39,048 bases of DNA, from positions 1 through 39,048 of the IMG/VR virus record IMGVR_UViG_3300026097_000046; one strand, 5' to 3'. Position 1 is the first letter of the stretch. Each line of letters starts with the position of its first letter. Of this stretch, positions 1-39,048 are shown one piece after another. The notes beneath the pieces were generated by a model. That model made no database searches. It was not told the DNA's origin and saw only the letters and a program-made list of their open reading frames with translations. A program made the translations under genes and the position numbers. This DNA comes from a virus.

Positions 1-46
1 AACTCGTCTTTAACCGGGAGTGGAGCGTAACCACACCTCCCCACCA
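1..46 (+). tRNA. Probable 3' end of a tRNA, cut by the window edge
   Basis: The segment ends in CCA at 44-46 and is followed by the same short AACAAT linker that separates the other tRNAs of the cluster. A GTGG/CCAC hairpin at 20-34 sits where a T-arm should be, and 36-42 could be the 3' acceptor strand. The T-loop (AGCGTAA) is not canonical and the anticodon arm cannot be resolved, so no amino acid is assigned. Confidence 0.35.
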
Positions 47-51
47 ACAAT

Positions 52-125
52 GTCGGTGAAGTGTTACGGTAGCACATCAGTCTCCAAAACTGAGGGCCGG
101 GGTTCGACTCCCTGCACCGATGCCA
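52..125 (+). tRNA. tRNA-Trp (CCA)
   Basis: A full cloverleaf is visible. The acceptor stem pairs 52-58 with 115-121, and the D stem is GTGT/GCAC. The anticodon stem TCAGT/ACTGA encloses loop CTCCAAA with anticodon CCA. The T-arm has loop TTCGACT, discriminator G122 is present, and CCA is encoded at 123-125. Confidence 0.95.
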
Positions 126-143
126 TACAAAAGGAACAAAACA

Positions 144-290
144 ATGAAACGAAAACCCAACAAGGTTCTTAAGTTTAGGAACCCGGCTGTAGCAGCAATA
201 CGATTTCGTAAGTCTGGTGCACACGATAAGACAAACAAAGCAAAACGCAGAAGTGCAAAAGTTGCATTTCAACAATCAGTGGACCCTTAG
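144..290 (+). CDS. Small basic protein between tRNA genes
   Basis: This 48-residue reading frame begins MKRKPNKVLKF and ends SVDP. It is rich in Lys and Arg throughout and contains an NPAVAAIRFRKSG stretch. An AAGGA ribosome binding site lies 8 bases before the ATG. It fills the spacer between tRNA-Trp and tRNA-Lys, and its last ten bases, including the TAG stop, are inside the tRNA-Lys acceptor and D-arm. The composition suggests a nucleic-acid or ribosome-binding peptide, but that is inference. Short basic proteins of roughly this length are common among marine T4-like phages. No domain can be named with confidence. Confidence 0.6.
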   Translation: MKRKPNKVLKFRNPAVAAIRFRKSGAHDKTNKAKRRSAKVAFQQSVDP

Positions 291-357
291 CTCAGTTGGT
301 TAGAGCACCTGACTTTTAATCAGGGTGTCCTCGGTTCAAATCCGAGAGGGTTCACCA
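281..357 (+). tRNA. tRNA-Lys (TTT)
   Basis: Acceptor GGACCCT pairs with AGGGTTC. The D stem is GCTC/GAGC, the anticodon stem CCTGA/TCAGG has loop CTTTTAA (anticodon TTT), and the T stem is CTCGG/CCGAG with loop TTCAAAT. Discriminator A is followed by encoded CCA. The first ten bases overlap the end of the small basic protein gene. Confidence 0.96.
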
Positions 358-367
358 TTATTTTGAT

Positions 368-440
368 GATACACTAACCGATGACGGGAGGGGGTTTGAG
401 ATACTGCCTGCCAAGATGGTTTGACTCCATATAGTGTATC
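368..440 (+). ncRNA. tRNA-like element with 9-bp closing stem, no CCA
   Basis: GATACACTA (368-376) pairs perfectly with TAGTGTATC (432-440). Inside are a short CCG/CGG arm (378-387), an anticodon-like arm 391-407 (GGGGT/ACTGC with one G-G mismatch, possible anticodon GAG at 398-400), and a T-arm-like hairpin ATGG/CCAT with loop TTTGACT (416-430) stacked on the closing stem. No CCA follows. It could be a decayed tRNA-Leu or another structured RNA. A related stem occurs at 1268-1356. Confidence 0.45.
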
Positions 441-457
441 TTCTAAACAATGAATAT

Positions 458-533
458 TGTCCAGTAGCTCAATCGGGAGAGCACAGAGCTGATAACTCTG
501 AGGTAGTAGGATCGAAACCTACCTGGACAACCA
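458..533 (+). tRNA. tRNA-Ile (GAT)
   Basis: Acceptor TGTCCAG pairs with CTGGACA. The D stem is GCTC/GAGC, the anticodon stem CAGAG/CTCTG has loop CTGATAA (anticodon GAT), and the T stem is GTAGG/CCTAC. Discriminator A and encoded CCA are present. Confidence 0.95.
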
Positions 534-539
534 AACAAT

Positions 540-616
540 GGCCCCATAGTTTACGCTGGTTAGAATACTGGACTTTCAATCCGGAGAAACGGGTTCGACA
601 CCCGTTGGGGCTACCA
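540..616 (+). tRNA. tRNA-Glu (TTC)
   Basis: Acceptor GGCCCCA pairs with TGGGGCT (first pair G-U). The anticodon stem CTGGA/TCCGG has loop CTTTCAA (anticodon TTC). The T stem is ACGGG/CCCGT with loop TTCGACA, and CCA is encoded at 614-616. Confidence 0.95.
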
Positions 617-622
617 TACTAC

Positions 623-697
623 TGGGAAGTAGTTCAGCGGCAGAGCGCCTGACTTTGAATCAGGATGTCGGAGGTTCGAATCCTCCCTTCCCAACCA
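623..697 (+). tRNA. tRNA-Gln (TTG)
   Basis: Acceptor TGGGAAG pairs with CTTCCCA. The anticodon stem CCTGA/TCAGG has loop CTTTGAA (anticodon TTG). The T stem is GGAGG/CCTCC with loop TTCGAAT. Discriminator A and encoded CCA are present. Confidence 0.95.
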
Positions 698-704
698 AAA
701 CAAT

Positions 705-781
705 GTTGACGTGGCTCGAATGGCTTAGGCGTTGGATTGCAAATCCAAAATATGCAGGTTCAAATCCTGTCGTCAACTCCA
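705..781 (+). tRNA. tRNA-Cys (GCA)
   Basis: Acceptor GTTGACG pairs with CGTCAAC. The anticodon stem TTGGA/TCCAA has loop TTGCAAA (anticodon GCA). Discriminator T is the expected base for tRNA-Cys, and CCA is encoded at 779-781. Confidence 0.95.
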
Positions 782-786
782 AATAT

Positions 787-862
787 AGTGATGTAGCTCA
801 GTGGTCAGAGCGACGGTCTCATACGCCGTGGGTCGGTGGTTCAAATCCACCCATCACTACCA
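787..862 (+). tRNA. tRNA-Met (CAT), elongator or Ile2 type
   Basis: Acceptor AGTGATG pairs with CATCACT. The anticodon stem ACGGT/GCCGT has loop CTCATAC (anticodon CAT). The T stem is GGTGG/CCACC, with discriminator A and encoded CCA. The first acceptor pair is intact (A-T), which argues against an initiator tRNA. A CAT anticodon that is modified to read AUA as Ile cannot be excluded. Confidence 0.93.
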
Positions 863-868
863 AACAAT

Positions 869-948
869 GCCTTGGTATCCCCTCTGGCTACGAACCAGTA
901 GAAAGGGTAACTGGACACATGCGGGTTCGACTCCTGCGCAGGGCGCCA
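869..948 (+). tRNA. Irregular tRNA with encoded CCA, identity unclear
   Basis: The 3' part is canonical: T stem GCGGG/CCTGC with loop TTCGACT, acceptor GCAGGGC, discriminator G and CCA (946-948). The 5' GCCTTGG pairs with that acceptor at six of seven positions. The middle does not fold normally. CTGG-CTACGAA-CCAG (884-898) looks like an anticodon arm with ACG (Arg) but leaves no room for a D-arm. The competing CCAGT/ACTGG hairpin (895-914) sits at the normal anticodon position but has a ten-base loop without U33. It could be a D-armless tRNA, an interrupted gene or a decayed one. Confidence 0.5.
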
Positions 949-957
949 AATAAAAGG

Positions 958-986
958 TTGACATTGTGTGTGCAATGTGCTATACA
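958..986 (+). promoter_or_regulatory. Sigma70-type promoter of the large non-coding RNA region
   Basis: A -35 box TTGACA (958-963) and a -10 box TATACA (981-986) are separated by exactly 17 bases. Transcription would start near 993. No gene start follows. The transcript would cover the structured non-coding stretch and then tRNA-Phe, tRNA-Arg and tRNA-His. Confidence 0.75.
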
Positions 987-1003
987 TAGTGTAACAAAGA
1001 GAT

Positions 1004-1128
1004 ACCGAGGCGACGAACTGAGTAGTATAGGCTTTACCAGAGTTTATACAAAAGACGGCGTCAGGCATGTGAGATAAAGTGCTGGTAACACTGGACTTGC
1101 TGGTGGGTTCGACTTCCCACGCCCCGGT
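1004..1128 (+). ncRNA. tRNA-Thr-like fold with enlarged D-arm region
   Basis: ACCGAGGC (1004-1011) pairs with GCCCCGGT (1121-1128) at seven of eight positions. A GTGGG/CCCAC arm with loop TTCGACTT (1103-1120) abuts the 3' strand as a T-arm does. AGTG-CTGGTAA-CACT (1078-1092) has a proper anticodon-loop form (U33, GGT, A37). The D-arm space is 66 bases rather than about 19 and holds a GTATA/TATAC hairpin (1025-1049). No CCA follows. It may be a tRNA-like domain inside the larger RNA. Confidence 0.4.
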
Positions 1129-1267
1129 CAAAATATTAGAATAGGCTGAGTTTAGTGTTTCTCGAGATAAACTATTCCAGTCAATCGTCCGCCCTCTGTT
1201 CCCACCGTGGTCGGTCTAAAGTGACGTTAAGCCAATAAAAAGTTAACGGTGGGCCGTATTATTTTTG

Positions 1268-1356
1268 AAGACACACTATTAACAAAACAGCCGTGGCTGG
1301 CTCCCGAGATAATAGCGCTCACTTGTTCGTTCGTGAAAAAAGCTATAGTGTGTCTT
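1268..1356 (+). ncRNA. Branched stem element with 12-bp closing helix
   Basis: AAGACACACTAT (1268-1279) pairs perfectly with ATAGTGTGTCTT (1345-1356). Inside are a CAGCC/GGCTG hairpin and a TAGC/GCTA plus TCAC/GTGA hairpin, giving a three-way junction. Its closing stem matches that of the element at 368-440 with one compensatory change. It ends in a short T run, so a terminator role is possible but the helix is long and open for one. Confidence 0.45.
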
Positions 1357-1565
1357 TTGAATAATAAAATTCACTATGTAAGAGGTCGACATCTTATGTA
1401 GAGAGAACACTGCATACGTCACAGGGCTGCTCGGCGTATCGGGAAACACGGTCTGAGTCATAGCTCAGACGCAGGGGTAAAAGTCCCAATCGTGAGATGG
1501 CCCAGGAATTAAAAAGAACAGGTGACGGCAATCACCTTCTCTGAGAGACTACTCCTCTGCGTTTT

Positions 1566-1660
1566 GCCGAATGCAGGTTGCGGTAGACTGTTTGGTCTAA
1601 GCGGAAGGACGCTGGGTGGTATGCCCAGAGATGCGGGTTCGAGTCCTTGCAGCAGTTTTG
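1566..1660 (+). ncRNA. Class II tRNA-like core with CTA in the anticodon position
   Basis: The order of elements matches a Leu/Ser-type tRNA: a GGTAGAC D-loop motif (1582-1588), an anticodon-like arm TTTG-GTCTAAG-CGGA (1591-1605) with U33, CTA and A37, a long variable arm CTGGG/CCCAG (1612-1628), and a T-arm with loop TTCGAGT (1638-1644). The acceptor cannot be assigned cleanly and no CCA is encoded. The whole is enclosed by the 10-bp stem 1538-1547 with 1661-1670. It may be part of the large RNA rather than a working amber suppressor. Confidence 0.35.
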
Positions 1661-1679
1661 CTCTCAGAGAGAAATTAAT

Positions 1680-1755
1680 GCCCAAGTAGCTGATGTGGTC
1701 TTAGCGCCAAGTTGAAGCCTTGGAGATGTTCGTTCGATTCGAACCTTGGGCACCA
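1680..1755 (+). tRNA. tRNA-Phe (GAA)
   Basis: Acceptor GCCCAAG pairs with CTTGGGC. The anticodon stem CCAAG/CTTGG has loop TTGAAGC (anticodon GAA). The T stem is GTTCG/CGAAC with loop TTCGATT. Discriminator A and CCA at 1753-1755 complete the gene. Confidence 0.94.
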
Positions 1756-1762
1756 CCAATAT

Positions 1763-1835
1763 ACCCCCGCCGCTGGGCCGGAGTTGGGTCTTCTAAACCC
1801 GAACTGGATGAGTTCGATTCTCTCCGGGGGTACCA
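1763..1835 (+). tRNA. tRNA-Arg (TCT)
   Basis: Acceptor ACCCCCG pairs with CGGGGGT. The anticodon stem TGGGT/ACCCG has loop CTTCTAA (anticodon TCT). CCA is encoded at 1833-1835. The T stem is weak (ATGAG against CTCTC, two mismatches) although the loop TTCGATT is canonical. Confidence 0.88.
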
Positions 1836-1842
1836 TACATGT

Positions 1843-1918
1843 TCTGGCTTAGTGTTAGCGGTAAGCACGACTGGTTGTGGTCCAGTTAGGGTCCGTTCAA
1901 ATCGGACAGCCAGGACCA
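1843..1918 (+). tRNA. tRNA-His (GTG) without G-1, A73 type
   Basis: Acceptor TCTGGCT pairs with AGCCAGG. The anticodon stem ACTGG/CCAGT has loop TTGTGGT (anticodon GTG). The T stem is GTCCG/CGGAC, and CCA is at 1916-1918. The base before the acceptor is T and the discriminator is A, instead of the near-universal G-1 and C73. Loss of G-1 with A73 is known from a clade of Alphaproteobacteria whose HisRS recognises such tRNAs, which points to the host group. Confidence 0.93.
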
Positions 1919-1924
1919 AAACAC

Positions 1925-1955
1925 AAAGGCACGCTCGGCAACGGGTGTGCCTTTT
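1925..1955 (+). terminator. Rho-independent terminator after the tRNA cluster
   Basis: AAAGGCAC (1925-1932) pairs with GTGCCTTT (1947-1954), with a T run at the 3' side. It stands directly after tRNA-His and before the next promoter. Confidence 0.85.
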
Positions 1956-1958
1956 CTC

Positions 1959-1987
1959 TTGACTAATCGGTCTCGGTGTTGTATACT
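1959..1987 (+). promoter_or_regulatory. Sigma70-type promoter before the phosphoesterase gene
   Basis: TTGACT (1959-1964), 17 bases, TATACT (1982-1987). It lies just after the tRNA terminator and 23 bases before the ATG of the next gene, so it starts the early/middle gene run. Confidence 0.85.
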
Positions 1988-2010
1988 ACTATAGAACTAG
2001 AGGACGAGAT

Positions 2011-2553
2011 ATGAGCAGAGATATTTGGATTATAAGCGACACACATTTTCGGCACGCCAACATTCTAAAGTTTACAGACAGCACCACAGGCGACTTGGTT
2101 CGCGGTGATAGATTTGCTGACGTAGACGCAATGGATGAACACATGATTGAGCAGTGGAACAGCGTGGTCAAGCAAGGTGACATTGTGTATCATCTAGGCG
2201 ACGTTGTTATGGGCGACAAGGAATGGTTCAAAAAGAACTGGCCTCGACTGAATGGTAGCAAGCGTCTTATTGTGGGCAATCACGATGACATTCCATTCCT
2301 TTCAAGTGGCGGCTTTTTTAAGAAAGTACAGATGTGGCGAATGTTTCCAGAGTTTGGATTGATGTTCAGTCATGTGCCATTACACGAAAGCAGTTTGCGT
2401 AGAGGTGCTCCTAATGATCCTGATGCTCCTATACTTACAAACATACATGGACACATTCATCAGAATCCAAGTCCAGAAGGCCCGTATCGCAACGTAAGTG
2501 TAGAAGCAATCAACTACACCCCCGTTCATATTGAAGAATTGAGAGTGAAATAA
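2011..2553 (+). CDS. Calcineurin-like metallophosphoesterase
   Basis: This 180-residue protein carries the complete motif set of the calcineurin-like metallophosphoesterase family: D10-x-H12, G63-D64, G89-N90-H91-D92, H121 and H146-G-H148-x-H150. These residues bind two metal ions and hydrolyse phosphate esters. The substrate cannot be told. Small phage members act as protein phosphatases or as nucleotide or nucleic-acid phosphodiesterases. The length is that of a single domain without additions, and there is no signal peptide, so it acts in the cytoplasm. An AGAGGA ribosome binding site precedes the ATG, and the gene is first behind the promoter at 1959-1987, suggesting early expression. Its stop overlaps the next start (TAATG). 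Confidence 0.92.
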   Translation: MSRDIWIISDTHFRHANILKFTDSTTGDLVRGDRFADVDAMDEHMIEQWNSVVKQGDIVYHLGDVVMGDKEWFKKNWPRLNGSKRLIVGNHDDIPFLSSGGFFKKVQMWRMFPEFGLMFSHVPLHESSLRRGAPNDPDAPILTNIHGHIHQNPSPEGPYRNVSVEAINYTPVHIEELRVK

Positions 2554-2795
2554 TGTTTAGTGTAGAATTTGATTGGGACGAAGTTTGTATCACCATAATG
2601 GACGACACAGGCTATCACGGTGATCTAAAAGTACACGCATTTGACGATATTGTTTATATCACTCAAGATGATCCTGAATTAGATACTACACATATATTAG
2701 AAATCAATCCTGCTATGTGGGAAGAACTTATGACAGCAATTCATAGTCCTGAAGGATTCTTTATGCGCGGAACTAAACATTCACAAAACCATTAA
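2553..2795 (+). CDS. Hypothetical acidic protein, 80 aa
   Basis: I do not recognise this protein. It is acidic (many Asp and Glu), begins MFSVEFDWDEVCITIMDDTG and has no membrane segment or metal motif. Alternating hydrophobic residues in the first 50 positions suggest a small beta-rich domain. The ATG overlaps the stop of the phosphoesterase gene (TAATG), so the two are probably translationally coupled and early expressed. The reading frame is credible because of this coupling and the dense gene packing. Confidence 0.75.
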   Translation: MFSVEFDWDEVCITIMDDTGYHGDLKVHAFDDIVYITQDDPELDTTHILEINPAMWEELMTAIHSPEGFFMRGTKHSQNH

Positions 2796-2818
2796 TAAAA
2801 AGGTAAAAGAAGATAACA

Positions 2819-3061
2819 ATGACGTATAAAACTGTAGAAACATATGTAGAAGTAGAAGTTGATCTCGATGAATGGGACGATGATGAACTTGCAGAAGAAC
2901 TGCGTGATCGTGGGTGGTTTGTTAGCAAAGTAGACACAGGTGTTGAAAAGTTTCAACGAGAAGACTTTGATCTGTTGATGGACTTGGTTGACGCTAGCAG
3001 CAATCCCTTGTATACTAAAAGCACACTAAGAGAAAAACTGCTAGGAGCAAGATATGGCTAA
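2819..3061 (+). CDS. Hypothetical acidic protein, 80 aa
   Basis: The family is not recognised. The protein starts with a beta-like run (KTVETYVEVEVDLDEW), followed by a very acidic stretch DDDELAEELRDRGW and an amphipathic C-terminal half. Small proteins of this layout occur among hypothetical proteins of T4-like marine phages, but I cannot name one. An AAAAGAAGA purine run precedes the ATG. The 3' end overlaps the next gene by eight bases, and a promoter for that gene lies inside this coding region (2988-3016). Confidence 0.75.
   Translation: MTYKTVETYVEVEVDLDEWDDDELAEELRDRGWFVSKVDTGVEKFQREDFDLLMDLVDASSNPLYTKSTLREKLLGARYG
2988..3016 (+). promoter_or_regulatory. Internal sigma70-type promoter
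   Basis: TTGACG (2988-2993), 17 bases, TATACT (3011-3016). It lies within the preceding coding region and would start transcripts near 3022, about 30 bases before the ATG at 3054. It would serve the downstream run including DNA ligase. Confidence 0.6.
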
Positions 3062-3263
3062 AGTATTGATGTGTGATCCGCCCAGCGGTTGGAAGTATGG
3101 GTTTCCTAAACCTGTTCACGAAGAATATCATACGCTTGGCGAAGATTTTGATTTGCTAAAGTGGTTAGTCAGCGAAGGCTATCCACAGGCAGAGATCGAT
3201 GCGTGTGGTGATCACTTTTATTGTAGATATTGGGAAGTCGATGAAGATCAAATCGAAAACTGA
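3054..3263 (+). CDS. Hypothetical protein, 69 aa
   Basis: No family is recognised. The protein has a Pro/Gly-rich start (CDPPSGWKYGFPKPVHEE), a helix-like middle (FDLLKWLVSEGYPQAEID) and a CGDHFYCRYWEV end whose Cys and His could bind metal, though no standard motif is seen. An AGGAG ribosome binding site stands eight bases before the ATG inside the end of the previous gene. The gene overlaps both neighbours, as is typical in a tightly packed phage operon. Confidence 0.75.
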   Translation: MAKVLMCDPPSGWKYGFPKPVHEEYHTLGEDFDLLKWLVSEGYPQAEIDACGDHFYCRYWEVDEDQIEN

Positions 3264-3378
3264 CAGCAAGAAACTTGTTCGTGATTGGAAGATCAAACTA
3301 TACAATCAAGGCAAACTGACAGAACGTGAAATAAACAAGCGAGCTCGAGAGTTTGCTAGAAAAGGTATGAAACCGTGA
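3241..3378 (+). CDS. Small basic protein, 45 aa
   Basis: The reading frame encodes a strongly basic helical peptide beginning MKIKSKTDSKKLVRDWKIK and ending ARKGMKP. It starts within the last codons of the previous gene and its TGA overlaps the GTG start of DNA ligase, so it fills an otherwise empty stretch exactly. The coupling and the charge pattern support a real gene. The function is unknown, and binding to nucleic acid is only a guess from charge. Confidence 0.6.
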   Translation: MKIKSKTDSKKLVRDWKIKLYNQGKLTEREINKRAREFARKGMKP

Positions 3379-4682
3379 GAACACAACCAGACTACATCAT
3401 CCGTCAGTTAGAGCAGCACAACAGCCGACTGGATAAAGAAGCGATTCTCAAAGATGCTTTTGATGAAGGCTTGCCGGAGTTCTTTGAAGGTCTTAAGATG
3501 GCACTTGATCCACTTGTAACATTTGGTGTTAAGCAGGTTCCTGTGCGCAAAGATCAGGAAGAGGGACAAGGACTACCTTGGGAAACATTTGTAGAACTAG
3601 CAATGCGTCTAGCAGGGCGTGATCTAACAGGACACGCTGCTCGCGACTCAATCGAACTTGCTATGAGCGTAGCAACTGACGAACAATGGAATGACTGGTA
3701 TCGCCGTATCCTCATCAAAGACCTACGCTGTGGTGTTAGTGAAAAGACCGTTAATAAAGTAGCACCAGGTACGGTGCCTATATTCACTTGCGCACTTGCC
3801 CACGACAGCCTCAAACACGAAAAGAAAATGCAAGGCAAGAAACAGATTGAAATCAAACTTGATGGTGTGCGAGTGATTACTATCATCCGTGGCAATAAAG
3901 TAGAAATGTTCAGCCGCAACGGAAAACAGTTTTATAACTTTGGACACATTATTGAAGAGATAGAAGCTGTAGTTAAGGAGTATCCTGTGCCATATCCGCT
4001 AGTGCTAGACGGCGAAGTAATGAGTGCTAACTTCCAAGACCTCATGAAGCAGGTACATCGCAAAGACGGGAAGCAAAGCACTGACGCTGTGCTACACTTG
4101 TTTGATACTATTCCGCTAGGTTGCTTTATGAAGGGCGAGTGGGACAAGCCACAGAGCTTCCGAAGTGAAATCACCAAGCATTGGGTAGAAGATCACAAAG
4201 ACGTCTTAGAGCACGTACAAGCACTGGATTGGGAAACGGTTGATTTAGACACCCAAGAAGGACAAGAACGCTTTACAGCACTAAACAAAGCGGCTGTAGA
4301 AGGTGGTTACGAAGGTGTAATGATCAAAGACGTAGATGCGCCTTATGAATGTAAGCGAACACACGCCTGGCTTAAAGCAAAGCCATTTATTGAAGTAACA
4401 TTGGAGGTTGTAGATGTTGAACAAGGAACAGGACGAAATGAAGGAAGACTTGGAGCACTCGTATGCCGCGGTGAGGATGATGGACGGATGGTTGAAGTCA
4501 ATTGCGGTAGCGGGTTTAGCGATGCTGATCGTGATGATTTTTGGCTCAGCCGGGACACTCTTGTGGGGCAACTTGTAGAAGTAAGAGCAGACGCTATTAC
4601 ACAAAATCAAGACGGCACCTACAGCCTACGATTTCCACGCTTTAAAACATTCCGCGGATTTGAGGTTGGAGAAAAACTTTGA
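3375..4682 (+). CDS. ATP-dependent DNA ligase
   Basis: The enzyme seals nicks in duplex DNA during phage replication and repair, using ATP through a lysine-AMP intermediate. Nucleotidyltransferase motifs are visible in order: motif I EIKLDGVRV with the AMP-accepting K161, motif III LDGEVMS, motif IIIa LHLFDTIPL, motif IV EGVMIKD and motif V WLKAKPF. An OB-fold-like C-terminal part follows. At 435 residues it lies between T7 ligase (359) and T4 gp30 (487). The chosen start is GTG at 3375, overlapping the upstream TGA, with AAAAGG upstream. No in-frame ATG lies nearby. The TGA stop overlaps the next TTG start. The first 140 residues probably form a DNA-binding domain. Confidence 0.95.
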   Translation: MRTQPDYIIRQLEQHNSRLDKEAILKDAFDEGLPEFFEGLKMALDPLVTFGVKQVPVRKDQEEGQGLPWETFVELAMRLAGRDLTGHAARDSIELAMSVATDEQWNDWYRRILIKDLRCGVSEKTVNKVAPGTVPIFTCALAHDSLKHEKKMQGKKQIEIKLDGVRVITIIRGNKVEMFSRNGKQFYNFGHIIEEIEAVVKEYPVPYPLVLDGEVMSANFQDLMKQVHRKDGKQSTDAVLHLFDTIPLGCFMKGEWDKPQSFRSEITKHWVEDHKDVLEHVQALDWETVDLDTQEGQERFTALNKAAVEGGYEGVMIKDVDAPYECKRTHAWLKAKPFIEVTLEVVDVEQGTGRNEGRLGALVCRGEDDGRMVEVNCGSGFSDADRDDFWLSRDTLVGQLVEVRADAITQNQDGTYSLRFPRFKTFRGFEVGEKL

Positions 4683-5041
4683 CAGACTATGTAGAACACT
4701 TTAAAAACAAATACCGTGCTACTGTGTCAGAGAGTCGTATGCGTTATACTATTCCTAAACCCTTCAAAGTATGGGACGATGCAAACTTCGATGAGCCGTT
4801 TGAAGTAGAAAATGGTGTTCAGATTGATATGAGCCAGCGTGACTTCGATCAGCTTGTTCATATGGAAAAACACTTTTATGAGACTATGAATCGTTCAGGA
4901 CCTTATATAGGAGATCACGCAAAATACATTATAGAAGAACACGAGCGAGAAAGTCGTATTCGCAACAAAAATCCTGGAGTAAAGAAGGCATACGAAAAGT
5001 ATCAAACACTGTTAAAAATGGTAGACAGTTACTATGATTGA
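4679..5041 (+). CDS. Hypothetical protein, 120 aa, TTG start
   Basis: The family is not recognised. The start is TTG at 4679, overlapping the ligase stop and preceded by GGAG eight bases upstream. The next in-frame ATG would remove 20 residues and has no such site. The sequence is rich in charged and aromatic residues (MRYTIPKPFKVWDDANFDEPFEVENG, then a helical EEHERESRIRNKNPGVKKAYEKYQ part), with no membrane segment. The C-terminal third is likely helical. Position after ligase suggests a role in DNA metabolism or an early function, but this is context only. Confidence 0.75.
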   Translation: MTDYVEHFKNKYRATVSESRMRYTIPKPFKVWDDANFDEPFEVENGVQIDMSQRDFDQLVHMEKHFYETMNRSGPYIGDHAKYIIEEHERESRIRNKNPGVKKAYEKYQTLLKMVDSYYD

Positions 5042-5273
5042 AGTACCGTTTAGTATTGAAAGGCACGATGCCGAAAGTCACAATCCGCTGAGCACTTGGA
5101 TTCAGCGTAACTGGGATATGCCTTGGCTGATGTATTTGTTAGAAAATACCAAAGGTATTGAAACTGAAAAGTTTTATGATCCGCCCACTGATATGTACCG
5201 TGTGAATTTTAAGTTCAACTTGGACCCAAAAAAAGAAACGTTTTATAGGATTAAATATGGCTATGGAATATAA
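5034..5273 (+). CDS. Hypothetical protein, 79 aa
   Basis: I cannot assign this protein. It contains aromatic residues spaced along its length (STWIQRNWDMPWLMYLLEN) and a Lys-rich C-terminus (DPKKETFYRIKYGYG). It overlaps the upstream gene by eight bases and the downstream HNH gene by 17 bases, indicating translational coupling in one operon. No clear ribosome binding site precedes the ATG, which fits reinitiation after the upstream stop. Confidence 0.7.
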   Translation: MIEVPFSIERHDAESHNPLSTWIQRNWDMPWLMYLLENTKGIETEKFYDPPTDMYRVNFKFNLDPKKETFYRIKYGYGI

Positions 5274-5550
5274 ACTGCCTGTGCTGTACAGCAGAGCAGA
5301 CCCAAAGACTCGTAGAGAGATACGTGAGCAATATGTGCGAGAACAAGGTGGCTTATGCTATTGGTGCAAACAACCATTAACAGGTCCGGCTGCCAAACAT
5401 ATTACACAAAAGAAAATCAACTGGCGATTGTTTCCTCCGGGGTTTCGCAAACACCCTGTACACCTACAGCATGACCACGGTTCGGACTTGACAGAAGGCG
5501 CAGTTCATGCTATATGTAATGCAGTAATGTGGCAATATCACGGGAGATAA
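5257..5550 (+). CDS. HNH endonuclease, endonuclease VII-like
   Basis: The 97-residue protein shows a zinc-binding and nuclease arrangement: C34-x2-C37, then H72-D73-H74 in the core, then C87-N88 and H95. This is the pattern of small HNH/endonuclease VII-like nucleases, which cut DNA with a metal ion bound in a beta-beta-alpha fold. Marine phages commonly encode such short forms. Possible roles are resolving branched DNA, cutting host DNA or homing. With no group I intron nearby, homing is less likely. AGGA precedes the ATG, and a second ATG two codons later is an alternative start. Confidence 0.8.
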   Translation: MAMEYKLPVLYSRADPKTRREIREQYVREQGGLCYWCKQPLTGPAAKHITQKKINWRLFPPGFRKHPVHLQHDHGSDLTEGAVHAICNAVMWQYHGR

Positions 5551-5552
5551 AA

Positions 5553-5765
5553 ATGACACGTAAATATGACGTTCCAAAAACCTTTGAGATTGACAGTGAA
5601 ATTGCTGATCGCATTGCAATGCAAAGTTTGAAGCAGCACTACAACTATGCACTAGAAGACATGGACAACTTTGTGCTGCATCAAAAGGGCCACCCGGAGG
5701 ACTATGATCGCAATGTCAAACTCAAACATGCTCTCGAAATAGTTCTTGACTATTACGGCGAATGA
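5553..5765 (+). CDS. Conserved-type hypothetical protein, 70 aa
   Basis: The start is taken at ATG 5553 (MTRKYDVPKTFEI), preceded by GGGAGATAAAA. An upstream in-frame GTG at 5529 lacks a ribosome binding site and lies inside the HNH gene. The product is largely helical with two His/Tyr-rich segments (SLKQHYNYALEDMDNFVLHQ). No family can be named. The 3' end contains the -35 box of the next promoter (5746-5751). Confidence 0.75.
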   Translation: MTRKYDVPKTFEIDSEIADRIAMQSLKQHYNYALEDMDNFVLHQKGHPEDYDRNVKLKHALEIVLDYYGE

Positions 5766-5774
5766 CCGTATACT
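5746..5774 (+). promoter_or_regulatory. Sigma70-type promoter
   Basis: TTGACT (5746-5751), 17 bases, TATACT (5769-5774), identical in both boxes to the promoter at 1959-1987. It overlaps the end of the preceding gene and serves the SWIM protein gene, whose ATG is at 5802. Confidence 0.85.
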
Positions 5775-5801
5775 CTTATTAAATTAGATGAGAGGCGCAC
5801 A

Positions 5802-6002
5802 ATGGCAAAGTATGGTCCTAAGGTATTTGCTAGTGAAACTATCAATACAAAAGGTCACTGGGCAGTTGGTACAATTTGGAACGCTGAGGGTTCAAAAGGC
5901 ATATATAACATTGAGATGGTGGACAAAGGCTTTACATGCGATTGTCCAGCATTTAAAAAGTGTAAACACATCAAAGCAGTAGAGGAAGCATTCAATGGCT
6001 AA
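5802..6002 (+). CDS. SWIM zinc-finger-like small protein
   Basis: This 66-residue protein ends in a compact metal-binding motif C46-x-C48-x5-C54-x-H56, which fits the SWIM zinc finger (CxC...CxH). SWIM motifs bind zinc and mediate DNA or protein contact. The N-terminal 40 residues look beta-rich (HWAVGTIWNAEGSKGIYNIEM), which is also usual ahead of a SWIM hairpin. It is the first gene behind the promoter at 5746-5774, has AGAGGCG upstream, and overlaps the following gene by eight bases. A regulatory or DNA-binding role is likely. The target is unknown. Confidence 0.75.
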   Translation: MAKYGPKVFASETINTKGHWAVGTIWNAEGSKGIYNIEMVDKGFTCDCPAFKKCKHIKAVEEAFNG

Positions 6003-7203
6003 AGCAACAACAGCACGTAAAAAGAAAACGGTACGAGCGACACGCCGTGGCACAAATAAACTTCCTTTGATGCCTGCTAAAATTACCTGGAACAGAGCCA
6101 AGTGGTACACTCACTATGAAGTTGAATCAAAGGAGTGGCTAGAGCGTGTCAAACTCTATATCAAAAATAACTATGATAAGACGGTTGTGTCTAATATTAA
6201 CAAGCTACCAGACTGGAAAGTTGCTGGGAAAAGTCATTGGGCTTGCGCAGCGTATTGCTTAGAAAACATTCCTAGCATTGTTCCTCTAGAATACAAAGAA
6301 GGCATTCACAAATGGATTCTTGATCTTGCGGAAGAAGGTGCTGCGGTAGCACAAGAAAAGAAAGCCGAAGAAAAGACCAAAAAGAATGTGTATGTGCCTA
6401 CTATCCAGGAACGTATTCGTGATCAGTCTGTTGATATGATCGAAGACATTGACGATTGGTTGGAAACTTGGATTGAAGATCCTGCTACATTTGATCCTAA
6501 AGGGTTTGACTTCAAAAAGCACTTTGATAAACTACAACCATCACAAGCACACGCTCGCAAGATGAAAACATTCTATGATGGTGTACTAAACGACTATGAC
6601 GAACTAGAGCGTATGCCCACTGCTGGACAGCTGAAGAAGATGAGCGAGCATGATCAAGACATGTGGACACAACTTAAAGAAGGCTACGCACATCTCAAAA
6701 AAGCAGATATTAAAAAGTTCCGCACAGCTATTGAAGAACTAATGGCAGCATTGGACTTTATTATCGATAGTGCTAAAGCAACACGCAAGCCACGCAAATC
6801 CAAGCCCAAGAGTGCTACTAAGCTAGTAGAAAAGCTCAAGTATGCTAAGACTGACGAGAAGTATAAACTAGCATCAATTGATCCTACACTAATTGTAGGT
6901 GCTAATGAACTTTGGGTGTTTAATGTTAAAACACGCAAACTGGGCAAGTATGTAGCAGCTAACATTGATCCGAAAGGTATGGGTAGAGACGGCACTGGAC
7001 TACAGGTTAAAGGCACTACTATTATTGGATTTGACGAAACAGCCAGTGTACAAAAGACCGTTCGCAAGCCTGATGAAGTACTAAAAGAGTTTAAAGCAGC
7101 TGGTAAAGTTAAGCTACGTACATTCATGGATAATATTAATTCAGTAGATACAAAACTTAATGGTCGTTGTAATCCTGATACGATACTTCTAAAGGTTTCT
7201 TGA
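5995..7203 (+). CDS. Hypothetical Lys-rich protein, 402 aa
   Basis: No family is recognised. The first 22 residues are very basic (ATTARKKKTVRATRRGTNK). A central part (about 110-270) is charged and probably helical. A second basic linker at about 263-275 (ATRKPRKSKPKSATK) precedes a C-terminal beta-rich domain with NELWVFNVKTRKLGKYVA. The layout suggests a nucleic-acid-associated protein with two domains. It shares the operon with the SWIM protein (eight-base overlap), so both may be produced together early or mid infection. It could be a conserved T4-like phage protein of unknown role. Confidence 0.8.
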   Translation: MAKATTARKKKTVRATRRGTNKLPLMPAKITWNRAKWYTHYEVESKEWLERVKLYIKNNYDKTVVSNINKLPDWKVAGKSHWACAAYCLENIPSIVPLEYKEGIHKWILDLAEEGAAVAQEKKAEEKTKKNVYVPTIQERIRDQSVDMIEDIDDWLETWIEDPATFDPKGFDFKKHFDKLQPSQAHARKMKTFYDGVLNDYDELERMPTAGQLKKMSEHDQDMWTQLKEGYAHLKKADIKKFRTAIEELMAALDFIIDSAKATRKPRKSKPKSATKLVEKLKYAKTDEKYKLASIDPTLIVGANELWVFNVKTRKLGKYVAANIDPKGMGRDGTGLQVKGTTIIGFDETASVQKTVRKPDEVLKEFKAAGKVKLRTFMDNINSVDTKLNGRCNPDTILLKVS

Positions 7204-7209
7204 TAAATA
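7202..7209 (+). promoter_or_regulatory. T4-type late promoter GATAAATA
   Basis: GATAAATA differs by one base from the T4 late consensus TATAAATA. It ends 23 bases before the ATG at 7232, the same distance as at 13983 and 31210. Confidence 0.7.
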
Positions 7210-7231
7210 TTGTTAACGGAGAAATGTTGAC

Positions 7232-8089
7232 ATGTCAGAACCAATTGAAAATGCTATCGAGCAACTTAGTAGTGCTATATCAGATGTAGTAAGAACTGCT
7301 ATTACTGTAGACGACTTTGTATTAAAAACAAAAGCACCTGTAGAATTTCTTTCGCAAGGAGGCGACAAAGATGTATATGGTTTAGGCCTACAATGGAGAG
7401 CTACAGGTACTACAAAACAATTTATTTACAGAGCTAACCCTGATCGTTATTGGTCGTCAGAGTCGATTGACTTGAGAGACGGGCAGTCATTTATGATTGC
7501 TAATAATACGGTAATTTCACAAGATGGACTAGGCGCTGGCATACGTAACTCTAATTTGTCAACTGTAGGTGTACTAAAGGATCTACGTACATCTGGTAGT
7601 TTAAGTATTGATAACAATGTTTTTTATAACAGCGATAGTGAAAGACTAGGTGTAGGTACTGATTCTCCGAGCGGTACCGTTGGTATTGCAAGTTTAGATA
7701 ATGAGTTTGTAATCGACGTTGAACATACCGTAGCTAAAATTGGTACACATAGTCACAATCCTTTGGAGATACTAGCAGGCAATAATGCAGCTATCCAAAT
7801 AGATCCAAATGGTAGAATAAATATTCCTAATAGTACACTTACTGTACAAAAGTCAATCGGAGTAGGGATATCTAATCCACCTAGTGATGCTAGTATTACT
7901 ACTGCTGGTCCAATACGTTTCCAAGGAAATAAACACGAATATAATACTGGCACACCAGAACACGGTTCATATACCAAAGGTGATATTGTTTGGAATCAAG
8001 ATCCTAAACCAACTGGATACGTTGGGTGGATATGTGTTAGAGATGGCACACCGGGTGAGTGGAAACCGTTTGGTGCTATAGGCTCTTAA
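7232..8089 (+). CDS. Fibre-like virion protein, 285 aa
   Basis: The sequence is typical of phage fibre proteins: a short helical N-terminus, then beta-strand repeats rich in Gly, Ser, Asn and Thr. It includes segments common in fibres (SERLGVGTDSPSGTVGI, LEILAGNNAAIQIDPNG, VGISNPPSDASI) and a C-terminal tip-like part (GDIVWNQDPKP, then GYVGWICVRDG). It probably forms a trimeric fibre or collar component outside the tail. A late promoter (7202-7209) and a GGAG ribosome binding site stand upstream, consistent with late virion expression. It lies away from the main fibre block. The receptor or partner cannot be inferred. Confidence 0.8.
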   Translation: MSEPIENAIEQLSSAISDVVRTAITVDDFVLKTKAPVEFLSQGGDKDVYGLGLQWRATGTTKQFIYRANPDRYWSSESIDLRDGQSFMIANNTVISQDGLGAGIRNSNLSTVGVLKDLRTSGSLSIDNNVFYNSDSERLGVGTDSPSGTVGIASLDNEFVIDVEHTVAKIGTHSHNPLEILAGNNAAIQIDPNGRINIPNSTLTVQKSIGVGISNPPSDASITTAGPIRFQGNKHEYNTGTPEHGSYTKGDIVWNQDPKPTGYVGWICVRDGTPGEWKPFGAIGS

Positions 8090-8117
8090 CCTAGCACTTA
8101 AATTGCTGCTTCTGCAT

Positions 8118-8125
8118 TATAAATA
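8118..8125 (+). promoter_or_regulatory. T4-type late promoter TATAAATA
   Basis: A perfect TATAAATA ends only nine bases before the ATG at 8134, so the transcript would have almost no leader. Other late promoters in the window lie 18-26 bases upstream. Confidence 0.6.
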
Positions 8126-8133
8126 ATGTTGTA

Positions 8134-8439
8134 ATGAAAGAGTTTCACAAAAAAGCACTATCGCAAATAAGTATTTGGGCATGGGCAGCCACCGTGTTTC
8201 CTATCGTAGCTCTTGCTGGATTATTCTTCTTAGAGTTTATCGGTCTACGCTCATACTATCATATAACACTTACTATAGGAGCAACAATAATGTTTGCTAT
8301 CAGTGTGATTTGGTGGTGGTGGGCATTATATACTATTGCAGGAGTAACAAGTGTGCTTGGCAAAACTTCAGAAAAACTAGACGAAGTTGTTGACGAAGTT
8401 GTAGATATTAAAAAAGATATCAAAGAAATTACAAAGTAA
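8134..8439 (+). CDS. Small two-segment membrane protein
   Basis: This 101-residue protein has two hydrophobic segments (about 15-35 and 44-68), the second including the unusual run WWWWAL. A charged heptad-like C-terminal tail follows (KTSEKLDEVVDEVVDIKKDI), likely a coiled coil on one membrane side. Holins have this general layout, but the long helical tail is not typical and no lysis partner is next to it, so function is left open. The upstream late promoter suggests late expression. There is no clear ribosome binding site. Confidence 0.75.
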   Translation: MKEFHKKALSQISIWAWAATVFPIVALAGLFFLEFIGLRSYYHITLTIGATIMFAISVIWWWWALYTIAGVTSVLGKTSEKLDEVVDEVVDIKKDIKEITK

Positions 8440-8447
8440 ATAGTTAT

Positions 8448-9026
8448 ATGTTAGTTATAGGCAACGGCGAAAGTCGCGTGGGCATTGATATTGATGCAAT
8501 AGACGATCTTAAGATCGGGTGTAATGCTATCTATCGAGATTTTAAAGTCGATCATTTAGTTTGTGTTGATCGAAGAATGGTCACAGAAGCATTTGAACAA
8601 GGCGCAAACGAACACGCTCTGGTATACACTAGAGAAGACTGGGCTAACAAATACAAAGAACACAAAGGAATTAGAACATTACCGTTATTACCATACACAG
8701 GCAGTGACAGATGGGACAAGCCCTTTCAATGGGGGAGCGGACCGTATGCTGTATTGCTAGGAGCAAAACTTAGCCAGGATGTAAGTCTATTAGGGTTTGA
8801 TCTACACAGCAATACTAATAATGTAAACAACATATACAAAGGCACACTTAACTACGATGCAAAAGACAAACGAGCAGTTGATCCTCGATATTGGATCTAT
8901 CAAATAGGTAAAGTGTTTGAAATATATCGTAAACGTAATTTTACTATCTACCAAACGGACACATGGACGCTACCTTCGGCCTGGAATAAACCTAACGTAA
9001 TGGTTGACACGATAAGTAACATATAG
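8448..9026 (+). CDS. Possible glycan-related enzyme, Rossmann-like, 192 aa
   Basis: The N-terminus LVIGNGESRVGID resembles the nucleotide-sugar binding loop of small glycan-modifying proteins (such as DUF115-like or sialyltransferase-like enzymes), followed by a conserved-looking GCNAIYRDF and DHLVCVDRRM. A Gly-rich WGSGPYAVLLGAKL segment and VSLLGFDLHS continue the pattern. No signal peptide or membrane helix is seen. It lies two genes upstream of a glycosyltransferase, which supports a role in sugar modification of virion, cell surface or DNA. The identification rests on pattern similarity only. The last bases of the gene contain the -35 box of the QueD-gene promoter. Confidence 0.6.
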   Translation: MLVIGNGESRVGIDIDAIDDLKIGCNAIYRDFKVDHLVCVDRRMVTEAFEQGANEHALVYTREDWANKYKEHKGIRTLPLLPYTGSDRWDKPFQWGSGPYAVLLGAKLSQDVSLLGFDLHSNTNNVNNIYKGTLNYDAKDKRAVDPRYWIYQIGKVFEIYRKRNFTIYQTDTWTLPSAWNKPNVMVDTISNI

Positions 9027-9032
9027 TATTAT
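9004..9032 (+). promoter_or_regulatory. Sigma70-type promoter before the QueD-like gene
   Basis: TTGACA (9004-9009), 17 bases, TATTAT (9027-9032). Transcription would start near 9039, giving a 64-base leader that begins just before a GC-rich hairpin. Confidence 0.75.
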
Positions 9033-9041
9033 TATTACTAT

Positions 9042-9096
9042 AAGAGGACTAGGTGTTCGCCCCTCTCTAAACATTCCGCACACTCTTACACAGGAG
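9042..9096 (+). promoter_or_regulatory. Structured leader of the QueD-like gene, possible riboswitch
   Basis: The leader starts with AGAGG...CCTCT, a stem with internal ACTA and loop TGTTCG. The GGTGT of this loop region can pair with ACACT near 9080, just before the ribosome binding site ACAGGAG, which would form a pseudoknot. PreQ1 riboswitches are short H-type pseudoknots at this place and control queuosine genes. The sequence does not match the class I consensus closely, so this is a candidate only. Confidence 0.3.
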
Positions 9097-9102
9097 TATA
9101 AA

Positions 9103-9549
9103 ATGGCTTATTATAGTACAAAAACATACGGGCATAACATTGGGTTAAGTGCCTGCTTTAGACAACCAAATGCAGAACATTCTCATTGCAGTTTGTTACA
9201 TGGTTATAGTTTGCAGTTTAAATTTACATTTGCAGCAGACGAACTTGATAACAAAAACTGGGTGGTAGACTTTGGCGGACTTAAACCGCTTAAGGCATGG
9301 TTAGAAGATAACTTTGATCATAAGGTTGTACTAACTAATAGTGATCCGTTTATGGATACATTTAAAGATCTTGAAGAGAAAGGTCTTGCAGAACTAACTA
9401 TCTTAGACGGTGTAGGTGTAGAAAAGTTTGCATACCATGCTTGGAAATTTGCAAACGAACTAGTAAAAGAAAAGACTAACGGACGTTGTAGTTGCGTTGA
9501 AGTTGAATGTGCAGAGCACGGTGCTAACTCGGCTATCTACAAAGCATAA
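9103..9549 (+). CDS. QueD-like 6-carboxytetrahydropterin synthase family protein
   Basis: Enzymes of this family convert dihydroneopterin triphosphate to 6-carboxytetrahydropterin, the second step toward preQ0, queuosine and 7-deazaguanine DNA bases. Family features are present: catalytic C29 in HCSLLHGY, WVVDFGGLK, D72-H73 and a C-terminal AEHGANSA. Two of the three usual zinc-binding His residues differ: C18 replaces His in the FxAAH motif and Y35 replaces the second His of HGH, while H33 is kept. The chemistry may therefore differ. No other preQ0 genes are in the window. It is preceded by its own promoter and a structured leader, and its stop overlaps the next ATG region. Confidence 0.85.
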   Translation: MAYYSTKTYGHNIGLSACFRQPNAEHSHCSLLHGYSLQFKFTFAADELDNKNWVVDFGGLKPLKAWLEDNFDHKVVLTNSDPFMDTFKDLEEKGLAELTILDGVGVEKFAYHAWKFANELVKEKTNGRCSCVEVECAEHGANSAIYKA

Positions 9550-10352
9550 TGAAAAAGTATATCGAAGGCGAAACTAAGGAACAACGCAAGTTGCGTAAAA
9601 GGAATGAAAACAACATTTCTTCTACACCTGCGCCTTCGATTAACTCTAAGCGTAAAAACTATGTAGTATGTTTAAAACACGGTGACAAATACGGTCCTGA
9701 ATATGTTAATAACTTATACAATATGGTCAAACGCAACTTAACATTAGACTATGAATTTGTATGTTTTACAGAAGACGCTAATGGTATTAACCCTGAAATT
9801 ACTATCATGCCTTTACCGCAATTGCCAGTAGATGGTTGGTGGTATAAGCCTATGTTTTTTGATACTAAACTAGGACTAAAAGGCACAATACTATTTTTAG
9901 ATTTAGATTTGATAATATTCGAAAACATTGATAAGTTGTTTACCTATGAAATTACTAAATTTCTTATTATAAGAGACTTTAATAGGCATATTATCAAAAA
10001 TTATGACAAATTTAATTCGAGTGTTTTTAGATTAGACACAGGAACACATCCACAAGTTTATACAGAGTTTGTTAAAAATGCAAATAGTATTTGTAGAAGA
10101 TATCCCGGCGACCAAGATTGGATACGAAAACAAATTTCAAAAGATTTTGTTTATTGGCCGGAAGAATGGATACAAAGCTACAAGTGGGAAATGCGCGGCA
10201 AACCAAAGTTTGATAGACAGCCTCGAGGAAAACGAGATTTTGAAATCAACGGTGATCCGAAAATAAAACCTAACACAAGTATTGCAGTTTTTCACGGAGA
10301 TCCTAATCCGCACAATTGCAAAGATCCTTGGGTTATTAACAACTGGAAATAA
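9549..10352 (+). CDS. Glycosyltransferase, GT-A type (GT8-like)
   Basis: The 267-residue protein shows a GT-A glycosyltransferase layout. A basic N-terminal tail (1-36) precedes a first strand YVVCLKHGDKYGPEYV. The metal and nucleotide-sugar binding D118-L-D120 sits in ILFLDLDLIIF. NSSVFRLDTGTHP and GDQDWI follow, then a C-terminal FHGDPNPHNCKDP with histidines usual for GT8-like enzymes. It would transfer a sugar from a nucleotide sugar onto an unknown acceptor, such as a virion protein, lipopolysaccharide or modified DNA. The start is coupled to the QueD-like gene stop. There is no membrane anchor. Confidence 0.85.
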   Translation: MKKYIEGETKEQRKLRKRNENNISSTPAPSINSKRKNYVVCLKHGDKYGPEYVNNLYNMVKRNLTLDYEFVCFTEDANGINPEITIMPLPQLPVDGWWYKPMFFDTKLGLKGTILFLDLDLIIFENIDKLFTYEITKFLIIRDFNRHIIKNYDKFNSSVFRLDTGTHPQVYTEFVKNANSICRRYPGDQDWIRKQISKDFVYWPEEWIQSYKWEMRGKPKFDRQPRGKRDFEINGDPKIKPNTSIAVFHGDPNPHNCKDPWVINNWK

Positions 10353-10354
10353 TT

Positions 10355-11062
10355 ATGTTTTTAAAAATTACAGAAGTAGAACATTACACAGATACACTTT
10401 TTAGAATACGCACAGAACGCCCTAGTACGTTTAGATTTACAGCAGGTGAATTTACAATGATAGGTATGGGAGATAATGATATTACAAGAGCGTACTCTAT
10501 TACAAGCGGACCGTATGACGAGTATTTAGAGTTTTATTCTATTAAAGTGCCAGACGGTCCTTTGACTAGTAGATTACAACATGTAGAAGTAGGCGGCGAA
10601 TTAGAAGTCGGTGATAAACCTACTGGAACACTTACACTTGCTAATTTAGAATTAGGTGGAGATTTATGGATGCTTGCCACAGGTACAGGAATAGCACCTT
10701 TTATTAGTTTATTACGTGACCCTGTAACATTTGAAGAGTTCAATCGAATACATGTCGTATGGAGTGTGCGATATCAATCGGAGTTGTTGGCATATAATGA
10801 AATGTTACAAGACTTAGATATTGATTATATTCCGATTGTAACAAGAGATACAGAATGGATGGCTGAAAAAAACAGGATTACAAAACTAATGCAAAACGGA
10901 GTAATTATTACTAACGGATCTCCTGCTACTGATAAAGTCATGATTTGTGGAAGTATGCCTTTTAACAATGATGTAAAAGAAATGTTAATAGATGCAGGTT
11001 GGCAAGAAGGTAATAGGCGTACAGCGGGAAATTTTGTTCAAGAGAAAGCCTTTGTAAGTTGA
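10355..11062 (+). CDS. Ferredoxin-NADP+ reductase family protein
   Basis: This 235-residue flavoprotein carries the FAD-binding R45-A-Y-S48 motif, GPLTSRLQ for the isoalloxazine and phosphate region, the NADP(H)-binding LATGTGIAPFISLLR (107-121), VMICGSMPFNNDVKE, and the C-terminal EKAFV characteristic of bacterial FNR (Fpr) enzymes. It moves electrons between NADPH and ferredoxin or flavodoxin. A phage copy could supply reduced ferredoxin for nucleotide reduction, Fe-S assembly or other redox steps during infection. It begins two bases after the glycosyltransferase stop. Its partner ferredoxin is not in the window. An A-type Fe-S carrier lies 3 kb downstream. Confidence 0.9.
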   Translation: MFLKITEVEHYTDTLFRIRTERPSTFRFTAGEFTMIGMGDNDITRAYSITSGPYDEYLEFYSIKVPDGPLTSRLQHVEVGGELEVGDKPTGTLTLANLELGGDLWMLATGTGIAPFISLLRDPVTFEEFNRIHVVWSVRYQSELLAYNEMLQDLDIDYIPIVTRDTEWMAEKNRITKLMQNGVIITNGSPATDKVMICGSMPFNNDVKEMLIDAGWQEGNRRTAGNFVQEKAFVS

Positions 11063-11187
11063 AACGTATTATAAACTATATTGCTTGGTATAAGAAACTT
11101 CGCAGTCAAGGGTATAAACGAGTTGACAGCTTACGTTGGGCAGTATATAATAGTAAATATTATACCATTGAAGGCACTTATAAATGA
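11059..11187 (+). CDS. Possible small basic protein, 42 aa, TTG start
   Basis: A TTG codon overlapping the stop of the reductase gene opens a 42-residue frame beginning MKRIINYIAWYKKLRSQG, rich in Arg, Lys and aromatic residues. Its TGA overlaps the ATG of the UV endonuclease gene, so it fills the gap exactly. Against it, a perfect consensus promoter lies inside the frame (11123-11151). Both can be true. Function unknown. Confidence 0.45.
   Translation: MKRIINYIAWYKKLRSQGYKRVDSLRWAVYNSKYYTIEGTYK
11123..11151 (+). promoter_or_regulatory. Perfect consensus sigma70 promoter before the UV endonuclease gene
   Basis: TTGACA (11123-11128), 17 bases, TATAAT (11146-11151). Both boxes match the bacterial consensus completely. 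The start site would be near 11158, about 26 bases before the ATG at 11184. Confidence 0.85.
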
Positions 11188-12266
11188 CACAACGTATAGG
11201 CTTCGCATGTAAGTACATGCACCCAGATCAAACACAAAAGAAAAAAGTACTTGAAGAAATTCAGCGTCCACTAAATACTCGTAGCACAACGGTACAATGG
11301 CTTAACCGACAGACACGTGATGTAGCTGAAGAACGCTTGTGGGATATCATGGTCCATAACATTGCGTCATACAAGAAGTTGATTGAATATGTGGGAAGTC
11401 TTCCTCCAGAACTTAGAATGGTACGATTGGGTAGCGATGTATTACCTGTTTATACTCAGCGTGATTGGAGTTATTATTGGCAGCAACCAGATGTGGTCGC
11501 ATACTGCGAACGAGAGTTTGCCAAAGTCGGTGACACGGCACGATCACTTGATGTTAGGTTATCCATGCACCCGGGGCAATTCACTGTTTTGGCCAGTGAT
11601 AATCCGGAAATTGTAGATAGGAGCATAGAAGAATTTGAATATCACACCGATGTCATCCGCTATATGGGTTACGGCAAACGATTCCAAGACTTTAAGTGCA
11701 ACGTACACATCTCAGGCCGCAAAGGTCCAGCCGGTATCAAAGCCGCGCTTAAACGTCTCTCACCGGAAGCAAGAAACACTATTACAATCGAAAACGACGA
11801 AAACAAATGGGGACTCGAACACAGCCTCGAGCTTGCAGACGATCTCGCTTTGGTGCTAGATGTGCATCATTTCTGGTGTAGAGAAGGATACTATCTTGAT
11901 CCTAAGTCAGACGACTTCAAACGTGTAATTGACTCGTGGAGAGGTGTTCGTCCTGTTATCCACTATAGCTATAGTAGAGATGAAGCATTGCCAGAAGGAT
12001 TTGCACACGATACAATGCCTGATATGCCTGCACTTTTAGAAGCAGGACATAAAAAGGCTAAATTGCGAGCACATAGCGATTACTATCCTAATCCTGTTGT
12101 AAACGATTATGCACTAAGCTTTCTTGAGTACAGTGACATTATGGCAGAATCGAAAGCAAAGAACTTAGCAAGTATTGAGCTATATAAATACTACAAAGGA
12201 AAAGACAATGAGCTATTTGAATCAAATGTACGGACGCAAAGCGAGCCCGACCCCATCGAAATCTGA
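11184..12266 (+). CDS. uvsE: UV-damage endonuclease (UvsE/UVDE family)
   Basis: The 360-residue protein matches the UVDE family, which nicks DNA 5' of pyrimidine dimers and other lesions using metal ions in a TIM barrel. Visible signatures are the N-terminal RIGFACKYM, RLSMHPGQF, NVHISGRKGPAGIKAALKRL, TIENDENKWGLEH, LALVLDVHHFWC and the C-terminal LRAHSDYYPNP. Length is near the family norm. It would repair sunlight damage in phage or host DNA in surface water, alongside the ligase encoded earlier. A perfect consensus promoter 33 bases upstream of the ATG suggests strong host-polymerase expression early in infection. The 3' end overlaps the start of the next gene in another frame. Confidence 0.93.
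   Translation: MTQRIGFACKYMHPDQTQKKKVLEEIQRPLNTRSTTVQWLNRQTRDVAEERLWDIMVHNIASYKKLIEYVGSLPPELRMVRLGSDVLPVYTQRDWSYYWQQPDVVAYCEREFAKVGDTARSLDVRLSMHPGQFTVLASDNPEIVDRSIEEFEYHTDVIRYMGYGKRFQDFKCNVHISGRKGPAGIKAALKRLSPEARNTITIENDENKWGLEHSLELADDLALVLDVHHFWCREGYYLDPKSDDFKRVIDSWRGVRPVIHYSYSRDEALPEGFAHDTMPDMPALLEAGHKKAKLRAHSDYYPNPVVNDYALSFLEYSDIMAESKAKNLASIELYKYYKGKDNELFESNVRTQSEPDPIEI
12183..12190 (+). promoter_or_regulatory. T4-type late promoter TATAAATA
   Basis: A perfect TATAAATA inside the end of the UV endonuclease gene, ending 18 bases before the ATG at 12208, with AAAGGA between. It would switch the next small gene to late control. Confidence 0.6.
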
Positions 12267-12495
12267 AAAGAATCCCAATCGTGTGGCAGGCGGATTACGT
12301 GCACAAGGCGTTGACACTATGATGGTGCTAGGAGAAGACGGCAGTCAGCAAGAACTTCCTACACTAGCATATGTGCGCTCATTAGAAGAGCAGTCAAAAA
12401 AACAGCGAGCTGCTATCACCGTATTAGAGCGAAAGCTAGCTCGCCAAGATAGTGCAATTCAACAATTACAGACGGCTATTTCTAACCGTTCTTGA
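12208..12495 (+). CDS. Small coiled-coil protein, 95 aa
   Basis: The start is taken at ATG 12208 (MSYLNQMYGRK), with AAAGGA upstream. An in-frame TTG at 12175 would precede the late promoter and lacks a ribosome binding site. The first 35 residues are Ser/Pro/Lys-rich and probably disordered. A middle part VDTMMVLGEDGSQQELPTLA precedes a helical heptad region (about 60-92, VRSLEEQSKKQRAAITVLER and on) that should form a coiled coil. A virion or scaffold-like role would fit late expression, but no family is recognised. It ends overlapping the convergent gene on the - strand by 14 bases. Confidence 0.75.
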   Translation: MSYLNQMYGRKASPTPSKSEKNPNRVAGGLRAQGVDTMMVLGEDGSQQELPTLAYVRSLEEQSKKQRAAITVLERKLARQDSAIQQLQTAISNRS

Positions 12496-12772
12496 TTGCA
12501 TCAATCAATGCAGCCTTGTTCATGCTAGCATTGGCTTTTATACCTAATTTTTTAGCATGAGCAAGAAGTTCATCTTTTTTCATTGTTGCTAAATCTACTG
12601 CTGCTTCTTTTTTCTTAGGAGCAGCTTTTTTTGTAGTCTTTTTAGTCTTCGGTGTTGTTTCTTTTTTAGGTTTTGCTGTTTCTTCTACACGCATATCTTG
12701 TGCAAGAACAAGAGTTTCTTGCTTAGGTTCTACAGGAGCAATACCTAAAAGTCTTTTTAACCAATTTAACAT
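12482..12772 (-). CDS. Lys-rich protein with C-terminal SAP/HeH-like motif
   Basis: Encoded on the - strand. The start is taken at 12772 (MLNWLKRLLGIAP), because AAAGGAG stands just upstream on that strand. A longer frame from 12814 would run through this site and the promoter. The 96-residue product has an amphipathic N-terminal helix, a Lys/Thr/Ala-rich linker (KKETTPKTKKTTKKAAPKKK) and a C-terminal helix-turn-helix-like unit LATMKKDELLAHAKKLGI, then NKAALIDAIKNG. This resembles SAP, HeH or Rho-N type domains that bind nucleic acid. A minus-strand TATAAATA (12793-12800) lies upstream, so it is probably late expressed. Confidence 0.8.
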   Translation of the reverse strand: MLNWLKRLLGIAPVEPKQETLVLAQDMRVEETAKPKKETTPKTKKTTKKAAPKKKEAAVDLATMKKDELLAHAKKLGIKANASMNKAALIDAIKNG

Positions 12773-12778
12773 TTTTAT

Positions 12779-12819
12779 CTCCTTTGGTGATTTATTTATA
12801 TAAGTAATTAACAAAGGAG
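12779..12819. promoter_or_regulatory. Divergent late promoter region within an inverted repeat
   Basis: CTCCTTTG (12779-12786) and CAAAGGAG (12812-12819) form a perfect 8-bp inverted repeat. Each arm is the ribosome binding site of one of the two divergent genes. Between them lie TATAAATA on the - strand (12793-12800) and TATAAGTA on the + strand (12799-12806). Transcripts begun at these promoters contain one arm only, while read-through transcripts contain both and would hide the ribosome binding site. Confidence 0.6.
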
Positions 12820-12828
12820 TATGAAAAA

Positions 12829-12996
12829 ATGATTAAAAAATGGATAATGAATAGACTAAATGAAAGAACAACACTAGACGGTGCTGTACTAATTTGCGCA
12901 GGCGTTGCGTTCCTAATCTTTAAACCAATCGCAAGTCTTGTAGCATATGGCGCAATTGCATACGGTGCCTGGACTATTTGGAAGCGCGAAGACTAA
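12829..12996 (+). CDS. Small membrane protein, 55 aa
   Basis: The frame starts at ATG 12829 (MIKKWIMNRLNERT) behind AAAGGAG. An ATG at 12821 opens only a three-codon frame (ATG AAA AAA TGA) and is not used, or serves as a start that ends at once. The protein has a basic N-terminus and one long hydrophobic stretch (about 18-49) that could be one or two membrane segments, ending WKRED. The positive-inside rule suggests the N-terminus faces the cytoplasm. The function is unknown. Its TAA abuts the ATG of the next gene. Confidence 0.7.
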   Translation: MIKKWIMNRLNERTTLDGAVLICAGVAFLIFKPIASLVAYGAIAYGAWTIWKRED

Positions 12997-13665
12997 ATGA
13001 AAGTATTTGCTTACGGTTGTAGTTTTACAAGATATAACTGGCCGTCTTATGCTGACATATTAGGTTTGCATTACGAAACTTATAATAGAGGCAATAGCGG
13101 TTCGGGCAATGAACGAATCTTTTATCACTTTATGGAAGACATAAAGAAAAATAATATTAGTTCTAACGATCTTGTAATACTTCAATGGAGCGGCACAGAT
13201 AGATTTAATTATTTAAAATCTAACAATCTCTGGATAGGCGATGGCAATATTCTTTTGGCGCACAACCAATCAATTTTTAAACGAATAAAACAATGGTATA
13301 ATCCTGAATATGAAATTGAAAAAAGTGTAAATTTCATAATAGGTGCTAGAGCTATTTCAAAAAACATAGGATGTAAACTAATAGAAATGAGTCTACTTCC
13401 AATAGAAAATATAGATAGAAATTTTCTAGAAAACGACTTACAAGGAACATATCACGGAACTTACGAATTTAAAAACTTTCCGTGGAAAACATATCGAGGT
13501 AAAATTTTTATTGATAATCATCCTACCCTATTGCAACACTATGATATAACAAAACGCATTGTTGACAATCTAGAATTAGATTTTGACATCGACAACTCTG
13601 TTATCTATAATCTAGATCAACAAATAAAAAACGACGACACGTTTGGATTTGATTATAAGTTTTAG
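12997..13665 (+). CDS. SGNH/GDSL-like hydrolase family protein
   Basis: The 222-residue protein shows the block pattern of SGNH hydrolases. The nucleophile S9 lies in FAYGCSFTRY. Gly and Asn of the oxyanion hole lie in NRGNSGSGN (30-38), and the GTD segment of ILQWSGTDRF replaces the usual GxND. The catalytic pair D173-x-H175 is in FIDNHPT near the C-terminus. Such enzymes remove acyl groups from sugars or lipids. A phage copy could edit host surface glycans or act on virion glycans, in line with the glycosyltransferase gene nearby. No signal peptide. It starts immediately after the small membrane gene. Family assignment is good, substrate unknown. Confidence 0.75.
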   Translation: MKVFAYGCSFTRYNWPSYADILGLHYETYNRGNSGSGNERIFYHFMEDIKKNNISSNDLVILQWSGTDRFNYLKSNNLWIGDGNILLAHNQSIFKRIKQWYNPEYEIEKSVNFIIGARAISKNIGCKLIEMSLLPIENIDRNFLENDLQGTYHGTYEFKNFPWKTYRGKIFIDNHPTLLQHYDITKRIVDNLELDFDIDNSVIYNLDQQIKNDDTFGFDYKF

Positions 13666-13949
13666 AGTCGATTAATCGGTATGTTTGAACTAGCAGTCAT
13701 ATTCCATTTTTGCTTTTGTTCCACACCTTTTTTCTGAGCAAATTTCTTACTATCGCAGTTCTTACATACGTGAAAGTAGGAATTGCTTAATCGTTTAGGA
13801 TCCATGCTTCCCCTAGCACGCTCAAATTCTGTTCCACAATCATCGCACCTTAGAATAACCATAGTTAAATCACGATAGTATGCATGAACTTTACCATGTT
13901 TGCTTATACGTTCGTGTCGCTTCTTAAGCGTATATTCTTTTATAAACAT
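13662..13949 (-). CDS. Zinc-ribbon protein, 95 aa
   Basis: Encoded on the - strand, convergent with the hydrolase gene and overlapping it by four bases. The start is taken at 13949 (MFIKEYTLKKRHERISKHG). A longer frame exists to 14051 but would overlap the A-type carrier gene start and add a Cys-rich shadow. The protein has a basic N-terminus and two knuckles CDDC and CKNC about 30 residues apart (LRCDDCGTEFERARGS, then FHVCKNCDSKKF), forming a zinc ribbon. Such proteins bind DNA or assist HNH nucleases. Here no nuclease motif is seen, so a DNA-binding role is inferred. The ribosome binding site is weak. Confidence 0.75.
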   Translation of the reverse strand: MFIKEYTLKKRHERISKHGKVHAYYRDLTMVILRCDDCGTEFERARGSMDPKRLSNSYFHVCKNCDSKKFAQKKGVEQKQKWNMTASSNIPINRL

Positions 13950-13982
13950 AACTATATTTACATTAAGATTATAAAAAGCAAC

Positions 13983-13990
13983 GATAAATA
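13983..13990 (+). promoter_or_regulatory. T4-type late promoter GATAAATA
   Basis: GATAAATA ends 23 bases before the ATG at 14013. TGGAGAA between them is the ribosome binding site. Confidence 0.7.
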
Positions 13991-14012
13991 TTGATAATGG
14001 AGAATAAAAACA

Positions 14013-14381
14013 ATGGGTATTTGTACACTTACACCAGCAGCAGATCATCAAATAAGTAGACTTTGTGAGGAAAATGATTGTTATGCTATCACACTTAATC
14101 TAAAAGGTGGCGGTTGTGCTGGGTTTGAATACGAATGGGGCACAGCTCAACAAGAGGATCTTGAAGAAGGCGATACCGTTATAAAATGCGATAACGGAAA
14201 TTTTGCAATAAGCAAACATTCTCTTATGTTTTTAATAGGAACCGAAGTTGATTATGTAAAATCAATAGTAGGATCAAATTTTGAAATAAGAAATCCTAAT
14301 GCACAATCATCCTGCGGATGTGGCGTTAGTGTAAACTTTGATTTGGACAATCTTCCAGATTTAACAAGTTCGGCAATTTAA
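14013..14381 (+). CDS. A-type Fe-S cluster carrier (IscA/ErpA/HesB-like)
   Basis: The 122-residue protein has the three conserved cysteines of A-type carriers: C35 in GGGCAGFEY and C101-G-C103-G in NPNAQSSCGCGVSVNF, with the usual spacing of about 66 residues. It binds a 2Fe-2S or 4Fe-4S cluster and passes it to target proteins. HesB-like genes are known in marine T4-like phages, where they may support Fe-S enzymes during infection. Reported ideas about iron atoms in tails are speculative. It stands behind a late promoter and directly before the 2931-residue fibre gene, so a link with virion assembly is possible. Confidence 0.92.
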   Translation: MGICTLTPAADHQISRLCEENDCYAITLNLKGGGCAGFEYEWGTAQQEDLEEGDTVIKCDNGNFAISKHSLMFLIGTEVDYVKSIVGSNFEIRNPNAQSSCGCGVSVNFDLDNLPDLTSSAI

Positions 14382-14392
14382 GGAAAATATAA

Positions 14393-17300
14393 ATGGCAAA
14401 GCAAGAAGTAGATATTGGCGTAGAAGGCAATGACGGCACTGGCGATAGTATTCGTGAGTCGTTTCGTAAAGTAAATGAAAACTTTTCAGAGCTATACGCT
14501 GTATTTGGCATCGGCGGGCAGATATCGTTTACAGATCTAAACGATGTTCCTAATACATACGAAGGTAATGAAAATAAATTAGCTGTTGTTAAATCAGATG
14601 GCAGTGGAATAAACTTTTTAGACCTAGCATCTAATAATGACCTTGATGGTTCAACAGATAGTATTAGTTTTGACTTTAGCGTTGACGGCAAATTAATTGT
14701 AAAAATTGCAAATGCAAGAGTTGAAGAAGACCCAGAGCCGTCATTGGGAGGTCCACTTAATGCTGCTACACAACCTATTGCCAATGTAACCGTTAGTCAA
14801 TCTGCTATTGATACTTTTAATAGCGTACACGACACAGACTTTAGTTTACAAGACTTAGTTATCAACAAAGGCTTTGCTGATGCTAACTATCAAACTAAAG
14901 ATGTACCAGGTGGTGGAATTAGACTAGGAGACGAACCAGAAAGCACTGATCAATATACTCTAACGGTGGACGAGATAACATTTGAAGGTCGTTTAGAAAT
15001 TAATGATCACGGGCTTACTGAAGCATTTAACGGGACTGCATTTGTTTGGAATTCAACAATATCAGATCCTTTTGGTGTAACAACTGGTGAATCATATTTT
15101 GTAAGATATGTAGATGCTAATACACTTTCTTTGCATGAAACGGTAGAAGGCGCCCAAACCAATAGTGCTCGTATACTACTAGCAGGCGGCAGCGGTGTAT
15201 TTACTATCACTGACGCAGCATATGATGCAACACTAGAAGGCAACTGGCTAGACAATATTGCATTACCACGTAAGAGTATTGTGCGCCGACAAGGCGATAG
15301 TATGGAAGGTCTATTGAACCTTTCTGATCACCCAGGTGAGCTAGCAGGTAGCGGCTTACCAAACGGACCAGACGACTTACAAGCTGTTACAAAACTTTAT
15401 GTAGATAGTGCAGCAACAACCAGTACCGTAAACTTATATGTTTCAACCGACGGCGATGATAGACAAACTAATACTCCTGTAGGTAAAGAAGGACGTAACC
15501 AAGCATACGCATATAAAACAATCGGTGCTGCGGCTCGCAAGGCAGAAGAAATTATTACATCTGCTCCGTATGAACCAGGTCCATATAGACAAACCATTAC
15601 ATATGCAAACGGTGAATCAAATAGTATTACAGATGTTGCTGGTATTAGTTCGCCGGTGGCTGGAAGAAACAATGCCAGCACATTGATACTACAAAACAAA
15701 GAATTTATTTCTAAAGAAGTAACAGCATATGTCAATGCAACTTTCCCAGATTTTGCTGATACATATAATATTGAAACATGTCAGCGTGATATTGGATATA
15801 TTCTAGATAGTGTACGTATCGACTCACTATTAGGTGATAGTGCAAACTATCTATCACGTTGGGCGGGTATTCGTTATTATTCTAATCCAAGTGCTCAACG
15901 TGCTATTGGTGCACAAAGAACTGAGACTATTGCAGGTATAGAATATGCAAGAGATATTGTAAGAGATTATATTTTAACTAATACGCCTGTACCAACTCTA
16001 TATCAAGACAGAGTTGAACAATACATCGAACCATTGCAAACACCAGATGATAACGCAGACGAAGTAATTGAATCTAAATTTGACATTATTCTTGATATTA
16101 TAAACAACGGTATTAATAATCTAGATCTAGTTATTCCAGTTTCAGATGGTCAAACAAACTACGAACTGCAAATTACCAATGGCGGCCTAGGCAATGTAGA
16201 CCAAGCTGATCCAGAAAATACTGACATTATCCCTGGTAAAGTTATTATGGGTAAAAATTCAGGTGCTATTGGTAGAATAATTGAATATGTTCCAGCTGGT
16301 GGTGTTGGTGTCGATACGGTTGAAGTACAACTTTTAAAACCAATTGAGTTTGATGTAGGTGAAGAATTAGAATACGGCAATATTGTAAGAGAAACACAAA
16401 TTACTATATTTGCAGAAGCAGGTATTTATGAAGAAGATTATCCGATTAAGATATCAAATAATGTATCATTAAAAGGTGATGAAATGAGACGTACAATTGT
16501 ACGTCCTAAAAAGCGTGTTTCGCAATCACCATATGCTGGCTCATTCTTTTATAGAGATGCAGAGTTTGATAACTTATTATTAGGTAAATCAAACATAGGA
16601 ACTATTGATTTTAGTTCTCAACGTGATCCTAATCGTGTAGCAGGTACATATACCATTGATACATTTACAACAAATGGTTTAGGTAACGGTGCAGAATTTG
16701 AAGTAGTAGTTGATAGTTTTGGCGCAGTTGAAAATATTACGGTTACTAAAAATGGTAAAGACTTCAAAGTCGGCGACACTATTAATATAGACGATAGTGA
16801 CCTAGGTGGAGGCGGCGCAGCAAGTGTACAACTAACGGTCGATAGTGTACCTAATGGTATTGAATATAGGAACCCTTTAAACAATGCAGTTGATGGTTAT
16901 TTTGGGTATCATTATCTTACAGACCCTGCTAAAAAGAAAGAAATTAATGCAGCAGCAGGATTACGAAATGTAGGTAATTGGGAAACAGCAGCACTAACAC
17001 TTATTGACAACAGAGAGTTTATACAAGAACAAGTTGTTAACTATATCGAAACAACATTCCCTGCACTTATTGGTAATTATTCAAGAGCTAAATGTTCAAG
17101 AGATACTGGACTAATTGTAGATGCGCTAGTAAAAGATCTACGCAACGGCGGCGCAGAGTTTTCGATCGAAGCACAAGGTGAATATTATGCAGGCGCAGTT
17201 GAAGCAGGCACAGAAGACGAAACCATTGCTGGAATACAACATATATACACCGTAGCTAGTTCGTTAATACAAGGTACATCACCATCCAATTTATACGGTC

Positions 17301-20300
17301 CGAATGGCGATCCAGCCGTAGAAGTTGGACAAACAGGCGAAAACCTATCGTATGCAGCTGACTTATTCAATGGCATTTCAGAACCTTCTAACTGGGAATC
17401 AGGAAGACTTTATCGTGTAGGCAATGTAGTTCGAGCACTCGACGGCGCAGTAGTAAGATATTGGCAAGTTAGAAAAGAACATGTTTCAGGCAGTACATTT
17501 AATAGTTCGGAACAAATTGCTTATTGGACTGAAATAGCAGGACCTGATGAAAACATTCAGAACTTAATTGATATTGTAACATTTGCATTTGACGAAGACT
17601 ACAATCCTCCATTGCGCAATGACGAGATGGATGTGTTCTTGATGAACGATGCAACAATTATACGTAATTGTACAATACAAGGACACGGCGGATTTATGTG
17701 TGTTCTTGATCCTGAAGGTCAAATTCTAACTAAGTCACCATATATTCAAAATGGTACAGCATTTGCTAAGTCTGTAAACAGGCAGCACTTTGCAGGCGGT
17801 ATGTTTATTGATGCGTTTGTAGGTAACAGCGCAGTTAGAGTAACAAGCAGAGTAGACGGTAATCCGTTTAAACTAACCGTACAAAGTTTAGGTGACCAAG
17901 ACAATCCGCAAGGACTATTTGTAAGACGTCCAGAAGTTCCATGTCCGTTCTATGTAGACGGAAGACGCTTCCAAGTTAATGCAGTTACAAATTATGATCC
18001 GGATCAAGGTACAGCTACTCTAATTCTTGATCCTAGTTCAAACGATGGCGTAGGATTTGCAGGAGTTACAAGTAAACTATCAACTGGCGTAAATCTTGAT
18101 GCTCTGGGTACTTTTGAATTTGATAGTATAAAGTGCGATAGAGATGCAAGGCTTATTATTGAGGCAGCAAGTTATGATACAGCACTTGGTACAAACTATA
18201 ATAGTGTAACAGCAGGACTTGCTTATCAAAGAGACGAAGGTTCATATGTACAAAATCTTCAACAATCACAAACTACTGCTGCTATTTTAGTTGCCAGAGA
18301 CGAAGCACTATTACTTGATTCAGTTGATGCAGATCCTACTGCAACTGGAAGAATCGAAGCTGCATTTAACGAAGTAGTTGATATTATAGAAAATGGATCT
18401 GTTGGTACAGATACTGCTGCCGATACTCTAACATTCGATATTCCTAGCGTATTACCTACTACAGCGGCTGATCATGCTTATTCACGCTTACAAAATAACA
18501 GAGCATGGTTTGGCGATCAAGTAGCAGCTTACATAAATGCAAACACACCTCCAGCAGGCTTCGATCAAACAAAATCTGCAAGAGATGCAAGACACATTAT
18601 CGACGCACTAACTTATGACGTACTCTACGGCGGGAATAGCGCAACAATTGGAGTTGCTAGATCGTATTTTGTTGATTCTGAATTATATAATCTTACACCT
18701 GCACAACAAACATCTAATGCAGATGCATACGCATATCTTGCAACTATTGTAAGTAATATTTTACAAGGTGTAAGTGTTGCTAACTTATCTGGAAATACTG
18801 AGACACTTGATTTAACTGGTACAGATGCAGGTGTAGACGAAGCAGCAGTAACAACAGATAATTTATCTATTATAGAAGATGTTGTGCGTTTCGGTACACT
18901 AAATGCTCTACCTTCAGTAACAGACTATCCTAGTATTACTTGGGCTACAACTGCACTACAAAATGCATTCAGCGAATTACAACGAGAAACTGCTGCTATT
19001 GCTAGGATTGCAGTACAAAGTGTACCATCGCCTATTCCAGTTACACTACAAACAGCTGGTAATAGATCAATGTTGGGTAATGACTTTACTCAGATTAACG
19101 ACTTAGGCTATGGACTAGTTGTTGTTAACGGTGCGCTATCAGAAATGGTTAGTATGTTTACATACTACTGCTGGACATCATATTATAGTAAAAATGGCGC
19201 GGAAATTCGAAGTGTTACAGGTTCAACTTGTTACGGTGAATTTGGACTAGTTGCAGAAGGTTCGGATCCAAATGAAATCCCAGATAGAATATCGCTATAC
19301 GAAGATATGACACAACCAGCAAAGGCGTTTAATGTTGAGGTTATACTAAGAACTACAGGTACATTATCTGTTGTAGAAGGCGAAACTCTAACACAGGCTG
19401 GAACACTAGCAGAAGGTACCGTTGTTTATGGTGGTAATTTAAATACAATTTACCTAACAGATATAACAGGGGCGTTTGATACAGGCAACGAACTTACAGG
19501 TTCAACTAGTGGTGCGTTAGGTGCAAATAGTGTTCCGCTTGTTGCAGACGGTACAGGATATAATAACCCTGTAGAAAGTCTAAGTCTATATGCATTTGAT
19601 TTTAAGGACGTTCCGAGTAACAGATCAGAATTTGATGTATATCATCCTGCAAGACCAGCGTTTGCACGTTATGAAGTTGCTAACGTTACTGACACAGGAT
19701 TAATTGTCGGTTCTTATAATAATGTTGGCACCGATATTGCGTACACATATATTGTTGGAGTAGATGCAGTACCAGGCGCAACAGGTGCAAAGTTCAATAT
19801 CTTTAAAAGCGTAACTGATGGATATACTGCTGAAATTACAGCAGCAGGTACAGATTACAGAGTAGGCGACAGCTTTACGGTTGCAGGAACTGATCTCGGC
19901 GGAGCAACGCCAGCAAACGATGCTACTATTACCGTTACAGAAGTAGATGACGGAGTTGCATCACAGGGTCTTATAACTGAAGTAACTATTGCAGGTACTA
20001 TACTCGAAGATGATTATACTCCATATGTAAATGGTAAAGTTTATAAACTAAACTTTAGTACAGGTGATAGTGAATTCAGTCAAAACGGATTACTCGAAGT
20101 TATACCGCAGAATACATTTATAAACTATCGCAGAAATCAGACACAAATACTTACAGACCTAGCAAGACCGGATGTGTTAACAATCCGTCCTTCGACTGCT
20201 GTTGTGTTTGATGAAAATCCAGGATTCATTTATAGAAGTATTAGTTTCTTAACAAGTGATAGCTTAGGTGGCGAGTTACCGGGCAATACATCACAAGCAG

Positions 20301-23188
20301 GATTTGATACTACATATGATTATATTAGATTATTAATTGATAGTGCAAAAGCACAAGAAGCCGCTTCTATTGTTGTAGATGAAGATTCAACACCACTTAT
20401 TGCTACAGGTACTAAGGGTTCTACGGCAGGCGATACCGTTATAGCATTACTTCCTACTAATGACGAAAATGAAATCTTTAGACTTAACAACAACCTAAGA
20501 ACGCCGGCTGCTAACAGACCTTTAGGGTGGACCACAGATACATTAGTCGAAGCGCCGATCATAACATGGGAAGGTAAGAAACACTATGTGTTTAATGCAA
20601 GAGGTGTTGATGCAAACGATCAAGTTGTTCCAATTGCAGAAGATAACGAATACGTAATTGTTGATATTAGTGATGTAGAAACAATTGATTCAGGTGCTGC
20701 TGCATCAGGCCTTAACAGCACATTAGTATTAGGATCAGAAACTATTACTCTACGTGCAGGTCTAAAAGCAGGCGCAAGAGGTGATGTTACGGTTAATATT
20801 TCAACATGTCGTGCTACCGGTCATGACTTCTTAAATGTAGGTACTGGCGGATATAATCAATCTAATTATCCAAATATTATCTTTGGTTTGCCTAGAGAGA
20901 AAGACCAAGCCAAAGAAACGGTTGAACGTACTAAAGGTCGTGTGTTCTATGTGAGTACAGACCAAGACGGTATCTTTAGAGTTGGTAGATTCTTTGCTGT
21001 TGATCAAGGTACTGGTACGGTTACATTTAGTGCAAGTCTTGCACTTAGTGATGTTGACGGGCTAGGCTTTAAACGTGGTGTTGTTATTACTGAGTTCTCA
21101 ACAGACACAGCAATGACAGATAATGCTGCTGATACGGTTCCAACTGAACTTGCTGTACGTGGATATGTTAATAGACGTTTAGGATATGATGTTAACGGAC
21201 AACCTGTTTCGAATAAACTAGGGCCAGGTGTACTTGCTCCAAACGGTTCTGTTCCAATGACAGACGATTTAAACGCCGCAGGTAACAATATTGTTAACTT
21301 AGGATCACCAGTTAATGATTCAGACGCAGCTAACAAAGCTTATGTTGACGGTAGTGGCGGAGATCAAGATGAAATTAAAGATCTACGCTCAATCGAATAT
21401 AACAACTATAATGAAGGACAAGTAATAGTTGCAACAGGCAAGAAAAAACTTATCCTGGCAGCAAATACCATTGTAGGCGGACCGTTCGAAGTTGGCGATG
21501 TTATTACTGGATCTATAACTGGAGCAACTGGTCTAGTTGTTGACTATAAGGATGGCTTCGAAGGTATTGAAGGTGACATTGCAGAGCTAACATACACTCC
21601 AACAGCAGGAACATTCAGTGACGGTAAGCCAGTTGGTGATTCGCCAGACGCGGATATTATCACCGTTGTTGGCGGCGCCGAGGCTAGAGTTGTAGACGGA
21701 CCGATTGACGAATGGGCAAACGGTATTGCAAATCCTGCAAGTGATATTATACTAAGTGTAATTAGAAATACAACTATATCAGGATCAGAAGTAACCAGTA
21801 GAGAAACTACACTTAACTTCCAAATTAACCCTAATACTATTGTTAATAGTGACGTTGCAGCAGGTGCTCAGATTGCACAAAGTAAACTAAACATGAATGC
21901 TGCTGGCACTATAAGCAGTGCTGATGGAATAAGCCAAAGTGATCTAGGACTAGCAGCATTTGATAGCAGTGTGTTTACTAATACCAACGGTTGGGTAAGC
22001 ATAGAAAATGGACAGCTACCATTAGAAAAAATACAACGTATCCAAGATGGTAATGTGTTAGGTAACTGGAGCGGCGATAGTTCAGATAATGATATTGATC
22101 AAATAACATTTGGAACCGTAGTTAGAGAAGGCGGTGGCTTAGAAGACAGCGACTTTGTAAGTGTACTAACTGCTGCAACTGATCCAGGTGAAGCTTTGAT
22201 CAAGACTGGTGCGGGAACTTATGCATTAAGTAATGTTACTAACTCAGGTGAGAACAATAGCATATTAAAAACTGATGCAGATGGTAGTATCCAAGTTAAC
22301 TCACTTATACTAGGCGGTAACGATACATATGAAGTATTAAGTCTTGACACACTAGACTTGGTTATGAAAACTCCTGCACAAGGTGAAATACTAAGAGCAG
22401 TTGGAACTACAGGCGGCTCGCCCAACGGTCCGGATCTTGAAGTCAAAGGCAGCTTAAATATTGGCAATGCTGGTGTTACTGAAAGTGTTCTACATAGTCA
22501 ATCAGGATACACAGGCGAAAGCAGTCTTGCAGCAGATTGGATTTACTCTAACTTTATCGAAGCTACAGGTGAAAAGACAGCAGCAACTACGGGTATTGCT
22601 ATTGGTGCTGATACTGGTAAAACACTTGCAGGCGAAGTTGGTATTGTTACAGCTGATAGTGATACAAGTTCTAGCTTTGTTCCATTCATATTCAGTTCAA
22701 CAGGAGTTAAACCAGATACTGATAATACTTACGATATTGGTACTGCTACAGCAAAATATGCTAATGTTTATGCAACCCTGTTCCGCGGTACTGCTACTGA
22801 ATCATACTATGCTGACTTGGCAGAAAACTACTTAGGCGATGCAGACTATGATCCAGGTACCGTATTAGTGTTCGGCGGTGATGCTGAAGTTACTACAACA
22901 AATATCAAGGGCGATCATAGAGTAGCTGGCGTTGTAACAACAAATCCAGCACACTTGATGAATAGTCATTTAGAAGGTGATAACATTATAGGTGTTGCAC
23001 TAACAGGTCGTGTTCCGTGCAAAGTAATTGGTAGAGTTGCCAAAGGTGATATATTAATTGCTAGTGCAGTTCCAGGATACGCTATGGTGAATAACACTCC
23101 AAATGTAGGTACTATTATTGGTAAAGCACTAGAATTTAAAGATACTACTGACAAAGGTGTAGTTGAAGTAGTAGTAGGTAAGCACTAA
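14393..23188 (+). CDS. Giant virion fibre protein, 2931 aa
   Basis: This is the largest gene. The N-terminus (DIGVEGNDGTGDSIRESFRK, then VNENFSELY) is shared with the fibre proteins at 23324 and 30468 and probably anchors to the virion. At about residues 345-400 a DGDDRQTNTPVGKEGRNQAY segment resembles the entry to a right-handed beta-helix. A unit with N-R-x-F or N-R-x-W, then Y-I/V, then C-x-RD-x3-I-x-D-A recurs near residues 432, 874, 1240 (second half only) and 1367. Long Gly/Thr/Val/Asn-rich beta regions follow. The last 130 residues (YADLAENYLGDADYDPGTVL and on) resemble a C-terminal domain seen on many phage fibres, perhaps a removable folding domain. It probably forms a long tail fibre or baseplate-attached fibre. 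An AAGGA site precedes the ATG. Confidence 0.88.
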   Translation: MAKQEVDIGVEGNDGTGDSIRESFRKVNENFSELYAVFGIGGQISFTDLNDVPNTYEGNENKLAVVKSDGSGINFLDLASNNDLDGSTDSISFDFSVDGKLIVKIANARVEEDPEPSLGGPLNAATQPIANVTVSQSAIDTFNSVHDTDFSLQDLVINKGFADANYQTKDVPGGGIRLGDEPESTDQYTLTVDEITFEGRLEINDHGLTEAFNGTAFVWNSTISDPFGVTTGESYFVRYVDANTLSLHETVEGAQTNSARILLAGGSGVFTITDAAYDATLEGNWLDNIALPRKSIVRRQGDSMEGLLNLSDHPGELAGSGLPNGPDDLQAVTKLYVDSAATTSTVNLYVSTDGDDRQTNTPVGKEGRNQAYAYKTIGAAARKAEEIITSAPYEPGPYRQTITYANGESNSITDVAGISSPVAGRNNASTLILQNKEFISKEVTAYVNATFPDFADTYNIETCQRDIGYILDSVRIDSLLGDSANYLSRWAGIRYYSNPSAQRAIGAQRTETIAGIEYARDIVRDYILTNTPVPTLYQDRVEQYIEPLQTPDDNADEVIESKFDIILDIINNGINNLDLVIPVSDGQTNYELQITNGGLGNVDQADPENTDIIPGKVIMGKNSGAIGRIIEYVPAGGVGVDTVEVQLLKPIEFDVGEELEYGNIVRETQITIFAEAGIYEEDYPIKISNNVSLKGDEMRRTIVRPKKRVSQSPYAGSFFYRDAEFDNLLLGKSNIGTIDFSSQRDPNRVAGTYTIDTFTTNGLGNGAEFEVVVDSFGAVENITVTKNGKDFKVGDTINIDDSDLGGGGAASVQLTVDSVPNGIEYRNPLNNAVDGYFGYHYLTDPAKKKEINAAAGLRNVGNWETAALTLIDNREFIQEQVVNYIETTFPALIGNYSRAKCSRDTGLIVDALVKDLRNGGAEFSIEAQGEYYAGAVEAGTEDETIAGIQHIYTVASSLIQGTSPSNLYGPNGDPAVEVGQTGENLSYAADLFNGISEPSNWESGRLYRVGNVVRALDGAVVRYWQVRKEHVSGSTFNSSEQIAYWTEIAGPDENIQNLIDIVTFAFDEDYNPPLRNDEMDVFLMNDATIIRNCTIQGHGGFMCVLDPEGQILTKSPYIQNGTAFAKSVNRQHFAGGMFIDAFVGNSAVRVTSRVDGNPFKLTVQSLGDQDNPQGLFVRRPEVPCPFYVDGRRFQVNAVTNYDPDQGTATLILDPSSNDGVGFAGVTSKLSTGVNLDALGTFEFDSIKCDRDARLIIEAASYDTALGTNYNSVTAGLAYQRDEGSYVQNLQQSQTTAAILVARDEALLLDSVDADPTATGRIEAAFNEVVDIIENGSVGTDTAADTLTFDIPSVLPTTAADHAYSRLQNNRAWFGDQVAAYINANTPPAGFDQTKSARDARHIIDALTYDVLYGGNSATIGVARSYFVDSELYNLTPAQQTSNADAYAYLATIVSNILQGVSVANLSGNTETLDLTGTDAGVDEAAVTTDNLSIIEDVVRFGTLNALPSVTDYPSITWATTALQNAFSELQRETAAIARIAVQSVPSPIPVTLQTAGNRSMLGNDFTQINDLGYGLVVVNGALSEMVSMFTYYCWTSYYSKNGAEIRSVTGSTCYGEFGLVAEGSDPNEIPDRISLYEDMTQPAKAFNVEVILRTTGTLSVVEGETLTQAGTLAEGTVVYGGNLNTIYLTDITGAFDTGNELTGSTSGALGANSVPLVADGTGYNNPVESLSLYAFDFKDVPSNRSEFDVYHPARPAFARYEVANVTDTGLIVGSYNNVGTDIAYTYIVGVDAVPGATGAKFNIFKSVTDGYTAEITAAGTDYRVGDSFTVAGTDLGGATPANDATITVTEVDDGVASQGLITEVTIAGTILEDDYTPYVNGKVYKLNFSTGDSEFSQNGLLEVIPQNTFINYRRNQTQILTDLARPDVLTIRPSTAVVFDENPGFIYRSISFLTSDSLGGELPGNTSQAGFDTTYDYIRLLIDSAKAQEAASIVVDEDSTPLIATGTKGSTAGDTVIALLPTNDENEIFRLNNNLRTPAANRPLGWTTDTLVEAPIITWEGKKHYVFNARGVDANDQVVPIAEDNEYVIVDISDVETIDSGAAASGLNSTLVLGSETITLRAGLKAGARGDVTVNISTCRATGHDFLNVGTGGYNQSNYPNIIFGLPREKDQAKETVERTKGRVFYVSTDQDGIFRVGRFFAVDQGTGTVTFSASLALSDVDGLGFKRGVVITEFSTDTAMTDNAADTVPTELAVRGYVNRRLGYDVNGQPVSNKLGPGVLAPNGSVPMTDDLNAAGNNIVNLGSPVNDSDAANKAYVDGSGGDQDEIKDLRSIEYNNYNEGQVIVATGKKKLILAANTIVGGPFEVGDVITGSITGATGLVVDYKDGFEGIEGDIAELTYTPTAGTFSDGKPVGDSPDADIITVVGGAEARVVDGPIDEWANGIANPASDIILSVIRNTTISGSEVTSRETTLNFQINPNTIVNSDVAAGAQIAQSKLNMNAAGTISSADGISQSDLGLAAFDSSVFTNTNGWVSIENGQLPLEKIQRIQDGNVLGNWSGDSSDNDIDQITFGTVVREGGGLEDSDFVSVLTAATDPGEALIKTGAGTYALSNVTNSGENNSILKTDADGSIQVNSLILGGNDTYEVLSLDTLDLVMKTPAQGEILRAVGTTGGSPNGPDLEVKGSLNIGNAGVTESVLHSQSGYTGESSLAADWIYSNFIEATGEKTAATTGIAIGADTGKTLAGEVGIVTADSDTSSSFVPFIFSSTGVKPDTDNTYDIGTATAKYANVYATLFRGTATESYYADLAENYLGDADYDPGTVLVFGGDAEVTTTNIKGDHRVAGVVTTNPAHLMNSHLEGDNIIGVALTGRVPCKVIGRVAKGDILIASAVPGYAMVNNTPNVGTIIGKALEFKDTTDKGVVEVVVGKH

Positions 23189-23343
23189 TGGATAATCCAA
23201 AAGTAAATCGTATTATTAAAAAAGGTGCTCCGACCAGCACTGACAGGAAAAATCCTCAGCAGCGACAAGTAATTGCTGCTGCTGGAAAACTTAGAGTAAG
23301 AGTGGGCAAAGGAAAACCAGCAAATGGCAAAACAAACAGTTAA
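23188..23343 (+). CDS. Small basic protein between fibre genes, 51 aa
   Basis: The ATG overlaps the stop of the giant fibre gene (TAATG), and the frame ends 20 bases inside the next fibre gene. The product begins MDNPKVNRIIKKGAPTSTDR and is Lys/Arg/Gly-rich without hydrophobic core, so it is probably disordered. It could be a fibre-assembly helper, but only position suggests this. The coupling supports translation. Confidence 0.5.
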   Translation: MDNPKVNRIIKKGAPTSTDRKNPQQRQVIAAAGKLRVRVGKGKPANGKTNS

Positions 23344-24202
23344 TTTAGGTACATCGCCTAACAAAGGTGACGGCGATCCGATACGCACAGCAATGGGTAA
23401 AATCAACGATAACTTCAATGAACTTTACGCAGGTAACTTTGCTGATCCCGAAAATACAGCAGCTAGTATAATACCTAGTCAAGATGGTACATATGATATA
23501 GGCAGTGCAGATAAGCAATGGGCTGACTTGTATGTAAAGGATTTTATATACATAGGCGGCGTAAGATTAGAAGCATCTGCAGGTACTATTTTAATTGGTG
23601 GTGATGTTGTTGCAAGAGAAGACACTGTAGGTTCAGTGTTTGGCGATGATAGTACACTACTAGTAGATGGTGTGAATAGTGTAATTCCGTGGAATGTTAT
23701 AGACGGTGCACCTACTATTCCATCATTTGATCAAGATTTAAACACAACAGATAATGTTGCTTTTAACACAATTACTACACCAAATTTAGTATTAGACGGC
23801 GATGTTACAACATTAAATGAATTATTCATCGACGGTGATGCACAAGCAATCGGAATTAAATCACAAGTTAGTATTGTTCTTGACGGTGATGTTACTTTCC
23901 AAAATGGTGATTTGAATGTTGCAGGCAACATAGAAATCGACGGCAGCTTTATCAACAATAGTGTATCTGATGGTAGCGGACTACAAGTAGAAACTACTAG
24001 CGATTTTGAAATCAAAGTTGATACTGCTATATGGAGTTTTGAACCAAACGACGGCGGCAGAATACAATTCCCAGATGGTAGCACACAGACTACAGCATAC
24101 ACTGGTGTTATTCCAGGTTATATCAACACAGCGGATTTAAAAACACTGGTAGCAGCAAGTACAGATTTTGCAGATTTCCAAACTAGGATCGCGGCGCTTT
24201 AA
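23324..24202 (+). CDS. Fibre protein, 292 aa
   Basis: The N-terminus (TVNLGTSPNKGDGDPIRTAM, then GKINDNFNELYAGNF) is the same anchor motif as in the giant fibre. It is followed by YDIGSADKQWADLYVKDF, a fibre shaft motif, and one copy of the VFGDDSTLLVDG repeat (about residue 105) that occurs several times in the next protein. C-terminal FPDGSTQTTAY is a common fibre tip motif. An AAAGGAAAACC purine run precedes the ATG within the small upstream gene. It is probably a short fibre or a connector that trimerises. Expression is late by context. Confidence 0.85.
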   Translation: MAKQTVNLGTSPNKGDGDPIRTAMGKINDNFNELYAGNFADPENTAASIIPSQDGTYDIGSADKQWADLYVKDFIYIGGVRLEASAGTILIGGDVVAREDTVGSVFGDDSTLLVDGVNSVIPWNVIDGAPTIPSFDQDLNTTDNVAFNTITTPNLVLDGDVTTLNELFIDGDAQAIGIKSQVSIVLDGDVTFQNGDLNVAGNIEIDGSFINNSVSDGSGLQVETTSDFEIKVDTAIWSFEPNDGGRIQFPDGSTQTTAYTGVIPGYINTADLKTLVAASTDFADFQTRIAAL

Positions 24203-24210
24203 GCAGATAC

Positions 24211-24218
24211 GATAAATA
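24211..24218 (+). promoter_or_regulatory. T4-type late promoter GATAAATA
   Basis: GATAAATA ends 25 bases before the ATG at 24243. ATAAAT of the box can pair with ATTTAT at 24233-24238 next to the ribosome binding site, but the stem is short and A/T-only. Confidence 0.65.
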
Positions 24219-24242
24219 TATAAAACAACAGGATTTATAAGA

Positions 24243-27200
24243 ATGGTAAATAGAATTCCCCTAGTGCTAGACGTCGAAGACGGCAATAAAATTAAAGAGT
24301 TGCCGGCAAGTGACAATCTTAACTTATCTGAAAATAATATAGTAAACGTACAAGACATCAATGCGCTAGGTACTATAAATGCTGCTATCATAACGGTTAA
24401 CGGCGAACGCCTAGTTGCACAAAACTTTTTAAATTTAACTGATGTACCAAATACGTATGTTGGTGCCGAAGATTATTTTGTAAAAGTAAATGAAACAGGC
24501 ACAGGTTTAGAATTTAGACCAATTGAAGATATTGGTAACTTGGTTATTGATAGTGTCACCGTATCAGAAAAATTAGAACCAAGTGCTGATAACGTTATTG
24601 AAGTTGGTACAGAAGCAAATAAAATTGCTGATGTATGGGCATACGGACTAAGAGGTAGTCTTGTAGGCTATGACGGTACGCTAGTATTTGATGCAGAAAC
24701 TAACCAGATAAGTTATGCTGCACTAGCTGGTGCTCCACAATTCTTATCGGAATTCCAAAATGATGTAGGTTATTTAAGAACTATAGATCTAGATGCACAA
24801 TGGCAAGCGTTGTTTGACGGTGGCAGAGCTATTCCAGGCGACTTAGTCGGTAGTGTGTTTAGTAGCGATAGTGTGCTAATGGTAGACGGTCTTGAAAGTA
24901 AAATACGTGCTGATATTGAGTTTACAACTTCAACAGGATTTATCGAAGGTGATACTATTGCTATTCTACCAAACTCAACGGTTGACCTAGGTACTACTAG
25001 ACTTCTTTCTAATATGACTCCAGTAAATGCACAAGGCGGAAGTATTGGTACAGAAGAATTTCCGTTTAACGAAGCACACTTTGTTAGTGCAACTATTAAT
25101 GATATTAATTCACAACAACTAGAATTAAACAACGAATTAGGAATAGGCAGTCTGTACGGCACAACTGACCTTATACTAGATGCAGGAAACAGAGTTAAAA
25201 TAGAGCAAGGTGTTCCGTTTAAAATTGGTGCATTTGATTCCGACACACTAGACTATACCGTAGCTCAGCCAGGTGATATTGTATACAATACACAAACTAA
25301 TAAGTTTCAACTATACCAAGACACTGACGGCACAATGGAATGGGTATCTCTGCATCAAGGTTTATTCACTGGTAACGTTACAACTGCTACAGGCGAATCT
25401 AACTTTAACAATGTTGTAGTTGCAGGTAACTTAACGGTAAACGGCACAACTACAACTGTTGATACAGAAAATACTACTATCAGCGACAATGTAATCGTTC
25501 TCAATAACGGTGAAGTAGGTGCTGGCGTAACTGCTACTACAGCAGGTATTGAAATTGACAGAGGTACAGAAGCAAACAAAACATTTGTTTGGGACGATAG
25601 TGTTGATAAATGGACTATAGAATCAGAAACTCTTGTTGCTGGCAGATTCGAAAGCGTAGGAGTTGCGGCTAGCATTGTTGATAGCCCAGAAGGCTTCGGC
25701 ATTTTGCAAATTAAGGCAGGCGCAGTAGATGATACAGGTAATACTATATTTGTTAATCCTTATGGTAGTGATACTCTTGTTCAAATACAAGGCGAAACTA
25801 TTAACTTTGCTACAGGACCGTACAACACATACGATAGTCCGTATATGCAGTTTACAACGGCAGGTGCATTTAAAACATATCAAGGCGCATATTTTGATGG
25901 CAACTTAACTGGCGATGTAACAGGTAGTGTATTTGGCGATGACAGCACAATACTAATAGATGGTGTTGCAGGCAAAGTAGTCGGTGACATTGACAATGCA
26001 GAAGTAATTACAACTACCGTTCAAGGCAGGGCAAGTGCTGCACTAAACATCTACAGAGGTACAAACGGAACACTTAGCTTAGGAGATGATTCTAGCGGAA
26101 GTATATATTTTGATAACAGCGGAATTAACATTGCATCCACTGGTGAAGTTCATCTTAACGGCGCAGCAGGCGGGACAGTAGACATTGGCACTAGTGCTAC
26201 AACTGGCAATGTTACTATCGGTAAAGCAGGCAACACTACAACAATTGAAGGAACATTTAATGCTGTACTAACAGGTGATGTAATTGGGAACGTGACCGGT
26301 AATGTAACAGGTAATATTGATAACACTACACTTAACATAGGTACAACAGCATCTACAGATATCAATATAGGTAATGGCAGTAGTACAACTACTATTAACG
26401 GTATAGTTAGCTTACCTGCTTTAATTGCAGGAGAGATTACAGCAGACGACAGTATTAGCATTACGACAGCAGCAGGCGACGGTAACGCAATTAGTATCGG
26501 GCCAGGTGGAACTAATAGATATATCAATTTAACAGCAGATTATATTAGATTTTTTGGTCCAATAACTTCTACTATTACTGCACAGGGCGGCATTGAAGGT
26601 GATTTAAAAGGCAGTATTATTTCAGACGATTCGTCTATAATAATAGATTCGATTAATAATAAAGTGTTAGCTGATATTGATAATGATGCTATTGTATCAA
26701 ATAGTATTCGTACTCCGTTAATTAGAAATTTAGAAGGCGCAACAGACATTGACGTATATGCTGAAGGATTTTTAGAATTATTCGGAGGTAATGCAAATGC
26801 AGGTCTTAGTAAAGTTCAGTTAGATACTAATGGAATTAATTACATTGAACTTACAACAGAACCAAACTTTCCTGCTAATCCGACAGATGTAGCAAATATT
26901 GCAATTAATGCTACAACAGCATCTGGAGATGTTATAATTGGTACAACAGGAAGCACAAGAAATCAGATAGTAACAATTAATAATGCAATTGTTAACGGAG
27001 AATTAATAGGTAGCGCACAAGGTAATCATACTGGTACACTGACAGGTGATCTTCAAGGTAGTGTGTTTGCAGACGATAGCGGTCTAATAATAGATGCTAC
27101 AAATTATGCAATGTTTAGTGACACATTGTCACTAACTCCATTGAATGTAGAACCAGAAAATCCAGTAAACGGGATGATAGCAGTAGCAGATGGTACAGGC

Positions 27201-27281
27201 TGGGATCCTGCATCAAACGCAAAGAATACACTAGTAGCATACTTAGGCGGTGCTTGGGTAACAGTTGCAGCGGCAGCATGA
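24243..27281 (+). CDS. Repetitive tail fibre protein, 1012 aa
   Basis: A beta-rich fibre protein with several internal repeats. The unit G-S-V/I-F/I-x-D-D-S-x-x-x-I/V-D occurs near residues 202, 560, 790 and 938 (GSVFSSDSVLMVDG, GSVFGDDSTILIDG, GSIISDDSSIIIDS, GSVFADDSGLIIDA), often followed by K-V-x-x-D-I. Near residue 399 VNGTTTTVDTENTTISDNVI is a widespread phage fibre segment. Near 675 a glycine-asparagine ladder GNVTGNVTGNIDNTTLNIG forms a beta shaft. The C-terminal GMIAVADGTGWDPAS, then LGGAWVTVAAAA is a tip motif. Unlike its neighbours it lacks the NDGTGD anchor at the start. It likely forms a trimeric fibre. Late promoter at 24211. Confidence 0.87.
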   Translation: MVNRIPLVLDVEDGNKIKELPASDNLNLSENNIVNVQDINALGTINAAIITVNGERLVAQNFLNLTDVPNTYVGAEDYFVKVNETGTGLEFRPIEDIGNLVIDSVTVSEKLEPSADNVIEVGTEANKIADVWAYGLRGSLVGYDGTLVFDAETNQISYAALAGAPQFLSEFQNDVGYLRTIDLDAQWQALFDGGRAIPGDLVGSVFSSDSVLMVDGLESKIRADIEFTTSTGFIEGDTIAILPNSTVDLGTTRLLSNMTPVNAQGGSIGTEEFPFNEAHFVSATINDINSQQLELNNELGIGSLYGTTDLILDAGNRVKIEQGVPFKIGAFDSDTLDYTVAQPGDIVYNTQTNKFQLYQDTDGTMEWVSLHQGLFTGNVTTATGESNFNNVVVAGNLTVNGTTTTVDTENTTISDNVIVLNNGEVGAGVTATTAGIEIDRGTEANKTFVWDDSVDKWTIESETLVAGRFESVGVAASIVDSPEGFGILQIKAGAVDDTGNTIFVNPYGSDTLVQIQGETINFATGPYNTYDSPYMQFTTAGAFKTYQGAYFDGNLTGDVTGSVFGDDSTILIDGVAGKVVGDIDNAEVITTTVQGRASAALNIYRGTNGTLSLGDDSSGSIYFDNSGINIASTGEVHLNGAAGGTVDIGTSATTGNVTIGKAGNTTTIEGTFNAVLTGDVIGNVTGNVTGNIDNTTLNIGTTASTDINIGNGSSTTTINGIVSLPALIAGEITADDSISITTAAGDGNAISIGPGGTNRYINLTADYIRFFGPITSTITAQGGIEGDLKGSIISDDSSIIIDSINNKVLADIDNDAIVSNSIRTPLIRNLEGATDIDVYAEGFLELFGGNANAGLSKVQLDTNGINYIELTTEPNFPANPTDVANIAINATTASGDVIIGTTGSTRNQIVTINNAIVNGELIGSAQGNHTGTLTGDLQGSVFADDSGLIIDATNYAMFSDTLSLTPLNVEPENPVNGMIAVADGTGWDPASNAKNTLVAYLGGAWVTVAAAA

Positions 27282-27295
27282 TAAAGGAAATTAAA

Positions 27296-30200
27296 ATGAG
27301 TAAAAAAGAATATATTGTAAGTTTAAATAAAGGCGTAGATTACGCAGCATTTAATCAAGAAATGATTGCTACAACAGGCTCTGGTGCAATTCCTAAACGT
27401 TCAGTAGATGTTGCAAACGCAAGACCTTCTTCATATCGTAATACACACTATATGCTAACTGATGCAGAAGTGACTGAACTTAAAAATGATTCTAGAGTTT
27501 ATGGCATTACATTATTGCCAGAATTAGACGATAATATTATGATTGCACCTCGAGCGTTACAAACTGGTGACTTTTCAAAAACTACACTAGACCGTGGTGA
27601 ATTCCTAAACTGGGGTATGCGTAGAATGAATGAAGCTACTAATCCGTACAGCGGTTCTAGTGTAGAGGGCGGCTACGGATATACACTAGACGGTACTGGA
27701 GTTGATATTGTTATTATGGATAGCGGTTTGCAAGTTAACCATCCAGAGTTTCAAGATACAGAAGGCAACAGTAGAGTTGTAGAACTTGATTGGACTACAG
27801 CTAGTGGTATTGCTGGCATGCCAGCACAAAGTGCAGACTACTACAGAGACTTTGATGGTCATGGTACACACGTTGCAGGCACAGCAGCAGGAAAAACATA
27901 TGGCTGGGCGAAAAATGCTAAAATTTATAGTTTAAAATTAGCTGGACTCGAAGGGACAGGTGATAGTGGCACAGGTACAAGTGTAACTTATGCATTTGAT
28001 TGTATCAAAGAATGGCACAGAGATAAACCGATCGATCCAACAACCGGCGCTAAACGTCCTACAGTTGTAAATATGAGCTGGGGATACTTGAGGTTTTATG
28101 ATTCTGTTAGCTCAATGACATATCGCGGCGTTGAATATACAGGAACTGATATTGACACTGTTAATGAAAGGTGGAACTTTGGACTAATACCGATCTTTAA
28201 CGGACAACGATATATAACTAACACAAGAATAACATCAGTTGATGTTGATATGGAAGAACTAATCGACATGGGTGTGCATGTTATAGTAGCAGCTGGTAAT
28301 AGAAGTCATAAAATAGATATTCCAGCTGGCGACGATTATGATAATAAAGCAGTTACAAATACCGGCGAAATATTTTATCACAGAGGATCGTCGCCATATA
28401 GTTTAAATGCACATATTGTTGGTAATATTGATAGTACAATACACATTGATGGACTAGAACAAAAAGCTGCAAGCTCAGAAACAGGTCCGGGTGTAAGTGT
28501 TTATGCTCCGGGTACAGATATTATGAGTGCAATGAGTACAATTAATAAGTTTGGTGCAACTGCACTTAACAACCCTTATCCGTTAAATGCAAATTTCTTG
28601 ATTAACAACATATCGGGAACAAGTATGGCATCACCGCAAGTTGCAGGTATGTTATCTCTCTGGTTACAGATAAATCCAAGTGCAACTCCTGCACAAGGAT
28701 TAGCATTTGTTAATTCTGTTTCTAAAACAGAACAACTATATGATACTGCAAGCACTATTGATTATAGTACCGATAGAAGTTTACTAGGTGGCAACAACAG
28801 ATTTGCATTTAATAAATTTAATAGTAATGTTCAACTTAGAATAGGAAATTCAATAATTACGGAAGTACAACAACCGGCAACATATACACTTTCAAGTTCT
28901 GCTGCAAGTGTTAACGAAGGCTCGGCATTTACAATTACACTAACAACTACAAACGTGGACGATGGAACTACAATTCCGTATACAATTACTGGAGTTACTA
29001 GTGCAGATATTAATGGGTCTAGTTTAAATGGTAGCTTTAATGTAAACAATAATACAGCTCAAGTTACATTTAATGTGACAGCCGACACAACTACAGAAGG
29101 TTCAGAAACATTTGTATTAACATTAGACTCCTTAAGTACAAGTCAATCTATTACAATTAATGACACAAGTACTACTCCTGTACCTACTTATACATTAGCA
29201 CCGGCAGCTAATAATGTTGACGAGGGCAGTACATTAACATTTAATGTTACAACAACAGATATAGCAGACGCAACTACCCTTTATTGGACTGTTACTAATG
29301 AAAGTGACTTTACTACCTCAAGCGGTAGCTTCGTAGTCACAAGCGACGCGGGATCATTTAGTGTAACTCCAACAGCTGACACAACTACAGAAGGCGCAGA
29401 AACATTTACCGCAAGTATTAGAACAGGCAGTGTTAGTGGTACAATAGTTGCAACATCAAGTAGTGTTACAATTAATGACACAAGCACAACTCCAGGAGAT
29501 CCAACTTATAGTGTAACACCTGCTGCTAATAATGTTGATGAAGGTAGTACATTAGTTATAAATGTATCAACAGCTAACGTAGCAGATGGAACTACACTAT
29601 ATTGGAGAGCAACAAATAGTGAAGATTTTGCTACCTCAAGCGGTAGCTTCGTAGTCACAAGCGACGCGGGATCATTTAGTGTAACTCCAACAGCTGACAC
29701 AACTACAGAAGGTTCAGAAACGTTCCAGATACAAATTAGAACTGGGAGTGTTAGTGGTACAATAGTTGCAACATCAAGTAGTGTTACAATTAATGACACA
29801 AGCACAACTCCTGTACCTACATATGATGCAACTCCAACTGCTAATAATGTTGACGAAGGCAGCGCATTAACTATAAATGTAGTAACAACCAATGTAACAG
29901 ATTCAACTACCCTTTATTGGACTGTTACTAATGAAAGTGACTTTACTACCTCAAGTGGTAACTTTACAATTACAAGTAATGCAGGATCGTTTAGTATAAC
30001 TCCGACTGCGGATACACTAACCGAAGGCGCAGAAACATTTACCGTAAGCATTAGAACAGGCAGCGTCAGCGGCACAATTGTAGACACTACAGATTCAATT
30101 ACAATCAATGATACAAGTACAACTCCTGCATTTTCGCCAGACTATACTATTACGGTTACAAATAATGGATCAGGTGCATATACATTATCAGGAACTGACA

Positions 30201-30457
30201 GAAACGGTGCAGTGAGCGGTGATAATCAAATACTCGCATTTAATAATGGCGATAAGGTAAGATTCAGTGTAAATGCAAGCGGTCATCCATTCCATGTAAA
30301 AACTGCACAAGTTACCGGCACGGGTAGTCAAGCAAGTGGAGTTGATAACAATGGATCAGAAACAGGCAATGTTGATTGGACTATAGGAAGTACTGGCACA
30401 TTCTACTATATATGTCAGTTCCATAGTGCAATGACTAGCACAATAACAGTATCATAA
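27296..30457 (+). CDS. Subtilase with Calx-beta-like repeats and C-terminal cupredoxin-like domain
   Basis: The start is ATG 27296 (MSKKEYIVSLNKG) behind AAAGGAAA. A longer frame from 27254 has no such site. Residues 1-95 resemble an I9-type inhibitor propeptide. The S8 peptidase domain has the full triad: D142 (IVIMDSG), H189 (GHGTHVAG) and S443 (ISGTSMASPQ), with oxyanion N335 (AAGNRS). Four repeats of about 105 residues (about 528-948) look Calx-beta-like, each with NVDEGS, LYWTVTN and TEGAETF segments. The last 105 residues hold H997, H1000 and C1040-x2-H1043-x2-M1046, the ligand set of a type I copper site. No signal peptide is seen. It lies inside the fibre block, so it is probably a virion protein that cleaves surface or fibre proteins. 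The cupredoxin call is by motif only. Confidence 0.88.
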   Translation: MSKKEYIVSLNKGVDYAAFNQEMIATTGSGAIPKRSVDVANARPSSYRNTHYMLTDAEVTELKNDSRVYGITLLPELDDNIMIAPRALQTGDFSKTTLDRGEFLNWGMRRMNEATNPYSGSSVEGGYGYTLDGTGVDIVIMDSGLQVNHPEFQDTEGNSRVVELDWTTASGIAGMPAQSADYYRDFDGHGTHVAGTAAGKTYGWAKNAKIYSLKLAGLEGTGDSGTGTSVTYAFDCIKEWHRDKPIDPTTGAKRPTVVNMSWGYLRFYDSVSSMTYRGVEYTGTDIDTVNERWNFGLIPIFNGQRYITNTRITSVDVDMEELIDMGVHVIVAAGNRSHKIDIPAGDDYDNKAVTNTGEIFYHRGSSPYSLNAHIVGNIDSTIHIDGLEQKAASSETGPGVSVYAPGTDIMSAMSTINKFGATALNNPYPLNANFLINNISGTSMASPQVAGMLSLWLQINPSATPAQGLAFVNSVSKTEQLYDTASTIDYSTDRSLLGGNNRFAFNKFNSNVQLRIGNSIITEVQQPATYTLSSSAASVNEGSAFTITLTTTNVDDGTTIPYTITGVTSADINGSSLNGSFNVNNNTAQVTFNVTADTTTEGSETFVLTLDSLSTSQSITINDTSTTPVPTYTLAPAANNVDEGSTLTFNVTTTDIADATTLYWTVTNESDFTTSSGSFVVTSDAGSFSVTPTADTTTEGAETFTASIRTGSVSGTIVATSSSVTINDTSTTPGDPTYSVTPAANNVDEGSTLVINVSTANVADGTTLYWRATNSEDFATSSGSFVVTSDAGSFSVTPTADTTTEGSETFQIQIRTGSVSGTIVATSSSVTINDTSTTPVPTYDATPTANNVDEGSALTINVVTTNVTDSTTLYWTVTNESDFTTSSGNFTITSNAGSFSITPTADTLTEGAETFTVSIRTGSVSGTIVDTTDSITINDTSTTPAFSPDYTITVTNNGSGAYTLSGTDRNGAVSGDNQILAFNNGDKVRFSVNASGHPFHVKTAQVTGTGSQASGVDNNGSETGNVDWTIGSTGTFYYICQFHSAMTSTITVS
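29313..29811 (+). repeat. Direct DNA repeats within the Calx-beta-like region
   Basis: An 82-base segment at 29313-29394 recurs without change at 29631-29712, and a 65-base segment at 29429-29493 recurs at 29747-29811. Both are offset by 318 bases (106 codons). A further 52-base match links 29271-29322 with 29904-29955, offset 633 bases. Identity at the DNA level shows recent duplication or gene conversion between repeat units. Confidence 0.9.
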
Positions 30458-30467
30458 GGAAACTAAT

Positions 30468-31202
30468 ATGGCTGTACAATTAATTAACATAGGTACAATT
30501 GCAAACGACGGCACAGGAGATGACCTGCGCGAAGCATTTGTAAAAATTAATCAAAACTTCGAAGACATTGATTTACGCAATGATGAAAAAACTAGAGTTA
30601 TAAATCTAGGCGATACTGGCGAAGGTATTTTTCGCAACTTAGTTAACTATCAAATTGAACTTAAAAAAATAGCAGGCGGAGAAAATATTGTTCTTACTGC
30701 TGACGAAGAAAAAATTACAATATCTGCACCGTATGTAGGCGTAGAAGAATTAAGAATTGGCACCGATGGCGACACTATAACATTAGATACTCCTCAAAGT
30801 TTTACTGGAATCGTTGGCGGCACAAATATTACTACTAGTACCAATGAACAAAACGAAATAATTATCACTAATGATCATATCACAAGTCTTGCTGAAGATG
30901 AAAATCCTACACTAATTAGTAATCTTAATGCTAACGGATTTAGTATTGCCGCAGTGAATGCTATTACTGCTCAAACAATAACAGCTGGGCAGTTTACAGG
31001 CAATCTTACAGGCAATGTAACTGGGCTTGTTAATGGAGTAAATCCTGCAGAAACTGCTGCATACTTTGATAATTATTTTGATTTTGGTAATGTTGTTCAG
31101 TCAATAGATAGTATTTTAGATTGGGTAATTGCAGGCGCAGATGTAGACTTTGGTACATTTGGTAATCCAGATCAAAGAATTGTTGACGCAGGAACCTTTT
31201 AA
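30468..31202 (+). CDS. Fibre protein, 244 aa
   Basis: It starts with the shared anchor motif (INIGTIANDGTGDDLREAFV, then KINQNFEDIDL), followed by a beta-rich body with GGTNITTSTNEQNEIIITND, a typical fibre/tip-like segment, and GNLTGNVTGLVNG. The C-terminus is acidic and contains WVIAGADVDFGTFGNPDQR. AAGGA precedes the ATG. Given its modest length, it may link a longer fibre to the virion or bridge between the subtilase protein and the YHYH protein. That is inference from order only. Confidence 0.85.
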   Translation: MAVQLINIGTIANDGTGDDLREAFVKINQNFEDIDLRNDEKTRVINLGDTGEGIFRNLVNYQIELKKIAGGENIVLTADEEKITISAPYVGVEELRIGTDGDTITLDTPQSFTGIVGGTNITTSTNEQNEIIITNDHITSLAEDENPTLISNLNANGFSIAAVNAITAQTITAGQFTGNLTGNVTGLVNGVNPAETAAYFDNYFDFGNVVQSIDSILDWVIAGADVDFGTFGNPDQRIVDAGTF

Positions 31203-31236
31203 TAATTCCGCTAAATATGTATAGTAGAGGAATTAT
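31202..31236 (+). promoter_or_regulatory. Late promoter inside an 8-bp inverted repeat covering the ribosome binding site
   Basis: ATAATTCC (31202-31209) and GGAATTAT (31229-31236) pair perfectly. The late promoter GCTAAATA (31210-31217) lies in the loop, and the 3' arm overlaps the AGAGGA ribosome binding site of the gene at 31240. Transcripts begun here near 31224 lack the 5' arm and leave the site free. Read-through transcripts can form the hairpin. T4 gene e is controlled in this way. Confidence 0.65.
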
Positions 31237-31239
31237 CTA

Positions 31240-34200
31240 ATGCCAACATATGAAATTGTTTCAGATACTACGTTAGTAGCCGAAGGATCACGTCTAACTT
31301 TTACGGTTAATACAACAGATGTTGCAGATTTAACAAATCTGTACTGGACTACTGCTGTATTTTTAGGTAATATAACTACTGAAACATTTACTGATCAGCA
31401 AGTTGCCGGAACTATTGCAGTTGAAAATAACAGGGCACTATTTACTAGAACTATAGATTACAACACAATCTCTGAAGGTGAGAAAAAATTTGCTATTCAG
31501 ATAAGAGTAGGTTCTGCTACAGGCACAATTGTAGCTACTAGTGAAACCGTAACTATTAAAGCTGATCCATTTAATCCAAACGTATTAAGTTTAGAATCAA
31601 CAACAGGCATAGAACCTAGTAGAACCGTTTTTGCAAAATCAAGTACAAATTTACGAGTAGTATCTGACGGATTACCTGCGCCTGCTTCAGTAGCAGATCT
31701 TCCAGACCTAGAAGTGCAAAATTATGATTTTAATTTTTTATACAGAGCAGGACAAAATACACAATCTCCGCAAAGTACAATTAATACTGATATAGGTATA
31801 TTTGTAAATGGTGTTGTTTTTAGACAATTTAAAAATGATATTCAAATACCTAATACTACTATAAAAAGACCCAGAGATTTAAATTTTCATAGTGCATTTT
31901 GGAAACAATTTTACGACTTTAATTTCGAAAGCGGCATAAACAATAACGGAAAATATGTATATCAAGATGGTTCATTTTTTACTTCATCTTGGACAGACAT
32001 GTGGCAAAGAAATAGTTATTTTAATCAATACTTTTCTCACGCTGACGGACATAGTCAAATTATAGGTTGGTGCTTTGACGGCTATCCTATCTACGGACCT
32101 ATTGGATACCAAAATCCAACTGATCCTTCTTCATCAACTAAACTAATAGAATCTAGCTGGCGTACTAAATTAACAGATGCTCATCGTCCCGGCGGGTGGA
32201 AGTATGACGACACAATACAAACACCAAAAGGTGATGTAGATCTCCTTCCAGGAGCATTTATTGAAGACTACGAATATAAAAGAAACCTAGGAGATCTAGA
32301 TGAACACAACGGACGTTATTGCGTTACTCCAGATTTTCCGAATGGCACATATGCATACTTTTTAACGTTTGACGAAAGCTTTACGCCTGTATATCCTTAT
32401 ATTGTAGGACCTACAACTAAACAGAAACAATCTTTTAGAACAATAGTCCAAGAAGATATAGATTATAATAGGCTTGATAGTTTATGGAATGTACCTAACG
32501 GACAACGTCTTGCAACACTGGTTGAACGCAATCTAGTTGACATTGAACTTCCTATTGTAAATGGATACGATGTAGATTTAGAAATAATTAGCGGATCAAT
32601 TCCTAACGGAACTAGACTTGTTGGCAATAGAATTGAAGGTACGGTGTATGAAGTTGCATACGATACGGTATTTACAGCAGTAGTAAGAGCTAGTATTAAA
32701 GATCGTTTTGAAGATAGAACTATAGAAATAGTAGTAACAGGTCCTGACGATCCTGAATGGATAACAAACGAAGGCTTATTAAGAGTAGGTAGTAATAACT
32801 CATTGTTTATCTTAGATAGTGAAATACTAGATTATCAACTAGTTGCTACAGATACAGATTTACCAGCAGGAGACGAATTAGATTATTTCCTAGCAGAAGG
32901 CGACGGCACATTGCCGCCGGGGATAACACTTACTAGAGACGGAAGACTACAAGGTGTAACAGAACCTTTACTAAGTTTAGACAAACGTTTTCAAGGTGGT
33001 GGTTATGATACTATGCCATTTGGAGATTTTCCAATGGATTATGCTGTTGCTAGTTCAAACGGATATGGTAGTTTCTATTATGACACAGCAGTATATGGAT
33101 TTAACGAACCGGTAACTAATTTAAGAAAATTAAATAGATATTATCCATTTGTTGTTACCGTTACAGATGGTGAAACATTTGTTAAACGTGAATTTGAAAT
33201 TTATGTTGTAGGCGACGATTTCTTAAAAGCAGACAATACCGTGATGCCAGCAAGCACAGGTGTATTCACAGCTGACAATACACACGTTAGAACTCCAACA
33301 TGGATTACTCCAAGTGACCTAGGATTTAAACGTGCTAATAATTATGTTACAATTTACTTAGATGTTATCGATAATCCTACACTTGAAGGATTAATGATTT
33401 ACACACTCGAAGATATAAATGATGACGGTAGTGTAAGTGAACTACCTCCAGGATTATCTCTTGATAGTCTAAATGGAGAAATTGTAGGTAACATACCTTA
33501 TCAACCTGCAATAACTGAAGACTATAAATTTACCGTACGAGCAACACGGTTTACTACTGATTTAGATCGAGTAACGGTTTTTGCAAACTTTTATGAAGAT
33601 GTTCTTTTAGGTAAAACAAGTTTTAAAATCTATAAGGTAGACTTAACTGGAAATGCAGACGGCATCAATGATTTATTTCAATTGATTGGAAATAAAATTG
33701 TTCTCGAAGGACGCCAATATACTGTAACTAACGTAGATGATAGAAATGCAGAATATGATACTATTTTCTTAGATCAAACACTTGCACCTAGTATAAGTTT
33801 AGTTTTAAGTAGAACTGCTCAATCAGGTGAAAGTGTAATCTTTACAAGTAGATTAAAAGAACAAGATAAAAGCAAATATAAGAATAGTATATTAAAGTTT
33901 GAAGAAAATGAACAATATAGAATTGTTGATATAACTCCTTATATCGAATATGAAGTAAAGCAACAAGAGCCTAGCGAAAACGGGTTAATTCCATATGATG
34001 CTATTAAGACATACAATCCTGAAGAAAACTATTTTAATAATGATATAGCACAATTTCCAGATACTAAATTTTATAAGTACGACGGAACAACGTGGACTGA
34101 AATAAGCGAAACTATTGTTGATATTAGCACAGCAGACAGAGTAGCAACTGCTAAACGAGCTCTTGAAGATACATTTGGCGGAACAGCATACATAAGTGTT

Positions 34201-35922
34201 AAAGACGAAAACACTTGGAGAATTGTACTATTAAGCACTTCTACTAGCAGAATATTCCAAAACATAAGAAACTTCTTTGCACCTGATGGCGATAGTACAA
34301 TTACAAAAGTAACGCTGATTAAAGATAACGAAGATAGAATACAGCTTGATACTAATTTAAGTAGACAACTTAATCAAGGCAGAAACATAGGTATTGCTTT
34401 GTTTAAGAATGACGGGTTCAGTAAAGATTTTGTTGTTGCAGCACAAGACGAAGTTGATATACCTAGTACTGCAAAAACATTCGATATTAGAGTAATAGGT
34501 GAAATTGATTCTAATATCAAATGGATCACAGATGCAGATCTAGGAACAATTAATGCAAACAGAACAAGTACTCTAAAAATAATAGCAGAAACTACCGTTC
34601 CGGATACTAAAATGGTATATGAAATTGTTAGTGGAAAACTTCCGTTTGGAATGTATCTAAGCTACGATGGAGAAATTATCGGCGAAGCTAATCAATTTGC
34701 TAATGACAACCTTTTAGGATTAACTACTTTTGACGATAGATTGATGACATGGGACGGATTTGCACCAGGTGATACTACGTTTGATAGAGACTATAAATTT
34801 ACGGTCAAAGCAAGAGATAGATTTAACTTTACTGCGATTGAACAAGAGTTTACATTAAGAGTAAATGATCTAGACAATACGCAATATACTGATGTTTATA
34901 TGCGTCCAATGTTGCCTCCGGAACAAAGAGAATACTACAGAACATTTATTAGTAATCCTGACATATTTGAGCCTAGTAAAATTTATAGACCACAAGATCC
35001 TAAATTTGGTTTACAATCTAATCTTGATATGCTAGTATATGCAGGTATTGAAGCTAAAGAAGTAAATGAGTTTGTAGCAGCAGCAGCTAAAAATCACAAA
35101 AGAAAACAATATGCTTTAGGCGAATTTAAATCTGCCAAAGCACAACCTGTTGGTGAAGACGAAATTTATGAAGTTATATATCTAGAAGTAAAAGATATAA
35201 ACGACGGTGAAAATAACAGCGGCACGTTAACTTTAGACGGAGAACCGATAGGAAAAACACGTAATAGTATTAATATTAGAAATTCTAAAAAAATTACAGC
35301 AGATAGTATACAATACAATGTAAAAGATGATGTTACTAAAACTGGTGCAGGATTTGAAGAATTACCTGTGTATACTAGACAAATTGTTAGATTTGTTTTA
35401 ACAGAGAACGAAGAGCTTATTATTGAAACAAGAGATTCCGAAGTTTCGATTGATACAGATCAACAAGATTTTGATCTGCAGATCCGAGGCAACGGAGACA
35501 TCAGTATAGAGTTACAGGTATTAGAAACAGAACCTTATAGATTTAGACCTAACCCTGAAAATACTATTAAAGCAGATAGTAATGCTATTAAAGCAAATAG
35601 TACATATGACCAAACAAGGTATATATCTAACATTACAAACATGAGAGATAATATATCACAGATTGGTAATAATGAAAGAAACTTTTTGCCGTTATGGATG
35701 AGAACAAGTCAGAACGGTTTTCAAGAATTAGATTATATTACTGCAATACCTATTTGTTATTGTAAGCCAGGTTACTCAGAAGATATATTAAATAACATTA
35801 AACGATATGGATTTGATCCAAAAAGAATTAATTATGACATAGATCGTTATATTGTTAAACAAACAGATGGCAATAATAAAGAACAATTTGTAGTGTTCGC
35901 AAATTACCAATTCAATGTTTAA
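31240..35922 (+). CDS. YHYH-domain virion protein, 1560 aa
   Basis: Residues 1-110 form a Calx-beta-like unit (VAEGSRLTFTVNTTDVADLT, then NLYWTT) akin to the repeats of the subtilase gene. Residues about 165-390 match the YHYH domain: FSHADGHSQIIGWCFDGYPI, YGPIGY, then LDEHNGRYCVTPDFPNGTYA, YFLTF. Ig-like or cadherin-like segments follow (LPPGITLTRDGRLQGVTEPL near 560 and PPGLSLDSLNGEIVGNIP near 745). The C-terminal part ends in LPLWMRTSQNGFQELDYITA, IPICYCKPGYSEDI, a region typical of large T4-like marine phage structural proteins. It is probably a baseplate or tail-associated adhesin. The promoter and hairpin at 31202-31236 control it. Confidence 0.87.
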   Translation: MPTYEIVSDTTLVAEGSRLTFTVNTTDVADLTNLYWTTAVFLGNITTETFTDQQVAGTIAVENNRALFTRTIDYNTISEGEKKFAIQIRVGSATGTIVATSETVTIKADPFNPNVLSLESTTGIEPSRTVFAKSSTNLRVVSDGLPAPASVADLPDLEVQNYDFNFLYRAGQNTQSPQSTINTDIGIFVNGVVFRQFKNDIQIPNTTIKRPRDLNFHSAFWKQFYDFNFESGINNNGKYVYQDGSFFTSSWTDMWQRNSYFNQYFSHADGHSQIIGWCFDGYPIYGPIGYQNPTDPSSSTKLIESSWRTKLTDAHRPGGWKYDDTIQTPKGDVDLLPGAFIEDYEYKRNLGDLDEHNGRYCVTPDFPNGTYAYFLTFDESFTPVYPYIVGPTTKQKQSFRTIVQEDIDYNRLDSLWNVPNGQRLATLVERNLVDIELPIVNGYDVDLEIISGSIPNGTRLVGNRIEGTVYEVAYDTVFTAVVRASIKDRFEDRTIEIVVTGPDDPEWITNEGLLRVGSNNSLFILDSEILDYQLVATDTDLPAGDELDYFLAEGDGTLPPGITLTRDGRLQGVTEPLLSLDKRFQGGGYDTMPFGDFPMDYAVASSNGYGSFYYDTAVYGFNEPVTNLRKLNRYYPFVVTVTDGETFVKREFEIYVVGDDFLKADNTVMPASTGVFTADNTHVRTPTWITPSDLGFKRANNYVTIYLDVIDNPTLEGLMIYTLEDINDDGSVSELPPGLSLDSLNGEIVGNIPYQPAITEDYKFTVRATRFTTDLDRVTVFANFYEDVLLGKTSFKIYKVDLTGNADGINDLFQLIGNKIVLEGRQYTVTNVDDRNAEYDTIFLDQTLAPSISLVLSRTAQSGESVIFTSRLKEQDKSKYKNSILKFEENEQYRIVDITPYIEYEVKQQEPSENGLIPYDAIKTYNPEENYFNNDIAQFPDTKFYKYDGTTWTEISETIVDISTADRVATAKRALEDTFGGTAYISVKDENTWRIVLLSTSTSRIFQNIRNFFAPDGDSTITKVTLIKDNEDRIQLDTNLSRQLNQGRNIGIALFKNDGFSKDFVVAAQDEVDIPSTAKTFDIRVIGEIDSNIKWITDADLGTINANRTSTLKIIAETTVPDTKMVYEIVSGKLPFGMYLSYDGEIIGEANQFANDNLLGLTTFDDRLMTWDGFAPGDTTFDRDYKFTVKARDRFNFTAIEQEFTLRVNDLDNTQYTDVYMRPMLPPEQREYYRTFISNPDIFEPSKIYRPQDPKFGLQSNLDMLVYAGIEAKEVNEFVAAAAKNHKRKQYALGEFKSAKAQPVGEDEIYEVIYLEVKDINDGENNSGTLTLDGEPIGKTRNSINIRNSKKITADSIQYNVKDDVTKTGAGFEELPVYTRQIVRFVLTENEELIIETRDSEVSIDTDQQDFDLQIRGNGDISIELQVLETEPYRFRPNPENTIKADSNAIKANSTYDQTRYISNITNMRDNISQIGNNERNFLPLWMRTSQNGFQELDYITAIPICYCKPGYSEDILNNIKRYGFDPKRINYDIDRYIVKQTDGNNKEQFVVFANYQFNV

Positions 35923-35926
35923 CAGC

Positions 35927-35934
35927 GATAAATA
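35927..35934 (+). promoter_or_regulatory. T4-type late promoter GATAAATA
   Basis: GATAAATA ends 21 bases before the ATG at 35955. AAAGAGGAAAC between them is the ribosome binding site. Confidence 0.7.
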
Positions 35935-35954
35935 AAACGTAAAGAGGAAACAAC

Positions 35955-36566
35955 ATGAGTGATATTATTATAGAAACACTTGATTCTGCATATCCTGTAG
36001 CAGGAGTAGATAACGATACACAAGGGTTTCGTGACAACTTTCAGATTTTAAAAGATGCACTGCGTACTGCAAAGGCTGAAATTCAAGCATTAGAAGATAG
36101 TGCAGCTAGACTAGATGTTGAAAACAATTTCAACGGTACTACACTAGTTGATTCAAATATGAAAATGACAACTGAAGCTTATTACCCTGCAGGCACAGCA
36201 GTCAATGGAAATTTCAATATTAGTTTCTTAAACGGACACTATCAATCACTTACACTAAACATCGGAGCAGTAAGTTCTTTTACTATTAATTTCCAAGATT
36301 GGCCTGATAGCGAAAGATTGGCAACTAGCACTTCAAAGATTACTCTTTTATTAAGTGGTGTTGATAGACCAGAAGGTGAAGATTCGGGTAGTGAGCCAGC
36401 ATCAGTGTTATTTACTAGCGACACTGGCGGCGAATTAAAGTATTCACCAAACTTTCCTGCTAACTTTACCATTGACGAGAAATCAAATCCAGTGTGGATT
36501 GAATTTATTAGGATTGCAGATGTAGTATATGCAAACTATATAGGAATCTTTGAACCAGCAGCATAA
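35955..36566 (+). CDS. Fibre or structural protein, 203 aa
   Basis: A variant of the fibre anchor opens the protein (TLDSAYPVAGVDNDTQGFRD, then NFQILKDALRTAKAEIQALE), followed by a beta domain rich in Thr, Ser and Asn (LNGHYQSLTLNIGAVSSFTI) and a C-terminal WIEFIRIADVVYANYIGIFE. Proteins with this N-terminal motif and length are common as structural proteins of marine T4-like phages. It closes the fibre block. No enzymatic motif is visible. Expression is late from the adjacent promoter. Confidence 0.85.
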   Translation: MSDIIIETLDSAYPVAGVDNDTQGFRDNFQILKDALRTAKAEIQALEDSAARLDVENNFNGTTLVDSNMKMTTEAYYPAGTAVNGNFNISFLNGHYQSLTLNIGAVSSFTINFQDWPDSERLATSTSKITLLLSGVDRPEGEDSGSEPASVLFTSDTGGELKYSPNFPANFTIDEKSNPVWIEFIRIADVVYANYIGIFEPAA

Positions 36567-36575
36567 GGATTTAAT

Positions 36576-36815
36576 ATGCATCCAGGCGTAGGCAACCTTA
36601 CACACCTTACCGAAAACGAGTTGGAGGAAAAAATTCTCCAACTTAACCGATATTATTTCACTGCATCTAACGATCAAGTTAGGCAGCAAATTATATTATT
36701 GCTTGACGACTATAAACTAGAAATGGAAAACCGTCGTATTGAAGCAAAAAAACGTCAACAAGAAAATTCTGAAAATGGCGAATCAGGACTTGACGATTTA
36801 ATCAATATATCGTAA
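36576..36815 (+). CDS. Small charged helical protein, 79 aa
   Basis: The protein is almost entirely helical and charged: LTENELEEKILQLNRYYFTA, then NDQVRQQIILLLDDYKLEME, then basic and acidic runs to the end. The pattern fits a family of small hypothetical proteins of T4-like cyanophages and pelagiphages, where the function is unknown. A dimeric coiled-coil or chaperone-like role is possible. AAGGA precedes the ATG, and the gene follows the last fibre gene closely, so co-transcription with late genes is likely. Confidence 0.8.
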   Translation: MHPGVGNLTHLTENELEEKILQLNRYYFTASNDQVRQQIILLLDDYKLEMENRRIEAKKRQQENSENGESGLDDLINIS

Positions 36816-36818
36816 ACT
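36790..36818 (+). promoter_or_regulatory. Possible promoter giving a leaderless transcript
   Basis: TTGACG (36790-36795), 17 bases, TAAACT (36813-36818). The -10 box is weak. The start would fall near 36825, which is the ATG itself, and no ribosome binding site is visible, so leaderless translation is possible. Confidence 0.35.
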
Positions 36819-36824
36819 ATATAC

Positions 36825-37346
36825 ATGCTTATGAAAACAGATGAACTAGGTATTCCACGATTCTCTAATCGCGATCTTATCGATATGATCTATAGTGGTC
36901 ATGCGGATAAGGTGCATGTGGTATTGTGTGATGCCGACGACGATGTAGACCGGTTCAATGCTGCTATGGAAGAACAGGGTCTAGACAAACTACAAAAGTA
37001 TATTCCATTAGATGTAGATCAAAAGACCTTTGACGGTGTATGTCAAGGTGAATGGTTTATGCCTGATGAGTATAAAAAATACCCGATATTTGATTTCTGT
37101 AATAGTCAGTGTACGACTACAGAACAACGGGTTAGAGTTATGGAAGAATTTGAAGCCTTTGTTGAACGTGGGATGTTGCCGCTGTTATGCTACATGAAAT
37201 ATCTTGTAGACTACATGCGTGAGAATGATATTGTGTGGGGTGTAGGACGTGGATCAAGTGTAGCAAGTTATGTGCTGTATTTGATAGGTGTACATCGCAT
37301 TGATAGTATTCAATATGGGCTGGATTGGCGAGAGTTCCTGCGCTAA
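36825..37346 (+). CDS. Fragment related to DNA polymerase III alpha (DnaE)
   Basis: The C-terminal 60 residues (LLCYMKYLVDYMRENDIVWG, then VGRGSSVASYVLYLIGVHRI, DSIQYGLDWREFL) match the palm-domain start of bacterial DnaE (… GRGSxxxSLVAYxLGIT.ID...FERFLN). The protein stops just before the catalytic Asp motif (PDIDIDF) and has no PHP domain, so it cannot polymerise alone. Residues 1-110 are phage-specific. Stand-alone DnaE-like proteins are known in T4-like marine phages. A role as decoy or partner of host polymerase or clamp is inference. ATG 36825 or 36831 may be used. A ribosome binding site is missing. Confidence 0.8.
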   Translation: MLMKTDELGIPRFSNRDLIDMIYSGHADKVHVVLCDADDDVDRFNAAMEEQGLDKLQKYIPLDVDQKTFDGVCQGEWFMPDEYKKYPIFDFCNSQCTTTEQRVRVMEEFEAFVERGMLPLLCYMKYLVDYMRENDIVWGVGRGSSVASYVLYLIGVHRIDSIQYGLDWREFLR

Positions 37347-37349
37347 ATA
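37342..37349 (+). promoter_or_regulatory. T4-type late promoter GCTAAATA
   Basis: GCTAAATA ends 26 bases before the ATG at 37375 and matches the box at 31210-31217. TAAGGAG between promoter and ATG is the ribosome binding site. Confidence 0.65.
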
Positions 37350-37374
37350 TACGTAGTTAATAAGGAGACAACAA

Positions 37375-37767
37375 ATGTCTAAAGTATCACCATCAAGAAA
37401 ACAGTATCGCAGTATGCGGGGAAAGCAAGTAGACATGGACCTGCTTCGCAAGCGCAACGAGCTAACACCAGCAGTGGGTAATGCTCGTGTAAATGCACGT
37501 GGCGACGAACTAGGTCCAGGCGGACAAATTATTCGCAAGCGTGAAGAACTTGTTCAAGAACACTATGCACAAGCAGGTAAAGCAAGATCGGATAGTGGTC
37601 GTGCAAAACCCAAAGAAGAAGAAGAGGTAGTAGTAGAAACTACTGCAACACGTACCACTAAAAAAACAGCAACTCCTGCAGAAGTAGCAGCAGAAGAAGC
37701 AGCACTCGACGATCAGGAAGAGTGGATTGAAGACGACGAAGGCAATTTTGTAAAAAAAGGTGAATAA
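37375..37767 (+). CDS. Conserved-type T4-like phage protein, 130 aa
   Basis: The N-terminal half (KQYRSMRGKQVDMDLLRKRN, then ELTPAVGNARVNARGDELGP) is well ordered in composition and resembles a conserved protein of T4-like marine phages, probably structural or assembly related. The C-terminal half is a disordered acidic/Thr-rich tail (KPKEEEEVVVETTATRTTKK) ending DEEGNFVKKGE-like. TAAGGAG precedes the ATG. The stop overlaps the start of the co-chaperonin gene (TAATG), suggesting joint translation with the assembly chaperone. Confidence 0.75.
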   Translation: MSKVSPSRKQYRSMRGKQVDMDLLRKRNELTPAVGNARVNARGDELGPGGQIIRKREELVQEHYAQAGKARSDSGRAKPKEEEEVVVETTATRTTKKTATPAEVAAEEAALDDQEEWIEDDEGNFVKKGE

Positions 37768-38168
37768 TGGCTTTAAATATTAATACAATAAAAGCAAACG
37801 GTGTACGAGCAGTGGGCAATAGAGTATTGGTTACTGATATGTATTTCGGAGAACAAAAGACAAAAGGTGGAATTATCCTCAACGACGACGACGGTAAAAC
37901 CCGCGGCATATATCCTAGATGGGCTCGAGTATATGCAAAAGGTCCAGACAACAAAGACGAGTACGCAGTTGGTCAATGGATTCTAATCGAACACGGACGC
38001 TGGACCAGAGGTTTAAAAATTGAAATCGACGGCGAAGAAATAGAACTTCGAATGGTAGAAGCTGAAAGCATACTAGCAATGAGCGACGAAAAGCCAGACA
38101 GCGTTCAAATTGGTGCAGAATACGGTGACGGTGAACACGCTACTATAGATCCAAGCGCATTTGTATAA
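37767..38168 (+). CDS. GroES/gp31-like co-chaperonin
   Basis: The protein has the GroES fold pattern: N-terminal GNRVLVTDMYF, a mobile-loop-like GEQKTKGGIILND that would bind host GroEL, then YPRWARVYAKGPDNKDEYAV, GQWILIEHGRW, and a C-terminal EIELRMVEAESILAM. At 133 residues it is longer than GroES (about 97) and near T4 gp31 (111), with a phage-specific tail. In T4, gp31 replaces GroES to fold the major capsid protein. The same role is expected here. Its ATG overlaps the preceding stop. Confidence 0.88.
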   Translation: MALNINTIKANGVRAVGNRVLVTDMYFGEQKTKGGIILNDDDGKTRGIYPRWARVYAKGPDNKDEYAVGQWILIEHGRWTRGLKIEIDGEEIELRMVEAESILAMSDEKPDSVQIGAEYGDGEHATIDPSAFV

Positions 38169-38177
38169 GAGAGAACT

Positions 38178-38480
38178 ATGACAACAGCAGATAAAATTAT
38201 AGCTTGGCACTACGATAGAAATTTAATCAAAGGCAGCACAGACAAAGATCAATATATGAAGTTGATCCAAGAAATGGGCGAGCTTAGTGACAACATTTGC
38301 AAAGGTAAAGACATACGCGACGATTGCGGAGATATTATGGTTGTACTACTAAACATCATAGAACGCAACGGTTTAACCATGGAAGAATGTTTAGAAGTAG
38401 CATACAATGACATCAAAGACCGTAAAGGTAAAATGATCGATGGTGTATTTGTAAAAGAAGCTGATTTACAGGAGACTTAA
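38178..38480 (+). CDS. MazG-like nucleotide pyrophosphohydrolase
   Basis: A 100-residue single-domain MazG-type protein. The metal-binding signature is visible as E32-x2-E35 and D48/D49 with D52 (IQEMGELSDNICKGKDIRDD, CGDIMV). Such enzymes hydrolyse nucleoside triphosphates to monophosphates. Marine phages often carry them, and the proposed targets are dGTP/dCTP from host DNA or ppGpp, still debated. AGAGA precedes the ATG. The gene is followed directly by the Bax-inhibitor-like gene, so the two may be co-expressed. Confidence 0.87.
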   Translation: MTTADKIIAWHYDRNLIKGSTDKDQYMKLIQEMGELSDNICKGKDIRDDCGDIMVVLLNIIERNGLTMEECLEVAYNDIKDRKGKMIDGVFVKEADLQET

Positions 38481-39048
38481 ATGAGTACAATTACTGAAAC
38501 ACGTACAGCATATAACGAATATTTACGTCAGTTTATGCTGGCACTTTATAACTACACAGCACTAGGACTAGGCATCACAGGTGTAGTTGCATACCTTACA
38601 TATGCAAGCGGGTTGATGTTCGCTATGGGATCACTTATGTGGGTTGCTGTATTTGCTCCATTGGGAATGATTCTTTACTGGAGTTTTGCAGGACGCAATT
38701 GGGGCTTTGAAGCAACAAGAACGTTCTACTTAATCTTTACTGCCGTAATGGGTATAAGCATGAGTACAATCTTTGCTGTATATACTGCAACAAGTATTGC
38801 TGAAGTGTTCTTTATTACTGCGGCTACATTTGCAAGTGCAAGTTTATACGGTTATACGACCAAAAAAGATCTCAGCGGATTAGGCAGCTTTCTAATGGTA
38901 GGATTGATTGGTATTATTATTGCAATGATTGTTAATATTTTCTTGCAATCAAGTGCCTTACAATTTACAATTAGTATTATTGGTGTTCTTATCTTTACAG
39001 GTTTAACAGCATACGATACACAACATGCAAAGACTACCTTCCTAAGTG
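38481..39048 (+). CDS. Bax inhibitor-1 family membrane protein, 3' end outside window
   Basis: The frame starts at ATG 38481 behind CAGGAG and runs to the window end without a stop (189 residues). It begins MSTITETRTAYNEYLRQFML and has at least six hydrophobic segments. LGITGVVAYLTYASG, ATRTFYLIFTAVMGISMSTI, SLYGYTTKKDLSGLGSFLMV and GVLIFTGLTAYDTQ are hallmarks of the BI-1/YccA/YbhL family, with the last Asp in the conserved pore region. Family members act as Ca2+ leak channels or as regulators of the FtsH protease. In a phage it may block host membrane stress or FtsH. Presence in a T4-like genome is unusual. Confidence 0.88.
   Translation, partial: MSTITETRTAYNEYLRQFMLALYNYTALGLGITGVVAYLTYASGLMFAMGSLMWVAVFAPLGMILYWSFAGRNWGFEATRTFYLIFTAVMGISMSTIFAVYTATSIAEVFFITAATFASASLYGYTTKKDLSGLGSFLMVGLIGIIIAMIVNIFLQSSALQFTISIIGVLIFTGLTAYDTQHAKTTFLS

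Follow-up and report, generated by a model that had tools for sequence, protein, structure and literature searches.

A candidate tRNA-mimic RNA and a putative tRNA-Arg with a rewired core lie side by side in a phage tRNA array

Two phage RNA architectures that are, in our best judgement of the open-licence literature, both undescribed likely adjoin in the tRNA array at the start of the window (the whole 39,048-nucleotide stretch analyzed, from IMG/VR record IMGVR_UViG_3300026097_000046). The first would be a family of non-coding RNAs whose core is a tRNA mimic that cannot be charged and is locked by kissing hairpins. The second would be a class of functional Arg and Ile tRNAs whose strands are connected in a new way: the D-helix runs around the anticodon arm, and a D-loop with the Arg identity base lies between the anticodon and T arms. 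The explanation that we find probable overall is that the window encodes a member of the tRNA-mimic family, made as a single transcript with a locked fold and most likely serving as a decoy, and that the tRNA-Arg is separate from it.

ARAGORN placed 11 tRNAs in positions 1-1918. We gathered relatives via the downstream phosphoesterase gene, which led to contigs sharing the same array, and the compared contigs are mostly fragments of uncultured phages. The first-pass annotation had described 993-1679 as a stretch with no credible gene, and we found only short, overlapping open frames there. It had also proposed a large structured RNA within the tRNA cluster, perhaps of a new class. This holds: judged by comparative covariation, structure is proven for 1518-1676 and, more weakly, for 1369-1516. 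The annotation treated the region as one unit, however, and based on phylogenetic distribution 990-1676 is a composite of four parts (990-1132, 1133-1374, 1369-1516, and 1518-1676), each distributed differently. Of the outcomes named earlier as telling against a structured RNA, a lack of covariation is contradicted, and a series of separate decayed tRNAs may fit 990-1132 only. The features of the region are as follows.

958-986, + strand: promoter-like site, TTGACA-17-TATACA (L115 and L124 have TATATT as the -10 in this position)
990-1132, + strand: stretch without relatives, with a T-arm-like hairpin (1103-1120) and a possible closing stem (1004-1011/1121-1128)
1133-1374, + strand: conserved RNA block B1, with an 8-bp stem (1201-1208/1246-1253) and a 12-bp stem (1268-1279/1345-1356)
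1369-1516, + strand: conserved RNA block B2, with a long hairpin around GGTCGACA, a multibranch closed by CTGC/GCAG, and an invariant GGGGTAAAAGTCCC hairpin
1451-1457/1464-1470: 7-bp stem
1518-1676, + strand: whole kissing-hairpin/tRNA-like unit, block B3 (160 bits with model R1, which was built partly from the window sequence)
1520-1537, + strand: hairpin 1, loop CGGCAA (1526-1531)
1538-1547 with 1661-1670, + strand: 10-bp closing stem, 8/10 pairs with double changes
1557-1576, + strand: hairpin 2, loop TTGCCG (1564-1569), enclosed by helix 1549-1553/1582-1586; 6/6 stem pairs with double changes
1587-1656, + strand: tRNA-like domain with acceptor 1587-1592/1651-1656 (6 bp), D arm 1595-1610, variable arm 1612-1628, and T arm 1633-1650

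The promoter ahead of the region had been called nearly perfect. Its -35 element (958-963) does match perfectly and its 17-base spacer is right, but the -10 element (TATACA, 981-986) matches at four of six positions, lacking the final T, and a consensus scan did not include 958-986 in its listing. L115 and L124 have TTGACA-16-TATATT in this position. This supports a real promoter here and, through its conservation, a transcript of the mimic RNA's own. All four perfect stems previously claimed (12, 10, 8, and 7 bp) are present in 993-1679. Minimum-energy folding of the single sequence gave z scores against shuffles of -1.93 for 993-1679 and -2.02 for 1518-1676; at about 2 standard deviations, this is weak evidence of structure and no proof by itself.

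Alignments of related loci carry the case for the 3' part. On their evidence, the RNA encoded by 1518-1676 belongs to a phage family in which two hairpins bear complementary loops and a closing stem surrounds an inner tRNA-like domain. This unit has the widest distribution of the blocks, with ∼30 members in phage contigs, collected by pattern scans of viral contigs and then filtered; many full-length R1 matches of 30-50 bits were ordinary tRNAs with chance flanks and were left out of this count. The covariation check on related phage regions that had been suggested earlier came out positive. In type 1 alignment A2 (eight sequences: the window, L115, L124, L186, L213, L209, L285, and L327), 96.1% of cells across 55 pairs were paired and 29/55 pairs showed double compensatory changes, versus 14.4 after shuffling and 3-10 after sliding, and none of 500 shuffles scored as high. 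Type 2 units (alignment A3) have an outer stem of 17-19 bp around the motif and tRNA-like domain, again with compensatory changes; a BLAST search of these units against 50,697 phage records returned marginal matches only (E 0.9). The joint alignment of 26 diverse members (A6) showed double changes at 24/29 pairs.

The two hairpin loops are mutually complementary (CGGCAA/UUGCCG). We infer that they pair with each other, based on the complementarity of invariant sequences and not on covariation. Their invariance is biased by selection, since the loop motifs formed part of the search pattern; the members retrieved without this bait were L115 and L124 (through the neighbor protein) and L107 (through the rewired-tRNA pattern described below), and all three carry the motif.

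The tRNA-like domain has a T loop of TTCGAGT (1638-1644), and both of its acceptor strands run on into the surrounding RNA. ARAGORN called a tRNA-Tyr at 1585-1659, which the first-pass annotation did not mention. This call is probably false because the domain lacks an encoded CCA, its "anticodon" loop is variable, its ends are fused, and its Rfam tRNA score of 23.1 bits falls below the gathering score of 29. Ordinary tRNAs in arrays of these kinds encode CCA in 96/101 and 244/252 cases. Among relatives, the third ("anticodon") arm varies in sequence and loop size, with no conserved anticodon loop, and ARAGORN labels the domain variously as Tyr, Leu, Val, Pro, Stop, or "???." Some relatives pass the Rfam threshold (48.8 bits for the L115 copy), and in L281, L288, and L302 the corresponding domain could be an ordinary tRNA. 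The domain in the window probably cannot carry an amino acid.

The blocks upstream, 1133-1516, are kept in fewer relatives than 1518-1676 and are not always joined to the unit. B1 is ∼84% identical in L115 and L124 and also occurs in L224 and L234, with a weak match to 1272-1356 in L143. B2 is found in the same four contigs, in L285 and L327, and partly in L209; parts of it precede the 1518-1676-type unit in the latter three. Its alignment (A5, five sequences) has 32 pairs, 6 of them with double changes. A search with nhmmer detected no relatives of 985-1132 among the collected loci, model R2 gave only 6.6 bits on 990-1132, at the T-arm, and the possible closing stem has one mismatch by eye; this stretch is perhaps a decayed or inserted tRNA-like element.

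We made several further observations in these arrays. Judged by eye, a short open frame with CxxC motifs lies between B2 and B3 in L115 (4366-4513) and L124 (1923-2117), preceded by AGGAGG; it is absent in the window. An element after tRNA-Lys at 363-440 of the window is closed by TGATGATACACT/AGTGTATCTTCTAA and recurs with differing insides in L115, L124, L186, L209, and L213. It resembles the 12-bp stem of B1, and in L186, L213, and L285 an element of this kind sits directly 5' of the kissing-hairpin unit. Stem-enclosed tRNA-like domains of a further kind (TTTTCACATGC/GCAGTTGAAAA) occur in L186 (2590-2690), L209 (1120-1240), and L213 (1850-1975). Promoter-like stretches followed by a boxA-like TTCTTTAAAAA lie ahead of tRNA groups and the unit in L279, L289, L292, and L313, an arrangement that recalls rRNA antitermination. 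L289, a tRNA-array contig that also bears the unit, has an Rfam tmRNA match at 4041-4439, where the beta and permuted models overlap.

Regarding function, we propose that transcription starting at the 958-986 promoter would yield a single non-coding RNA covering 1133-1676, and that pairing of the two hairpin loops would lock its fold. The tRNA-like domain would then imitate the tRNA elbow while being unable to be charged or to decode. Such an RNA may act as a decoy or docking bait for a tRNA-recognizing protein, for example, a host tRNA-cleaving defense nuclease or a tRNA-processing enzyme, and would be made together with the phage's own replacement tRNAs. This mechanism is speculative, and we hold it only tentatively as the most likely one. 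We favor it because the domain retains the elbow but not the features for charging and decoding, and because a comparable idea has been put forward for YrlA, a bacterial RNA whose tRNA-like domain has been proposed to inhibit a tRNA-cleaving nuclease competitively (PMC7790460). Phage tRNAs are known to counter tRNA-targeting defenses (PMC10264068, PMC11555353). Since the anticodon loop is not conserved, the RNA is unlikely to be aimed at a single specific anticodon nuclease.

Two other functions seem to us unlikely, though worth weighing. The loops could instead pair between molecules, forming a scaffold of rings or cages that works like GOLLD, ROOL, or the phi29 packaging RNA, to which this RNA would be unrelated. 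The two invariant complementary loops would suit this role, and the genomic setting is that of GOLLD and ROOL, which assemble into homo-oligomeric cages (GOLLD as a 14-mer nanocage whose linker can hold tRNAs) (PMC12286853). However, the loops are close in sequence, so that pairing within one molecule is simpler, and the unit is far smaller than GOLLD or ROOL. An equally improbable role is that of a stable tRNA-like module that guides cleavage of the array transcript by RNase P or RNase III, with no function in trans. The unit does sit inside the array, processing is typically signaled by features such as its closing stem and tRNA-like domain, and in type-2 arrays a new promoter-like stretch appears by eye directly 3' of it. 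Such punctuation would not need the conserved complementary loops or the second helix around hairpin 2, and ordinary tRNAs already provide RNase P sites.

The remaining readings fare much worse than these. That the region holds a real tRNA-Tyr gene and decayed tRNAs with no common RNA is very unlikely: the ARAGORN call and the remnant-like 990-1132 speak for it, but the sub-threshold score, missing CCA, and unconserved "anticodon" speak against it, as does the covariation of the embedding helices. We rejected the idea of a phage Y RNA of the YrlA type working with a Ro60 protein, whose chances we rate a shade lower; YrlA RNAs too contain a tRNA-like domain (PMC7790460), but no TROVE/Ro60 gene was found in 21 records with the unit (several long, some fragments, with host Ro60 outside the search), and the window has no YrlA match in Rfam. 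The kinship with GOLLD or ROOL proposed earlier is the least credible and was also rejected: size, place, the tRNA inside, and a conserved 3' with a variable 5' part are as in GOLLD (PMC12286853), but cmscan with Rfam models found neither RNA in the window at the gathering score, up to E = 10 over 840-1780, or in relatives up to E = 5-10 (with no ROOL positive control among the sequences searched), while it did find GOLLD in L004, L014, L048, and L313; L313 carries GOLLD (7777-8239) and the kissing-hairpin unit (4308 onwards) as separate genes, and >300 bases follow the enclosed tRNA in GOLLD matches versus ∼20 here. The GOLLD matches in L004, L048, and L313 each enclose a tRNA gene.

Directly upstream of the structured region, and missed by ARAGORN, lies the second RNA.

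869-948, + strand: putative rewired tRNA-Arg(ACG), from its R2 score, covariation, and identity bases
869-875/938-944: acceptor stem, 6/7 pairs (875-938 is a G-G mismatch)
879-881/905-907: rewired helix, enclosing anticodon arm 883-899 with anticodon 890-892
913-915: transposed D-loop-like GG-A
921-937: T arm, followed by discriminator G945 and encoded CCA 946-948

As far as its sequence can tell, this is a functional-looking tRNA-Arg with a rewired core and not part of the mimic RNA; the closeness of the two may be coincidence. It has an acceptor stem with one mismatch, a T arm, a 7-base anticodon loop, and CCA. A cloverleaf D arm, in which the D stem would close its own loop, is absent: the strand that follows position 10 is base-paired to one lying 3' of the anticodon arm, so that the D-helix spans that arm. 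R2, whose training set included the window copy, scored 869-948 at 87.7 bits versus at most 26.3 for the window's ordinary tRNAs. The rewired helix has perfect three-base complementarity in 89/96 copies (shuffled mean 39, maximum 51) and occurs in six versions (ACC/GGU, CCC/GGG, CUC/GAG, CCG/CGG, CAG/CUG, and CAC/GUG). In alignment A4 (45 sequences), 17/20 pairs showed double changes, with a covariation score of 0.760 versus 0.204 when shuffled, and RNAalifold recovered the same rewired fold unaided. Based on its position and conservation, the GG-A/U motif would be the D-loop shifted 3' of the anticodon arm. We know of no other tRNA with this strand order, and our search of the open-licence literature found no description of D-arm-less or rewired phage tRNAs or of tRNA-like phage RNAs with kissing loops.

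The rewired tRNAs form a phage class. BLAST of 867-938 led to unannotated stretches near tRNA genes in Streptomyces, Microbacterium, Mesorhizobium, and crAss-like phages; among the matches listed, those in cultured phages had no annotated feature. A pattern scan detected 106 viral stretches versus 3 in genomes of 84,980 cellular species, and those 3 are possibly phage contigs. In total we found 96 copies, nearly all Arg or Ile. The 78 distinct copies from the pattern scan, which left the anticodon free and fixed C32, U33, and A37, carry anticodons ACG (30), GAT (24), TAT (13), TCT (8), and TCG (3). ARAGORN called none of the 78, and phage annotations may therefore lack tRNAs of this kind.

Identity elements are also conserved. 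The GG 3' of the rewired helix is kept in 74/78 copies, followed by A in 37/37 scored Arg copies and by U in 36/37 scored Ile copies, and the discriminator is A in 37/37 Ile copies; among the divergent copies that the model search added, some deviate from the GG-A/U pattern or gave no score. In bacteria, arginine identity depends mainly on A20; for isoleucine, U20 and A73 are listed (PMC9976931). The A after GG in all scored Arg copies lends indirect support to charging of the rewired Arg tRNAs with arginine.

It is rare for a rewired tRNA and its canonical isoacceptor to be found in one array. Canonical Ile(GAT) was present in 2/36 arrays with rewired GAT versus 25/50 with another rewired anticodon (Fisher P = 5e-6), and canonical Arg(ACG) in 1/33 arrays with rewired ACG versus 17/53 (P = 7e-4), although these P values are optimistic in that related contigs are not independent. 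In L124, a canonical tRNA-Arg(ACG) takes the place of the rewired tRNA. In Persimmon and A3Wally, the end of an HNH gene lies immediately 5' of the rewired tRNA; we rejected a homing-element origin as a general explanation, since most of 74 copies examined have no such upstream frame. In L209 (211-1050), a canonical tRNA-Arg(acg) is seemingly broken off in the T loop and is followed by an open frame and then by a rewired tRNA-Arg(ACG).

To our knowledge, the tRNA fold is regarded as nearly invariant outside organelles, and a phage class that keeps charging signals and an anticodon on a reconnected core would demonstrate that a tRNA can work with a different topology. GOLLD and ROOL are, as far as we know, RNAs without a known function; the tRNA-mimic RNA would be similar in kind to them, compact, and open to testing. 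Its charge-incompetent tRNA domain suggests that there is a binding partner, for which one can search directly.

Like GOLLD (RF02032) and ROOL, the mimic RNA is a phage-encoded structured RNA in tRNA islands, and GOLLD too may enclose a tRNA and combines a conserved 3' with a variable 5' part. The unit differs from both in matching neither in sequence or structure, in being a short 3' unit with two complementary hairpins, and in having a CCA-less tRNA-like part near its 3' end. It resembles YrlA (RF02553) as a non-coding RNA with a tRNA-like domain that is no tRNA itself, but it occurs in phage records without a Ro60 gene and has no Rfam match in the window. As in tmRNA, a tRNA-like domain is linked to other RNA, but there is no Rfam tmRNA match at 993-1679 and the domain is contiguous, not built from two ends. 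With tRNA itself (RF00005), the unit shares the D arm, T arm, and elbow nucleotides but has no CCA, no fixed anticodon, and fused ends, whereas in 869-948 the anticodon arm would be nested inside the D helix, with the D-loop GG placed 3' of the anticodon arm.
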